A stretch of 64,000 bases of DNA, taken from assembly GCA_003280225.1 (NCBI GenBank), contig QCFO01000007.1, positions 22,386 through 86,385 of the forward strand, written 5' to 3'. Positions 1 to 64,000 of this stretch are shown here, piece after piece. Origin of the DNA: Prochlorococcus sp. AG-363-K07 (GTDB taxonomy: Bacteria; Cyanobacteriota; Cyanobacteriia; PCC-6307; Cyanobiaceae). The notes beneath the pieces are model-generated. The model was not told the DNA's origin. It did not search any database and was given only the letters and a program-made list of their open reading frames with translations. The first letter of the stretch is position 1; each line of letters starts with the position of its first letter. The translations under genes and the position numbers were made by a program.

Positions 1-1009
1 CAACTCGCACTGCATATAGCTCTGATCGATGTCCTTCAACCCCTCCTCTAATAGCCTCTTTCACAAGATATTCAATTTGTTCATTGGTAATTTGGACATC
101 TGTCAGCCATTGCCTAGCCAGCAAAAGCTGTGTGGCCAGTGATTCAGTTGATTCAGCCCATAATTTCGAGAAAGTTTCACTGCATTGACCATGTTGCAAA
201 ACTGATTGGGTGATTTCTACACGTTGTTCATTAGTAATCAGCTGGTCAGCAGAAAGAACTATTGCAAATCGATCTAACAAGTGATCTCGAACTGCTCCTT
301 CTTCAGGGTTGTAAGTAGCTATAAGAAGTGGACGGCAAGGGTGGCTCAGGCTTAAACCTTCACGCTCTACACGATTCTCCCCTGCTCCTACTGCAGCAAG
401 CATCAAATTTACGATTCCATCATCTAACAAATTCAATTCATCTACGTAAAGCACACCTCTATGAGACTCAGCTAACAAACCTGGCTGAAAAACTGGAGTT
501 CCACTAGCCAAAGAGGCTGTCACATCAACTGCGCCAACCAATCGATCTTCCGTCACTCCTAGCGGCAATTGAATAAAGGGAGCCGGAATAACTCGAGTAG
601 GTACTTCAAAATCAATATTCCCCTCAGTCCCTTGTTGAGCCTGAACAAATATCTGAGTTGCTTCGTCCCACTCGTCTGGATTTTTGGGGTCGAGATTGAT
701 CCCTATTGGCCGATTGAAAGGAGACCCTAGTTGCTTTTCTCCTTCGCTGTCAGAATCTAAAGAAAGAACCTCTATAGGAGGTAACAGTGCATGCAAGCCC
801 CTAGCCAGGATTGATTTACCGGTGCCTCTTCCACCAGCAATGATCACCCCTCCAAGCCCAGGATCTACAGCTGCAAGCATCAATGCCAACTTAAGAGTTC
901 CATGTCCTGTAATCGCAGCCAAAGGAAAGGCGCGATCTGCCATCCCTTTGGCCATTAAATCTGAAGGCCTTGAGATGCTTTCCTTAGCGGTTGATCCGCT
1001 TGCAGCCAT
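1..1009 (-). CDS. chlD: Magnesium chelatase subunit D (partial, 3' end outside window)
   Basis: Reverse-strand translation from ATG at 1009 reads [80 protein letters not shown]...[63 protein letters not shown], typical of the AAA+ domain of Mg-chelatase D/I. It is missing from the ORF track because it runs off the edge. Confidence 0.93.
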
Positions 1010-1065
1010 TGGATGCCCCCAACCAATCAAATCCTTACCAGTCTCGCTGATCGGCTCATATTCTC

Positions 1066-1638
1066 ATGACTTTCGAGGAACCAAATCTTCTTGCTGTTGG
1101 GCTAGGTGCCAACCTCCCAAGTCCAATTGGTCCACCAATCTCCACGCTTATTGCAGTAAGACCTATCCTGCAAAAAGTTATTCAAGATTGGCTATCTCAA
1201 GTAACTGGTGAAAAAACAGATAGAGACAAGCATTCCAATGATTTGGAATGGTGTTGGTCATCTTTGTATGAGACAACTCCAATAGGCGGACCCAGTCAGC
1301 AAAATCCTTATATCAATGCTGTTCTTGTTGTAAATGGTGAAAGGTTGGCATCTGTAATCCCATGTGAATCTGCAGCAAGAAATCTGTTAGAAAGATTTTT
1401 AAAAATCGAAAAAGATTTTGGCCGAGATCGCAAAACTACTGAGATCCGCTGGGGGCCAAGATCTCTAGATTTAGATTTACTAGGATGGGGAAGCCTACAA
1501 GTACATCAGAAAGATCTAATACTCCCGCACCCACGACTTCTAGCAAGAAGCTTTGTCATAGTGCCATTAGGAGAAGCTCTAACCCAAAAAGAATCACAAC
1601 CTCCGTTCATAAAAACCAAGCTGGACTGGCCTAAATGA
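1066..1638 (+). CDS. folK: 2-amino-4-hydroxy-6-hydroxymethyldihydropteridine pyrophosphokinase
   Basis: LGANLPSP...YETTPIGGPSQQNPYINAV...FGRDRKTTEIRWGPRSLDLDLLGW...LPHPRLLARSFVIVPLGE HPPK signature. Confidence 0.93.
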   Translation: MTFEEPNLLAVGLGANLPSPIGPPISTLIAVRPILQKVIQDWLSQVTGEKTDRDKHSNDLEWCWSSLYETTPIGGPSQQNPYINAVLVVNGERLASVIPCESAARNLLERFLKIEKDFGRDRKTTEIRWGPRSLDLDLLGWGSLQVHQKDLILPHPRLLARSFVIVPLGEALTQKESQPPFIKTKLDWPK

Positions 1639-1707
1639 GACTTTCCTGACGACCAAATAATCAGGTAATTGCTAAAAAAGACATGCTGGTATCCAAAGAA
1701 TTTGTAC

Positions 1708-2268
1708 ATGACACCATTATCTCCAACAGAACCTTCAGTCCTTATCGAAGAAAAGGCTTCATTACAAGCTAAAAAAATTAGGTTTGAGATCAATAAGATC
1801 AGATTGCCAATGGGCTTAGAAAAAGAATTTGGATCAATCAAACATCCAGGCGCTTCACTAGCAGTTCCACAAACTAATGATGGGAAATTTGTACTACTCC
1901 GACAATACAGATTCGCGATCTCCAGAAGAATCATTGAATTTCCTGCAGGCACATTAGAAGATGGAGAAAATCCTCTTAGCTCAATGAAAAGAGAGCTTGG
2001 AGAAGAAACAGGTTATGAAGCATATGAATGGGAATCACTTGGGCAAATGTGTCCTTGCCCAGGATATTCCGATGAAATCATTCATATGTATTTAGCTAGG
2101 AATCTTACGCATATAGCTGAACCACCTCCAGGAGATGATGACGAAGATATTGAAGTATTAATTATGAGCAAAAGCGAAATAAATAAATGCATCTCAAGCG
2201 GGAATGAACTCCTAGATGGGAAAAGCATTACTGCATGGTACAGAGCTTGTCAATTAATAGAAAATTAG
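1708..2268 (+). CDS. NUDIX hydrolase (ADP-ribose pyrophosphatase-like)
   Basis: Nudix box GTLEDGENPLSSMKRELGEETGYEA; start taken at the internal Met of the 1669 ORF. Confidence 0.88.
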   Translation: MTPLSPTEPSVLIEEKASLQAKKIRFEINKIRLPMGLEKEFGSIKHPGASLAVPQTNDGKFVLLRQYRFAISRRIIEFPAGTLEDGENPLSSMKRELGEETGYEAYEWESLGQMCPCPGYSDEIIHMYLARNLTHIAEPPPGDDDEDIEVLIMSKSEINKCISSGNELLDGKSITAWYRACQLIEN

Positions 2269-2331
2269 GAAAGTACTTATAGTCTCATATGGAAAATAGC
2301 TTTCTAATTAATTTTAATAATCAATCTAATC

Positions 2332-3528
2332 TTACTCAGTAAGAATTGTTTTAACCCTAGAGATAACGTAGTCCTGCTGTTCCTTAGTGATTTCAGGAAA
2401 TATTGGCAAGCTAAGCACTTCGCAGCAAAGTTTCTCAGTCTTTGGCAAGCTACCGACTTTATATCCTAAGTCAGCATATGCAGGTTGTAGATGAATAGGA
2501 ATAGGATAATAAATAATTGTAGTCACTCCTTCTGATTCAAGATCAAGCTTGAATCTATCCCGAGGATTTTCATTGTTTGGGAAGGAAAAGTATTTGTCTT
2601 TGAATGGCTTTTGATTCCTAGCGAAGTTTTCAATTTGGTCAGAAAAAGATTTGATTCTTATTACAAATTGATTCCAACAATGCGTTGCATTCTCTTCATC
2701 CAACTCGGCAGGCAAGATCAAACTTGGACAATCACCAAGCATCTCTTGATAGTATTTAGCAACTGCCTGACGTTGATCAATCCAACCCATTAGCTTTGGT
2801 AATTTCACATTTAATACCGCAGCTTGAATAGCATCCATACGACTGTTATAACCCAATTCAGTATGCAAATAGCGACTTGGCATTCCATGCATTGAAAGGT
2901 GACGCATCCGCATAGCAAGGGAAGCATCATTAGTAACTACTGCTCCACTATCTCCAGCCGCTCCAAGATTCTTAGTAGGGAAGAAGCTAAAACAACCAAT
3001 ATTGCCCCAACTACCAACTGAGCAGCCGTTCCACTTGGCACCAGCAGCCTGCGCGCAGTCTTCGATGACTTTTAATTTATACTTTCTTGCAATAGTTAAC
3101 AACTTCTCCATATTTACAGGTCTACCAAAAAGATGAACAGGCATTATTGCTTTTGTCGACGAATTTATAGCTTTTTCTAGCTCCGAAAGATCAAGTAAAT
3201 AATCATCATCACTTACATCAACAAAAACAGGTTTGGCTCCTACAGCACTAATTGCTTCGGCGGTTGCAAAAAAACTAAATGAGCAAGTAATTACCTCATC
3301 CCCAACCCCTATATCAAGAGCTCTTAAAGCCAGAATCAAGGCATCTGTCCCACTATTACAGCTGACTGCATTAGAGACCCCAAGGGTCCGAGCAAATGAT
3401 TCTTCAAAAGCCTCAACTTCTTCACCACCGATGAAGTGGCCACTTCTTAAAACCCTCGAGATAGCAATATCAAGTTCAGGCGCAAGATTGGCAAGCTGCT
3501 TGGAAAGACTAAAAGGTGGGACCTGCAT
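2332..3528 (-). CDS. DegT/DnrJ/EryC1/StrS family PLP-dependent aminotransferase
   Basis: AVSCNSGTDALILALRALDIGVGDEVIT...VIEDCAQAAGA...CFSFFPTKNLGAAGDSGAVVTND motifs. Confidence 0.93.
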   Translation of the reverse strand: MQVPPFSLSKQLANLAPELDIAISRVLRSGHFIGGEEVEAFEESFARTLGVSNAVSCNSGTDALILALRALDIGVGDEVITCSFSFFATAEAISAVGAKPVFVDVSDDDYLLDLSELEKAINSSTKAIMPVHLFGRPVNMEKLLTIARKYKLKVIEDCAQAAGAKWNGCSVGSWGNIGCFSFFPTKNLGAAGDSGAVVTNDASLAMRMRHLSMHGMPSRYLHTELGYNSRMDAIQAAVLNVKLPKLMGWIDQRQAVAKYYQEMLGDCPSLILPAELDEENATHCWNQFVIRIKSFSDQIENFARNQKPFKDKYFSFPNNENPRDRFKLDLESEGVTTIIYYPIPIHLQPAYADLGYKVGSLPKTEKLCCEVLSLPIFPEITKEQQDYVISRVKTILTE

Positions 3529-3577
3529 AAAATAACCTTACGACCTGGGAAAAAACGATTGGTAATTAGTGAGGGAA

Positions 3578-4198
3578 TCATCCAAACCAATAAGGCTCCT
3601 GTCCAGGGTGCCACTTGATATTGCACCCAATAGAAGGTTGTTGATCTGAAGAAACTTCTTTGCCTTCTAAAACAGCATCCAAAGCGGAGCGCAAATCAGA
3701 TCCATTTACGGGCAGTCTATTTCCTGGTCTACTGCTGTCTAACTGACCTCTATAGCGCAACCTTTGTTGATTATCTTGTTGCATTGAGAATAAAAAGAAA
3801 TCGGGGGTACACGCAGCCTTGAGATCTTTAGCAAGAGCTTGTTCTTCATCTATGAGATAGGGAAACCTCCATCCACGTTTTTCTACCTGAAGGGCTAATT
3901 GCTGAGGCGCATCTTGAGGATGAGTAATCAAGCTATTACTTGATACAGCAAGTATTTGCACCTTATCTCCATAGTCATGATCTAACATTGAGATCTGAGG
4001 CTCAATATGCTTTACAAATGGACAATGAGCACATATCACCATCAAGAGGATAGGTTTCTTATTAAGCATTTTATTGCTGATTGTGCCTGGGCCCCCTGAT
4101 TGGTCTTGATCTAACAAAGTCGAATTTTGAACAACTTTCAAATCAAAGGAGGGGAGCCTTGTCCCCAAAGGAAGCATTGTGGAAAATGTACGAACCAT
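3578..4198 (-). CDS. Thioredoxin-fold / AhpC-TSA-like redoxin family protein
   Basis: ICAHCPFVKHIEPQISML CxxC motif followed by a peroxiredoxin-like domain. Confidence 0.8.
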   Translation of the reverse strand: MVRTFSTMLPLGTRLPSFDLKVVQNSTLLDQDQSGGPGTISNKMLNKKPILLMVICAHCPFVKHIEPQISMLDHDYGDKVQILAVSSNSLITHPQDAPQQLALQVEKRGWRFPYLIDEEQALAKDLKAACTPDFFLFSMQQDNQQRLRYRGQLDSSRPGNRLPVNGSDLRSALDAVLEGKEVSSDQQPSIGCNIKWHPGQEPYWFG

Positions 4199-4308
4199 AT
4201 GATCGGATAAAAAGGGCTGTAATGGATTAGTAGCGATATAAGGGCATTCTTTACAAGCAGTGCCCTATATAGGAGAGAATCACACTAATTCAACAAAAAT
4301 TCTTTCAG

Positions 4309-5091
4309 ATGCTTCTCGATCTAAGCGGCAAAAAGATTCTTGTAACAGGCATTGCAAATAATCGCTCTATTGCTTGGGGCATTGCTCAACAACTAAGCGC
4401 AGCCGGTGCCGATCTTGGAATCACCTACCTACCTGATGAAAAAGGCAGGTTTGAGGCAAAAGTAAAAGAACTGACCGCTCCCCTCAACCCCAGTCTTTTC
4501 CTGCCACTAAATGTTCAAAATCAAGCGCAGATCGAAGAAGTGTTTAATGCAATCCAATCAAATTGGGGACAATTAGATGGATTAGTGCATTGTCTGGCAT
4601 TCGCTGGTAAAGAAGAACTCATTGGTGATTACAGCAACACAACTGCAGAGGGGTTTTCACGAGCTTTAGAGATAAGCGCATATTCTTTAGCACCTCTTTG
4701 CAAACATGCAAAACCTCTATTCTCCGAAGGAGCAGGTGTAGTCACTCTTACCTATTTGGGAGCGGAAAGAGCAATCCCAAATTACAACGTAATGGGTGTA
4801 GCAAAGGCAGCATTAGAGGCTTCAGTTCGCTATCTTTCCGCTGAGCTAGGCGCTGATAAACAAGTCAGAGTCAATGCAATTAGCGCAGGTCCTATAAGAA
4901 CTTTGGCTAGCTCTGCTATAGGGGGAATTCTAGAAATGATTCATAATGTTGAGGAGAAAGCTCCTTTGCGCAGAACTGTTACTCAAAAAGAAGTGGGAAA
5001 TACAGCGGCCTTCCTTCTAAGTGACTTAGCAAGTGGTATTTCAGGTCAAACTCTTTACGTTGATGCTGGCTATTGCATTAATGGGATGTAA
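4309..5091 (+). CDS. fabI: Enoyl-[acyl-carrier-protein] reductase (NADH)
   Basis: KKILVTGIANNRSIAWGIAQQL...YNVMGVAKAALEASVRYLSAELG...VNAISAGPIRTLASSAIGG. Confidence 0.96.
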   Translation: MLLDLSGKKILVTGIANNRSIAWGIAQQLSAAGADLGITYLPDEKGRFEAKVKELTAPLNPSLFLPLNVQNQAQIEEVFNAIQSNWGQLDGLVHCLAFAGKEELIGDYSNTTAEGFSRALEISAYSLAPLCKHAKPLFSEGAGVVTLTYLGAERAIPNYNVMGVAKAALEASVRYLSAELGADKQVRVNAISAGPIRTLASSAIGGILEMIHNVEEKAPLRRTVTQKEVGNTAAFLLSDLASGISGQTLYVDAGYCINGM

Positions 5092-5132
5092 TTACATTAA
5101 TGCAATATGCGCTCAACTTATAGGCAAGAGAA

Positions 5133-5750
5133 ATGAAATCATCACGTCAGGGGAATGTTCATCGCACCACTAAGGAGACAGACGTGTTGTTGCGTCTCAA
5201 TCTTGATGGCAGTGGCAATTGCAAAGTTTCTACAGGTATTCCATTCCTAGACCACATGCTTCAACAAATAGCTAGCCATGGATTGTTTGATCTTGAAGCA
5301 AAAGCCAAAGGAGATATTCACATAGACGATCATCACACCAATGAGGATGTTGGTATTGCCTTTGGCCAAGCTTTGGCAACAGCCTTAGGGGATCGAAAAG
5401 GAATTACTAGATTCGGTCATTTTGTTGCGCCTCTAGATGAAGCCTTAGTACATGTAGTTCTTGATTGTTCAGGAAGGCCCCACCTTAGTTATCAGCTCGA
5501 AATTCCAGCCCAAAAAATTGGAAGCTATGACACTGAACTAGTTAAAGAATTCTTTGTCGCCGTTGTAAACAACAGCGGACTAACTATGCATATCAAGCAA
5601 TTAAGTGGAACCAACTCACATCACATAGTCGAAGCATGTTTCAAAGCATTCTCCAGAGCACTAAGAATGGCCACTGAATTTGATCCGAGAAGATCAGATG
5701 CAATTCCAAGTAGCAAAGGGGTACTAGAGCAAGCTGGGCAAAATAATTAA
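5133..5750 (+). CDS. hisB: Imidazoleglycerol-phosphate dehydratase
   Basis: [47 protein letters not shown] ... [15 protein letters not shown]. Confidence 0.97.
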
Positions 5751-5827
5751 AGATCTTTTCTTCAAAGCATTACTCACGGCCAAATTCGATTTACGCGAAT
5801 ATGAACTAATAGCTAAAGCATCAATTC

Positions 5828-7318
5828 GTGGAAGAACCTTTCTTGAATCATTCATCCAAAAGAGCTTCTGGTCAATTTGATAGGGAAGACTGGGCTAGCG
5901 CTTACGGCAATGTAGAAGCTGAATTAACAAATATCTCTTTAAAAGCAAGTCGCGGGAAAATCCCTACTGAAATGAATGGCTTTTTTTATAAAAACGGTCC
6001 AGGCCGTCTAGAAAGAAATGGCCATTGGGTCCATCACCCATTCGATGGAGATGGAATGATCTCTGCTGTTCAATTCAGCAATGGAGAAGTTAATCTAACC
6101 AATCGATTCGTTAGAACTAAAGCCTGGCAGGAAGAAGAAGTATTAGGGAAATTTCTTTATAGAGGAGTTTTTGGAACCCAAAAAGAAGGCGGAATAATGA
6201 AAAATGCCTTTGATGTCCGGCTGAAGAACATTGCCAATACAAATGTGGTCAAGCTTGGAAATGACTTATTAGCTCTTTGGGAGGCAGCAGAACCTCATGC
6301 ATTAGATCCAATTACTTTGGAGACAAAGGGAATTTCTAACCTTGAAGGAACACTTAAAAAAGGTGAAGCATTTAGTGCTCACCCAAGATTTGATCCAGGA
6401 CATTACGGACAAAAGAGGATGGTTTCCTTTGGAGTTAAAACGGGACCAAAAAGCACCATTAGACTCATGGAGTTTGAAGTCGATGGAACAAATTCCGGGA
6501 AACTAATTAGTGACAGACAAGATACTTTTAATGGGTTCGCCTTTCTTCATGACTTCGCCATAACACCGAACTGGGCAATCTTTTTGCAAAATGCAATTGC
6601 TTTTAATCCAATACCATTCCTTTTAGGCCAAAAAGGTGCAGGCCAATGCTTATCATCACAAAAAAATGGGCGCGCAAAATTTTGGTTAATTCCACGCAAT
6701 TCAGGGACCTTCGCTGGTGAATCCCCGAGAGAATTAGATGCTCCTGATGGATTTGTTTTCCATCATCTAAATGCATGGGAAGAAGGTGAGGAAATAATTA
6801 TAGACAGTATTTACTATCGTGATTTTCCTTCCATCGAACCAGAAGAAAACTTTCGAGAAATTAATTTTGATTCAATACCAGAGGGGATCCTCAAAAGATG
6901 TCAAATAAATAGTAAAAATAATAAAGTCAAGACAACACAGCTAAGTCCACAATGCTGCGAATTTGCAATGGTTAATCCACGCTTCGTAGGACTTAAAGGA
7001 AGCTATAGCTGGATGGCATCGGCAGCTAAAAAGTGTGGGAATGGTCCGCTCCAATCTATTAAAAAAATAGATCTCAAAAGTAATGAAGAATTATTTTGGA
7101 GTTGTGCCCCCAGAGGGTTTGTAAGTGAGCCACTCATGGTACCCAAACCAAACTCAAACTTAGAAGATGATGGTTGGGTTCTTGTATTAGTGTGGAATGG
7201 CTGTCGTCGTGGAACAGACCTAGTAATATTAAATGCAAGTAATCTTCACGAGGAAGCAGTAATAGAACTCCCCCTCTCAATCCCACATGGACTCCATGGA
7301 ACGTGGGTTGCTGAATAA
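5828..7318 (+). CDS. Carotenoid oxygenase family protein (RPE65/apocarotenoid oxygenase-like)
   Basis: GFFYKNGPGRLERNGHWVHHPFDGDGMISAVQF, FAFLHDFAITPNWAIF, FVFHHLNAWE, IPHGLHGTW; the family's iron-ligand His motifs are present. Confidence 0.92.
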   Translation: MEEPFLNHSSKRASGQFDREDWASAYGNVEAELTNISLKASRGKIPTEMNGFFYKNGPGRLERNGHWVHHPFDGDGMISAVQFSNGEVNLTNRFVRTKAWQEEEVLGKFLYRGVFGTQKEGGIMKNAFDVRLKNIANTNVVKLGNDLLALWEAAEPHALDPITLETKGISNLEGTLKKGEAFSAHPRFDPGHYGQKRMVSFGVKTGPKSTIRLMEFEVDGTNSGKLISDRQDTFNGFAFLHDFAITPNWAIFLQNAIAFNPIPFLLGQKGAGQCLSSQKNGRAKFWLIPRNSGTFAGESPRELDAPDGFVFHHLNAWEEGEEIIIDSIYYRDFPSIEPEENFREINFDSIPEGILKRCQINSKNNKVKTTQLSPQCCEFAMVNPRFVGLKGSYSWMASAAKKCGNGPLQSIKKIDLKSNEELFWSCAPRGFVSEPLMVPKPNSNLEDDGWVLVLVWNGCRRGTDLVILNASNLHEEAVIELPLSIPHGLHGTWVAE

Positions 7319-7378
7319 CAAATATCTAAGTAAACTAACAAGCTTACTATGCATATTTCACAAGAATAGATATCACAT

Positions 7379-7972
7379 TTACAGGATATTTGCCAATCTT
7401 TCTTCTAGCATGCTAAAAGCTTTCCCTCTATGACTAAGTGCTTGCTTCTCACTGAGTTTCATTTCAGCGAAAGTGAGTCCGCAGTTATTTACTTCAAAAA
7501 TAGGATCATAACCAAAACCCTTACTTCCTCTTGGTTCTTTAGTAATCAGTCCTTCGCATTTTGCTTGGACCTCAACTAGAATTTTATTATCAGGAGCAGC
7601 TAAACAAAGGGCTGAACTAAAATAAGCCGACCTATCATTAAAAGGTTTTAATTCTTGAAGTAACCTTTTAATCCGGTCCTCATCAGTTTCTGCATATCTT
7701 GCTGAATGGATGCCAGGGGCTCCACCAAGAGCATTCACGCATAATCCGGAATCATCAGCAAGAGTCCACTCTCTCGTTATGTTGGCTACTGAAAAAGCTT
7801 TTAAACGAGCATTATCAACAAAGGTATCTCCTGTCTCATCAATTTGAATATCTTCTGGTTTAGGTTTCACTAAGAATGGAAATTCTGAGAGCAGGTAAGA
7901 GAATTCTTTCACTTTCCCTAAGTTTCCTGATGCAACGACTAAAGTAGTCTTTTGTAAATATCTTTTGCTCAT
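7379..7972 (-). CDS. rdgB: Non-canonical purine NTP pyrophosphatase (RdgB/HAM1)
   Basis: VASGNLGKVKEF...LADDSGLCVNALGGAPGIHSARYA...GSKGFGYDPIFE...LSHRGKAF. Confidence 0.95.
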   Translation of the reverse strand: MSKRYLQKTTLVVASGNLGKVKEFSYLLSEFPFLVKPKPEDIQIDETGDTFVDNARLKAFSVANITREWTLADDSGLCVNALGGAPGIHSARYAETDEDRIKRLLQELKPFNDRSAYFSSALCLAAPDNKILVEVQAKCEGLITKEPRGSKGFGYDPIFEVNNCGLTFAEMKLSEKQALSHRGKAFSMLEERLANIL

Positions 7973-9429
7973 ACTTTTTGCGCAAGTTCTTTAGCCCAAT
8001 TGAGAGCTAAATCAACTTCTTTTTTAGTAGGTGCTTCGCAATAAATTCTTAATAATGGTTCTGTTCCAGAAAAACGAAACATCAACCAATGTAATCTATC
8101 AATACGCAACTTTATCCCATCAATAGAAACTACTTCTTTTACTCTCTGACCTGCAACAAAGGATGGAGGCTTTGAATTCAGAAAAGCTTCTAATCGTCTT
8201 CTAGCATCCAAATCTTTTAATCGAATATCAACCCTGTCATAGTAACTATCCCCATAGATCTTCTTTAAATCATCTAATCTTTCTCCCAACAAAACACCGC
8301 CTTGAGTAATAGCTTCCAATAAAAGCAAAGAGGTAAACAAAGCATCTCTCTCAGGCAAATGCCCACCAAAACCAATTCCGCCGGATTCTTCACCTCCAAT
8401 TAAAACATTCTTTGAGAGCATCTCCGCTGCAATAAACTTAAAGCCAACCTTCAACTCTAGGACTTCAAGACCTAAAGCTTTAGATACAATACTCATCAAG
8501 TCAGAACCACTTACTGTTTTAATTACACATCCAGGGGTCTTATTTACACTCGCAAGATGATCTATAAGCAACGGCATTAACAATTGAGTACTACAAAACC
8601 TACCTTTTTCATCGATAGCTGCTATTCGATCTCCATCTCCATCAAATATCAAACCCATTGCAGGCTGTCCATTAGCGGAACACTGACTTACTTCCTTAAT
8701 TAGTTCTGCAACATATGGTTCTAAAGGTTCAGGTGGAGTACCCCCAAATAAAGGATCTCGATTACTTCTAATCTCCTTAAAAAGATTTGTATTTGTACAA
8801 TCAAAAATCTCACCAATACATCCCGCTGCCGAACCATGCATTGGATCAATAATTACTTTTACGCCCATTGATTCAAGTCCAGAACGAAGAGCGGAAATAT
8901 CAAATTTCTTCCGCAAATCATCTAGATGCTCCTTTCTTCCATCAAACTTTTGAGACACACCCTCTATTGGAACCCCTATTCCACCTGCAGCAAGTCTCTT
9001 CTCAACTGCCTCGGTGAAATCACCCTCAACTGAGCCTCCCCAAGGAGCCTTAATCTTTATTCCTAACCACTCAGGCGGGTTATGACTCGCAGTCACAACC
9101 AAAGCCCCCAAAGCCTGATGCTTTCTGACTGCCCAACTACAAGCAGGGGTTGGCAATGCACTTGTTGTCACAAGCGGCTCTAACTCGCAACCTCTTACAG
9201 CAGAAGCTATTACTTCAGCAAACTCAGGCGCGAGAAATCTTCTGTCATAACCAATAATGACCTGACGACTTTTTAAATCTAAAGGCGCACGATATTCCAG
9301 TTCCCTTACAGCGGCAGAAGCAACCAATAAAACCCTTTCAAGAGTTACATCAACTCCTATTACCCCCCTCCATCCATCTGTACCAAAATGGAGAGGAGCA
9401 GGACTTAACCGCAGCGGACTTTTCACCAT
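7969..9429 (-). CDS. Phosphoglucomutase/phosphomannomutase family protein
   Basis: FGTDGWRGVIG...VTASHNPPEWLGIK...IFDGDGDRIAAID...GGEESGGIGF...RFSGTEPLLRIYCE. Confidence 0.93.
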   Translation of the reverse strand: MVKSPLRLSPAPLHFGTDGWRGVIGVDVTLERVLLVASAAVRELEYRAPLDLKSRQVIIGYDRRFLAPEFAEVIASAVRGCELEPLVTTSALPTPACSWAVRKHQALGALVVTASHNPPEWLGIKIKAPWGGSVEGDFTEAVEKRLAAGGIGVPIEGVSQKFDGRKEHLDDLRKKFDISALRSGLESMGVKVIIDPMHGSAAGCIGEIFDCTNTNLFKEIRSNRDPLFGGTPPEPLEPYVAELIKEVSQCSANGQPAMGLIFDGDGDRIAAIDEKGRFCSTQLLMPLLIDHLASVNKTPGCVIKTVSGSDLMSIVSKALGLEVLELKVGFKFIAAEMLSKNVLIGGEESGGIGFGGHLPERDALFTSLLLLEAITQGGVLLGERLDDLKKIYGDSYYDRVDIRLKDLDARRRLEAFLNSKPPSFVAGQRVKEVVSIDGIKLRIDRLHWLMFRFSGTEPLLRIYCEAPTKKEVDLALNWAKELAQKV

Positions 9430-9482
9430 GACTAAGGGTTAGACCAGCTTGATCTAAAAGGCAAGCAACGTAACGCCAGGCT

Positions 9483-10973
9483 ATGAGAAACACTTCTCAA
9501 AATACAAGTGTGATTACAAGTCACATGCTTCGCAGCTGGATTCGCTGTAAACGAAAAGCATGGCTTGATCATTACGGAGACAACTCCCAGCGAATTTGGT
9601 CTGCTCATAGAGCTCTCCAACTAGATCATCAACAAAAAAGTATTGCTGCGCTGATAAAAACAGAACCTGGGAAAGGTTTAGAAGCTTGCAAAAAAGGTAA
9701 TGAAGCAATTCTAGGCTTACGGCTTAAGGGAATTGGACCAAATAATGAGTCTTTACAAGATCATCCAACTCTTCTACAGCGCATTCAAGGAACAAGTTGC
9801 TGGGGAGATTTTTCATACAGACCTGTAATAGCACGTCAAGGTAAAAAAATTCTACGAGAGCACAAACTAATCTTAACTTTCACAGGTATTTTACTCGAAC
9901 AATTTCAAGGATCTGATGTCTCAAATGGGTTGGTAATTTCAAAAGTAAGAAATGAGCTAGAATGTCAAAAAGTATTCCTAAATAAAAGCATTAGGAAACA
10001 ACTTGCAGAGTCACTAATCCAATTAAATGATGATATTAACAAAAGTTCGCCACCTTCATTGATCTCTGATCGACGCAAATGTTCTATATGCTGCTGGCAA
10101 AAAGTCTGCAACCAAGAAGCGAATCAGAAAGGCCACCTAAGCGAGGTTAGTGGAATTGGGTCTAAAAGAAATGATATATTAAACAACCTAGGTTTATATA
10201 GTGTAGAAGATCTCGCCAAAACAGATCCCAGTGAACTAAGCAATAAATTGAAAATCTATGGAGAACAGCATCAGAAAATCTCTGCAGAAATAGTAGCCCA
10301 AGCAAAAGTACAGTTTATTGGCATAGAAGAAAGAATTAACTTCAAACAATCTATACCAGAACTAATAGATAGCCCTGGCGTTTTGATATATGATATAGAA
10401 TCAGATCCAGATATAAATGATGATTTTCTGCATGGTTTTATTTGCATCAAGAAGCAAAATAACAATACTAACAAATGGAATGTTCGTTCAGCAAAATACC
10501 ATCCAATACTTACTCTTATAGAACACGGGAAATACTGCCACTGGAAAAGAGTGAAATCTATGCTTAACCACTATAAAAACTGGCCAATTATTCATTATGG
10601 GGAAACAGAAAATATAAGTGCTTTACGTCTTGCGAAGTCAGCAGGCTCATCAATGGAAGAAATTGATGATCTAAAAGGTCGTTTTATTGATATTCATGCT
10701 CGACTGCGAGAAAATTGGAGGCTGCCATTAAAAAACTATGGCCTTAAAACGGTAGCTCATTGGACAGGCTTTAGATGGAGCCATAAAGGAGCAGAAGGCG
10801 CAAAGGCTCTTTTTTGGTGGCGTCAATGGAGAAATTCCCCGCAAAATTCAAAAAGAGCAAAGAATACTTTGCAGAAGTTATTCAAATATAATGCAGATGA
10901 CTGCCTTGCAACCTGGTCAGTTTCACAATGGTTATTAAGCAAAGATTCTATTGAGATAGAACCTAAAAGTTAG
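9483..10973 (+). CDS. TM0106-family RecB-like putative nuclease with helix-hairpin-helix-like and C-terminal RNase H-like region
   Basis: RKRKAWLDHYGD N-terminal RecB-like region, four-Cys pattern CSICCWQKVCN, HhH-like LSEVSGIGSKRNDILNNLGLYSVEDLAKTDP, C-terminal IYDIESDP...HYGETE...FIDIHARL...YNADDCLATW exonuclease-like motifs. Confidence 0.75.
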   Translation: MRNTSQNTSVITSHMLRSWIRCKRKAWLDHYGDNSQRIWSAHRALQLDHQQKSIAALIKTEPGKGLEACKKGNEAILGLRLKGIGPNNESLQDHPTLLQRIQGTSCWGDFSYRPVIARQGKKILREHKLILTFTGILLEQFQGSDVSNGLVISKVRNELECQKVFLNKSIRKQLAESLIQLNDDINKSSPPSLISDRRKCSICCWQKVCNQEANQKGHLSEVSGIGSKRNDILNNLGLYSVEDLAKTDPSELSNKLKIYGEQHQKISAEIVAQAKVQFIGIEERINFKQSIPELIDSPGVLIYDIESDPDINDDFLHGFICIKKQNNNTNKWNVRSAKYHPILTLIEHGKYCHWKRVKSMLNHYKNWPIIHYGETENISALRLAKSAGSSMEEIDDLKGRFIDIHARLRENWRLPLKNYGLKTVAHWTGFRWSHKGAEGAKALFWWRQWRNSPQNSKRAKNTLQKLFKYNADDCLATWSVSQWLLSKDSIEIEPKS

Positions 10974-11836
10974 GACTTTTGGTTTAAACCAACAAACCCA
11001 AGAGGAGGATATATTTCTAATTTTTCTTCATCTAGACAGTGCAGGTCTTTAAGGAGAAAAAGAGAGGAATCCATCAGAGCTGAATGATGGATCATCGCAA
11101 GTCCAAAACTTGATTGGTCATTAGAGTCCATAAAAGATGAGGTTATTAGTCCGACCTTTTTCTCTTCACTCGATGACAGGGGCGATTTCTTCATAGTTGC
11201 TCCTATTGGGATGTTTACCTGGGAAGACCAGCACATTAATTGTTGTTTTATTTTTCCAGCATGAAATAACTTAGCTAATGTTTCCTGCCCTAAATAGCAA
11301 CCCTTATCTAAACTTACCAAATCCGATAGACCTAACTCAAAAGGATTATTTTTCCCATTTAATTCAAAATCACCTAGAGGCAAGCCAATTCTTAATCTCC
11401 ATTCTTCAACTTCTGCTGAACTTGCTATAGGAAGATCTCGATATTCTTTTGATAAACTTTGATTAATTTCTAACCATGAGACACTCGCAAAACGTTCGGG
11501 TTTCTTCGGATCACAAACCTGAACCCTCCTAATCTCCCGAATGGGTTGCAATGTTACTTTATCTGCAGGAAAAATGATTTTTTCAAAGGCACTAATTAAA
11601 TCGTTAATATCTCCACCTAAAACTAAAATATCTGCTGCAGAATGTTCTAGGCGAACTTCTAGAAGTGCCCTAACTCTTCCGATAGGGTTTAACCAACAAC
11701 AATGTATAAAAGAATTTATCGTACCTTGTAGAAAATCAGCTGTAGTTTGACCGTGTAGAAAACTCTTAACTCCATCTCCATTCAGCCTAAAAACAGGCAT
11801 CATTTGATCCCAAAGTAGTGGCTTGTCAAGGTTCAT
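10970..11836 (-). CDS. ygfZ: YgfZ/GcvT-domain folate-binding protein
   Basis: [10 protein letters not shown]...[34 protein letters not shown] (KGCYxGQE motif). Confidence 0.88.
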
Positions 11837-12417
11837 TGCAAAAGTAGACTGGCATGTTTAGCAATATCTTTCAGCAAGAAAAGACTAATCAATTCCAAGC
11901 CTGCTGCTTCCATAGTTACCTGACCTCCTTCTTGCCTATCAACAATCGTAACCACACGATTTACTTGATAGCCAGCTGCTCTGAGGCGATGAACTGCTTT
12001 CATTGACGATCCACCAGTTGTCACAACATCCTCCAAAACTGTAATTAAAGCTCCGGAAGGAGGAGTAGGCCCTTCAAGCCAAGCAGCTGTTCCGTGACCT
12101 TTAGGTTCTTTGCGGACGATAAGGGCATCTAGTAAGCGACTCTTTTGAGAAGCTGCCATTGCTACGCCACTAACCAGGGGATCTGCTCCCAAAGTGAGTC
12201 CGGCAACAGCCAAAGCATCTTCTTCAACATGTTCTAAAAGAGCATTACTAAGCAATTCAAGTCCCATGCCACTCAGACTTACTGGTTTGCAATTGACATA
12301 ATGGTGGCTCTTTCGTCCTGAAGCCAAAAGAAAGTCACCAAAGCGGTAAGCATCCTTAGCAAGCATGTTTAAAAGCTTGTCATTAGAAGAATCGTTGGTT
12401 TTTATAGAAATAGTCAT
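11833..12417 (-). CDS. pyrE: Orotate phosphoribosyltransferase
   Basis: [24 protein letters not shown]...[43 protein letters not shown]. Confidence 0.95.
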
Positions 12418-12526
12418 AGTGGCTTGTGCATCACAGATGCATTGCCTAGTTTGTTCTTCCTCAACCGTAATTGTTCATCCTGCATACTGTTCATTATCAT
12501 CAAGCAAAATTGAATCTCCATCCAAA

Positions 12527-12599
12527 GGGGGTCTAGCAATCTGGTGAATGCACCGAACTCATAATTCGGCTAAGGCGAGTTCGATCCTCGCGACCCCCA
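12527..12599 (+). tRNA. tRNA-Met (CAT)
   Basis: Cloverleaf folded by eye: GGGGGTC/GACCCCC acceptor, CCGAA-CTCATAA-TTCGG anticodon arm, GCGAG-TTCGATC-CTCGC T arm. Confidence 0.95.
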
Positions 12600-12611
12600 T
12601 CAAACTCCTTA

Positions 12612-13898
12612 ATGAGACTTCTCTTCCTCTGCATATTGCTTATTCTTCCAGCTTTTTTTGCCGCTGGAGAGATAGCTCTTTTAAGAGTTCGTCCAAGCAG
12701 AGTTCAACGGTTAATTGAAGAGAAAAAATCAGGTGCAAAGTCGATCAATCGACTCCAACGTCGCTTAAGAAGTGCACTAATGGTATCCCAGCTTGGCGGG
12801 AGCATTGCCCTAGTAACGCTTGGTTGGATTGGGAGGGAACTCAGCAGCAAGTGGTGGCCTTCAAATCAAGCCATCAATAGGGTTGGAGACATAGCACTTT
12901 TTTTACTCATTGTTCTATTTGCAACAATCATTTCAGGAGTGCTCCCAAAAGCTGTTGTTCTTAACAAGCCTGAGGTAGCAGCTCTCAGACTAGCTCCTCT
13001 ATTAGAAGCAGTCATGAGAGCACTAGCCCCTTTACTAGCTCTATTAGAAGCATTTACATCCCTGCTCCTACAACTAGTTGGCTTAAACACAAAGTGGGAC
13101 TCTCTTGTTCCAGCTTTATCAGCAGGCGAACTCGAAACACTTATCGAGACTGGAGGAGTAACAGGGCTTCGCCCAGACGAACAAAATATTCTCGAAGGAG
13201 TTTTTGCACTTCGTGACACCCAAGTGCGCGAAGTCATGGTCCCCCGTTCAGGAATGGTGACACTGCCAATAGATGTCTGCTTTTCAAAATTGATGCAAGA
13301 AGTTCATCGCACCCGTCATGCTCGTTTTTTAGTCATAGGTGATTCCTTAGATGATGTAAGAGGCTTAATTGACCTAAGACAACTCGCAGAACCAATCTCT
13401 AAAGGGACAATGAGACCTGATACTCCTCTTAATCCCTTTCTCCAGCGAGCAAAAATGGTTCTTGAAACAAGAACCTTATCTGAGTTACTCCCACTATTTC
13501 GCAATGGCAATCCCTTATTGGTAGTGGTAGATGAACATGGGGGCACAGAAGGTCTTGTCACGGCAGCAGATCTCACAGAGGAAATTGTGGGTGATGAAAT
13601 TGAGGCTGACCATGAAGAAGCCTTATTAAAACCTGTAGAAGGTCAAACCAATCAATGGCTTGTTAAAGGCGATCTAGAACTACTTGAACTTAATCGTCAA
13701 CTGAATCTCGAACTACCTGAGTCAGATGACCATCACACCCTTGCAGGATTTCTTCTTGAAAATCTTCAACATATTCCTGTAGCTAATGAAACTTTTGCGC
13801 ACAACGGTATCAAATTTGAAATTTGCTCTATGAAGGGTCCAAGAATCGATCTTGTAAAGCTATTAATGCCCAAAAATGATCCAGAGGGAAATAAATAG
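12612..13898 (+). CDS. Hemolysin-like CNNM/CBS domain (CorC-like) transporter
   Basis: N-terminal DUF21-type membrane region, LRDTQVREVMVPRSGMVTLP, VVVDEHGGTEGLVTAADLTEEIVGDEIEADHEE. Confidence 0.92.
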   Translation: MRLLFLCILLILPAFFAAGEIALLRVRPSRVQRLIEEKKSGAKSINRLQRRLRSALMVSQLGGSIALVTLGWIGRELSSKWWPSNQAINRVGDIALFLLIVLFATIISGVLPKAVVLNKPEVAALRLAPLLEAVMRALAPLLALLEAFTSLLLQLVGLNTKWDSLVPALSAGELETLIETGGVTGLRPDEQNILEGVFALRDTQVREVMVPRSGMVTLPIDVCFSKLMQEVHRTRHARFLVIGDSLDDVRGLIDLRQLAEPISKGTMRPDTPLNPFLQRAKMVLETRTLSELLPLFRNGNPLLVVVDEHGGTEGLVTAADLTEEIVGDEIEADHEEALLKPVEGQTNQWLVKGDLELLELNRQLNLELPESDDHHTLAGFLLENLQHIPVANETFAHNGIKFEICSMKGPRIDLVKLLMPKNDPEGNK

Positions 13899-13930
13899 TT
13901 GATAATCAATGTGACGTCCATTTCGCTCGC

Positions 13931-14935
13931 ATGTCCAGATCCATGGTTCCAGTGAAGGTTGGAGTTATTGGAGTCGGCAATATGGGCTGGCATCATGCTC
14001 GAGTATTAAGCCTTCTCAAAGATGCGGAACTAATTGGTGTTTCTGACCCAGACGAAGAGAGAGGAAGGCTTGCCAATGAACAATTCGGGTGCCAATGGTT
14101 TCAGGATTATCAGAGTCTTCTAACTGAAGTAGAAGCAGTTTGTATTGCTGTGCCTACCTTGCTTCATCACAAAGTCGGCATAGATTGCCTGAAAGCAAAG
14201 AAACATGTACTAATAGAAAAACCAATAGCTGCAAGTCAAGAAGAAGCCTCCTCTCTGATTCAGGCTGCCAACCAGGCAAAGTGTCTTCTCCAAGTTGGAC
14301 ATATTGAAAGATTTAATCCAGCCTTTAGGGAGTTAATCAAAGTAGTCGCCAATGAAGAAGTTGTAGTTCTAGAAGCCAGACGACATAGTCCTCATGCTGA
14401 TCGTGCCAACGATGTGTCCGTAGTCCTAGATCTGATGATCCATGATCTAGATCTTGTATTGGAACTAGCCCAGTCTCCCGTTACGAAGTTGGCAGCGGTA
14501 GGAGGAAGAAGCGCAGCTGGTCCAATTGATTACGTAAATGCAACTCTTGGATTTAAAAACGGAGTTGTAGCAAGTCTTAGTGCCAGCAAAATGAGCCATA
14601 GAAAAATTCGGAAACTAAGCGCTCATTGCAAAGGCAGTCTTGTTGAAACAGATTTTCTAAATCACACCCTACACATTCACCGTCGGGCTCATGAGTGGTA
14701 CTCAGCTGATCATGGTGAATTACTTTATAGAAATGACGGCTTTGTCGAACAAGTAAGCACCACATCCATAGAACCATTATATGCAGAATTGGAACACTTT
14801 CTGCAATGCTTACGTGGCCGTGAGAAGCCAGCAGTGGACGGCAAGCAAGCATCAAGAGCATTGCACCTTGCTGACTTGATTGAGAGTTCTGTAGAGAACG
14901 CTGCTAATCAACTATGTTTAGATCGTCCAATTTAA
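13931..14935 (+). CDS. Gfo/Idh/MocA family NAD(P)-dependent oxidoreductase
   Basis: VGVIGVGNMGWHHARVL...HVLIEKPIAASQEEA...LLQVGHIERFNPAF. Confidence 0.92.
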   Translation: MSRSMVPVKVGVIGVGNMGWHHARVLSLLKDAELIGVSDPDEERGRLANEQFGCQWFQDYQSLLTEVEAVCIAVPTLLHHKVGIDCLKAKKHVLIEKPIAASQEEASSLIQAANQAKCLLQVGHIERFNPAFRELIKVVANEEVVVLEARRHSPHADRANDVSVVLDLMIHDLDLVLELAQSPVTKLAAVGGRSAAGPIDYVNATLGFKNGVVASLSASKMSHRKIRKLSAHCKGSLVETDFLNHTLHIHRRAHEWYSADHGELLYRNDGFVEQVSTTSIEPLYAELEHFLQCLRGREKPAVDGKQASRALHLADLIESSVENAANQLCLDRPI

Positions 14936-15117
14936 ACCTCTCCTAGAGTAAAGAAAAATATTTAATGTAATTAGTAATTCATAAGTATTATTTAAAGGCA
15001 AAATGATCGAATTAATTGATTTCATGAGAAACACCCAAACCATTATTAGTGGTTTGGGTTCATACCAAATGAACTCTGATCAAAGAGCAAAGGCTTGATA
15101 AATTTTATTTAGTGGCT

Positions 15118-15261
15118 TTAGCGGAAGCCTACTGCTGCTTGCCAGACAAAAACCAGCAAGAAGAAAAACAAAGGGATTAGTGGAAGAACGTCAACTGTTG
15201 GAGCGAAAGCTTGGTATGCCTCCGGAAGTTGAGCCAAAATGTCAAGAGTAAAGCCTGCCAT
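15118..15261 (-). CDS. psbK: Photosystem II reaction center protein K
   Basis: Manual reverse translation [47 protein letters not shown] (47 aa). Not in ORF track because of size. Adjacent to tgt. Confidence 0.95.
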
Positions 15262-15291
15262 CCCTAAGAATTAATGGGCGTTTCACCGACG

Positions 15292-16410
15292 CTACCACGT
15301 GTGATGTGCAATCGAGTCTGAATTCCAAGGAGCGAAATCCTCTGAAAAACAACCGTCCCGAATCGCTTGCTCCATAGAGCTTGTAAATCGAAGCAGATTT
15401 GTAAGGTTATGGATACTCAAAAGCGTATGTCCTAAAAGCTCACCAGAACGCACAAGATGATGAAGATATGCCCTGCTGTGCTTGCGACAAGCCTCGCAAA
15501 TACAGGTTTTATCTAAAGGCTCATAGTCGGTACGAAATCGCGCATTTTTTAAATTCCACCTTTCATTCCTTACTGAAGCGGTCCCATGACGACCTAATCG
15601 AGTTGGGATCACGCAATCAAAAATATCCATTCCATTCGCAACTGCAATTGTCATTTCTCGAAAACTACCAATACCCATGAGATAGCGAGGTCGTTCTTCT
15701 GGCAGCAGAATTCCAACATGCCGCAAAATCTTATGAATTTCCTCACTTGGCTCTCCCACACTGACTCCTCCAACAGCAATCCCAGGTAAATCAAAATCCG
15801 AGATATCTTTTACGCACTTCTCTCGAAGATTAAGAAAACATCCACCCTGAATAATTCCAAAAAGAGCTTGATCTGATTTGCTATGGGCCTCAACACATCG
15901 AGCAAGCCAAGTATGTGTTCTTTCGCAGGCTTCTTCTACATCGTTCTCAGTAGCTGGATAAGGAGGACACTGATCAAAAGCCATTACCACATCAGAACCG
16001 AGAGTCATCTGAATTTCCATTGCCTTTTCAGGCGTCAAGTGAACTTGACTACCATCACGAGGATTCCGAAAGGAAACGCCTTCATCATTAATCCTATTAA
16101 TCTTTGAAAGGCTGAAAACTTGATACCCCCCTGAATCGGTGAGGATTGGCCGTTCCCATCCCATAAATTTATGAATTCCGCCTACCTCCTGAATTATTTG
16201 CTCTCCAGGCTGTAAATGCAGATGATATGTATTTGCCAAAACCATCTGAGCTCCAGTTTCGACCAACTGGTTTACAGAAACTCCTTTAACTGTCCCTAAG
16301 GTCCCTACAGGCATAAACCTAGGCGTCGTGAATGAGCCATGAGAAGTGTTGATGCGCCCAACTCTTGCTCGAGTCTTAGGGCATTGAGCCTCTATTTGAA
16401 AACTAAACAC
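15292..16410 (-). CDS. tgt: Queuine tRNA-ribosyltransferase
   Basis: [15 protein letters not shown]...[12 protein letters not shown]...[12 protein letters not shown]...RYLMGIG...[11 protein letters not shown]...CxCxxC zinc site CICEAC. GTG start at 16410 assumed; the ORF extends to 16440. Confidence 0.95.
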
Positions 16411-16418
16411 ATTGCACC

Positions 16419-17261
16419 TTGCAAAAATGGCGAAAGTCAATTAAAAATTTAGGCCGAAAATCACCCTACTTTGAGCTTTTACCATCTAGAAAGGAGCTTA
16501 TTCTGATTAATTCAACTTGGTTCCGAGATCTTGCTGGAGCATTGATCTTCTACACAGTTCTTCCAGGCTTTCCCTTTATTAAACCTAGGTTTGAACGCAT
16601 TGCACGTTTTGCGCCGTTAATCGGGATAGTAATAGGATTCATCCAAGGTTCTATTTGGCTAATACTGTCAGATTTAGATTGGCCAAAAGAATCTATAGCT
16701 CTTTTTGTTGTCGCTTCTGGCATTGTTCTAACAGGAGGTCTTCATTTAGATGGACTCATGGATACTTCTGACGGGCTATCTGCTGGCAAAATTAGATGCT
16801 TAGAAGCGATGAAAGATAGCAGAGTTGGGTCTATAGGAGTTCAATCCTTAATTATCATCCTACTCATACAAATCAGCGCTTTAATCAAACTAGAAAAATA
16901 TGCTCCCACTGCCATTATCATGGCTAATTTCTGGGGGAGATGTGCACCTCTCTTAGCAATTAACCAATTCAAATATCTTCACCAAGGAAGGTACTCCGAC
17001 TTGCACAGAGCTCACTGGAAAGGCTGGCATGAGTTAAAGCCAGCCTTTTTAACTATTATCGCAATAATAGCAATCTTCTCTTTCATTAAAACAAGTCTGA
17101 TTAGCCCTTGGAAACTAATATTGATAGGTATATTCCCGACAATTATCATTCCCAAAAAACTAGGGAAATGGTTAGGTGGACATAGTGGTGACTCATATGG
17201 TGCTTCAATTGTTTTAGTAGAAACTATTACTCTGATTTTACTGGCCCTATTTTGGAATTAA
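16419..17261 (+). CDS. cobS: Adenosylcobinamide-GDP ribazoletransferase (cobalamin synthase)
   Basis: [38 protein letters not shown], multiple TM segments, [15 protein letters not shown]. Confidence 0.93.
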
Positions 17262-18363
17262 GACTTAAAAAGAATGCATTACCAGTCTCTGGAAGATGAG
17301 AACTAACAAGGGAAGGTGGAATTATTAAACCAAGGTCTCCTCCTAACTGCTCTGCCAATTCACGACCAACTGCAAGGCCAAGGCCTGAACCAGAGCTTTT
17401 CAAAACTTTTTTTCCACGAATACCTTTTTCGAAAATTCTTTCTCTTTCATCTAAAGCAATTTGAGGTCCTGAATCCCAAACACAAATACCTTTTTCACAC
17501 AAATAAATTCCCAAAGAACTTGTAGATTCACTGTATCGGAAAGCATTTTCAAGCAAATTAGCCACCACCTCTGCAATTACCCCATCCCGAGCTGGCCTCA
17601 TCTCTGATGTCCAGGCTGGCCATTGAGAAGGAGGAATCCATTCTCTGCCTTGCAAACGAGCTGTCGCGGAAGCTCTTTCAATCAAAGGTTTTAAAAGATC
17701 CTTGATATTTAAGGAGCTTTCCTTTGAAACAAGAGGAGGGAGCAAAAGTCCAGAGGAAGATATTTTTGCTGAAGGCAATTTGTTCTGACTTAACTCATCC
17801 AAAGCAGATATATAACGATGCAATTGATCTTGCTCACTTAGCAAACCTTCCACCAAAGTGCGATAGTTACTCTCTGGACCAAGTTTTCTCAATAAAAGCT
17901 GAGCATAAGTTCGCAAAGCTGCTAATGGATTTCTCAACTGATGAACCATCAAACCAATTTGCTCTCGTTGTTGATTTAATTCATCTAAAAGTCTTCTTCT
18001 ATCAAGCTCTAATCCCAAGCATTGAGCAAGGGCATTTGCCGTTAACTGAAGGCGTTGATCAAGCAATTCAGACCAAGGGTCATCTGAACAAAATCGTTCG
18101 ACCCTAAGCACCCCTAAAAGGATTGACCCTTCCTGAAGGGGATACCAGCGTCTATCTAGGGAGGGATCTCTCAATTCTGGGTCAGCTTCAACTGGGGGCA
18201 AAGCCTTTTCGAGAGATGGCCATTGCCCAATAGGCTCCAAACTTGGAGCCTTCCCTTCCTTGGACTGAGCGACATAAACAACCAATTGCTCAACCTCAGA
18301 CTCATGCTGAAAACTTTCCAACTGCTGTTGAACAAGATTCAAAAACCTTTGCGATAACTGCAT
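17227..18363 (-). CDS. Sensor histidine kinase
   Basis: H-box LMVHQLRNPLAALRTYAQLL, N-box VVANLLENAFRYSE, G-boxes and GSGLGLAVGRELAEQLGG. Confidence 0.93.
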   Translation of the reverse strand: MQLSQRFLNLVQQQLESFQHESEVEQLVVYVAQSKEGKAPSLEPIGQWPSLEKALPPVEADPELRDPSLDRRWYPLQEGSILLGVLRVERFCSDDPWSELLDQRLQLTANALAQCLGLELDRRRLLDELNQQREQIGLMVHQLRNPLAALRTYAQLLLRKLGPESNYRTLVEGLLSEQDQLHRYISALDELSQNKLPSAKISSSGLLLPPLVSKESSLNIKDLLKPLIERASATARLQGREWIPPSQWPAWTSEMRPARDGVIAEVVANLLENAFRYSESTSSLGIYLCEKGICVWDSGPQIALDERERIFEKGIRGKKVLKSSGSGLGLAVGRELAEQLGGDLGLIIPPSLVSSHLPETGNAFFLSLNSKIGPVKSE

Positions 18364-18449
18364 AGCTATTTATCTCCAAGTGATCGGGAGGTTTCCAAAA
18401 AGAGGGAATTTGTTGAAAATTCAAAAAAAAGTATTAAGATAGTGGTATC

Positions 18450-18722
18450 GGCCGTCACAACGCTTATCCGTTTTTACTCAAAGGTCTACTCCGGTGTGTT
18501 GCACAACGGGTGCTTCCAAAGCTACAGCAGAGGTAGATGGGTTTCCTCTATTAAGCAACCGAGTTGACCATTTAGTTTGAGAATTTGTTGTCTGCATTAA
18601 TGCAACAATCCAAGCTGGGTGCTATCGGATGATTGTGGATCAAAACCTCGTGAAAAGCACGAGATCTCAAAGCTCCGGATTGAAGCCGATTCTTTTCTGT
18701 CCCTATCTCACTCACTAAAGAG
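18450..18722 (+). ncRNA. Candidate structured 5' leader or small RNA upstream of DUF3155-like gene
   Basis: ~370 bp intergenic (18364-18731) with hairpins AGAGG-n-CCTCT and CTCGTG-AAAAG-CACGAG and palindrome TGCATTAATGCA; contains a 29-codon ORF (18629-18718). Boundaries are approximate. Confidence 0.3.
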
Positions 18723-18731
18723 TTGCCTCAA

Positions 18732-19100
18732 ATGTCTAAAAAGCGCAAGCGTATCAGTCGTAGAAGGTTAGCTGGTCAGAGAGTTTTAGCCCACGTTTCA
18801 ACGCACCATTTAGAAACTGGGGAACATAAGCCCGTCACCGCTGCCAGGCGTTACATTGCAGAAGCAGGACTATTTGCTCCAGCACTTTTAAATGTTCGAC
18901 GAAACGAGCACACAACCGATCGTTTCTTTTGGGGAGAAAAAGGATTATTTAGCGCTCAATATGCTGAGGAAAACCATTTTCTTTTTCCTTCACTGAGATC
19001 AATAGTTGATGGAATTGGGGAATCCATTATCTTTGAAGGTCTAGAGCTGACTGCAGACGACTGGGAAGAAATTGAAGAGTATGAATATGCTTTTGTATAA
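18732..19100 (+). CDS. Conserved cyanobacterial protein, DUF3155-like
   Basis: MSKKRKRISRRRLAGQRVLAHVSTHHLETGEHKPVTAARRYIAEAGL...; start at the second Met of ORF 18723. Confidence 0.65.
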   Translation: MSKKRKRISRRRLAGQRVLAHVSTHHLETGEHKPVTAARRYIAEAGLFAPALLNVRRNEHTTDRFFWGEKGLFSAQYAEENHFLFPSLRSIVDGIGESIIFEGLELTADDWEEIEEYEYAFV

Positions 19101-19117
19101 GCCTTACGAAACTATTT

Positions 19118-19732
19118 TCAAATAATCCATTCTTTAATTGCATCTCTAATTCTCAGTATCATATCCTGTGGAATTTCATGTCCTCCCTCAAATAAAACCA
19201 ATTCTAAATACCTATCTTCATAATTTCTTTTTAAAGAGTCAAATAACTCCTTAGAAGCCAGTAGAGGTACGATTTCATCCTTAGTCCCGTGAATCAGGAG
19301 GACGGGAGGACCTTTGAAAGAGTAGGAGCTACCTAGATGGGGATAGCCACTACAACCAATAATGCCCCCCAACGGCAAATCTAGACCAGTAGCTAAAGCC
19401 ATTGCAGCCCCTTGAGAAAAACCCAAGAGGATCGTTTTTTCAAGACTTATTGAGCTCTGTTTAAAAACTTCTATTCGAGAACGAAGGTTTGCTATCGCAA
19501 CAGGTACAGAGTCCCAGTCTGGTGGAAATAATCTATACCACTGTCTCCCAAGACCATCGGGATGCTCTTCAGGCGCACGGAGTGCCACTATCTCAAAAAG
19601 GTCGTCACCCAAACCCTTTACTAGCTCCTTACCAAGAGGCAATAAATCATCTGCATCTGCCCCCCAACCATGAAGTAATACCAATCTCCACAAAGCCCCA
19701 GAAGGTTTGATGGATATAAAGTCCCTTTTCAT
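19118..19732 (-). CDS. Alpha/beta hydrolase (carboxylesterase/phospholipase family)
   Basis: VLLHGWGADADDLLPLGKEL...ILLGFSQGAAMALATGL...VLLIHGTKDEIVP...FEGGHEIP. Confidence 0.88.
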   Translation of the reverse strand: MKRDFISIKPSGALWRLVLLHGWGADADDLLPLGKELVKGLGDDLFEIVALRAPEEHPDGLGRQWYRLFPPDWDSVPVAIANLRSRIEVFKQSSISLEKTILLGFSQGAAMALATGLDLPLGGIIGCSGYPHLGSSYSFKGPPVLLIHGTKDEIVPLLASKELFDSLKRNYEDRYLELVLFEGGHEIPQDMILRIRDAIKEWII

Positions 19733-19794
19733 TGCAGCAATTTTGATCTCGATTGCGTAAGTTGGCGCATGGAATGCCTCACCTATCATCTGCC

Positions 19795-21351
19795 ATGGCA
19801 CCAATCGCCCTGCTAAGTGTTTCAAATAAAAAGGATTTACTCCCTTTTGCCAAAGCCCTAGTTGATCTACATAATTTCCAACTTATTTCCAGTGGTGGTA
19901 CTGCTAAGACACTTGAAAACGAAGGTCTAGCTGTAACACGAGTGGCTGATTACACTGGAGCTCCTGAAATCCTCAATGGAAGAGTCAAGACCCTTCACCC
20001 AAAAGTACATGGTGGCATTCTTGCAAAAAGAGATAAACCTAATCATTTAAGCGATCTAAAACAACAAAACATTTGCCAAATAGACCTAGTGGTAGTCAAT
20101 CTCTACCCATTTCAAGAAACTATCGCAGACCCAAATGTTAGTTGGGAACATGCTATTGAAAATATTGATATTGGTGGTCCTGCGATGATTCGCGCTGCTG
20201 CAAAAAATCATTCTGATGTATCAATTCTCACTAGACCTGATCAATATTCAACCTTCCTAGAGGCCTTGAAAAACAAAACCATCACCGACTCATTGCGCAA
20301 GCAACTAGCTCTAGAGGCCTTTGAACATACAGCTTCATATGACATAGCTATTAGTCAATGGCTTTCTAAAAGGGTTAAAGGGGAAAGATCACCATGGCTT
20401 GAATCGCTGCCTCTACATCAAAATCTTCGCTACGGTGAAAATCCCCATCAATCTGCTGCTTGGTATAGCATTCCATCAAAAGGTTGGGGTGGAGCTAAGC
20501 AATTACAAGGCAAAGAGTTGAGTACAAATAACTTATTAGATCTTGAGGCAGCTTTAACTACAGTCTACGAGTTTGGCTATGGCAACACTGGCAAAACAAG
20601 CTTTGAGCATAAGGCTGCTGTTGTTATAAAGCACACCAACCCTTGTGGAGTAGCAATAGAAACACCTACCAATAGTGCACTAACTAGAGCATTAGAAGCA
20701 GATCCTGTTAGCGCATTTGGAGGAATTGTGGCTCTGAATCATTCGGTAAATTCTAAGGACGCAAAGTCGCTAACTAGTCTCTTTCTTGAATGTGTAGTAG
20801 CACCCTCATTTGAAACAGAAGCTTTAGAAATTCTTTCTGTAAAACCAAATCTTCGACTTTTAGAGCTCTCACCAAATGCCTTAGAGAACTTAAGTAATGA
20901 ACATATTCGCAGTATACTTGGAGGTGTACTAATTCAAGAAAGAGATAACAGCTTCATAGAGATTAAAAACTGGAATGTATCAACTCAACGACCTCCATCA
21001 GCACTAGAAAAAAACGACCTTCTTTTTGCATGGAAATTAGTTCGTCATGTTAGATCCAATGCAATTGTGGTTGCATTAAATGGACAAAGTCTCGGAATTG
21101 GAGCAGGACAAATGAACAGAGTTGGCTCCGCTAGGTTAGCTCTAGAGGCGGCTGGCTCAAAAGCCAAAGGAGCTGTATTAGCTAGTGACGGTTTCTTCCC
21201 TTTTGATGACACAGTCAGACTAGCTGCAGAATATGGCATAAAGGCAATAATTCAGCCAGGAGGAAGTATTAGAGACTCAAATTCTATTGATGCATGTAAT
21301 GAATTGGGTATCACTATGATCTCAACTGGAATCAGACACTTTCTACATTAG
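19795..21351 (+). CDS. purH: Bifunctional AICAR formyltransferase / IMP cyclohydrolase
   Basis: [21 protein letters not shown]...[20 protein letters not shown]...[14 protein letters not shown]...[13 protein letters not shown]. Confidence 0.97.
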
Positions 21352-21427
21352 TTCAAACAAGTTGATTAATTTGGTTGAACTATTTAATATACTTAATATA
21401 GTATTAATCGTCTAATCACATAAGATA

Positions 21428-21988
21428 TTAACTCTCTTGCTTTGGATAATAAGTAATTGTATTTGTCTTTCTAAATGCCGCAAGTCTTCCTGGGCCTGCA
21501 CAGGCAAAATAAAAGAAAATTGCAGCATAAATTGCTGACAACTCAAAAGTATAATTATGAGCTTCGACAACTGCGAAGGGGAATCCTTCAAGGCCTGTAT
21601 CGAGCATATGAAAATACAAAGCAAATATCATCGTAGAAAGTAGTCCCAATGCGGAGATCCGTGCAAATAATCCAATAGCTAATCCAATTGGACAAACTAT
21701 TTGTGTTGCAGCTGCGGCATATGTCCATAGAACAGGATTGCCCGGAAGAAAAGACAAATATTTCCCTACTACGAATTCTGCAAAACCTTCTGGGTCCTGG
21801 AACTTCTCCAAACCATGATGAATCATCATGACACTAACCCCAAGTCTTAGAAGAAAAATGGCTAATTCAGCAGTGATATTAATTTCACCCTGAGAGCTAG
21901 GACTTTGAACAACCACCTCTACCTTCTGAGGGGCCTTGGAGGCATTTAGATTAGGTGCTGAACTTGCCTGAGATTCGCTTTCTGTCAT
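21428..21988 (-). CDS. DoxX family membrane protein
   Basis: LLRLGVSVMMIHHGLEKFQDPEGFAEFVV...FLPGNPVLWTYAAAATQIVCPIGLAIGLFARISALGL. Confidence 0.82.
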   Translation of the reverse strand: MTESESQASSAPNLNASKAPQKVEVVVQSPSSQGEINITAELAIFLLRLGVSVMMIHHGLEKFQDPEGFAEFVVGKYLSFLPGNPVLWTYAAAATQIVCPIGLAIGLFARISALGLLSTMIFALYFHMLDTGLEGFPFAVVEAHNYTFELSAIYAAIFFYFACAGPGRLAAFRKTNTITYYPKQES

Positions 21989-22117
21989 CTGAAGCTTGAG
22001 TTATCAGAAGCATCTTAGGCGTTAATCCGCTTAAACCGTGTCAAAAACAACTAAACAAGGAACATAACCAAGCAGAGTTTATAGGAGCTCTAAATCAAAT
22101 TAAATAACTTAAGTTAT

Positions 22118-23326
22118 CTACACAGTCAAATGATCGCTGAGCTTAATTAATTTCTGAATAACATCTTCAACTACTCGATCTGGCGTTGAAGCTCCAGAAG
22201 TAATTCCTACAGATATATTCCCTTCAGGTAAAAAGTTTTCTTCCTTTACTAATGATTCACCTAATGGCATATGAGTAATTGTGTTATCAACTTCCCCTAT
22301 CCTCTCTGGTGCATCAATATGGAAAGATCGAAGTCCACGGGTAACTGCAATTTCTTGGAGATGAGTAGTATTAGACGAATTAAATCCACCAATAACAACT
22401 AGCATATCTAATGGCTCATCTACCAGTGAGAACATAGCACCTTGCCTTTCTTCAGTAGCATCACAAATAGTGTTAAAAGCCAAGAAATGATCATTTAAAT
22501 CTTTAGGACCATATTTTTTCAACATTGTCATTTCAAACAAACGTCCAATTTCCTCAGTCTCACTTTTTAACATTGTCGTCTGATTAGCTACACCAATACT
22601 CTTTAAATCTTTATCAGGGTCAAAGCCTGGGGAAGAAGCTCTCGCAAACCGCCTGAGAAAATCATTTCGATTACCATTTCCTAATATATAATCCGCGACA
22701 TATTGAGCCTCTTCAAGGTCAAGTACTACAAGATAAGTTCCCGCAAAAGAACTTGTTGCAAGGGTTTCTTCGTGCTTATATTTGCCATGAATAATGGATG
22801 TAAAAGTATGTTTTTTATGCTTCTCAACTGTATGCCAGACCTTTGATACCCATGGACAAGTGGTGTCAATAATATGGCAACCTCGCTCATGCAAAAGCTG
22901 CATTTCCTGAACGGTTGCACCAAAAGCAGGCAGAATAACAACATCTCCACTCTCAACACCTGAAAAGTCCTTGACTCCTTTTTCAGCTGAGATGAAACGA
23001 ACATTCATTTGACGCAAATGATCATTCACCGATGGGTTATGAATGATTTCATTCGTGATCCAAATTCTCTCATTGGGGTAATGCCTTCTGGTTTCATAAG
23101 CCATAGCAACAGCCCTCTCAACTCCCCAACAAAACCCAAACGCTTCTGCAAGCTTTACACGCAATCTTCCATGTTCTAAGAGGTAACCGTTATCACGAAT
23201 GGAGCCTATCAAGCTACTTTGATAAACCTTTTCTAGAGCTTGCGCTCTTTTAGTAGGAGAGCCAAACCCCCTTCGGTTGTAACGATCAGACTGGTGAAGC
23301 GAACGCTTAAAGGCTTGAGTATCCAT
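22118..23326 (-). CDS. ispH: 4-hydroxy-3-methylbut-2-enyl diphosphate reductase
   Basis: [19 protein letters not shown]...[14 protein letters not shown]...[11 protein letters not shown]...[13 protein letters not shown]...[17 protein letters not shown]. Confidence 0.96.
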
Positions 23327-23382
23327 ATTCTGAAGATTAACGCATACAACGAATCTATTGGGAAAAACAATAAATCCGAAAA

Positions 23383-23412
23383 AAAAGCCTGGCAGATAAT
23401 TGCCAGGCTTTT
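23383..23412 (-). terminator. Rho-independent terminator downstream of amt
   Basis: Perfect 12-bp inverted repeat AAAAGCCTGGCA-GATAAT-TGCCAGGCTTTT, with a T-tract on the minus strand. Confidence 0.88.
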
Positions 23413-23434
23413 AGCTTAATAGATCAAACTATTA

Positions 23435-24898
23435 TCAATTTCCTGAAGAAGCAAAGTCTGGATAAGCCTCCATTCCATGCTCACCTATATCCAAACCTTG
23501 GATCTCCTCAGATTCAGAGACACGAATACCTCCAAACAAGCCGCCAATCAGCGACCAAGCTATCCAACAAGTAACAACAGTCCAAATACCATAAGCAAGA
23601 CAACCAATGAATTGAATCCAAAGTTGGCCAAAACCACCTCCAGTTAAGAGACCAAGCCCTGCTCCAGAACCTTGAATATCGAAACCCCAAAGCCCAATAA
23701 CCAGAGTTCCCCAGATGCCACATACACCGTGAACAGAGAAAGCACCAACAGGATCGTCTATTCCAAAAGAATCCAAAGCTGCAACAGAGAAAACAACAAT
23801 TACCCCACCGACTAACCCTGCCAACCAGGCACCTGACATCGTGAGATTCGCACAGCCTGCTGTAATACTTACTAAGCCAGCAAGAATTCCATTGATAATC
23901 ATTGTTAAATCTGGTTTTCCTGAAGTCAAAGTTGAAACAACAGTTGCTCCAATTGCTCCACCAGCCGCAGCTAGCGTAGTAGTTACAGCTACATATGGAA
24001 CCCACTGATCCATAGCAAGCTGAGATCCTGGATTAAAGCCGTACCAGCCAATCCAAAGGACCAATGCGCCAAGCGTCGCAATCGCCATGTTGTGACCAGG
24101 CATTGCTTGAGCTTTACCATCTACAAATTTCCCTATACGGGGCCCTAAGAGCATTGCTCCAACTAGACCTGCCCACGCTCCTACTGAATGAACAATAGAA
24201 GAGCCTGCAAAGTCAATAAATCCCGCTTCGCTAAGCCAACCACCATTCCACTGCCAACTACCTGAAATTGGATAAATAACAGCGGTTAGAACTAAGGAAA
24301 AAACAACAAACTCTCCAAACTTGACTCGTTCTGCAACTAAACCAGAAACAATTGTGGCAGCAGTTCCAGCAAACGCAGCTTGGAAAAGAAAGTCAACTGT
24401 GGGGACCAATCCAGCTTCGCCAATAATTTCAGGAGTAACAGTCGGATCAAAGAAAAGACCACTAAAGAAAAGCCAACCTGCTGCAACCGCGTCCCCATAC
24501 ATTATTGAATAACCAACAAACCAATATGCTGTTACTGCTAATGCAAAGACAAAAAGATTTTTAGCAAGAATGTTAACGGCATTCTTTTGACGACACATGC
24601 CTGCCTCCACCATTGCAAAGCCTGCGTTCATAAAGATCACAAGGATCGTCGCAACTAATAACCACAAATTATTAGCTAAGAACGCTGCATTCAATTCGGG
24701 CAAATCAGCTGCATGAGCTGACAGATTAAAAAGACCTAAGCCCAAAAAAGCAATTGGTACACAAGCCAGCCAAACCAAAGAACGATGAGAACTGAAACCG
24801 CGAATACTTCTAAGTAGAAGCATTGGCCCTTCAAGGAGGCTGGCCTCTTGGAGAGTAGAAATTCGCCTACCAGGAGGCGAATGCAAAGCAGTGGTCAT
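23435..24898 (-). CDS. amt: Ammonium transporter
   Basis: NAGFAMVEAGMCRQKNAVNILAKNL...DFAGSSIVHSVGAWAGLVGAMLLGPRIGKF...GWYGFNPGSQLA...DDPVGAFSVHGVCGIWGT. Confidence 0.96.
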   Translation of the reverse strand: MTTALHSPPGRRISTLQEASLLEGPMLLLRSIRGFSSHRSLVWLACVPIAFLGLGLFNLSAHAADLPELNAAFLANNLWLLVATILVIFMNAGFAMVEAGMCRQKNAVNILAKNLFVFALAVTAYWFVGYSIMYGDAVAAGWLFFSGLFFDPTVTPEIIGEAGLVPTVDFLFQAAFAGTAATIVSGLVAERVKFGEFVVFSLVLTAVIYPISGSWQWNGGWLSEAGFIDFAGSSIVHSVGAWAGLVGAMLLGPRIGKFVDGKAQAMPGHNMAIATLGALVLWIGWYGFNPGSQLAMDQWVPYVAVTTTLAAAGGAIGATVVSTLTSGKPDLTMIINGILAGLVSITAGCANLTMSGAWLAGLVGGVIVVFSVAALDSFGIDDPVGAFSVHGVCGIWGTLVIGLWGFDIQGSGAGLGLLTGGGFGQLWIQFIGCLAYGIWTVVTCWIAWSLIGGLFGGIRVSESEEIQGLDIGEHGMEAYPDFASSGN

Positions 24899-24983
24899 AA
24901 AAAGTTTGCAGCTGCTAATAAAAATTGGACTATTAAGTCCAACTGTACATAGCAAAAAATGGCCTAAATCAAGAATTTCTCAA

Positions 24984-24997
24984 GTGATGGTTGATAC
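24984..24997 (-). promoter_or_regulatory. Candidate NtcA-binding half-conserved site upstream of amt
   Basis: Minus strand reads GTATCAACCATCAC (GTA-N8-CAC), close to the NtcA consensus GTA-N8-TAC, ~86 bp upstream of the inferred amt start. Confidence 0.3.
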
Positions 24998-25069
24998 AAA
25001 ACAGCAGTAAAGCAATAATTTATTTACGTTATCTCCAGATTCAACGGACATCCTAGGCAATCTAGGCGT

Positions 25070-25825
25070 CTAGGAAAATCTATCAAGCACCTCACGCGTT
25101 CCCTCCCAGGTGATCTTATCTAGATGAAATCCAAAGCAGCATGGGATCACCTCAATGCCCGCATCTAAACCCATCCTGAAAAGCCTTCCATAATCAGGAT
25201 CAGCACTGTCACCTGGAGCGAACGATCCAACATCATTACGACTTAAGCAAGGAACCAATACTGCTCGAGAGTCAGGCAAAATATCCATCAGCTCTTGCAA
25301 ATGTTTTTGACCTCTGGTGGTAATGGTGTCAGGGAAAAGAGCTACATGCTCTTTTTCCCAAGTTGTATTTTTAACTTCCAGAAAAATTGCTCTTTTATCC
25401 AAAGAATTCTCTGAGGGGTATAAAAGCAAATCAATTCGACTACGTTTATTTTTCCCGTAAGGAACCTCTTGACGAATTTGATCAACGGAACCCAATTGCT
25501 TTGCAAGCAACCCAGCTTCTATCGCCAAGCGAACAAGTTTATTAGGCAAGGCAGTATTAACCCCAACCCAACATGAGCCACCCCCAGAAGAAACAACCTC
25601 TGCTTGCTCCCAAGTCCAAGATAACTTCCTAGTAGGAGATGGGGCGAAACGCAATCTGACGCTCCCACCTATATGAATCACTCCTGTCATAGGTCCAGTA
25701 TTTGCACAATGCGCAGTAACAATTTCGCCACTTTTCAACTCCACCTCAGCCAAAAACCGCTTATATCGTCTTAGCAAGATGCCTTCTTGCAGGGGAGAGA
25801 ATGAAAACAATGGCTGAGGAACCAT
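25070..25825 (-). CDS. sfsA: Sugar fermentation stimulation protein homolog
   Basis: RRYKRFLAEVELKSGEIVTAHCANTGPMTGV...EVKNTTWEKEHVALFPDTITTRGQKHLQEL. Confidence 0.94.
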   Translation of the reverse strand: MVPQPLFSFSPLQEGILLRRYKRFLAEVELKSGEIVTAHCANTGPMTGVIHIGGSVRLRFAPSPTRKLSWTWEQAEVVSSGGGSCWVGVNTALPNKLVRLAIEAGLLAKQLGSVDQIRQEVPYGKNKRSRIDLLLYPSENSLDKRAIFLEVKNTTWEKEHVALFPDTITTRGQKHLQELMDILPDSRAVLVPCLSRNDVGSFAPGDSADPDYGRLFRMGLDAGIEVIPCCFGFHLDKITWEGTREVLDRFS

Positions 25826-25904
25826 TAGATTGATTTTTTTTTCTATATTGGCCTATAAGAACCCTAAGCAAACTAGTTATTGAGCAATTTCTCTAATTTA
25901 AAGA

Positions 25905-27512
25905 ATGTCAAGATCTCTCAAAAAGATTGCACTAGTAGTCAGCTTAGGGACTCTAATCAGCAAAATTGGTGGCTTAGCAAGACAACTCGTCATTGCAAGT
26001 GTTTTTGGGGTAGGCGCTGCATATGATGCCTATAACTATGCATATGTAATACCTGGTTTTTTTTTAATCCTACTAGGAGGAATTAACGGTCCATTTCATA
26101 ATGCAATCGTAAGTGTACTGTCTCGCAAAACAAGGGAAGATAGCAACCATGTAATCACCTCACTAAATACTTTAGTATTTTATACATTAGCTTTAGTGAC
26201 ATTAATTCTCTTCATAGCATCTGATCCACTCATTACATTAGTTGGCCCTGGACTAAGTCAGGAAGTACATAAAATTGCAGTGATTCAATTAAAGATCATG
26301 GCGCCAATTGCACTATTTGCAGGTCTAATTGGAATTGGTTTTGGATCACTAAATAGCATCAATCAATTTCTAACTCCATCAATCTCTCCTATAATATCAA
26401 GCATAGTAATTATAACTTTCATTTGGATACTATCGTTACAAGATGGAGTTAATATTGAGCCAAGTCAACTTAATATTAAAGGTGGGGTAGTACTAGCAGT
26501 TGCCACATCAACAGGAGCACTACTTCAATGGCTAGTTCAAATCCCCGCATTATTAAGACAAGGTCTATTTAACATTAAATTAACTTGCGACTTAAAGCAC
26601 CCTGCAGTCCAAGAAGTTCTAAAGATTCTCGCTCCTGCGACACTATCTTCAGGGATGCTACAAATTAACGTTTTTACAGATCTTTTTTTTGCATCAGCAA
26701 TTAGAGGAGCCGGAGCTGGGCTTAGTTATGCAAACTTCCTGGTTCAGGCACCTTTAGGCATCCTATCTAATACATTATTGATACCTCTATTACCTACATT
26801 TTCAAGGCTTACTAGCCCTAATGATCGTTCTGAATTAATAGGAAGAATTCGCCAAGGACTAATTTTTTGTTCCGCAAGCATGATCTCAATAGGGGCAATA
26901 TTTATATCTTTAGGAACACCTATAGTGCAACTCTCTTATGCAAGAGGTGCCTTTGCAGATGAAGCAATAAAACTTGTCTCGGCCATACTAGTAGCTTATG
27001 GATTTGGCATGCCAGCCTATCTGTGCAGAGATCTATTGGTAAGAGTTTTTTATGCACTTGGAGATGCTAGAACTCCCTTTCGACTATCTACATTAGGTAT
27101 TGGTTTAAATATTTTATTTGATTGGTGCCTAGTAGGAGCTCCAACCCCATGGGGAAATCAAATTCCATTTAATTTTGGAGCCCCAGGGCTTGTATTCTCG
27201 ACTACAGCAATTAATTTTCTAACTTGTATCGCCCTATTACTTAAACTAAATGTACGATTGCAAGGATTACCTCTAAAAGAATGGGTTGTAGATATAGCAA
27301 AGCTTATTATATGTGGAATGACATCAGGATTAGTCGCCTGGTCAATGAATTCAATCATTAATTGGCCATCGAGTTTTCTAGGCTTATTAACAGAAATCAC
27401 TATCTGCCTCTCATCAAGTCTTTTGATTTTCTTTATACAGGCTAATTCTTTAGGGATAAAGGAAGTTAGTGAATTAACTTCTCTATTAAAGGAAAAGATC
27501 AGCCTTTCTTAA
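25905..27512 (+). CDS. murJ: Murein biosynthesis integral membrane protein MurJ (MviN)
   Basis: GTLISKIGGLARQLVIASVFGVGAAYDAYNYAYVIPGFF...; 13-14 TM-like hydrophobic segments. Confidence 0.93.
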   Translation: MSRSLKKIALVVSLGTLISKIGGLARQLVIASVFGVGAAYDAYNYAYVIPGFFLILLGGINGPFHNAIVSVLSRKTREDSNHVITSLNTLVFYTLALVTLILFIASDPLITLVGPGLSQEVHKIAVIQLKIMAPIALFAGLIGIGFGSLNSINQFLTPSISPIISSIVIITFIWILSLQDGVNIEPSQLNIKGGVVLAVATSTGALLQWLVQIPALLRQGLFNIKLTCDLKHPAVQEVLKILAPATLSSGMLQINVFTDLFFASAIRGAGAGLSYANFLVQAPLGILSNTLLIPLLPTFSRLTSPNDRSELIGRIRQGLIFCSASMISIGAIFISLGTPIVQLSYARGAFADEAIKLVSAILVAYGFGMPAYLCRDLLVRVFYALGDARTPFRLSTLGIGLNILFDWCLVGAPTPWGNQIPFNFGAPGLVFSTTAINFLTCIALLLKLNVRLQGLPLKEWVVDIAKLIICGMTSGLVAWSMNSIINWPSSFLGLLTEITICLSSSLLIFFIQANSLGIKEVSELTSLLKEKISLS

Positions 27513-27762
27513 GATGAACATCTCGTTCTGCTCTAATTTTAATTGGAAACTTCAAATACTTTTCATTAGTCAAAATAGGTCCGCTTACAGAGAGAATTCG
27601 AGCTTCAATACCAAACTCTTCAAAAGCTAATTCCATCTCCTGAATTAAAGCCTTCTCAACCTGAGACTCAGCATCAACAACCTTACCAATCAAACGATCT
27701 CCTAATCGCCCAATTCGCTCACGCATTACTTCGCGCGCATTGGTGACCTCAATAATTAGCAA
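27499..27762 (-). CDS. Conserved hypothetical protein
   Basis: 87-aa ORF MLIIEVTNAREVMRERIGRLGDRLIGKVVDAESQVEKALIQEM..., co-directional with the next gene. Confidence 0.65.
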   Translation of the reverse strand: MLIIEVTNAREVMRERIGRLGDRLIGKVVDAESQVEKALIQEMELAFEEFGIEARILSVSGPILTNEKYLKFPIKIRAERDVHLKKG

Positions 27763-27787
27763 GGTTCCTCCTTAGATAATTTCAACC

Positions 27788-28084
27788 TTATCTGCAATAG
27801 GGGTCCAAAATGTCCTCTAAGTCAAAAATTTGTCCAGAAGGAATTAATCTTGCGAGCGGTAGGCGGGCACTGCCTCCACCAAGCTGAACTTGTACTGACT
27901 CAAGCCCTTTCCTGGCAGCAACACTTGCACCCTGTTCAAGGTTTGCAACGCATTCAATCGCTAAATTTTTAGCAATTCCAGCATCTCTTAAATAGAGATG
28001 CCAACTTGCTACCTGAATGTAGAGGCGATCTCCAATTGAAACTTCAAGTTCTCTTAGTTGAGCTTGATCAAAAGTCATGGGCAA
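27788..28084 (-). CDS. Conserved cyanobacterial protein, DUF3181-like
   Basis: 98-aa ORF LRELEVSIGDRLYIQVASWHLYLRDAGIAKNLAIECVANLEQGASVAARKGLESVQVQLGGGSARLPLARLIP. Confidence 0.7.
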   Translation of the reverse strand: MPMTFDQAQLRELEVSIGDRLYIQVASWHLYLRDAGIAKNLAIECVANLEQGASVAARKGLESVQVQLGGGSARLPLARLIPSGQIFDLEDILDPYCR

Positions 28085-28167
28085 ATGAAGAATTTATTTA
28101 ATTGTGGTGCCAATTCAATCGCAGAGTTGACGAAGGTGCCCTTCATGGAGTCTTATTAATTCAATAT

Positions 28168-28241
28168 GCGCCTGTAGCTCAGCGGATTAGAGCATCTGAC
28201 TACGGATCAGAGGGTCGGGAGTTCGAATCTCTCCAGGCGCG
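28168..28241 (+). tRNA. tRNA-Arg (ACG)
   Basis: GCGCCTG/CAGGCGC acceptor, TCTGA-CTACGGA-TCAGA anticodon arm, GTTCGAATC T loop. Confidence 0.96.
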
Positions 28242-28247
28242 TTAATG

Positions 28248-28272
28248 AACTGCCCTAAGGGCAGTTTTTTTT
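28248..28272 (+). terminator. Rho-independent terminator after tRNA-Arg
   Basis: AACTGCCC-TAA-GGGCAGTT followed by TTTTTT. Confidence 0.9.
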
Positions 28273-28366
28273 GTGTTTTTAAACGTAAAAGCGCCATCAT
28301 CATTATCCAAGAGGGGAACTTGTTCCTACTATCCCAAAGTCGATAAAAAATCTGGAGGGTCTCTCC

Positions 28367-29626
28367 TTGCTTTCGATTAACGCCGATTTAAAGGTTGCAG
28401 ATTCGGCCATTGCTCTCCAAATTGCCAACGAAGAAGAAAGGCAAGAATTCCATCTGGAACTTATTGCAAGCGAAAATTTTGCATCCAAAGCTGTTATGCA
28501 GGCCCAAGGGTCTGTTCTGACTAACAAATACGCAGAAGGACTCCCTAGAAAGCGGTATTACGGTGGATGCGAACACATTGATGCTATTGAAGAATTAGCC
28601 ATTGAGCGCGCAAAAAAACTCTTTAAAGCAAATTGGGCAAATGTTCAGCCCCATAGTGGAGCTCAAGCCAATTTTGCTGTTTTCTTAGCTCTTTTAAATC
28701 CCGGAGAGAAAATCATGGGAATGGACCTATCCCATGGAGGTCATCTCACCCACGGTTCCCCGGTCAACGTAAGCGGAAAATGGTTTCAAATCGTGCACTA
28801 CGGGGTAAATCCAGCAACACAAATGCTTGATATGGAAGAAATTAGAAAGCAAGCATTAGATCATCGGCCAAAATTAATTATCTGTGGATATTCAGCATAT
28901 CCACGGATAATTAATTTCAAAGCTTTTAGAGAAATTGCCGATGAAATAGGCGCATATTTACTAGCAGACATGGCTCATATAGCTGGATTAGTAGCAGCCG
29001 GTCTCCATCCAAACCCAGTTCCGCATTGCGATGTAGTAACTTCTACAACTCATAAAACCCTACGAGGACCAAGAGGTGGACTGATTCTTTGTAAAGATGA
29101 AGAATTTGCACGTAAATTCGACAAAGCTGTTTTCCCAGGGAGTCAAGGGGGACCTCTTGAGCATGTAATTGCAGCTAAAGCAGTGGCATTTCATGAAGCT
29201 CTACAAGAAGATTTCATTGCATATAGTCATCAAATAATCAAAAATGCCCAAACATTAGCCAACCAAATTCAACAACGAGGCATTGATATTATTAGTCAAG
29301 GAACTGATAATCACATAGTCCTTCTTGACCTTCGAAGTATTGGAATGACTGGGAAAGCTGCAGATAGGCTGGTTAGTACTGTAAATATCACAGCGAACAA
29401 GAATACTGTGCCTTTTGACCCAGAATCACCATTTGTCACTAGTGGACTCAGGTTAGGGACTGCTGCTCTTACAACAAGAGGTTTTAACGAAGAATCTTTT
29501 ATAGAAATAGCCAATATTATTGCTGATAGATTACTAAATCCTGAGGACAAGATAGTTGAAGAAAAATGTCTAAATAGAGTGCTAAAACTTTGCAAACAAT
29601 TCCCCCTGTACAAAGTCAATGTCTAA
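28367..29626 (+). CDS. glyA: Serine hydroxymethyltransferase
   Basis: [43 protein letters not shown]...[24 protein letters not shown]. Confidence 0.97.
28871..28917. repeat. 21-bp inverted repeat (5-nt loop) inside glyA
   Basis: AAATTAATTATCTGTGGATAT-TCAGC-ATATCCACGGATAATTAATTT; 20/21 Watson-Crick plus one G-U. Confidence 0.95.
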
Positions 29627-30917
29627 AAATTCTCTGAAGTTTGAAGCAGAGAAAGAAAATTGTGTAGAGATAATTTGCATTGGCACAGAACTTCTACTTG
29701 GGAACATAGTCAACACAAATGCTCATTGGCTAGCCAATGAGCTAGCTGAACTAGGGCTAACTCATTACAGGCAGACAGTTATTGGTGACAACCGACTACG
29801 TCTACAAAACCTCATCAAAGAAGTTGCTCAAAGGAGCAAGATTCTTATCACTACTGGCGGTCTAGGTCCGACAAATGACGATATAACGACTGAAGCTATT
29901 GCATCTGCTTTCAAAAGCCCTCTAAAACTTCGTGAAGAGATTTGGGAGGATATTCAAGCCAAATTATCTCTCTCCGAACACCCAGTAGCACTAAACAATC
30001 GGAAACAAGCGCTTTTTCCTATAGATGCCCAGATACTTCCTAATCCTCTAGGCACTGCTCCAGGAATGATATGGAAACCAGAAAATGCAGAGAATGGCTT
30101 AACAATATTGACTTTCCCTGGAGTGCCATCTGAGCTCAAACAAATGTGGTTTGAAACTGCGGTGCCATGGCTAAAAAAATATGGAGGTTCTCAAAATTGC
30201 TTTTTCAGCAAAGTCCTGAGAGTAACAGGAATGCCAGAATCAAACGTAGCTGAAAAATTATCGGATCTTTTAGAAAATCAAAACCCAACAATCGCCCCAT
30301 ATGCAAGCCTGGGAGAAATAAAACTTCGATTGACGGTTAATGCCTTAAGTCATAAGGAAGCTAACAATCTACTTAAGCCCTTAGAGACAGAAATTCGTCA
30401 TCGTATAGGAGAAAACTGTTATGGGGAAAATAATCAAAATTTGTCTTCTGTAGTACTTGATCTTCTAAGAAGGCGAGGAGAAACTCTGGTAGCAGCTGAA
30501 TCCTGCACTGGGGGAAGGCTAGGAGCCTTTCTCACTTCTGAGCCAGGTTCTTCTGATGTCTTCCTTGGTGGAGTCATTGTTTACAGCAACCATCTAAAGC
30601 AAAAATTGCTCGACATTCCGCATGAACTATTAGAAGCTCACGGAGCTGTATCTAAAGAGGTGGCAGAAGAAATGGCAAAAAATGTCAGGGAAAAGCTACA
30701 AGCAACCTGGTCAATAGCAATTAGTGGTTTGGCAGGGCCAGGAGGTGGAACAACCTTAAAGTCAGTTGGTCTAGTTCATATCGCAATAGCTGGTCCCGGC
30801 AGGAATAAATCAATTCAAAAAAACTTCTCAAAGCACAAGGGCCGAGTCGACATTCAAAAGTTGAGTGTTTTGTGCGGACTGAATCAACTTCGCCTACTTT
30901 TACTCGCGCAGAGCTAG
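29619..30917 (+). CDS. cinA: CinA-like protein (MoCF-binding domain + nicotinamide-nucleotide amidase domain)
   Basis: [31 protein letters not shown]...[14 protein letters not shown]...[32 protein letters not shown]...[10 protein letters not shown]. Confidence 0.95.
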
Positions 30918-30948
30918 GGTCATTTATCTTGCATTCAATAATCAAACA

Positions 30949-32361
30949 TTGAGCTCAGGAACGCTCTACGACAAAGTATGGGATCTCCACCGGGTAACCG
31001 AACTTCCTGGAGGGGCAACTCAACTTTTTGTGGGCTTACATTTAATCCACGAGGTAACTAGTCCTCAAGCATTCTCAGCCATAGAAGAAAAAGGTTTAAA
31101 AGTTCGATGTCCTAAAAACACAATTGCAACAGTCGATCATATTGTTCCAACAATTAATCAAAGTAGACCTTTTGAAGATTCTCTCGCAGAAGAAATGCTT
31201 CTGACCCTAGAAGCAAACTGCAAAAAGCATGGAATTAAGTTCTTCGGGATTGGAAGTGGTAGTCAAGGAATAGTCCACGTAATAGCTCCTGAACTTGGAT
31301 TAACTCAACCAGGTATGACCATTGCATGTGGGGACTCTCATACATCAACCCACGGTGCATTTGGAGCAATCGCATTTGGCATAGGTACTAGCCAGGTTCG
31401 AGATGTACTTGCAAGTCAAACTCTTGCAATGACGAAGCTCAAAGTCCGTCGTATTTGGCTGAATGGGAAACTAAGCGATGGTGTTTTTGCAAAAGACTTA
31501 ATTCTGCACGTAATCCGATTACTAGGTGTAAAAGCAGGTGTGGGATACGCATATGAGTTTGCTGGACCCGCAATAGAACTTCTCTCTATGGAAGAGAGAA
31601 TGACCATATGCAATATGGCTATAGAAGGAGGTGCAAGATGTGGCTACATAAATCCAGATTCGACTACATTTAGATATCTAAAAGGACGAATAAATGCACC
31701 CAGTAAAATTAAATGGAAAGACGCTGTAAATTGGTGGCTCAGTCTTGCAAGTGATCAGTTAGCTGTCTTTGATGACGAAGTAAAAATTGATGCAAGCTCA
31801 ATCGCTCCCACTGTCACCTGGGGTATAACACCAGGTCAAGGAATCTCAATAGAAGAACAACTTCCTACAATTGATTCGCTCGATCCAAATGAACGTCCCA
31901 TAGCAAAAGAAGCATTCGCTTATATGAAGCTAAAACCAGGAAGTTCTATATCAGGCCTCCCAGTTGATGTGTGTTTTATTGGAAGCTGTACAAATGGTCG
32001 CCTTAGCGATCTCCAAGCTGCGGCAAAAATACTAAAAGGTAAAAAAATTGCTAGTGGGGTAAAGGCATTTGTAGTGCCTGGCTCTGAAAAAGTAGCCAAA
32101 GATGCCGAAAAAGAAGGGTTAGACATTATTTTTCGTTCTGCAGGCTTCGAATGGCGAAAACCAGGCTGCTCAATGTGTTTAGCAATGAACCCTGACAAAT
32201 TGAGTGGAGCAGAAATCAGCGCAAGTTCTAGCAATCGAAATTTCAAAGGTAGGCAAGGGTCATCTACCGGTCGAACATTATTGATGAGCCCTTCCATGGT
32301 GGCTGCGGCCGCAATCAAGGGAGAAGTTAATGATGTAAGAAAAATGCTTAAGACAAACTAA
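30949..32361 (+). CDS. leuC: 3-isopropylmalate dehydratase large subunit
   Basis: [12 protein letters not shown]...[35 protein letters not shown]...[24 protein letters not shown] start. Confidence 0.97.
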
Positions 32362-32380
32362 CTATAATCAAAATCATTTT

Positions 32381-33007
32381 ATGAATCCTGAACCTTCTTT
32401 CCCGTTAGGGATAATCACACAAATCAGAGGTAAGTGCATAGTTATGCGGGGCTCTGATATAGATACAGACCGAATAATTCCTGCGCGTTTCTTAAAATGT
32501 GTAAGTTTTCAAGCCTTGGGTGAAGCAGTATTCGCTGATGATCGAACACAATTAAAAGGAGAGCATCCATTTGATTTAAGCAAAAACCAGAACGCGTCGA
32601 TACTTATAGTAAATGAAAATTTCGGATGTGGTTCTAGCCGAGAACATGCTCCTCAAGCTCTACTTAGGTGGGGAATTAGAGCAATTATTGGGCAAAGTTT
32701 TGCGGAAATATTTTATGGTAACTGCCTAGCACTTGGTATTCCATGCGTCACGACAACTGAAGCTGATATACTCCAAATTCAAAATACAATCAACAACGAT
32801 TCTAACGAAAATTGGAGCTTAAATCTTACAGAATTAAAATTGAAAAATCCATATAGAAGTTGGGATATAAAAATGAATCAAGGCCCCTTAGAAATGCTTA
32901 TTAGTGGCAATTGGGATATAACATCTCAGTTACTAAATAATGATAAAAAAATAACTGATACTATAAAGAAAGTGCCATATCTAAATAATTTTATACCAAT
33001 TAAATAG
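32381..33007 (+). CDS. leuD: 3-isopropylmalate dehydratase small subunit
   Basis: MRGSDIDTDRIIPARFLK...ILIVNENFGCGSSREHAPQALLRWGIRAIIGQSFAEIFYGNCLALGIP. Confidence 0.97.
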   Translation: MNPEPSFPLGIITQIRGKCIVMRGSDIDTDRIIPARFLKCVSFQALGEAVFADDRTQLKGEHPFDLSKNQNASILIVNENFGCGSSREHAPQALLRWGIRAIIGQSFAEIFYGNCLALGIPCVTTTEADILQIQNTINNDSNENWSLNLTELKLKNPYRSWDIKMNQGPLEMLISGNWDITSQLLNNDKKITDTIKKVPYLNNFIPIK

Positions 33008-33046
33008 GAAGATATAGCACACTAAATCATTTCAGTGCATAGAGAG

Positions 33047-36000
33047 TTATTTGATTTCTTTAGGAGAGTATGGAACAAAAGGCAAGCCTGTTCCTCCAAA
33101 ACTAAAGTCATTCAAATGTACACTTATGCCCCCTTTCCGTTTAGAAGGATTATAGAATAGGCCAAAATCATAAGATCTTCTTTGCCATCGCAATTCTACA
33201 TTTGAATCAATAGCCTCACCATAATATTCAGAACCACTATCAATGTTAAACTCAAAACCTGTATTCAGAACCAAAGGTCCTACCAATTGCTGAGTCAAGC
33301 CTACTCCTAAGGTAGCAAGGTCTACGACATCATCAAAAGAAAATGGACTAGAACCTTCCTTAATAGAAGAACCATAATAAATTGATACCTTTGTATAATC
33401 AAAAAATGGCTTGCTAAATGTTCCCAATGTCATCGTCGGTCCTGCTGTAAAACCAATGATTTTTTGACTGCTATCATCTTGATATACAAAATAAGCCTGA
33501 TTCAAATTAATATCAAAATCTATTTTTGGAACTATAGGGACTGGAGAGTATCGATAAGCATAGCTTGGGGAGAGAGTAGCACTTCCTCCAGTCCAGATAT
33601 TATAGCTAGTAGTAAACGATGAATATATATTAGCTCGCCAAAGTTCATCAAGTTTTCCGCCAACTAAAGTCTCAGCTTGATACTTTCCAAGCCCAACTTT
33701 AAAAGTATAAGCATTATTAAATTTATCTCCCCACGCCCAAGGAATTGTTTTTTCCAAGAAACCACCATAAGCCGTATAGATCTCTGTCTCTCCCCTAGAA
33801 CCATTCCAAACTCTATATCTATACGAACCAAATAAAGTGGCTTCTGATTGACCTAAAAATGCTACATCAACGTTCTTTTTAAGGCTAGATGAAAATCGAC
33901 TTGCATTAGCAATCCTCTCTGGATTAAAGGAACTTATATTCGCATCAAATTCTGTGTCAAATCCTAGCGCTTTCCCATCCAATTTTGCCCTAAGGCCAAA
34001 CAAATCATAAGCATTAATATCTGCTGTTACATTATCACTAGTGATAGAAGATCCATTCTGGATATAGCTATTGGTTTCATAAATTACAGAACGCTGTATA
34101 AGGAATTGAGGCTGAAACTTTAGCCTGAAATCATTGCCTATAACTATAGGCTTAAATGACCTCCCCAAAAAGAAGCCATCTCTATCCTTTTTATCATAAC
34201 TGAAAACCCATCTATTTTCTACAGTTTCATTTCTTTGAATTGTTGTTGACTTAACTATTGGGATGCGAATACGTTCTTCTATTAACAAACTAGCTCTATT
34301 AGATGTAATCAAAATATCCCCATTCAATTCTTCTTTCGCAACCACATTGTATGCATCAATTCTCGTCTGAGTTGGCGTAAAAGGATCATTTGTAAAACTG
34401 ATCTTACGAGCCTTCCAGCCATCTGGAGTGATAATTATTTTCCCTGCCTGTATTCTCCAACGTCTAACTGAACCTTCCACAAGTCTCGAACCTGCTTTTG
34501 GATTAAGTTGAGAAATGCTTAGGCTGCTGGATTGATTATTCTCTTCTATACCCCTTTCAGGCCTCAAAAGTCCAAACCGGCCTTGCAAGCTAAAATCATC
34601 TTTAAATTTAACATCAAAGATTCTTTGATCTATTAATCCAATTGCATCTCTCCTCAACTTCTCTTGCTGATACAAATTTAATTTAGAAAAGTTGGTTTTT
34701 GCAAGTCCAGAATAAGAATCATCAGAGTTCTTAAAAGCAAATTTTTCTATGCCTTTAATCTTAGGGTAAATATTCTTTCTACTAATAAATAAAAGTTCCA
34801 AATTCTCATCAATAGACCTTGGTAATTGCCTAAATGAACTTTCTGCCTTTCTACACTCCAATGGAGGTCTAAGAGTATTCATATTTTCAGCATTCTTTGC
34901 TGCTCCCCATCTATACCTGAAACCAAGAAGATAGGCATTGCTCCCACCTTCAACTCCTCCAAAAGAACCAAAGGCACCCGATCTATGATGAATTCTACTA
35001 ACTAAAGAAACCCTTTCAGACAGAAGTGCTTCAATCTCAAAACCTAAATAATTTAACAATTGTGAATTGGCACTTCTATTCGTTTGTTCAAAATTACTAA
35101 TCGTACTGTTATAACTAACACCCTCCACAATTCCTAAGCTAAAGCCTGGTAAAATCCAAACCCTACCAGCTATTCCAAGAATTGCTTCGTTAAAAGCTTG
35201 AGAAGATGTCTCAGCATAAGGGTCGGCTTGGTTATATCCACCAACTTGCTTATTTGCAATATGTCTAAAAATATCTGCTCCTAGCTCAATAGAAAATGGA
35301 CCTGATCTAAAAATCCTTTTACTTAAACCAACTCCAAAAAGATATTCATCGCGAACATGTCCTCCAATAATAAATGTCTCTCCAAAATCAGCATCAGTCA
35401 TCTGCCCTCCCCAAGTTGTAATCGCCCAATTGTATGGACGCCAATCAGGTAAAGATGGCAACACTGGAGGGCATGCAAGTTCAGTAGATTTTGTTATTTT
35501 TGTATCCTCAGAATTAGCTTTTAAATTAGACCGCTCTAACTGAGTAGCAATCTTAGAAGAAGAAACTGACTCACTTGAATTACTATTTATAATTTCTTGC
35601 TTTAGTGAAGAGCTAACACTACCTGATGTAGTATATGTTTTATTAAATGTATCTACATTCTTCTTAGAATTCTTTAAATTATTCTTCTCTTCGACTTGAA
35701 AAGATGAAGGCGTCTTGAATTTTCTCTTAGATATAAATCTTAGATCTTTGGATAAATTCTCAAGATCAACTACCCCATATACATCATTTAATATTCCCTT
35801 CCTTTCAATCAAGCTATAACGAAAAGAACTTGCTTGAAAATATTGAGAGGCTTTTTTGAATCGCACCCTGCCATGTGCAATAAGGGTTTGAAATTCTCTA
35901 TCAAATTCAATTCTATCTGCCTTTAAAACTGCTCCATCAAGTTGAACACTGACTCTGCCTTCAGCAATAAAACGTTTTAAGCGTGCATCATAACTCTGTT

Positions 36001-36277
36001 TATCTGCACGTAATTGCAACTCACTGGGCGGACTGACAGCAAGATAATCCAACTCTTGAGAAGTTTTCTCATTAGAAATTAGTCCTACTTTGTCAAAGGG
36101 CAAACCTGACAAAGAAGAATTTTTAGAGTTAACAGAATTCCCTAGATTCCTAAATGCAAATGATTTAGCAGTTCCAGAAAAGGTGGCAATAGACAACCCT
36201 CCTGAAGCTATCAGCCCTGTAATACAAATATAAGGGCTTTTTACCGCCAAGACCGTCCTGCTAAAGGACGTGATCAT
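33047..36277 (-). CDS. Large OstA/LptD-like outer-membrane barrel protein (DUF3769-like)
   Basis: 1076 aa; OstA-like segment LRADKQSYDARLKRFIAEGRVSVQLDGAVLKADRIEFDREFQTLIAHGRVRFKK, then aromatic/glycine-rich alternating strands characteristic of a barrel. Confidence 0.75.
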   Translation of the reverse strand: MITSFSRTVLAVKSPYICITGLIASGGLSIATFSGTAKSFAFRNLGNSVNSKNSSLSGLPFDKVGLISNEKTSQELDYLAVSPPSELQLRADKQSYDARLKRFIAEGRVSVQLDGAVLKADRIEFDREFQTLIAHGRVRFKKASQYFQASSFRYSLIERKGILNDVYGVVDLENLSKDLRFISKRKFKTPSSFQVEEKNNLKNSKKNVDTFNKTYTTSGSVSSSLKQEIINSNSSESVSSSKIATQLERSNLKANSEDTKITKSTELACPPVLPSLPDWRPYNWAITTWGGQMTDADFGETFIIGGHVRDEYLFGVGLSKRIFRSGPFSIELGADIFRHIANKQVGGYNQADPYAETSSQAFNEAILGIAGRVWILPGFSLGIVEGVSYNSTISNFEQTNRSANSQLLNYLGFEIEALLSERVSLVSRIHHRSGAFGSFGGVEGGSNAYLLGFRYRWGAAKNAENMNTLRPPLECRKAESSFRQLPRSIDENLELLFISRKNIYPKIKGIEKFAFKNSDDSYSGLAKTNFSKLNLYQQEKLRRDAIGLIDQRIFDVKFKDDFSLQGRFGLLRPERGIEENNQSSSLSISQLNPKAGSRLVEGSVRRWRIQAGKIIITPDGWKARKISFTNDPFTPTQTRIDAYNVVAKEELNGDILITSNRASLLIEERIRIPIVKSTTIQRNETVENRWVFSYDKKDRDGFFLGRSFKPIVIGNDFRLKFQPQFLIQRSVIYETNSYIQNGSSITSDNVTADINAYDLFGLRAKLDGKALGFDTEFDANISSFNPERIANASRFSSSLKKNVDVAFLGQSEATLFGSYRYRVWNGSRGETEIYTAYGGFLEKTIPWAWGDKFNNAYTFKVGLGKYQAETLVGGKLDELWRANIYSSFTTSYNIWTGGSATLSPSYAYRYSPVPIVPKIDFDINLNQAYFVYQDDSSQKIIGFTAGPTMTLGTFSKPFFDYTKVSIYYGSSIKEGSSPFSFDDVVDLATLGVGLTQQLVGPLVLNTGFEFNIDSGSEYYGEAIDSNVELRWQRRSYDFGLFYNPSKRKGGISVHLNDFSFGGTGLPFVPYSPKEIK

Positions 36278-36358
36278 TGCATAAGCAAGCTACACACTGT
36301 CTCCTTAGAGTCCAGTATGTGGCGTGACTTTAGAGAAGTCTCAACAAACTAAATATTT

Positions 36359-36487
36359 TTAGTCTTGAGGACTCTCTAGATCCTTTCTCGCTGGAGTTCT
36401 ACTTGGATCACTAGCCAAGAAGCCAAAGAGAAAAACTCCAACAAAAAAGAAGACGACCGTGTATACGGATATCTTGAGGGCAAGCAT
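36359..36487 (-). CDS. psbN: Photosystem II protein N
   Basis: Manual reverse translation [42 protein letters not shown] (42 aa); divergent from psbH as usual in cyanobacteria. Confidence 0.95.
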
Positions 36488-36822
36488 GAATACCGACCAC
36501 ATCTATGTAAGCGAATTCATCTTATGTGGCTTCGAGGGGAAATCACCAGTTAAAAGTCGCTTAAGCCCCTTCGATTGGCGTGGATTGAAATGTTTCGCAT
36601 TAGCCAAGGGCAAATTTTCGCAAAACATGACCCTTATAAAGGCCTCCCACGGGGTAGAAAAAGATCTATTTTTCCGAAAATATGCTCCAAAAGGCCTAAT
36701 TCAGATAAATCTGAGACTGAATTCAACTACTTTGCATCAAATCTCTCCAAAGAGATCTGGTTTTAAGGGCCATGCCCATACAATGGGTCTACTAAACTAT
36801 CGATTCAGACTCGAGCAACGTC

Positions 36823-37023
36823 ATGGGACAAAAAACTGCGCTTGGAAGCCTGCTCAAAAAGATTGGGAATAGCGGTCAAGGGAAGGTTGTCCCAGGCTGG
36901 GGAGCAACACCTGTAATGGCTTTCATTGGCACAATGCTGATTGTCTTTTTAGTCATCATGCTCAATATCTACAACGAGTCTGTTGTCCTACAAGGCTTTT
37001 CTGTTGACTGGAATGGCATTTAA
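36823..37023 (+). CDS. psbH: Photosystem II phosphoprotein H
   Basis: [63 protein letters not shown]. Confidence 0.97.
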
Positions 37024-37060
37024 GTAAAACTAAGCAGTATTGAAAATCTGAGAAATTCTG

Positions 37061-37300
37061 ATGAATATCTTCGGCATTGGCCTGCCTGAGATAGCCGTTA
37101 TAGGTGCCTTGGCACTGATCATTTTTGGACCAAAGCGTCTTCCAGAGCTAGGCAAAAGCCTTGGGAAAACTTTAAAGGGCTTACAAACAGCATCTTCGGA
37201 ATTCGAAAAAGAGGTTCAAAAGGCTATGTCTGATGAAAGCCCAGAGGATATGGTTCATGAGGAGAAAGTATCAAAAACTAGCGATAAAAATACCAAATAA
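37061..37300 (+). CDS. tatA: Sec-independent protein translocase TatA
   Basis: MNIFGIGLPEIAVIGALALIIFGPKRLPELGKSLGKTLKGLQTASSEFEKEV. Confidence 0.94.
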   Translation: MNIFGIGLPEIAVIGALALIIFGPKRLPELGKSLGKTLKGLQTASSEFEKEVQKAMSDESPEDMVHEEKVSKTSDKNTK

Positions 37301-37338
37301 TTCTGAGGATGAAAAATTCTTTTCAAGTGCTTATTTAG

Positions 37339-37959
37339 ATGAATAAATGTAATCTACGTCTATTAATAGGTCTAGGGAATCCTGGATCAAAGTATGTAAG
37401 CACAAGGCACAATGTTGGTTTTTTAGTTTTAGAGAAAATAGCAAGACAACAAAACCTCACCTTTCGGCAATCAAAAAAGTTATATGGTCTCATTGCTGAA
37501 ACTTCTTTTGGTGCAAACTCACTTCGTCTATTGATGCCAACTACTTATATGAATGAGAGTGGGAAATCTATAAAAGCAGCTATTGATTGGTTCGGACTTG
37601 AAGTAGAGGAAATCCTAATTCTTGTAGATGATATGGACCTTCCACTCGGTCGAATGAGGGTTAGGTCTCAAGGGAGCTCTGGGGGACATAATGGTCTAAA
37701 GAGCATTATCCAACACCTGGGAACACAAAATTTCTGTAGAGTAAGAATTGGTATTGGACCTCCAAAAAACCTCCAATCAGAAAGAAAAAAGATGGCTATT
37801 CCTCATGTTCTGGGAAGATTTAATTCTCACGAAATCCCCATAATAAATGATGTCATAAATGAAGTAATTGAAGGGTTGGATATAATCGAACAATTAGGGA
37901 TAGATAGAGCTGCTACACGTATGAATTCCTATAACGCTAAAAATTGCATTTCACAATGA
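37339..37959 (+). CDS. pth: Peptidyl-tRNA hydrolase
   Basis: LLIGLGNPGSKYVSTRHNVGFLVLEKIA...PTTYMNESGKSIKAAIDWF...LVDDMDLPLGRMRVRSQGSSGGHNGLKSI. Confidence 0.96.
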   Translation: MNKCNLRLLIGLGNPGSKYVSTRHNVGFLVLEKIARQQNLTFRQSKKLYGLIAETSFGANSLRLLMPTTYMNESGKSIKAAIDWFGLEVEEILILVDDMDLPLGRMRVRSQGSSGGHNGLKSIIQHLGTQNFCRVRIGIGPPKNLQSERKKMAIPHVLGRFNSHEIPIINDVINEVIEGLDIIEQLGIDRAATRMNSYNAKNCISQ

Positions 37960-38213
37960 GTTCACTGCCCATCACCAAAGCTCACATTCGTATTGCACGC
38001 CAAAGTTTCGCAGAACAATGTATCGACGGTGAAGTATCTGCTGGCGACTTCGAATGGCAGTTCACCTGGAATTTTGGTATAGGAGAACTATATGTTGAGC
38101 CTTCACTCGGACGAGCTCTTATACAAGATGCCCTAATGCGATTTCTAGTAAAAGCAGATTACAATCTAGAAACTGGTGGTGACTATATCTTTACTGTTCG
38201 TGCCAAATTTTAA
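37956..38213 (+). CDS. Conserved cyanobacterial protein, DUF3146-like
   Basis: MSSLPITKAHIRIARQSFAEQCIDGEVSAGDFEWQFTWNFGIGELYVEPSLGRALIQDALMRFLVKADY. Confidence 0.75.
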   Translation: MSSLPITKAHIRIARQSFAEQCIDGEVSAGDFEWQFTWNFGIGELYVEPSLGRALIQDALMRFLVKADYNLETGGDYIFTVRAKF

Positions 38214-38628
38214 AGTCAATTTCACCCGTCCACCGCATCTTTCTACCGTAGTAATCCTCTACCAAAATCAAAGCGGCAACAGCATCTAAATGATCTGATG
38301 GCAAAATCAATCCTCGTGGAAGTAATTTAAGGAAAAAACTAGGTGGCCAAAGGTCCCAGTATCTATTTCTTGCTCGAAGTGTAGAGCCTTTTTCTTCAAC
38401 AACAGTAATTTCACATACGCCGCTAAGTAATCTTTGCCAACGCAGACTAGTAGTACCATTTCCAATAACTATTTGATTAATCTCCCAAACAGACCTCCAA
38501 CAATGAATTAATTTCAGTACAGAAGATTGGCTAACTACCTTCCCATCCAAAACAACCTCAGCACATATATCAACAAGTAATAGGCCGCATTTACTGTTCC
38601 CAGGATCTATAGCGATAACAATACTCAT
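38191..38628 (-). CDS. RuvC/YqgF-like RNase H-fold putative nuclease
   Basis: MSIVIAIDPGNSKCGLLLVD (RNase H-fold Dx3G motif), IVIGNGT..., SDHLDAVAALILVEDYY. Confidence 0.75.
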   Translation of the reverse strand: MSIVIAIDPGNSKCGLLLVDICAEVVLDGKVVSQSSVLKLIHCWRSVWEINQIVIGNGTTSLRWQRLLSGVCEITVVEEKGSTLRARNRYWDLWPPSFFLKLLPRGLILPSDHLDAVAALILVEDYYGRKMRWTGEIDFKIWHEQ

Positions 38629-38634
38629 AATTAG

Positions 38635-39558
38635 CTAGCTCTGAGCATCATCTTCACTTTTTTCTTGGACTTGTAAAGACACTAAGACTGGATCAGTTGT
38701 GTCACTTCTTCTCATCGAAACAGCTTCTAACTTCACAGTGCCTTCCTTTCTCCGCAACAATTCTTCAGTAATAAAGCTGATGGATCTAGAATTAAACTGT
38801 ATGACTGAACTCAAAGAACCTCTTCTCTTAATCTCAGATGAAGTTGATTGAAATAACAACTTAATTTGCTTACTCAGAGTCTCAAAATTAATTTCCTCTA
38901 GTTCAATAGTCGTACTTACTAAAACCTCACCCTTTTTAACAATATTTTTATTTGGTCTTACCTCAGGAAAAGCATAAACAGCTTTCTCTCCAAGTAAAAC
39001 ATTGCCAGCTGATCTAATATTTACAGCCCATGAACCTTTTTTGCTAAGAATTTCTTCTAAACGTTTAATATCACCTCTTAGGATAAAGACTATTCTTTTA
39101 TTAGGTTTTTCACCAGGTAACACTCTGCGATAGGCATCAAAATTTGCTCTTTGAAGTAGTCTTTCTATCTCTTTTTTGGACTGATCAGGATCATTTACAT
39201 TAATTGTTGATGTAGCAAGAGCTTGCCCACTGCTAATAACAACATCACCTTTTCTTAAGGCATATAAGTTCTTCTCTAGATATTTTAATTCTTTTTCACC
39301 GGACTTAATTTTTGCCTGAATAGCATCTAGCTCAAACAAGCCAACTCTTAGTTCCCGACTTACAAGAAGCATTAAGCCTAGTGAAATAGCACTAATCAAA
39401 CTTCCAGTAAATACTGTAATTAAAACAGCAGTTCGTCGAGGTCTAAGGTTAAAAAAGCTCAAGCGTGCCTTCCCAATACGACTACCTAGCAAATCCCCAA
39501 GAGTTGCCAGAACACCCCCTAAGAGGAGTAAGGAAATAACCAGTAGCCAGCCAGACAC
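38635..39558 (-). CDS. DUF3084-like membrane-anchored coiled-coil protein
   Basis: N-terminal TM LVISLLLLGGVLATLGDLLGSRIGKARLSFFNLRPRRTAVLITVFTGSLISAISL, then a coiled-coil region and conserved C-terminal domain. Confidence 0.82.
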   Translation of the reverse strand: MSGWLLVISLLLLGGVLATLGDLLGSRIGKARLSFFNLRPRRTAVLITVFTGSLISAISLGLMLLVSRELRVGLFELDAIQAKIKSGEKELKYLEKNLYALRKGDVVISSGQALATSTINVNDPDQSKKEIERLLQRANFDAYRRVLPGEKPNKRIVFILRGDIKRLEEILSKKGSWAVNIRSAGNVLLGEKAVYAFPEVRPNKNIVKKGEVLVSTTIELEEINFETLSKQIKLLFQSTSSEIKRRGSLSSVIQFNSRSISFITEELLRRKEGTVKLEAVSMRRSDTTDPVLVSLQVQEKSEDDAQS

Positions 39559-39612
39559 AAAAAAAGCCTTTAAATAATGGAGCTTTAAATACCATCCTCT
39601 CCCAACACAGAC

Positions 39613-40347
39613 TTAATTAAAACGTTTTGCTAGGGCTATTGGATCAAGAACGGTTATTTTCTTTCTTTCTATAGTTACTAAACCTGAATTACGCAGATCT
39701 CCCAATAATCTTGTAATTGTTACTCTAGTTGAACCTATCGCTTCCGCAATGGCCTGATGAGATAAGCGCAAATCAATCGTGATGCCCTTTTGGCCAGGCA
39801 TCCCAAAATCTCGACAAAGCACCAGAAGAAAACTGACTAATCGCGATGACATATCTCTATGCGTAAGCGTTTCTATCATGGTCTCGGTTTGTAAAATCCG
39901 ACTGGATAACCCCTGCAGCAGCATCAACCCGACTCCAGCGTCATTTTCTATAGCATTACGCACTGATGCGGCAGGAGCAGCAACCATTTCTACTCTTGTA
40001 AAAGCAACAGCATGATAAAAACGATCTGAACGATGTCCTGTGAGAAGAGAAAGAACTCCGAATAGGCTGTTTTCTCTTAATAAAGCAACAGTGATTTCCT
40101 CTCCAGATTCATAAACCCTTGACAAACGTACGGCACCCCTACGAATGAAATAAACCCGTTCTGCAGGATCCCCAGGAAAAAAAATAGTTTTCGATCTTTC
40201 CACCTGCTCATTATTTGCACCATCAAGAGCCCTCATTTCATCCAGGAGGACTCTATTCAACGGCGGCTTCTGATTAGCTGCAGGTACAGATTTTTTTAGA
40301 TCAGGTTGTGGGGAATAACGGTTAAAACCGTTAACAGCATCAACCAT
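39613..40347 (-). CDS. ntcA: Global nitrogen regulator NtcA
   Basis: [65 protein letters not shown]...[30 protein letters not shown]. Confidence 0.97.
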
Positions 40348-40415
40348 GATGGCGAAGCAATTTCAAAGACGTTAAGGACAGCACTTATAACCACATGTAG
40401 CAAAAGCAACTGTTT

Positions 40416-41186
40416 TCAGCCTTGGTTCTCCAAAGCTAAAAGTTGTGCTTCGAGAAGATCCTTGATCCCAACCTGAGCAGTATCCAGTAAAGCGCTCAAT
40501 TCCTCCCTAGTAAATGACTTACCCTCAGCAGTCCCTTGAATCTCAAGCAACGAACCACAGCTGTCCATTACGACATTTAAATCAACATCAACCGTCGAAT
40601 CTTCTAAATAATTGAGATCTAACAAACCCACACCCTTCTTTAACCCAACTGAGACTGCCGCGACTTGACCAATTAAAGGATTTACAGACAATTCTCCCCG
40701 AACCAGCAAACGTGAACACGCTAAATACAGTGCAACCCACGACCCTGTAATTGCAGCGGTCCTAGTGCCTGCATCAGCCTGTATCACATCACAATCAATG
40801 AGAAAAGTCTTCTCCCCAAGGAGAGACATATCCAGCACTGCTCTCAAACTCCTTGAGATGAGTCGCTGAATCTCCTGTGTTCTACCGGAAAGCTTTAGTA
40901 ACTCCCGTTTTTGTCGATTAGGAGTAGATGCGGGAAGTAATCGATATTCAGAACTTAACCAACCTTTACCCTCTCCAGCACGCCAATTAGGAACACCATC
41001 TTTTATAGAAACGCTACATAAAACTGAGGTCTGACCGATTTTGATAATTAATGAACTCAGAGCAAATCCCATTGGGTCCAATTGGATATCAAACGGTCTC
41101 AATTCATCACAGGAGCGGCCGTCAATGCGAACAGAGTTGAGATAAGTCACGGATCTAAGAGGTGATGAATTGCTTGTATGTGGCAT
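40416..41186 (-). CDS. rph: Ribonuclease PH
   Basis: DGRSCDELRPFDIQLDPMGFALSSLIIKIGQTSVLCSVSI...GWLSSEYRLLPASTPNR...GRTQEIQRLISRSLRAVLDM...DCDVIQADAGTRTAAITG. Confidence 0.96.
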   Translation of the reverse strand: MPHTSNSSPLRSVTYLNSVRIDGRSCDELRPFDIQLDPMGFALSSLIIKIGQTSVLCSVSIKDGVPNWRAGEGKGWLSSEYRLLPASTPNRQKRELLKLSGRTQEIQRLISRSLRAVLDMSLLGEKTFLIDCDVIQADAGTRTAAITGSWVALYLACSRLLVRGELSVNPLIGQVAAVSVGLKKGVGLLDLNYLEDSTVDVDLNVVMDSCGSLLEIQGTAEGKSFTREELSALLDTAQVGIKDLLEAQLLALENQG

Positions 41187-41285
41187 TCAGCATATCTATA
41201 ACACCATAGATAGTGTCATAAAACTTGTACGACCCAATCTTGCCGCTAGATTTAATCAATACAGTTCAGAGGGACAAAGGTTTTT

Positions 41286-41897
41286 ATGACCACTAGCTTG
41301 AGCCCTCGGTATGGCTCGAATCCAAAGCCCAATAACCATAACCATTCTGGATTGCATTCTGTGCAATCTTTTGTCCAGCAACCAACCCTGCATCTAGTTG
41401 AGCCTGAAGGTCAGCTACAAATTCACACAGCAGCTCATAGGGGCAGTTTCTCCAGAGTCCTTAGTGAAGCATTAAGAGCAGCAGGACTAGGACGCAGGGT
41501 CATGGTCGCCCAGTTTTTAAAAGGCGGTGTTTCTCAAGGGCCTGATCGGAGCATCCAACTCTGTGGTCGACTTGACTGGGTTAGGCCTGATATCCCAGCC
41601 TTGCTGACACAAAATATCAACGACTACCGGTGCAAAGAAAAAAAGATCAGTGCTATTGAAGCAGTTCAACAAGTTTGGGAAGCTTGCAAAATTCGTCTTC
41701 TAGGGAAAGAACTAGACCAACTTGTTTTAGATGAGATTGGCTTAGCAATTTCCCTTGGATATCTCAAGGAAAATGACGTAATTGAGACCCTTACACAACG
41801 ACCAGGATCAATGGATGTCATCCTTACAGGGCCTTCTATTCCTTCTAGAGCCATCTCAATGGCTGATCAAGTTACCGAATTGCGCTGTGGCCACTAA
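41286..41897 (+). CDS. CobO/BtuR (cob(I)yrinic acid a,c-diamide adenosyltransferase)-like protein with degenerate P-loop
   Basis: LQIHTAAHRGSFSRVLSEALRAAGLGRRVMVAQFLKGG...LDQLVLDEIGLAISLGYLKENDVIETLTQRPGSMDVILTGPSIPSRAISMADQVTEL matches the CobO layout, but Walker A is absent. Confidence 0.72.
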   Translation: MTTSLSPRYGSNPKPNNHNHSGLHSVQSFVQQPTLHLVEPEGQLQIHTAAHRGSFSRVLSEALRAAGLGRRVMVAQFLKGGVSQGPDRSIQLCGRLDWVRPDIPALLTQNINDYRCKEKKISAIEAVQQVWEACKIRLLGKELDQLVLDEIGLAISLGYLKENDVIETLTQRPGSMDVILTGPSIPSRAISMADQVTELRCGH

Positions 41898-42490
41898 TGC
41901 TTAAAAACGATCGCTGGATTACAGAGCAAGCCGAAGCAGGCATGCTTAAGCCTTTTCAAGCTGGATTAGTTCGTCATTTAGAGCCTGAGTCCAATAAACG
42001 TCCTGTCCTTAGTTTTGGATGTTCTTCATATGGATACGATCTCAGACTGTCCTCAAAAGAGTTCCTTATATTCCGTCATGTTCCAGGAACAATAATGAAC
42101 CCTAAGCAATTTAACCCTGCCAATTTAGAGCCAACATCTCTCCATAAAGATAAAGATGGAGAATATTTTATTCTCCCAGCTCATTCTTATGGATTAGGAG
42201 TGGCTTTAGAAAAGCTAAAAGTACCCAAAAATATCACGGTAATTTGTCTTGGTAAAAGTACATATGCCCGATTAGGGATCATAGTCAATACCACACCAGC
42301 AGAAGCAAGTTGGGAAGGTCATTTAACCCTTGAATTTAGTAATAGCTCAGGTGCGGATTGTCGAATATATGCCAATGAAGGGATTTGCCAATTGCTTTTC
42401 TTTGAAGGGGACCCTTGCGAAACAACCTATAGCGATAGGCGAGGCAAATACCAACACCAACCAGAAAGAGTTACACTTGCAAAAATTTAA
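41897..42490 (+). CDS. dcd: dCTP deaminase
   Basis: RPVLSFGCSSYGYDLRLSSKEF...ICLGKSTYARLGIIVNTTPAEASWEGHLTLEFSNSSGADCRIYANEGICQLLFF. Confidence 0.93.
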   Translation: MLKNDRWITEQAEAGMLKPFQAGLVRHLEPESNKRPVLSFGCSSYGYDLRLSSKEFLIFRHVPGTIMNPKQFNPANLEPTSLHKDKDGEYFILPAHSYGLGVALEKLKVPKNITVICLGKSTYARLGIIVNTTPAEASWEGHLTLEFSNSSGADCRIYANEGICQLLFFEGDPCETTYSDRRGKYQHQPERVTLAKI

Positions 42491-42492
42491 TC

Positions 42493-43140
42493 ATGAGCAT
42501 TGTTGAACTAATTAGTGTCAGCCCTGAAGCAGAAAAGACAATGGCATACATTGCAAGAGTAAGCAATCCGAAAAACCAAGACAATGAAAATTTCGAGAAA
42601 TTAATCAAATACTGCATAAAAAATGAACATTGGAGTGTATTTGAGCAGGCTTATATGACAATTCAAATTGAAACAAACAGAGGAATTGCAGCACAAATAT
42701 TAAGACATAGATCTTTCACATTTCAAGAGTTCTCTCAAAGATATGCCGAAAGTACTCAGCTAGGTCAAATACCTATACCCGAATTAAGACGACAAGATTA
42801 CAAAAACAGGCAAAATTCCTTTTCAGACTTATCAGATAATTTGCAAAAGAAATTTGAATCAAGAATTAGGGATCACTTCGAAAAATCTATTGAGCTATAC
42901 GAAGAAATGATTGCATCAAACATTGCAAAAGAGTGCGCCAGATTTATTCTTCCATTAGCAACTCCAACTAGAATATATATGACTGGATCTTGTAGATCTT
43001 GGATCCATTACATCAAGCTTCGTTCTGGACATGGGACACAAAAAGAACATATGAATATAGCTAGAGAATGCAAGAAAATATTCTGTGATCAGTTCCCAAT
43101 AGTTTCATCTGCGCTTGAATGGAGAGATAATCAAGAATGA
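42493..43140 (+). CDS. thyX: Flavin-dependent thymidylate synthase
   Basis: NRGIAAQILRHRSFTFQEFSQRYAES (RHRxxSxxxxSxR-like motif). Confidence 0.96.
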   Translation: MSIVELISVSPEAEKTMAYIARVSNPKNQDNENFEKLIKYCIKNEHWSVFEQAYMTIQIETNRGIAAQILRHRSFTFQEFSQRYAESTQLGQIPIPELRRQDYKNRQNSFSDLSDNLQKKFESRIRDHFEKSIELYEEMIASNIAKECARFILPLATPTRIYMTGSCRSWIHYIKLRSGHGTQKEHMNIARECKKIFCDQFPIVSSALEWRDNQE

Positions 43141-43694
43141 CTTCTTGGCAAAGAATTTGTAATTTTAACTCTAGTCAAAGAATCATTAGAAGGAAATTTA
43201 CTAACTTCTGTAGAGAGAGGAAAGGAGGGGATAGACCTCTCATCAAGCAGAGCTTGAATCATTTTATCTAGTTGCTGTTCATCCCTAAATCCCAATGATC
43301 TTGTTACTAAATTACCCTTTTTATCAAACAAATTAATTTGTGGAATCCCATTAACCTCATACTTTGTCAAAAAATCCTTCCACAAATTATTATCAACATT
43401 TAAAAGTACAACATCTACATCATTAGCAAATTTCTGATTAATGCCAAGAATAGTTGGTGCCATCAACTTACAAACCTCACACCAATCGGCATAGAACTCA
43501 ATAAGGGTTGGATGCCCATTGGAGATTGCAATATTAGGTTCTAGGGATTGTCTGGCTAGCTGCTCAAAAGGCGACTTGGCATTCATTCCTCCTCGAGCAA
43601 GAAAAAGAAAAGCAGTCAAAATCAATACTGAGAAAAGCAGAACAATTTTTTGCCATTCCAGAAGAAAGGTACTTCCCGAGGCTTTACTCGCCAT
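43131..43694 (-). CDS. Membrane-anchored thioredoxin-like protein (TxlA/HCF164-like)
   Basis: N-terminal TM, then IEFYADWCEVCKLMAPTI (CxxC), VNGIPQINLFDKKGNLV. Confidence 0.87.
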   Translation of the reverse strand: MASKASGSTFLLEWQKIVLLFSVLILTAFLFLARGGMNAKSPFEQLARQSLEPNIAISNGHPTLIEFYADWCEVCKLMAPTILGINQKFANDVDVVLLNVDNNLWKDFLTKYEVNGIPQINLFDKKGNLVTRSLGFRDEQQLDKMIQALLDERSIPSFPLSTEVSKFPSNDSLTRVKITNSLPRSHS

Positions 43695-43880
43695 GGTCAG
43701 GAGGCTTGTGAGAGAATTAGTTTCTAATTGATGCTAATGAATTTTCTAATAAAGTCATTGAACGAAATGACGACTTGCTAATCATTCAAGAAAGTCATTA
43801 CTTAACGTACAAAGAATTCAAATATCCAGGGCATTAAGGTAAGGTTAGCTCATATTAGAAGTAAACTGAGAACAAGATCG

Positions 43881-45290
43881 ATGGCCAAACCTGCGATACG
43901 TCTTGTTGGCCCTTCAATAGCTAGCAAAAATAATCTTGGTGTATTTGGTACAGATGGCATTAGAGGAAAGGTCGGAACAATCTTAACTCCAGCTTTAATC
44001 CTTCAACTTGGCTATTGGGCAAGTCATGCTCTACCTACTAAAGGGCCTGTGCTTATTGGGCAAGATTCTCGACTCAGCAGCGATATGGTTTCATCTGCCT
44101 TGGCTGCAGGGTTAACTGCTGCAGGAAGAGAGGTCTGGATTCTCGGATTATGTCCTACTCCCGCAGTCCCATATCTAATAAAACAAATAGGAGCTTCAGG
44201 GGGACTAATGGTCTCTGCTAGTCACAATCCACCTGAAGATAATGGGATCAAAATATTTGACTCCAATGGAGAAAAGTTAAGTCTTGAAAAGCAACAACTA
44301 ATTGAGTCCAAATTAAAAGGAGAACCTATTGATGAAAAATTGAGTTCCAATCAAAACTCTTTTGGCAAGGTATACCAACGCAATGAACTATTAGATGACT
44401 ACAAAAGCAATTTAATTGAATCTGTTAAAGGTAAAAGTCTTGCAGATTTACCTATTGTTCTAGATCTTTGTTGGGGTTCCGCTGCAGGGTTTGGCCGAGA
44501 AGTTTTTGAAGCTCTAGGCGCTAAAATCAAGGTATTACATGGACAACCTGACGGAAGCAAAATCAATGTCTCATGCGGGTCAACACAATTAGATCCATTA
44601 CGGAAAGCAGTTCTTGAATCAGGCGCAGAAATGGGTTTTGCATTCGATGGTGACGCTGATCGAATGCTTGCTATTGATAGTAAAGGACGAATCATTAATG
44701 GCGATCATATTCTGTTCCTTTGGGGCTCAACACTCCAAAAACGCAATGCTTTACCAGAAAATAGATTAGTGGCAACAGTTATGTCCAACCTTGGTTTTGA
44801 AAGAGCTTGGAAGAAGAAAGGGGGACGACTAGAACGAACAGCTGTGGGCGATCAGCATGTTCATGCCGCAATGCTATCCACAGGATCTGCCTTAGGAGGA
44901 GAACAATCAGGACATATTCTTTCTTCTGAGCATGGACTAGTAGGGGATGGACTTCTATCTGCCTTGCAAATGGCAACGCTTTGCCATACCCAAAACCTTA
45001 CTCTCGCAGAATGGCGTGATCAAAGCTTTAAAGCATTCCCCCAGAAATTAGTAAACGTAGCAATCCCGAGCTCTCAAAATATTCAAACTGAATGGAGAAA
45101 ATGTGAGCCATTGACTGAAGCTATAGAGAAAGCCGAAACCACAATGGGAGCAGATGGGAGAGTCCTGCTCAGAGCAAGTGGAACCGAACCATTGCTAAGA
45201 GTTATGGTTGAAGCTAAAGACCCTGCAATTGTTCACTCTTTATCTACACATCTAACTAAAATTGCAGAGCAGCATCTTTCGGCAGCCTAA
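43881..45290 (+). CDS. glmM: Phosphoglucosamine mutase
   Basis: FGTDGIRGKVGTILTP...MVSASHNPPEDNGIKIFDSNGEKL...AFDGDADRMLAIDSKG...GGEQSGHIL...LRASGTEPLLRVMVE. Confidence 0.96.
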   Translation: MAKPAIRLVGPSIASKNNLGVFGTDGIRGKVGTILTPALILQLGYWASHALPTKGPVLIGQDSRLSSDMVSSALAAGLTAAGREVWILGLCPTPAVPYLIKQIGASGGLMVSASHNPPEDNGIKIFDSNGEKLSLEKQQLIESKLKGEPIDEKLSSNQNSFGKVYQRNELLDDYKSNLIESVKGKSLADLPIVLDLCWGSAAGFGREVFEALGAKIKVLHGQPDGSKINVSCGSTQLDPLRKAVLESGAEMGFAFDGDADRMLAIDSKGRIINGDHILFLWGSTLQKRNALPENRLVATVMSNLGFERAWKKKGGRLERTAVGDQHVHAAMLSTGSALGGEQSGHILSSEHGLVGDGLLSALQMATLCHTQNLTLAEWRDQSFKAFPQKLVNVAIPSSQNIQTEWRKCEPLTEAIEKAETTMGADGRVLLRASGTEPLLRVMVEAKDPAIVHSLSTHLTKIAEQHLSAA

Positions 45291-45343
45291 ATTTTTCTAT
45301 TAATTGATTTTCGAAATTTATTAAATGGAGAAATACTTTTTAG

Positions 45344-46039
45344 CTAACAGAGTATATTATTTAAACCATTATATTTAATTGTCAGATCACTTAAACTAGG
45401 GATATTAATAGCATTTCGAGTATAAAAAGCTCTATAAATTTCTTGTCCATGAGAAAGAGAGAATTTTTCCCTTTCAGTAGCTACAGGGAAAGGAGATCTA
45501 TCAAAGTATTTATCACCTGTAGACCTAGAGAAACAATTGCTTAGATCAATCAATGATGCCATATGTTCAAAAACAGCAATCACATCACTTTGAATAAATA
45601 AAGAAGAGCCAGGCTTTAACGCCTTGGCTAAAGCTATTAAGAGAGCTGGCTGAAGTACTCTTCTTTTTTTATGCCGCCTTTTAAACCAAGGGTCAGGGAA
45701 CTGAATTGAGACGATTTCCAATTGTCCCACTTGCAATAACGAAAGCCATGTCTCCAAGCTGATGTTTGCATTACAAAACAAAAAACTTAGGTTCGTTAAT
45801 TCAGCATTCCTTCGATCACGTTCAGCGGCCAGAACCAATGGCTCTCGAATCTCCACTCCCAAGAAATTGCGCTCAGGATTCAGATGAGCCATTTCCAGCA
45901 AAAACCTCCCTCTTGCTGAGCCGATATCTAAATGTATTGGCAATTGAGCAATCTCAAAGAGATGCTCTGGTTTAGGCAGTTCTAAAGGAAGCTGAAAAAA
46001 ACTACTCAATGGATTTACATGCTGGCGCATGGAAAGCAT
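45344..46039 (-). CDS. trmB: tRNA (guanine-N7-)-methyltransferase
   Basis: HLDIGSARGRFLLEMAHLNPERNFLGVEIREPLV...IQFPDPWFKRRHKKRRVLQPALL. Confidence 0.94.
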   Translation of the reverse strand: MLSMRQHVNPLSSFFQLPLELPKPEHLFEIAQLPIHLDIGSARGRFLLEMAHLNPERNFLGVEIREPLVLAAERDRRNAELTNLSFLFCNANISLETWLSLLQVGQLEIVSIQFPDPWFKRRHKKRRVLQPALLIALAKALKPGSSLFIQSDVIAVFEHMASLIDLSNCFSRSTGDKYFDRSPFPVATEREKFSLSHGQEIYRAFYTRNAINIPSLSDLTIKYNGLNNILC

Positions 46040-46151
46040 TCTTAGAGATTGAGTTTGATTGAATCAAACTAACGAGCTACCTAACTAAAATCAAAAAAAG
46101 ATTGGTAAAAGTCGTCATGGGATTGATAATGGCCTCTTACGAACCAACTAC

Positions 46152-46763
46152 GTGTCAGATTTTCAATACCGAATTCTCGTTTGGTTAATCTACCGCCTAG
46201 CAGCAACTTTTGCTGTGGGCCTGCCATTTATAATTCTAATTTGGGCACTAGTACAAAAAGAAACCTCAATGGTGAGGTTGATGACTATTTACTGGAAAGT
46301 GACGAGCTTGCTATTTATAAGCATGCTGTTACTGATTAATCAAAGACCTATTGGGTACATAACTGTTTTCATTACTCCTCTTCTAATGGTTATATCTATA
46401 TGGTTTTGGGTGGATCTAAATGATGAGTTAGCAGACCTACCTCCATGGAGACCATTACCTTTTACAGTCAGGTTGTGGAGATGGGCTTTAAGTTTATTTG
46501 GAATTTTATTGGGAGGGCTTACATTTATAAGCCTTCCTTGCTCACGAAATCTGATTGGTACAAAATGCACGGCTTGGTTAGAAGCTCCTCAAGATCTACA
46601 TAATTATGCAGAAAAAATCTTTGGATTTCTGTTTGGTGGAACATGGAATGAACCGCTAGCAGCCTTTCTTGGCTATTTAGCCCTAGTTGCTTATGGAGCT
46701 GGAATTCTTCAATGGTTGTTAATTCGCTTTCCAAAACACAGAAGAATTGCTGGTGATTTCTAG
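46152..46763 (+). CDS. Cyanobacterial membrane protein, DUF3177-like
   Basis: Multi-TM 203 aa protein; FQYRILVWLIYRLAATFAVGLPFIILIWALVQKETSMVRLMTIYWKV. Confidence 0.7.
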   Translation: MSDFQYRILVWLIYRLAATFAVGLPFIILIWALVQKETSMVRLMTIYWKVTSLLFISMLLLINQRPIGYITVFITPLLMVISIWFWVDLNDELADLPPWRPLPFTVRLWRWALSLFGILLGGLTFISLPCSRNLIGTKCTAWLEAPQDLHNYAEKIFGFLFGGTWNEPLAAFLGYLALVAYGAGILQWLLIRFPKHRRIAGDF

Positions 46764-46880
46764 AAATGCAGTAAGCATTCAACAAATCCAACCAAATCAC
46801 CCTTGGCCAAGAAATCAATTTAAATAATAGATTATTAAAAATAGAATTGATGAATAAAAACTAGATCAGCACTGCGGAAA

Positions 46881-49799
46881 TTAGCAATTCAAACGCTTAA
46901 CAACATCCATACACCTTCCACAAATACCTTTCAGTTCTAAATCAATCGAAAGGTCTGTTGTGTAATGCCAACACCTTTGACACTTTTTACCACGAGCTTT
47001 CGCTATTTCAATAACTCCAAAATGAGTATTTTGAGTAGTCATTATCTCAGCCCAAGGCTCTCCTCCTATCTGCAAATAAGAAACTAATAACCAGTCACAT
47101 AATTCATCAACCTCACTATTGCCTTGCTTATGCAACCAATCCAGACAATCATCGAATTTATTCGAGTTAAGTTCAACTCTCACTGCTGCCTCTAAAGCTG
47201 CACCGAGATTATGAGTACTTCTACAATCTTCTAAAGCTCTATTGATGGATGTTCTCATTTCTCTCAACTGTTCCATTGGCAGAACTAAGGATTGATCTCT
47301 CCATGACTCTGGGGCTTTAGGCCAACCTCTAAGAAAAACTGATGCATCTACAACTGAATAGGGAATATTTTGCCATATATCCTCTGCCATATGACATAAG
47401 ACTGGAGAAATTAAGCCTGCCACATTTTCAATAATATACGACAAAACTGTTTGGCAACTTCGTCGACGATAATCAGATGGATAGCTCACATAAAGTCTAT
47501 CTTTGGCGATATCTAAATAGAAATTTGATAGATCCGAAACACAGAAACTCTGAAGTATTTGAAAGAACTTAGAAAATTCGTAATTTTCAAAAGCAACAGT
47601 CACTTCATCTATCACTTCCGCTGTTCGATGAAGCATCCACCGATCTAAAAGTGGTAATTTATCCACATCTACACTATCCTTCTTAGGATCAAAATCATGC
47701 AGGTTTCCTAAGAGATACCTAGCAGTATTTCGCACCTTTCGATAAACATCTGAAAGTTGCCTGAGAATGTTAGAACCTATAGGTACATCAACCGAATAAT
47801 CAACAGAACTGACCCACAACCTAAGAACATCAGCACCAAAGGCTGGTTGCTGCTTCTTATTATTTCCACCCTCAATAATAACTAAAGGATCTACAATATT
47901 CCCAAGAGATTTACTCATTTTTCGGCCATTTTCATCTAAAACGAATCCATGAGTCAAAACTTTTCTATATGGTGGTTCATTATTTACTGCAACAGAAGTT
48001 AATAACGAGGACTGGAACCATCCACGATGTTGATCGGATCCTTCAAGATACAAATCAGCAGGGTATGGGAGTTCGTTACTTTCGCCTAGAACAGATGCCC
48101 AGCTTGAACCTGAATCAAACCAAACATCCATAGTGTCGGTTCCTTTTTTCCATTTATCAGACTGGTTTGCATAGGCTGACGGTAAAAGATCAGACTCATC
48201 AAGTTCCCACCAAATATCAGCACCATGTTTTCCTATAAGCCGTTCTATATGTGAAAGGGTTTCTTGATTTAATAATACTTCAGTGCCATCCTTAGAATAA
48301 AAAACAGGTATGGGTACTCCCCAAGTACGTTGTCTAGAGATACACCAATCTCCTCGTTCTCTTACCATTGCTTCTATACGATTTTTCCCAGAACTGGGTA
48401 CCCAATCAACACAATTAATAGCTGCCATAGCAGGCTCTCTAAAACCTTCGACAGAGGCAAACCACTGCTCTGTTGCCCTGAAAATTGTTGGTTTCTTAGT
48501 CCTCCAATCGTAAGGGTAACGGTGAGAATATTCCTCAACTTTGAGCAATGCTCCAACTTTTTTTAAAGCATCAATAATTTCTGAGTTAGCATTTTTTAAA
48601 ACATTTAATCCCTCAAAATCACCTGCCTCAGATGTCAAATAGCCTTTTTCATCTACAGGGCAAAGAATTGGCAAACCATATTTGCGTCCTGTATTGAAAT
48701 CATCAATTCCATGACCTGGTGCAGTATGAACTAATCCAGTGCCTGATTCAGTTGTAATATAATCACCGCCAAGAACTATTTTACTTTTCCTACTCATTAT
48801 AGGATTTTCGTAAACCACTTCCTCTAAAAGATCTCCTTTAACACTTGCACAGTTTTTCAAAGGAGATTGCAATGCTTCACTTACTCTATTCAATAATTCT
48901 TTCGCAACAATCATGAACTTATTATTCTCATCCAAAGCAAAAATATATTCTAATTTTTCATTCACGGAAATCGCCAGATTAGCAGGCAAGGTCCATGGTG
49001 TAGTAGTCCAAATCCCAATCCGAAAAATCTTTTTAAGGTCATTTTCATTTTGAGGAATCTCTAAACCTTGCCTAACGAGAGAATCACGTAACCGATTAGG
49101 CAAAGACAATACTGAGAACGCCACATATACACTTGTACTGATATGGCCATCAGGATATTCCAACTCAGCTTCAGCAAGAGCAGTTCTAGAGCTTGGGCTC
49201 CAATGAACTGGCTTAAGCCCTCTATATATATATCCCTTAAGGAGCATCTGTCCAAAAACATTTATTTGAGCCGCCTCATATTCCTTTTTAAGAGTCAAAT
49301 AAGAATTTTCCCAATCAGCCCAAATTCCCCATCTCTTAAAACCTTTCATTTGATTAGAGACTTGTTTTTTCGCATATTCAGCCGCTTTTTTTCTTAGTTT
49401 AATTGGCGTTAATTGTTCTCGTTGTTTTTTATCTAGAGATTGAAGAACCTTCAATTCAATTGGCAGTCCATGGCAATCCCAACCAGGCAGATAACGAACC
49501 TTTCTTCCACGTAGAATGTGGTATTTATTAATAATATCTTTAAGGACTTTGTTTAATGCATGCCCCATATGCAAATCACCATTGGCATATGGAGGTCCAT
49601 CATGCAAAGTAAATGAAGACCCCTGATTTTTAAAACCAAGTTGTAAGTCAATTCCTTTTTCGCGCCAAAACTTTTGCAACTCAGGTTCTCTCTGAGTTGC
49701 ATTCGCCCTCATCCCAAAGTCAGTCTTTAAAAGATTTAATGTGTCTTTATAAGAAGGAGGCTGACTCTCGCCCATAGGTGTCTCTTTAGGCACAATCAT
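46881..49799 (-). CDS. ileS: Isoleucyl-tRNA synthetase
   Basis: [28 protein letters not shown] (HIGH), [12 protein letters not shown] (KMSKS), C-terminal Zn site [10 protein letters not shown]...CGRCMD. Confidence 0.97.
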
Positions 49800-49825
49800 T
49801 TCAAGCGAAAAGGTTATAAAAACTA

Positions 49826-50368
49826 TTAGGGAGTATTTCCCTTAGAGCTAGTTGAAGCATTTGTGTCTTCTCTTTCATCTTTTTGTTGATGCAATTGCTC
49901 ATTGGATGAAGGTTCCTCTGTGGTTTCTGACTTCTGTTCATCATTCTTTTCTGGACGCACCCACTTCTTTTTTGGAATAGAGGATCTAGGTTTAGGAATA
50001 ACAACTTTAAACAAGTTTCCCAAAAGGCCTCCCAACTTGGCAAAAGCTGCGAAAAACTCCTTGATGCTTTTCGTCCATCTTGAGAAAGAATGCAATTGCA
50101 TCTTTTCATCTTGAGACAACTGATTCCATCTACTTTGGCCAACCTCAAACCCAAGTCTTGCTATAAGGAGAGCTCCAACAGCAATAGCCACTAACAAAGG
50201 AGGGCTTAAGCGGTCACTGCTAGTAATCAGAATCAATCCCAGCACAAGAATTAAAGCACCCCAGAACCCATCTTTTGGACGGCTTAGCTCAGTAACAAGA
50301 AGAGGTAAAAGCAATACAGCAAAACCGACTAATAATGATAAATCTGCTATAAAAACGGCCAGGATCAT
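49826..50368 (-). CDS. Conserved picocyanobacterial membrane protein (possibly Ycf66-like)
   Basis: 180 aa with N-terminal hydrophobic segments ([43 protein letters not shown]) and charged low-complexity C-terminus. Confidence 0.6.
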
Positions 50369-51000
50369 AAGATTTTTTGGGCCTTAACCCATTTTGCAGC
50401 TTGACTGGACAAGAGAGATTGGCAACAAAACGAGCAAAAAAGATCTCTTTTGATTTCATCCTCAAACCTAGAAAGATATAGCCATTCGGTCAATAGAGCT
50501 CTAATAAAAGGTTTTGATTCAAAAAGCTAATCTCATCCAAACTACAATTTGCTTTGTAGCAAGTCCAAAAGAGTGAGCGAAAAATATTTTAGATGACTCG
50601 AAAGGCAATTTAATTTGATTCTCTTATTGAATATTATTAGCATTCAACGATGATAAAAGCAGTATTTATCATCATTTAAATAAGTTCCATTGTAAAAACA
50701 AATATCACTTCAAGTCTTTCCAAAGCCTAAAAAAGACCAAAAATTAATTAGATCAAATTGATAGTTCAGCTCTCGCAAAATAGACTTAAAATCATAGATT
50801 ATTTGCTTTAATCAATAATGATGCATATATCTTAGAATTCTAATTAAATATTCTTTAAAGCCTTAATAACTCTTCTTTATAAAAGTAACGATAACATTAT
50901 CAATGTTTTCCTCACTAAATTACCATTCAGGTGAATTGACTAGATTAAGAAACACTCAACCCACTATTGTTACGAAGAGTCTTAGCTCAAAACCCTTGAA

Positions 51001-51097
51001 CCACCTCACGGAATTGGTAGACCCGCAAGTTTTAGATTCCTGGAGTGGCTTAGATACACAAGTGCAGAAGCTTTAGAAACTTCTAAGTCCCCCCATC
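51001..51097 (+). pseudogene. Degenerate tRNA-Leu-like sequence (upstream copy)
   Basis: CGGAATTGGTAGAC...CGCAAGTTTTAGATTCCTG...TAAGTCCCCCCAT resembles the intact tRNA-Leu(TAG) at 51333-51413, but acceptor and anticodon stems do not pair. Confidence 0.65.
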
Positions 51098-51109
51098 TTT
51101 CATCTTTAT

Positions 51110-51143
51110 TGATATCTACATCCATAAATGGCTGCAGATATCA
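51110..51143. repeat. Imperfect inverted repeat/hairpin between tRNA-Leu-like copies
   Basis: TGATATCT-A-CA-T-CCA-TAAA-TGG-C-TG-C-AGATATCA; 13 of 15 pairs complementary. Confidence 0.8.
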
Positions 51144-51332
51144 ATACCAGTTCCACGAACTATGCAACAACCACTTCAATTTATGCTCAAGTTAAACTTA
51201 AGCGGTAATCCAATCCGGCACGATTGAAGACCCTTAGAAATAACACTCGTCAAGTAAAAAAGCAATAATATTAATTAGTAAGCATTAAAGCCTGGGTACT
51301 GAGTGATGCCGGGAATGTATGCTTAAAAGGGT

Positions 51333-51413
51333 GCGGATGTGGCGGAATTGGTAGACGCGGCAGTTTTAGGTACTGTTGTCTTTGACGTGGAGGTTCAAGT
51401 CCTCTCATCCGCA
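51333..51413 (+). tRNA. tRNA-Leu (TAG)
   Basis: GCGGATG/CATCCGC acceptor, GCAGT-TTTAGGT-ACTGT anticodon arm, long variable arm, GGAGG-TTCAAGT-CCTCT T arm. Confidence 0.96.
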
Positions 51414-51589
51414 TTAAAGATTTACCCAAGAACCAGCTGCACGATGTAGTCAATCGCGTTTAATCAACCATGGCAGTCAATTTCCTTCAAAGAAGTAGCT
51501 TTTTTAACCTTTTCCTCTTGCATTCGCCCTTGGATATAATGCCTGTAAGTCTGAAATCGCTAGCAATCACTAGTGCCTAACTGCAGCAA

Positions 51590-51646
51590 AAAAGCTTTAG
51601 GTACCTGTGACTTCGCTCATAGTAGTTCAAGTCTCTCGATGTGCAT
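51590..51646 (+). pseudogene. Degenerate tRNA-Leu 3'-portion-like sequence (downstream copy)
   Basis: AAAGCTTTAGGTACCTGTGACTTCGCTCATAGTAGTTCAAGTCTCTCGATGTGCAT aligns to intact tRNA-Leu(TAG) AGTTTTAGGTACTGTTGTCTTTGACGTGGAGGTTCAAGTCCTCTCATCCGCAT. Confidence 0.65.
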
Positions 51647-51766
51647 CACAAATAGGCTCATTCAAGCAAGCATCAACATTGATAATGTGAGCACAAGTTA
51701 CCTTGAAAACATTCACTTCTTGACTTGGTCAAAACTTTGGCTGTTTTGCAAGACTTCTTAAAGGCG

Positions 51767-52792
51767 ATGTCACAGGAAATAAACCCTAAATCAAAAACGC
51801 AGGAAGGCAAATTGCTGACCTATTCTGACTGGCAAAAGGTTATCCAAAACTACCTAGATCCACCTAATCAGTGGAATCTCACCGTTGGGTTGTTCTTTGG
51901 AGGTTATGCGCTAGCAGCGCTAAGCATCTGGCAATGGTATCGAGGAACCTGGCCACTGCCTGTCTTAGTAGGTTTATCCTTCCTTGCTCTCCATATGGAG
52001 GGAACAGTTATTCATGATGCGTGCCACAAGGCTGCCCATCCAAATCGTTGGGTCAACCAAGCCATGGGTCATGGTGCAGCAATTTTGCTTGGTTTTAGCT
52101 TTCCCGTCTTCACCAGAGTGCATCTTCAACATCACTCACATGTCAATGATCCCAAGAATGACCCAGATCATATTGTGAGTACTTTTGGGCCAGTTTGGCT
52201 CATTGCACCAAGGTTCTTTTATCATGAATACTTTTTCTTTGAACGAAAGCTTTGGAGAAAGTATGAATTAATACAATGGGGATTTGAAAGAAGTCTTTTT
52301 GTTCTAATTGTCTTAACAGGAATAAAACATGATTTCATGAATGTCATATACAATCTTTGGTTTGGACCAGCCTTAATGGTTGGTGTTACTTTAGGCATTT
52401 TCTTCGACTATCTACCCCATAGGCCATTTTTATCTAGGAATAAATGGAAAAATGCACGAGTTTATCCAAGTAGATTGATGAATTGGTTAATAATGGGACA
52501 AAATTATCATTTAGTCCATCACCTATGGCCATCTATTCCATGGTTTGAATATAAACCGGCATATGAAGCCACCAAACCTCTTTTGGATGCGAAAGGTTCA
52601 CCTCAACGTATAGGTATTTTCGAATCACGTAAAGATGGGTTCAATTTTTTATATGACGTTCTTTTAGGAGTAAGAAGTCATAAAAAAAATCGAAGCAAAA
52701 TGCGACCTTTGGCAAAAATACTACCTAGCAATAAACTTCGTAAGAAATGGATTGGTTTATTGCATCGTACAGCCGTAATTCCAACTAAATAA
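51767..52792 (+). CDS. crtR: Beta-carotene hydroxylase / fatty-acid-desaturase-superfamily membrane di-iron protein
   Basis: His boxes HDACHKAAH, HLQHHSHVND, NYHLVHHLWP; CrtR-like overall layout. Confidence 0.88.
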   Translation: MSQEINPKSKTQEGKLLTYSDWQKVIQNYLDPPNQWNLTVGLFFGGYALAALSIWQWYRGTWPLPVLVGLSFLALHMEGTVIHDACHKAAHPNRWVNQAMGHGAAILLGFSFPVFTRVHLQHHSHVNDPKNDPDHIVSTFGPVWLIAPRFFYHEYFFFERKLWRKYELIQWGFERSLFVLIVLTGIKHDFMNVIYNLWFGPALMVGVTLGIFFDYLPHRPFLSRNKWKNARVYPSRLMNWLIMGQNYHLVHHLWPSIPWFEYKPAYEATKPLLDAKGSPQRIGIFESRKDGFNFLYDVLLGVRSHKKNRSKMRPLAKILPSNKLRKKWIGLLHRTAVIPTK

Positions 52793-52799
52793 ACTAAAA

Positions 52800-53093
52800 C
52801 TAGTCAGAAAGTATTTTAGGAACCCTATAAAAATCTCCCTCACGATGAGGTGCCTGATCTAATAAGTCTTCACGAAATTGGCTAGTCTTAACAGTATCAG
52901 TTCTAACTCTATTTACAACCTCAACAGCTCTAGTTGTGGGGTCTACATTAGACGTATCTACGTCCTCTAAGTGCTCAAAATAACCAAGAATCTGTTCTAA
53001 CTGATTCGTATACTTTTCAACCTCCTCTTGATCTAATTTTAATCTGGCAAGTTTGGCAACTTTTCGAACATCATCAGAAGTTATATGGCTCAT
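52800..53093 (-). CDS. gatC: Aspartyl/glutamyl-tRNA(Asn/Gln) amidotransferase subunit C
   Basis: [50 protein letters not shown]. Confidence 0.96.
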
Positions 53094-53890
53094 GGTAATT
53101 GAAGAAAGTCAAGAAGTTCCTTACTCAATCCTATCGCTGCTTGGTTCAAAAGCATCTCTCCATGCTCACTTTTAGCCAAATACGGGTCAGATCCCATTCG
53201 GCCATCAGGATATCTGTTGCGAAAATCCTCAGGCCCGTTTATAGGTCCCGATGGCGATGGAGCAGAAAGCGGTCTTTGCTTCTTTTGTAAACTTGGTTCC
53301 AAATGCAATGTCAAGGCTATTTCACTTGGTGTTGCATGTTGCCCCTCATTATCACCATAAAGCTCTTTTGCTAAAGAAAACACAGTCGGATGCATAAACC
53401 AATTAGCTAGCCTGAATTGAAATCTGGACGCAACTTGCAGTTTCCTACTTTGAACAGTGCTATGTGCCTGCATAAATGCTGCCTTTGCTGTCGCGATATT
53501 TCCTCCGTGACCATTAATTACAAAAATCCTTTCAAATCCATTACTTGCAAGTGACAAAAGCAAGTCATGCAAAACAGCTAACAACGTCGATGGCTTAAGA
53601 CTCATCGTGCCTGGAAAGCCAAGATGGTGCTCTGCCATTCCAAAAGCCTGAGTAGGCGCAACAATTACTCCAGTCCTTCGGCCAACCTCACGAGCAATAG
53701 CCTCTGCTGTTAAAGCATCTGTACCAATGGCACCTGTCGGACCATGTTGTTCGGTGGATCCAATCGGCAAAATTATCCCCTGACACTCTTTGAGATATTC
53801 ATCAACTTCTGTCCATGTCATCAAGTCTAAACGAGTCGAATCTGCATTCCTAAAAGGTTCAGATAAGGTCGATGAGAAATCTAAATTCAT
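53090..53890 (-). CDS. Creatininase family protein
   Basis: [31 protein letters not shown]...[16 protein letters not shown]...[11 protein letters not shown]...[19 protein letters not shown]. Confidence 0.93.
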
Positions 53891-54084
53891 TGCAGTGAAG
53901 AGATATCACACAAAGTGGATAAAGCCAAAGTCTCACAGAAATGGTTTCTTAAAGTAAACTATCAAACTTGAAGGTAGTTCGGAAGATTTTTTCGCACATG
54001 ATAATAAACAGTCTTCTAGATATAAAACGAACTTTCAATTACTACCGGACTATAAATGTATTTAAATATTAAAGCATCCTAGGA

Positions 54085-54690
54085 ATGGAATTCAGCACTA
54101 TTACCACAGAACAAATTTCCAATCTACTCCCAAGAGATTTTTTTTGTCGCCCTGCAGAGTTAGTCGCTCAAGATCTAATAGGCTGCATACTTGTGAAAAA
54201 GCAACCTGATGGAAATCTTCTTTCTGGAATAATTGTTGAAACTGAAGCTTATTCTCAAACTGAAGCTTCATGTCATGGGCATAAAGGTAAAACCAAAACA
54301 AATACAACACTTTTCGGTGAGCCAGGCCGATTTTATATCTATCTAACCTACGGCATATATCACTGCGTAAATATAGTTACTGATAAAAATAATTTTGCAA
54401 GTGGAGTTCTTCTGAGATCTATCGAATTACCAGGTAAGGATGAAAGAATTGCATCTGGTCCAGGTTTATTAGCTAGAATCTTTCAAATAAACAAAAGCCA
54501 TGATGGTTTACCCATATCAATAAAGAGTGGTTTATGGGTAGCAGGCCGACCGAGCCAAAATATGCTAAAAATTGTTCAAACAACCAGAATTGGCATCTCA
54601 AAGGCTAAAGAATTGCCTTGGCGCTGGTATCTGCAGAAAAGCAGAAGTATCAGCAAGAGAGCTAAAGGAGATCGATGCCCAAAAAAATGA
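54085..54690 (+). CDS. DNA-3-methyladenine glycosylase (AAG/MPG family)
   Basis: [51 protein letters not shown]...GVLLRSIE. Confidence 0.94.
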
Positions 54691-54721
54691 ACAGTCGTAA
54701 TCCATCCAATGGCCTTAATTC

Positions 54722-55735
54722 ATGAGCCGCTGGGAACATAGGCATATCATTGATCTTTCAACATTCTCGAAAGATGACTACACCACAGTTTTGGAGCTAG
54801 CGAACAGATTCAAAGCTTTACCAAATAGTGGATCAAGAAAATTACCTGCATTGCAAGGTCGTTTAGTTACAACCTTATTTTTTGAGCCAAGCACAAGAAC
54901 CCGTAGCAGTTTTGAACTCGCTGCTAAACGGCTTTCCGCCGATGTTCAAAGTTTCTCTCCTAGCACTAGCTCATTATCCAAAGGGGAAACAGCCATCGAC
55001 ACAGCCCTAACATATATAGCAATGGGTTCAGACCTTCTAATTATCCGACACAGTTCAACAAATGTGCCCGAGCAATTAGCCAACTACTTAGAAGAAAATG
55101 ACGAGAAAGTTTCCATTTTAAATGCAGGGGATGGAATTCATAGCCACCCAAGTCAAGCACTATTAGATTTATATACACTAACTAAATACTTCAACCCTAT
55201 CAACCCGCTACCAGATGCAATTAAGGGTAAAAATATTGTAATTGTAGGTGACATATTGCACTCTAGAGTGGCTAGGTCAAATATCTGGGCATTAACTGCT
55301 TGCGAAGCAAATGTTGTCCTATGTGGTCCCTCAACTCTATTGCCAGATGAATTCGAGAAATTTGTAGATAAGCCCCCGCCTGGTCAAAAATTGGACCCTA
55401 TACATAAAAGGGGGCAAATCATAATAAAAAGATCAATAAAAGATGCTTTTAGTGATGCAGATGCAATTATGACTCTGAGATTACAAAAAGAGAGAATGCG
55501 CGAAAATCTTTTAACAGATCTAGATCAATACCATCACGACTATGGCATAACCCATTCAAACTTAAAATGGTGTACAAAACCGGTACCTATACTTCATCCT
55601 GGCCCAGTAAATAGAGGAATTGAAATAAGTAGTTCAGTCCTCGAAGACAATTCTATTTCTCTAATCAATGAACAAGTTAAAAACGGTATTCCAGTTCGTA
55701 TGGCTCTGATTTATTTACTAGCAACTCAAAATTAA
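54722..55735 (+). CDS. pyrB: Aspartate carbamoyltransferase catalytic subunit
   Basis: [21 protein letters not shown]...[12 protein letters not shown]...[17 protein letters not shown]...[10 protein letters not shown]...[11 protein letters not shown]. Confidence 0.97.
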
Positions 55736-55769
55736 TATTTCATACAGCAATCATAAATAACAAGGAAAA

Positions 55770-56111
55770 TTACAATAATTTAAATCCTTCCATCAAAAGA
55801 CCATAAAGAAAACCAATGCGAACAGCGTCAATCATTTTGACAACAAAAGTGTTTTTATCGTCAAATGGCCAATTGCTTCGTATGCGAACCAAAAACTCTA
55901 AAAACAATACTGCAAAAAAGGCTCCTACTGGATCCATCAAAGCCAAAACACCATTAATCATCCCAATAGAACTGCCAAGAAAAAAGCTTGACAGGAAAAT
56001 AATTAGAAATAAGGAGTACCTTCGCCATGGATTAGCAGACCAATCTTCTAATCGATCAAATGCTTTCCCAAAGCTTTGATGAAAGCTTGTAGATTGAAGC
56101 TTATTTGGCAT
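55770..56111 (-). CDS. ycf20: DUF565/Ycf20-like membrane protein
   Basis: RYSLFLIIFLSSFFLGSSIGMINGVLALMDPVGAFFAVLFLEFLVRI...VKMIDAVRIGFLYGLLMEGFKLL. Confidence 0.78.
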   Translation of the reverse strand: MPNKLQSTSFHQSFGKAFDRLEDWSANPWRRYSLFLIIFLSSFFLGSSIGMINGVLALMDPVGAFFAVLFLEFLVRIRSNWPFDDKNTFVVKMIDAVRIGFLYGLLMEGFKLL

Positions 56112-56325
56112 AGTAAAAAGGAAGAGAGAAACTCTCCGGACCTCTGATTAAGAATCCAAAAGATCTAAACACATTTATATCTTAAATCTATCGACTTAAC
56201 TGAGAATTTATCAAATTACAAATAAAATTCTCTACTATTAGTTGATCTGAGCTACCAATCTCTTAATTATTCAAATAAATGGCTTGATCAAGGAAACCTC
56301 AAAGAATCAACAAATAAAGCCAAAT

Positions 56326-56526
56326 TCAATTGGACTTTAAATTTACTTTTGACTTTCCTTTATTCTCTAGCGCTTCCAGAAGCGCTTCCATTTGAGTTAA
56401 GATCCCCCTGATTTCGCCTGGCTCAGGCAAGAGGTTTTCTTCAATCATGCTTTGATACATCTCCTTGAGTTCTAGACGAATGTAACGAAGATGACTTGAA
56501 ACTTGTTCCCGCTTAGATTGTGACAT
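56326..56526 (-). CDS. Conserved small cyanobacterial hypothetical protein
   Basis: 66 aa MSQSKREQVSSHLRYIRLELKEMYQSMIEENLLPEPGEIRGILTQMEALLEALENKGKSK, protein-like composition, intergenic on the opposite strand. Confidence 0.6.
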   Translation of the reverse strand: MSQSKREQVSSHLRYIRLELKEMYQSMIEENLLPEPGEIRGILTQMEALLEALENKGKSKVNLKSN

Positions 56527-56728
56527 CTAGAGATTTCCCTAACCAAAACTCTTTTGCTTCATTTAATAAGATCAAGATGCTTAAGAGAACACTCGGAAGA
56601 ATACAATTCTGTTAAGAGCTAAACGCCTATCTGGATCTAAATAAAAATGAGTCCAAGATAATTAAAAATCAGTTTTTCATATTTACGCAAAAGACCTGAA
56701 ATTATTTACAAATCAACACTATTGTTTG

Positions 56729-56801
56729 TGGAGAATAGGGGATTCGAACCCCTGACCTCTGCGGTGCGATCACAGCGCTCTACCAGCTGAGCTAATTCCC
56801 C
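56729..56801 (-). tRNA. tRNA-Ala (CGC)
   Basis: Reverse strand GGGGAAT/ATTCTCC acceptor with G3:U70, CTGTG-ATCGCAC-CGCAG anticodon arm, AGGGG-TTCGAAT-CCCCT T arm. Confidence 0.95.
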
Positions 56802-57082
56802 ATCTCTTTCAAACTAGCGTCCGACCAAAAGACCAACCCACAATCTAGAGAATCAACTCCAATATGTTCTCTATTCCAAATTGAAAGATCTTGAAAATAT
56901 AATGCATAAGATCCATGCCTTCTTCAAAATATTTCATAGTGATTAAATTCATCTCAGCTCGCCAAAGCAAATACTCAAGAGAAGAGACATTTCTTGCGCT
57001 GAATTAAATTGCTTATATTGAGTCAACTCTCTCAATCAACCAATACCTACTTAATTTGATTTCTCAGTTCAGGGAGCCTTCA

Positions 57083-58369
57083 ATGAAAAATAAGAAAGAG
57101 TATCCCTTGGCTGGTCGGCGTGTACTAATAGCAATAAGTGGAAGTATCGCTGCAGTTAAAGCTCCAACGCTTGTAAGTGGATTAATCAAGGAAGGGGCGG
57201 AGGTTCGTTGCCTGATTACTCCCAGTGCAGCCAAATTAGTCAGTCCCCTTGCCTTATCTACAATCAGCAGAAATCAATGTTTTCAAGATATCGATCAGTG
57301 GCAGCCACAAGAGACCAAGCCATTGCATATAGCCCTTGCGGAATGGGCAGAAATCATTGCTATAGCACCTCTAAGCGCTTCCTCTCTGGCCAGATGGACC
57401 CAAGGACTAGCAGAGGGCCTTTTGGCCAGCGTTTTGCTTGCATCCGAATGTCCAATAATTGCTGCGCCAGCAATGAACACCTCAATGTGGGAAAACGTAA
57501 ATATCCAAAGAAATTGGCAAAGAGTGCAATCCGACCCAAGAGTTATTCCTTTGGCTCCATCTTCGGGCCTGCTTGCATGTGATCGAATAGGAGAAGGCAA
57601 AATGGTTGACCCAGATTTAATTCAACTAGCCATATCCAGTGGACTTATAGAAATAGACAATCATGATCATTTGCAGTTTGATTGGAAAGGGAAAACCCTA
57701 CTCGTCACCTCTGGCCCAACGATAGAAGCTCTAGACCCAGCTCGGTTCATTACCAATAAAAGCAGCGGGCGTATGGGAGTTTTAATTGCTCAAGCGGCAA
57801 AGTTTCGAGGTGCCAGCGTTGAGTTAGTTCATGGTCCCCTACGAGTACCTCTCAGTTGGTTAGATGGCCTCAATAGTCATAGCGTTGTCAGCTCAGCTGA
57901 AATGCAGGAAAAATTAAAAGACCTTCAGCCCTCAGCTGATGGAATCGCCATGGCAGCCGCAATAGCCGATTTCAAAAAAAAAGGTGGGCCAAGCGAAAAT
58001 AAAATCTCAAAAAAGAATTTAATAGAAACAATTGAAGAGAATTTTGAGCTTGTACCTGACTTATTGACAGAGATTGTTCTGAGGCGATCAGCAGGGCAAG
58101 TTCTGCTTGGATTTGCCGCACTGACGGGGGACGATATAAATATCAAAAAAGTTGGTAAAGAAAAAAAGCTGCGTAAAGGGTGTGATTTGCTTATGGCCAA
58201 TCCAATTGACAGAAATGGACAAGGTTTTGAGGAAAATCTGAATAGTGGTTTTCTTTTAGGCCCAAACGGGATGGTTACACCTATCCCTCTTGTCTCAAAA
58301 TTGGCCCTTGCGCATCAATTACTAGATGAAATGCTCCTTCTCGATCCAAATATTTCTCTAAGTAATTAA
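57083..58369 (+). CDS. coaBC: Bifunctional phosphopantothenoylcysteine decarboxylase/phosphopantothenate-cysteine ligase
   Basis: RRVLIAISGSIAAVKAPTLVSGLIKEGAEVRCLITPSA...APAMNTSMWEN...LVTSGPTIEALDPARFITNKSSGRMGVLIAQ. Confidence 0.96.
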   Translation: MKNKKEYPLAGRRVLIAISGSIAAVKAPTLVSGLIKEGAEVRCLITPSAAKLVSPLALSTISRNQCFQDIDQWQPQETKPLHIALAEWAEIIAIAPLSASSLARWTQGLAEGLLASVLLASECPIIAAPAMNTSMWENVNIQRNWQRVQSDPRVIPLAPSSGLLACDRIGEGKMVDPDLIQLAISSGLIEIDNHDHLQFDWKGKTLLVTSGPTIEALDPARFITNKSSGRMGVLIAQAAKFRGASVELVHGPLRVPLSWLDGLNSHSVVSSAEMQEKLKDLQPSADGIAMAAAIADFKKKGGPSENKISKKNLIETIEENFELVPDLLTEIVLRRSAGQVLLGFAALTGDDINIKKVGKEKKLRKGCDLLMANPIDRNGQGFEENLNSGFLLGPNGMVTPIPLVSKLALAHQLLDEMLLLDPNISLSN

Positions 58370-58584
58370 AAGTTGAAACTAATCGAGGATTCAGCCAAAT
58401 CGTTCAAAAGTCTTACAAATAAAGGCTTTTAAGGGTTAGAGGCCAGATGATTTGTGTTTAAAGAAGCGACAGGTTGTTGAGAGCTTCAATAGGCTTGGCT
58501 TTAGGAGCATTTGCCCCCTGTAAGATCCCAACTGATTCATTGGGCGGTTTAGACCGCAGTTATCTGGCCATTCGGCTTCTTCTC

Positions 58585-59379
58585 ATGCGATTTCGTCCCT
58601 TGCTGGCCTTGGTGCTGGCTTTTTGTCTCACCTTTGCAGCTGCCCCAAGCAGCGTCTCTGCCGCTTTCCCTCTTGGGAAAGAAAGAGGTAATACTGACTT
58701 CGGCGGTATCGTCAATACTGGCCAAGCGGGTGTTTGTAGAGCCCTGCCCTCTGGCTCTACAGGTTCCATCAGTGCTGATGGAAGCTTCAAAGAACTATGT
58801 TTACAACCCACACAGATCTTTGTGAAGGTTGCTGGAAACAAACGTCAGCAAGCTGATTTCCTTCCTGCAAAAATCATTAGCCCACGCTTTAACAGCAGTA
58901 TTGATCAAGTCTATGGAGACCTTTCTGGTGGAAAGTTCACAGCTCAGGGTGGTATTGATTTCTCTCTAATTACAGTTCTTGCTCCTAATGGAGAAGAATT
59001 CCCATTAGCTTTCTCTGTGAAAGACATGGTTGCAAGTGGAGGAAAATCTATAGCCCCAGGAGAAACCTTTACAGGTTCGACATCCACTCCTAGCTACCGT
59101 ACAGGTGATTTCCTTGATCCGAAGAGTCGCGCAAAAGACACTGGCGTTGAATATGCGCAGGGTCTGGTTGCTTTAGGTGGGGATGATGAAGACTTAGCAA
59201 GAGAAAACATCAAGCAAGATCTAGGTGGAAACGGGCAAATTACCCTTTCCATCGATAGTGTTGCTGGGGATGAATTCTCAGGTACTTTCACCGCCATCCA
59301 ACCTTCTGATAATGACCTTGGATCCAAAGATCCTGTTGACGTAAAACTCACAGGCAACCTTTATGGACGCAAGGCCTAG
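58585..59379 (+). CDS. psbO: Photosystem II manganese-stabilizing protein
   Basis: Signal peptide MRFRPLLALVLAFCLTFAAAPSSVSA; CRALPSGSTGSISADGSFKELCLQPTQIFVKVAG...GGIDFSLITVLAPNGEEFPLAFSVKDMVA. Confidence 0.97.
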   Translation: MRFRPLLALVLAFCLTFAAAPSSVSAAFPLGKERGNTDFGGIVNTGQAGVCRALPSGSTGSISADGSFKELCLQPTQIFVKVAGNKRQQADFLPAKIISPRFNSSIDQVYGDLSGGKFTAQGGIDFSLITVLAPNGEEFPLAFSVKDMVASGGKSIAPGETFTGSTSTPSYRTGDFLDPKSRAKDTGVEYAQGLVALGGDDEDLARENIKQDLGGNGQITLSIDSVAGDEFSGTFTAIQPSDNDLGSKDPVDVKLTGNLYGRKA

Positions 59380-59420
59380 TTAATCAATTTGGTTTTAGAT
59401 CAAAGTCTGACCAAATGGAA

Positions 59421-59468
59421 CTTTCAATAAAAAAAGGGGCCTCTAGAGGCCCCTTTTTTTATTGAAAG
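59421..59468 (+). terminator. psbO terminator: perfect 48-bp palindrome with no spacer
   Basis: CTTTCAATAAAAAAAGGGGCCTCT|AGAGGCCCCTTTTTTTATTGAAAG; both 24-nt arms perfectly complementary, GC core plus T7. Confidence 0.95.
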
Positions 59469-59542
59469 ATTCTTTTCTCAAAAGCTTTGCACTTCTTTTG
59501 GGGCAACCATCTGGGAGAATCTCCTGAATCCCAAAACTTTTA

Positions 59543-60715
59543 ATGATCAGCAGCAAAGCCTCTTCTGACAAAAGTGCAGGAGTTATCGCTCCCTATGGGG
59601 GCAATTTGGTGGATCTAATGATCCCAAAAAACGAACAAGAAAGTTTAAAAGCAAGTACTACGAAAAGTTTGGAGTGCTCAGATAGAAATGCTTGTGATGT
59701 CGAATTACTTGTAGTGGGTGGCTTCTCTCCTGAGCGAGGCTTTATGCATCAGGCTGATTATCAAGCGGTAGTGGAAGGTCATAGAACAACCTCTGGTTAT
59801 TTATTTGGTCTTCCAATAGTTTTGGATACTGACCGTAGTGATATTGAACTAGGAGACTTAGTACTTTTAACCTACAAAGGGCAAAACCTTGCCGTTCTGA
59901 CTGTCGAAGACAAATGGGAGCCTGACAAAGTATTAGAAGCCAAAGGCTGTTATGGAACCACTTCACTAGAACATCCAGCTGTGAGGATGATTGCAACCGA
60001 ACGAAAGCGTTTTTATCTTGGTGGACAACTAAAAGGATTAGAACTGCCAAACAGAATCTTCCCTTGCCAGACACCTGCTGAAGTAAGGGCAACCTTGCCT
60101 GCCGGAGAAGATGTAGTTGCCTTTCAATGCAGAAATCCTATTCACCGAGCTCATTACGAGCTATTTACAAGGGCATTAAACGCAAACAATGTTAGCCAAA
60201 ACGCTGTTGTGTTAGTTCATCCAACCTGTGGTCCTACTCAACAAGACGATATCCCTGGAGCAGTTCGTTTTCAAACCTACGAAAAATTAGCGGCTGAGGT
60301 CTCTAATCCCCGAATCAAATGGGCCTACCTGCCATATGCCATGCATATGGCAGGTCCCAGAGAAGCTCTTCAACATATGATTATTCGTAGGAACTATGGA
60401 TGCACTCATTTCATCATTGGCCGCGACATGGCTGGATGCAAATCCAATCTAAATGGTGACGATTTCTATGGTGCTTATGACGCCCAAAATTTCGCTCGAG
60501 AATGTGCTCCCGAACTTTCAATGGAAACTGTCCCTTCTTTAAATTTGGTATTTACACAAGAAGAAGGCTATGTAACAGCTGAGCACGCAGATGCAAGAGG
60601 ACTACATGTGAAAAAACTCAGTGGAACTCAATTCAGGAAAATGCTTCGTAGTGGGGAAGAAATCCCCGAGTGGTTCGCATTCAAAAGTGTGGTTGATGTG
60701 CTTAGAGCCTCATAA
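59543..60715 (+). CDS. sat: Sulfate adenylyltransferase (ATP sulfurylase)
   Basis: VVAFQCRNPIHRAHYELFTRAL...VLVHPTCGPTQQDDIPG...IIRRNYGCTHFIIGRDMAGCKSN...LSGTQFRKMLRSGEEIPEWF. Confidence 0.97.
   Translation: MISSKASSDKSAGVIAPYGGNLVDLMIPKNEQESLKASTTKSLECSDRNACDVELLVVGGFSPERGFMHQADYQAVVEGHRTTSGYLFGLPIVLDTDRSDIELGDLVLLTYKGQNLAVLTVEDKWEPDKVLEAKGCYGTTSLEHPAVRMIATERKRFYLGGQLKGLELPNRIFPCQTPAEVRATLPAGEDVVAFQCRNPIHRAHYELFTRALNANNVSQNAVVLVHPTCGPTQQDDIPGAVRFQTYEKLAAEVSNPRIKWAYLPYAMHMAGPREALQHMIIRRNYGCTHFIIGRDMAGCKSNLNGDDFYGAYDAQNFARECAPELSMETVPSLNLVFTQEEGYVTAEHADARGLHVKKLSGTQFRKMLRSGEEIPEWFAFKSVVDVLRAS
60327..60355. repeat. 13-bp perfect inverted repeat (3-nt loop) inside sat
   Basis: ACCTGCCATATGC-CAT-GCATATGGCAGGT. 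Confidence 0.95.
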
Positions 60716-60759
60716 GAGCATCAATCCCATTAACATCCATTCAAGAGAGAAACAAAACC

Positions 60760-62610
60760 TTGAACAAACGATTACGCAACGTTGGTCTCTATGTGCTCAT
60801 AGTGATACTGGTGATCATCTTTGGGACTGCTTTCTTAGATCGTCCAAATACTGCGAGCTCTACTAGAACTTTGAGATACAGCGACTTTATGGAAGCTGTC
60901 CAAGACAAACAAATAAGTAGGGTTTTAATCTCACCAGACCAAGGCACTGCTCAAGTAGTTGAGAATGATGGTGGTCGATCACTTGTCAATCTTGCTCCTG
61001 ATCAAGACCTTTTAAAAATATTGACTGAAAATAATGTCGATATTGCGGTTCAACCAACTAGTCAACCCAACCCATGGCAACAGGCAGCTAGCAGCCTATT
61101 CTTTCCTATTTTGCTCCTAGGAGTACTCTTTTTTCTTTTCCGACGTTCTCAAGGTAGTGGCAGTGGAGGGAATCCAGCAATGAACTTTGGCAAAAGCAAA
61201 GCCAGGTTACAAATGGAACCTTCTACTCAGGTGACTTTTGGTGATGTTGCTGGTATAGAAGGAGCAAAATTAGAATTAACTGAGGTTGTCGATTTCCTGA
61301 AAAGTCCTGATCGTTTTACAGCAGTTGGCGCAAAAATCCCAAAAGGAGTATTACTTGTTGGACCTCCTGGAACAGGAAAAACCCTTTTAGCCAAAGCAGT
61401 TGCTGGAGAAGCAGCAGTCCCTTTCTTCTCTATATCAGGTTCTGAATTTGTAGAAATGTTTGTAGGAGTTGGTGCAAGCAGAGTTCGTGACCTTTTTGAA
61501 CAAGCCAAAAAGAATGCTCCATGTATAGTTTTCATCGATGAGATAGATGCTGTTGGTCGCCAACGTGGCGCAGGCTTAGGTGGAGGCAATGACGAAAGAG
61601 AGCAAACTCTGAATCAACTTCTCACTGAAATGGATGGATTTGAAGGAAATTCAGGGATCATTATTGTCGCAGCAACAAATAGGCCAGATGTGCTTGATGC
61701 TGCTTTATTACGTCCAGGAAGATTTGACCGACAGGTAGTCGTTGACAGACCTGATTACTCAGGAAGATTTCAAATCCTCAAAGTCCATGCGAGAGATAAA
61801 ACTCTTTCAAAAGATGTTGACCTCGACAAAGTTGCACGAAGAACCCCTGGCTTCACTGGAGCAGATCTTGCAAATTTATTAAACGAGGCTGCAATCCTGG
61901 CAGCTAGGCGAGAATTAACTGAAGTCAGTAATGATGAAATAGGCGATGCAATTGAACGTGTAATGGCTGGACCAGAAAAGAAAGATCGAGTAATGAGTGA
62001 ACGACGTAAAAGACTTGTTGCATATCACGAAGCTGGGCATGCCCTAGTAGGGGCACTAATGCCTGATTATGACCCTGTTCAAAAGATTTCAATTATCCCT
62101 CGAGGACAAGCTGGCGGCCTGACATTCTTCACTCCTAGTGAAGAAAGAATGGAATCAGGACTCTACTCAAGGTCATATTTGCAAAATCAAATGGCAGTAG
62201 CCCTTGGAGGACGAGTTGCAGAAGAGATTGTCTACGGTGAAGACGAAGTTACAACAGGCGCATCAAATGATCTCAAACAAGTTGCGCAGGTTGCAAGGCA
62301 AATGGTCACAAGATTTGGAATGAGTGACAAACTTGGTCCCGTAGCACTTGGGAGATCCCAAGGAGGGATGTTCTTAGGCAGAGATATAGCTGCAGAACGT
62401 GACTTTTCTGAAGATACAGCAGCCACAATTGACTCTGAAGTTTCAGAGTTAGTTGAAGTTGCTTACCGTAGGGCAACAAAAGTTTTAGAAGACAATCGAT
62501 CTATTCTTGATGAATTAGCAGACATGCTTGTCGAGAAAGAAACCGTTGATTCTGAACAGCTTCAGGACTTACTAATTCTTCGTGATGTGAAAGTTGCAGA
62601 ATACGTCTAA
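60760..62610 (+). CDS. ftsH: ATP-dependent zinc metalloprotease FtsH
   Basis: [23 protein letters not shown]...[45 protein letters not shown]...HEAGH zinc motif; TTG start. Confidence 0.97.
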
Positions 62611-62615
62611 ATCCC

Positions 62616-62672
62616 TATCTCTAATATCTATATCATGACGATTATTGACTCATGATATAGATATTAGAGATA
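62616..62672 (+). terminator. Probable terminator: 23-bp perfect inverted repeat after ftsH
   Basis: TATCTCTAATATCTATATCATGA-CGATTATTGAC-TCATGATATAGATATTAGAGATA then TTTTCT. Confidence 0.75.
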
Positions 62673-62870
62673 TTTTCTACACTTAACTATCTACCACCTA
62701 GGGAGCTAGAAACTACTAAGAAAAATTTGCATGGGCCATTCAATCAAAATTCACTATTCCATATTTACTTGTTCAATAATTAGCCTAAAAGGATTTGATG
62801 GATAATCGATAATATCAAAAAATAATTTACATAATCAATAGAAATCAACTAAATAGCTATAACAAATAAA

Positions 62871-63959
62871 CTAAAAAGTACTGCACTGTGCCTTTTGTCT
62901 CAACAAATGATCTGCAAGAACCAACGCAACCATCGCTTCGACCATAGGCACTGCTCTGGGTAATACACAAGGATCATGACGACCTTTTGCAGCAAGAGTG
63001 GTTGATTTTCCCTCTGAAGTAATAGTTTTCTGCTCTTTTCTAATAGTTGCTGTCGGCTTAAATGCAACTCTCAAAACAATAGGTTCTCCGTTACTAATCC
63101 CACCCTGGATACCTCCTGAATTATTCGTCGCTGTCTTAAGGGTGCCATCCTTTGTTGGAACAAAAGCATCATTATGCTCACTACCTTTCATAGTAGTGCC
63201 TGAAAAACCTGAGCCCACTTCAAACCCCTTGGTAGCAGGTAATGACATCAAAGCTTTTGCAAGATCAGCCTCTAACTTGTCAAATACAGGCATGCCAAGA
63301 CCAATAGGCGGATTCCTTACCAAACATTCAATTACACCTCCACACGAGTCACCTTCGCGACTAATATCTTCGATGCGTTTAACCATTGATTTCGAAACTT
63401 CTTGATCGGGGCAACGCACAATGTTGGACTCAATAGCCTCCATCGAAACTTGATTCAAATTGACATTAGCTTCTATATCATGAATTCGTTTAACCCATGC
63501 GAGTATCTCAGTCTGATTAGTCTTGAATAGAAGTTGCTTTGCGATAGCACCTGCTGCAACACGACCAATAGTTTCTCTTGCGGAAGATCTACCTCCACCA
63601 CTTAAGGCCTGAATACCATATTTAGCTTGATAAGTTGCATCAGCATGAGAAGGCCTAAAAGCTCGCTCCATCTCCTTATAGTCAGTTGGCCGTTGATCTC
63701 TATTTTTTACAACTAGGGCAATTGGAGTTCCAAGAGTCTTGCAACCAAGAACACCACTTAAAAACTCAACCTTGTCAGATTCCTTTCGAGGTGTAGTTAT
63801 CTTGCTTTGTCCTGGTTTCCTCCTATCTAACTCATTCTGAATTTGTTCCAGATCTAACTCTAATCTTGGAGGACACCCGTCCAAAATCACACCTATTGCC
63901 CCGCCATGAGACTCACCAAATGTAGTGACCCGAAATAAATGTCCAAAAGTACTTCCCAT
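62871..63959 (-). CDS. aroC: Chorismate synthase
   Basis: [28 protein letters not shown]...[37 protein letters not shown]. Confidence 0.97.
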
Positions 63960-64000
63960 AGAGAGCTCTTTCTAAATCAAGGGTAAGGAATTCACAGAAA

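Follow-up and report, generated by a model that had tools for sequence, protein, structure and literature searches.

How does an intact tRNA-Leu(UAG) gene come to lie between two degenerate tRNA-Leu-like segments? This question is raised by a locus of Prochlorococcus sp. AG-363-K07, whose genome, of Prochlorococcus type, is represented by 1.74 Mb at 93.7% completeness. The window referred to below is the whole stretch of 64,000 nucleotides of contig QCFO01000007.1 that was analysed. The original prediction, made from the letters alone, took the two segments for degenerate copies of the intact gene and considered a left-over of tRNA-targeted integrase insertion, an empty or decayed integration site, a tycheposon and a decayed serial tRNA duplication. 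The computational analysis reviewed here makes it probable that the locus is the decayed scar of an integration by a T7-like cyanophage, in which a phage-type tRNA replaced an essential host tRNA.

The split ancestral tRNA-Leu(UAG) gene

The locus lies between a ycf66-like gene on the left (49826-50368, minus strand) and a crtR-like gene on the right (51767-52792, plus strand), both of them open reading frames that are conserved as neighbours in relatives and that carry putative names given by the earlier reader. In relatives, the interval between the ycf66-like gene/ileS and crtR is the site of the ancestral tRNA-Leu(UAG), which reads GCCCAYCTGGCGGAATTGGTAGACGCGCTGGTTTTAGGTACCAG... in the gap before crtR and in which GCCCAYCTGGCGGAATTGGTAGACGCGCTGGTTTTAG and GTACC... 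are contiguous as a single gene. Comparison of this interval across relatives, which had been proposed as a check, was informative: one intact ancestral gene is present at 76 of the 79 crtR loci with readable upstream DNA, and an insertion was found in four genomes. In the window, a 5′ half of the ancestral host gene (50999-51035, plus strand) ends at the anticodon loop, TTTTAG, on the attL side, and a 3′ half (51596-51645, plus strand), matching the 3′ half of the relatives' intact gene at 83-85%, begins with TTTAGG on the attR side; an insert of approximately 560 bp separates them at the anticodon loop. BLAST maps the left and right segments side by side in the relatives' gene with an overlap of TTTAG. 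Both the split and the intact gene of relatives are thus seen directly, and because the segments are contiguous as one gene there, they are, as judged by alignment, two parts of one gene cut at the anticodon loop rather than two copies.

The resemblance of each half to intact tRNA-Leu(UAG) was equalled by none of 1000 dinucleotide shuffles, but in an Rfam search at E ≤ 10 neither flanking segment was recognised as a tRNA, and therefore neither is a working gene. The two predicted copies have to be redescribed. Of the upstream one, placed at 51001-51097, only the 5′ half ending at 51035 is tRNA-like; the remainder matches a cyanophage attP arm, so that the "AAGTCCCCCCAT-like" resemblance noted there is probably due to chance. 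The similarity of the downstream one, placed at 51590-51646, is real, but it belongs to the matching 3′ half of the split gene. At present, the acceptor ends of the two halves pair poorly in the window, and neither ARAGORN nor Rfam finds a tRNA at either junction. Between 50999 and 51645 there are only small open reading frames, with no recombinase gene and no cargo.

The junctions of the insert and cyanophage attachment sites

Where does the insert come from? A scan of IMG/VR yielded 41 marine virus contigs with the 5′ half of the ancestral tRNA, and in all 41 the tRNA match stops at TTTTAGGT, which is the split point in the window; the insertion point is the phage attP core within the tRNA-Leu gene. 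In 10 contigs examined closely, an open reading frame of approximately 105-135 aa is followed by a tyrosine integrase of approximately 285 aa, approximately 100 bp of DNA, the tRNA half, approximately 120 bp that include a terminator-like hairpin, and lastly the RNA polymerase, which is T7-like and approximately 780 aa long; some of these contigs end before the polymerase, and the order holds where the contig extends that far.

The left side of the window's insert follows this order directly: the host 5′ half is succeeded by a decayed attP arm, the phage P′ arm with a terminator-like hairpin (51036-51163, plus strand), and then by the decayed 5′ end of an RNA polymerase gene of T7-like cyanophage type (51164-51286, plus strand). 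When all six frames of the 64 kb were searched with a polymerase N-terminus HMM, the latter was the sole significant match (E 7e-5). Compared with phage DNA beyond the core, the stretch from 51036 to 51331 reaches a score of 39, whereas the highest shuffle score was 25 (0/300). A DNA profile built from attP arms lacked the sensitivity to recover the arm of the window, its sole match in the expected place being in AG-463-F15, a second genome with the insert (E 0.007), and therefore alignment against shuffles and the protein profile were used. The mean score of the window's P′ arm against UAG-type attP arms was reached by 1 of 300 shuffles and its best single score, which is not significant, by 38 of 300, while its homology to the AG-463-F15 arm was matched by 0 of 500. 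In AG-463-F15 itself, an alignment of 129-135 bp links the DNA to the right of the 5′ half to the attP contigs L253 and L268; the arm without its tRNA part, which matches L268, scores 23 (0/300 shuffles) and fits the UAG-type attP group better than the CAG-type group. Upstream of the 5′ half the window has a phage-like flank; the idea that it is a second attP was dropped, as the host flanks of relatives are alike.

Other attachment arrangements were also encountered in the virus contigs. Downstream of its integrase, L337 apparently has a T7-like cyanophage attP with the 3′ rather than the 5′ half of tRNA-Leu(CAG). Seven contigs with related integrases (L291, L305, L306, L315, L316, L353 and L355) have no recognisable tRNA-Leu 5′ half within 260 bp downstream, and their attachment sites may lie elsewhere.

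On the right side, alignment suggests a 3′ stub of a phage integrase gene (51416-51463, plus strand; DVVNRV* in the window versus DAINRI* in AG-463-F15), followed by the P arm (51464-51595, plus strand); the latter, assigned by spacing, covers the place where attP has its 5′ half, which is not tRNA-like here. The sequence after the inserted tRNA of AG-463-F15, AKLLITSGSDAINRI*, resembles integrase tails more than any of 500 shuffles with a stop-anchored tail matrix; with the same matrix the stub of AG-409-P01, a third genome, is weaker (7/500), and those of the window and of the fourth genome, G007, are each not significant alone. Most UAG-type phages have 130-132 bp between the integrase stop and the core; measured from the stop of the stub, the corresponding distance is about 131 bp in both the window and AG-409-P01, and in AG-463-F15 about 110 bp. 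For 51414-51595 there was no convincing DNA match among the virus contigs compared. Since an HMM of integrase C-termini gave no match, the right junction, an integrase tail and a P arm at standard spacing to the left of the 3′ half, is probable, not proven. Nevertheless, the original prediction was right in seeing a left-over of tRNA-targeted integrase insertion, as the junctions match the attP regions of T7-like cyanophages. An empty site is not what it left: a shrunken insert occupies it.

The inserted tRNA and the other genomes with the insert

The intact tRNA-Leu(UAG) within the insert (51333-51413, plus strand) was predicted correctly: it scores 55.3 bits with the Rfam tRNA model, and ARAGORN places it at 51332-51414. 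It is a replacement of foreign type, about 71-77% identical to the ancestral type. The window's assembly directly shows no other intact tRNA-Leu(UAG). As this assembly is only 93.7% complete, a second gene could be absent from it, but this is unlikely because AG-409-P01, which is 99% complete, is also without one. We infer that the inserted tRNA is expressed and does the job of the host tRNA.

The window's tRNA type resembles tRNA-Leu genes of cyanophages such as S-CAM3 (88% over 79 bases), and virus contigs L280 and L281 have the same body with a different acceptor stem. Other cyanobacteria, too, have genes like it (87%), so that a phage origin of the window's own inserted tRNA is likelier than proven. 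The tRNA-Leu(UAG) of the AG-463-F15 insert has a counterpart identical at 82 of 83 positions on the T7-like virus contig L214, the portal of which is nearest to those of the Prochlorococcus/Synechococcus T7-like phages NATL1A-7, S-TIP37 and P-SSP7. The intact tRNA in the insert and that of L214 are of the same isotype as the host gene.

The split and the inserted tRNA are found in three genomes besides the window, AG-409-P01 (G033), AG-463-F15 (G006) and G007, that is, in 4 of the 400 family genomes searched. The inserts, about 430-560 bp in size, are homologous, with 66-75% identity over about 316-467 bp for most pairs, and the window's alone has the extra polymerase stretch. In a tree of ileS and crtR, whose key supports are 0.95-0.98, AG-409-P01 stands well apart from the other three with intact-tRNA genomes in between: it groups with L093 (0.95), and L078, which has an intact gene, groups with AG-463-F15 and G007 (0.97). 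The nodes joining AG-463-F15 to G007 (0.29) and the window to its neighbours (0.19) are weak, and the claim is therefore limited: if the tree holds, the insert occurs in at least two well separated lineages.

Two features of the inserts bear on their history. The junction between the tRNA 3′ end and the integrase stub is the same in all four despite two tRNA types, for which neither one deletion nor repeated decay accounts simply. Moreover, the inserts retain 58-70% identity (shuffle means 49-52%) whereas fourfold sites between the hosts are only 0.34-0.44 identical, near saturation. Such conservation points to horizontal transfer or to a miniature element that is mobile; slow change of intergenic DNA is nevertheless a possible explanation, since 61% identity is likewise retained in a host spacer of 49 bp.

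A third tRNA-Leu(UAG) type (GCGGTCG...) occurs at the same locus on the opposite strand, in L077 and L049 (AG-363-P08 and G128) and in L053-L057 of genus g18. Next to it, L077 retains the ancestral gene in decayed form, with a score that 2/200 and 0/200 shuffles reached. Here the same tRNA was apparently replaced a second time and independently; a search of viral sequences for this third type gave no match. Loci L124 and L125, in a planctomycete metagenome-assembled genome labelled Blastopirellula sp. NAT61, are probably contamination because they combine a picocyanobacterial crtR with tRNA-Leu.

The probable phage integration, its alternatives and its meaning

The process favoured here can be outlined as follows. 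The host's single tRNA-Leu(UAG) would have been severed in its anticodon loop, at the core TTTTAGGT, when a phage tyrosine integrase recombined this site with attP, and a 5′ and a 3′ half would have resulted. A complete tRNA-Leu(UAG) of the phage's own would have come in with the invading DNA, and for this reason the cell would have survived the loss. The prophage would then have shrunk by deletion to about 560 bp, leaving an attP arm, a polymerase stub, the phage-type tRNA, an integrase stub and the other attP arm in this order, and once the new tRNA was present, the halves of the host gene would have decayed. Presumably integration did not restore the host tRNA, and presumably the replacement arrived with the same phage. 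One T7-like phage, contig L289/L362, does have the TTTTAGGT core without a tRNA 5′ half; lacking that half, it could not rebuild the host gene and would need a tRNA of its own. No virus contig among those searched carries a short-core attP together with a tRNA-Leu(UAG). Against this outline stand the junction common to four genomes with two tRNA types, which repeated independent decay leaves unexplained, and the integrase stub, significant in only two of the four.

Two other histories draw on the common junction. A miniature mobile cassette, consisting of both attP arms and one tRNA gene (about 430-560 bp) without integrase and moved in trans by infecting T7-like cyanophages, could repeatedly have split and replaced Prochlorococcus tRNA-Leu(UAG). 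The separate position of AG-409-P01, with intact-tRNA relatives interspersed, and the conservation of the insert against saturated fourfold sites agree with such a cassette, but no free or viral copy was found, the polymerase stretch is present in the window's insert alone, and the host spacer and the two weak nodes blunt the arguments from conservation and from the tree; we regard it as a tentative possibility. Alternatively, a single ancient prophage scar may have descended vertically, intact lineages having been restored by homologous recombination or precise excision. The complementary acceptor halves that persist in AG-463-F15 fit this history, but many restorations would be needed and L078, with its intact gene, clusters with AG-463-F15 and G007, which renders it unlikely.

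Explanations without a phage fare worse. Tycheposons, which combine a tyrosine recombinase and cargo between tRNA-derived ends, were reportedly described by Hackl et al. in 2023 as tRNA-anchored mobile DNA of Prochlorococcus, and in being so anchored the locus is like them. However, it has neither cargo nor recombinase gene, and its arms and its polymerase stub correspond to attP regions of T7-like cyanophages, making a remnant of a tycheposon or other tRNA-anchored island very improbable. Serial duplication of the host tRNA with decay of the outer copies could explain three tRNA-Leu-like stretches within 650 bp, but the outer pieces are complementary halves of the ancestral gene with a single cut position, the middle gene is of a different, virus-like type, phage sequence lies between the pieces and relatives have a single intact gene; it is less probable still. 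The anticodon loop is also where group I introns of cyanobacterial tRNA-Leu genes are located. An intron here, or a functional split tRNA joined after transcription, is nevertheless the least probable reading, as Rfam intron models gave no match at E ≤ 10, the acceptor ends pair poorly and the insert itself contains an intact tRNA.

How does the phage scar relate to known systems? Tyrosine integrases with an attP downstream that matches tRNA-Leu are known from T7-like cyanophages, and integration of P-SSP7 and S-TIP37 into tRNA-Leu was shown in the laboratory (Shitrit et al., 2021; PMC8776855); the contigs analysed here add the RNA polymerase beyond attP to this arrangement. The laboratory integration was only transient, with no stable lysogens, and the authors remark that hundreds of single-cell genomes contain no intact prophage (PMC8776855), whereas here the integration is fixed and almost all phage genes are lost. 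The scar also resembles, as far as analogy goes, the tRNA-dependent lysogeny of actinobacteriophages (Guerrero-Bustamante and Hatfull, 2024; PMC10865867), in which a phage without the tRNA half destroys the host tRNA and needs its own. We infer this link because no contig shows core and tRNA together. The present case differs in that T7-like cyanophages and a cyanobacterial host are involved, and in that it is a fixed, decayed scar with permanent tRNA replacement, known from sequence rather than from lysogens.

Despite the integrases of T7-like cyanophages, their stable integration in Prochlorococcus has been an open question. The absence of stable lysogens in the laboratory stands for the phages tested there; the scars indicate that integration has sometimes been fixed, at least twice if the tree holds. 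tRNA-dependent integration may thus occur outside actinophages, and virus contigs L214 and L289 provide material in which it is testable. The lasting effect of such scars would be a virus-type tRNA in place of an essential host tRNA.
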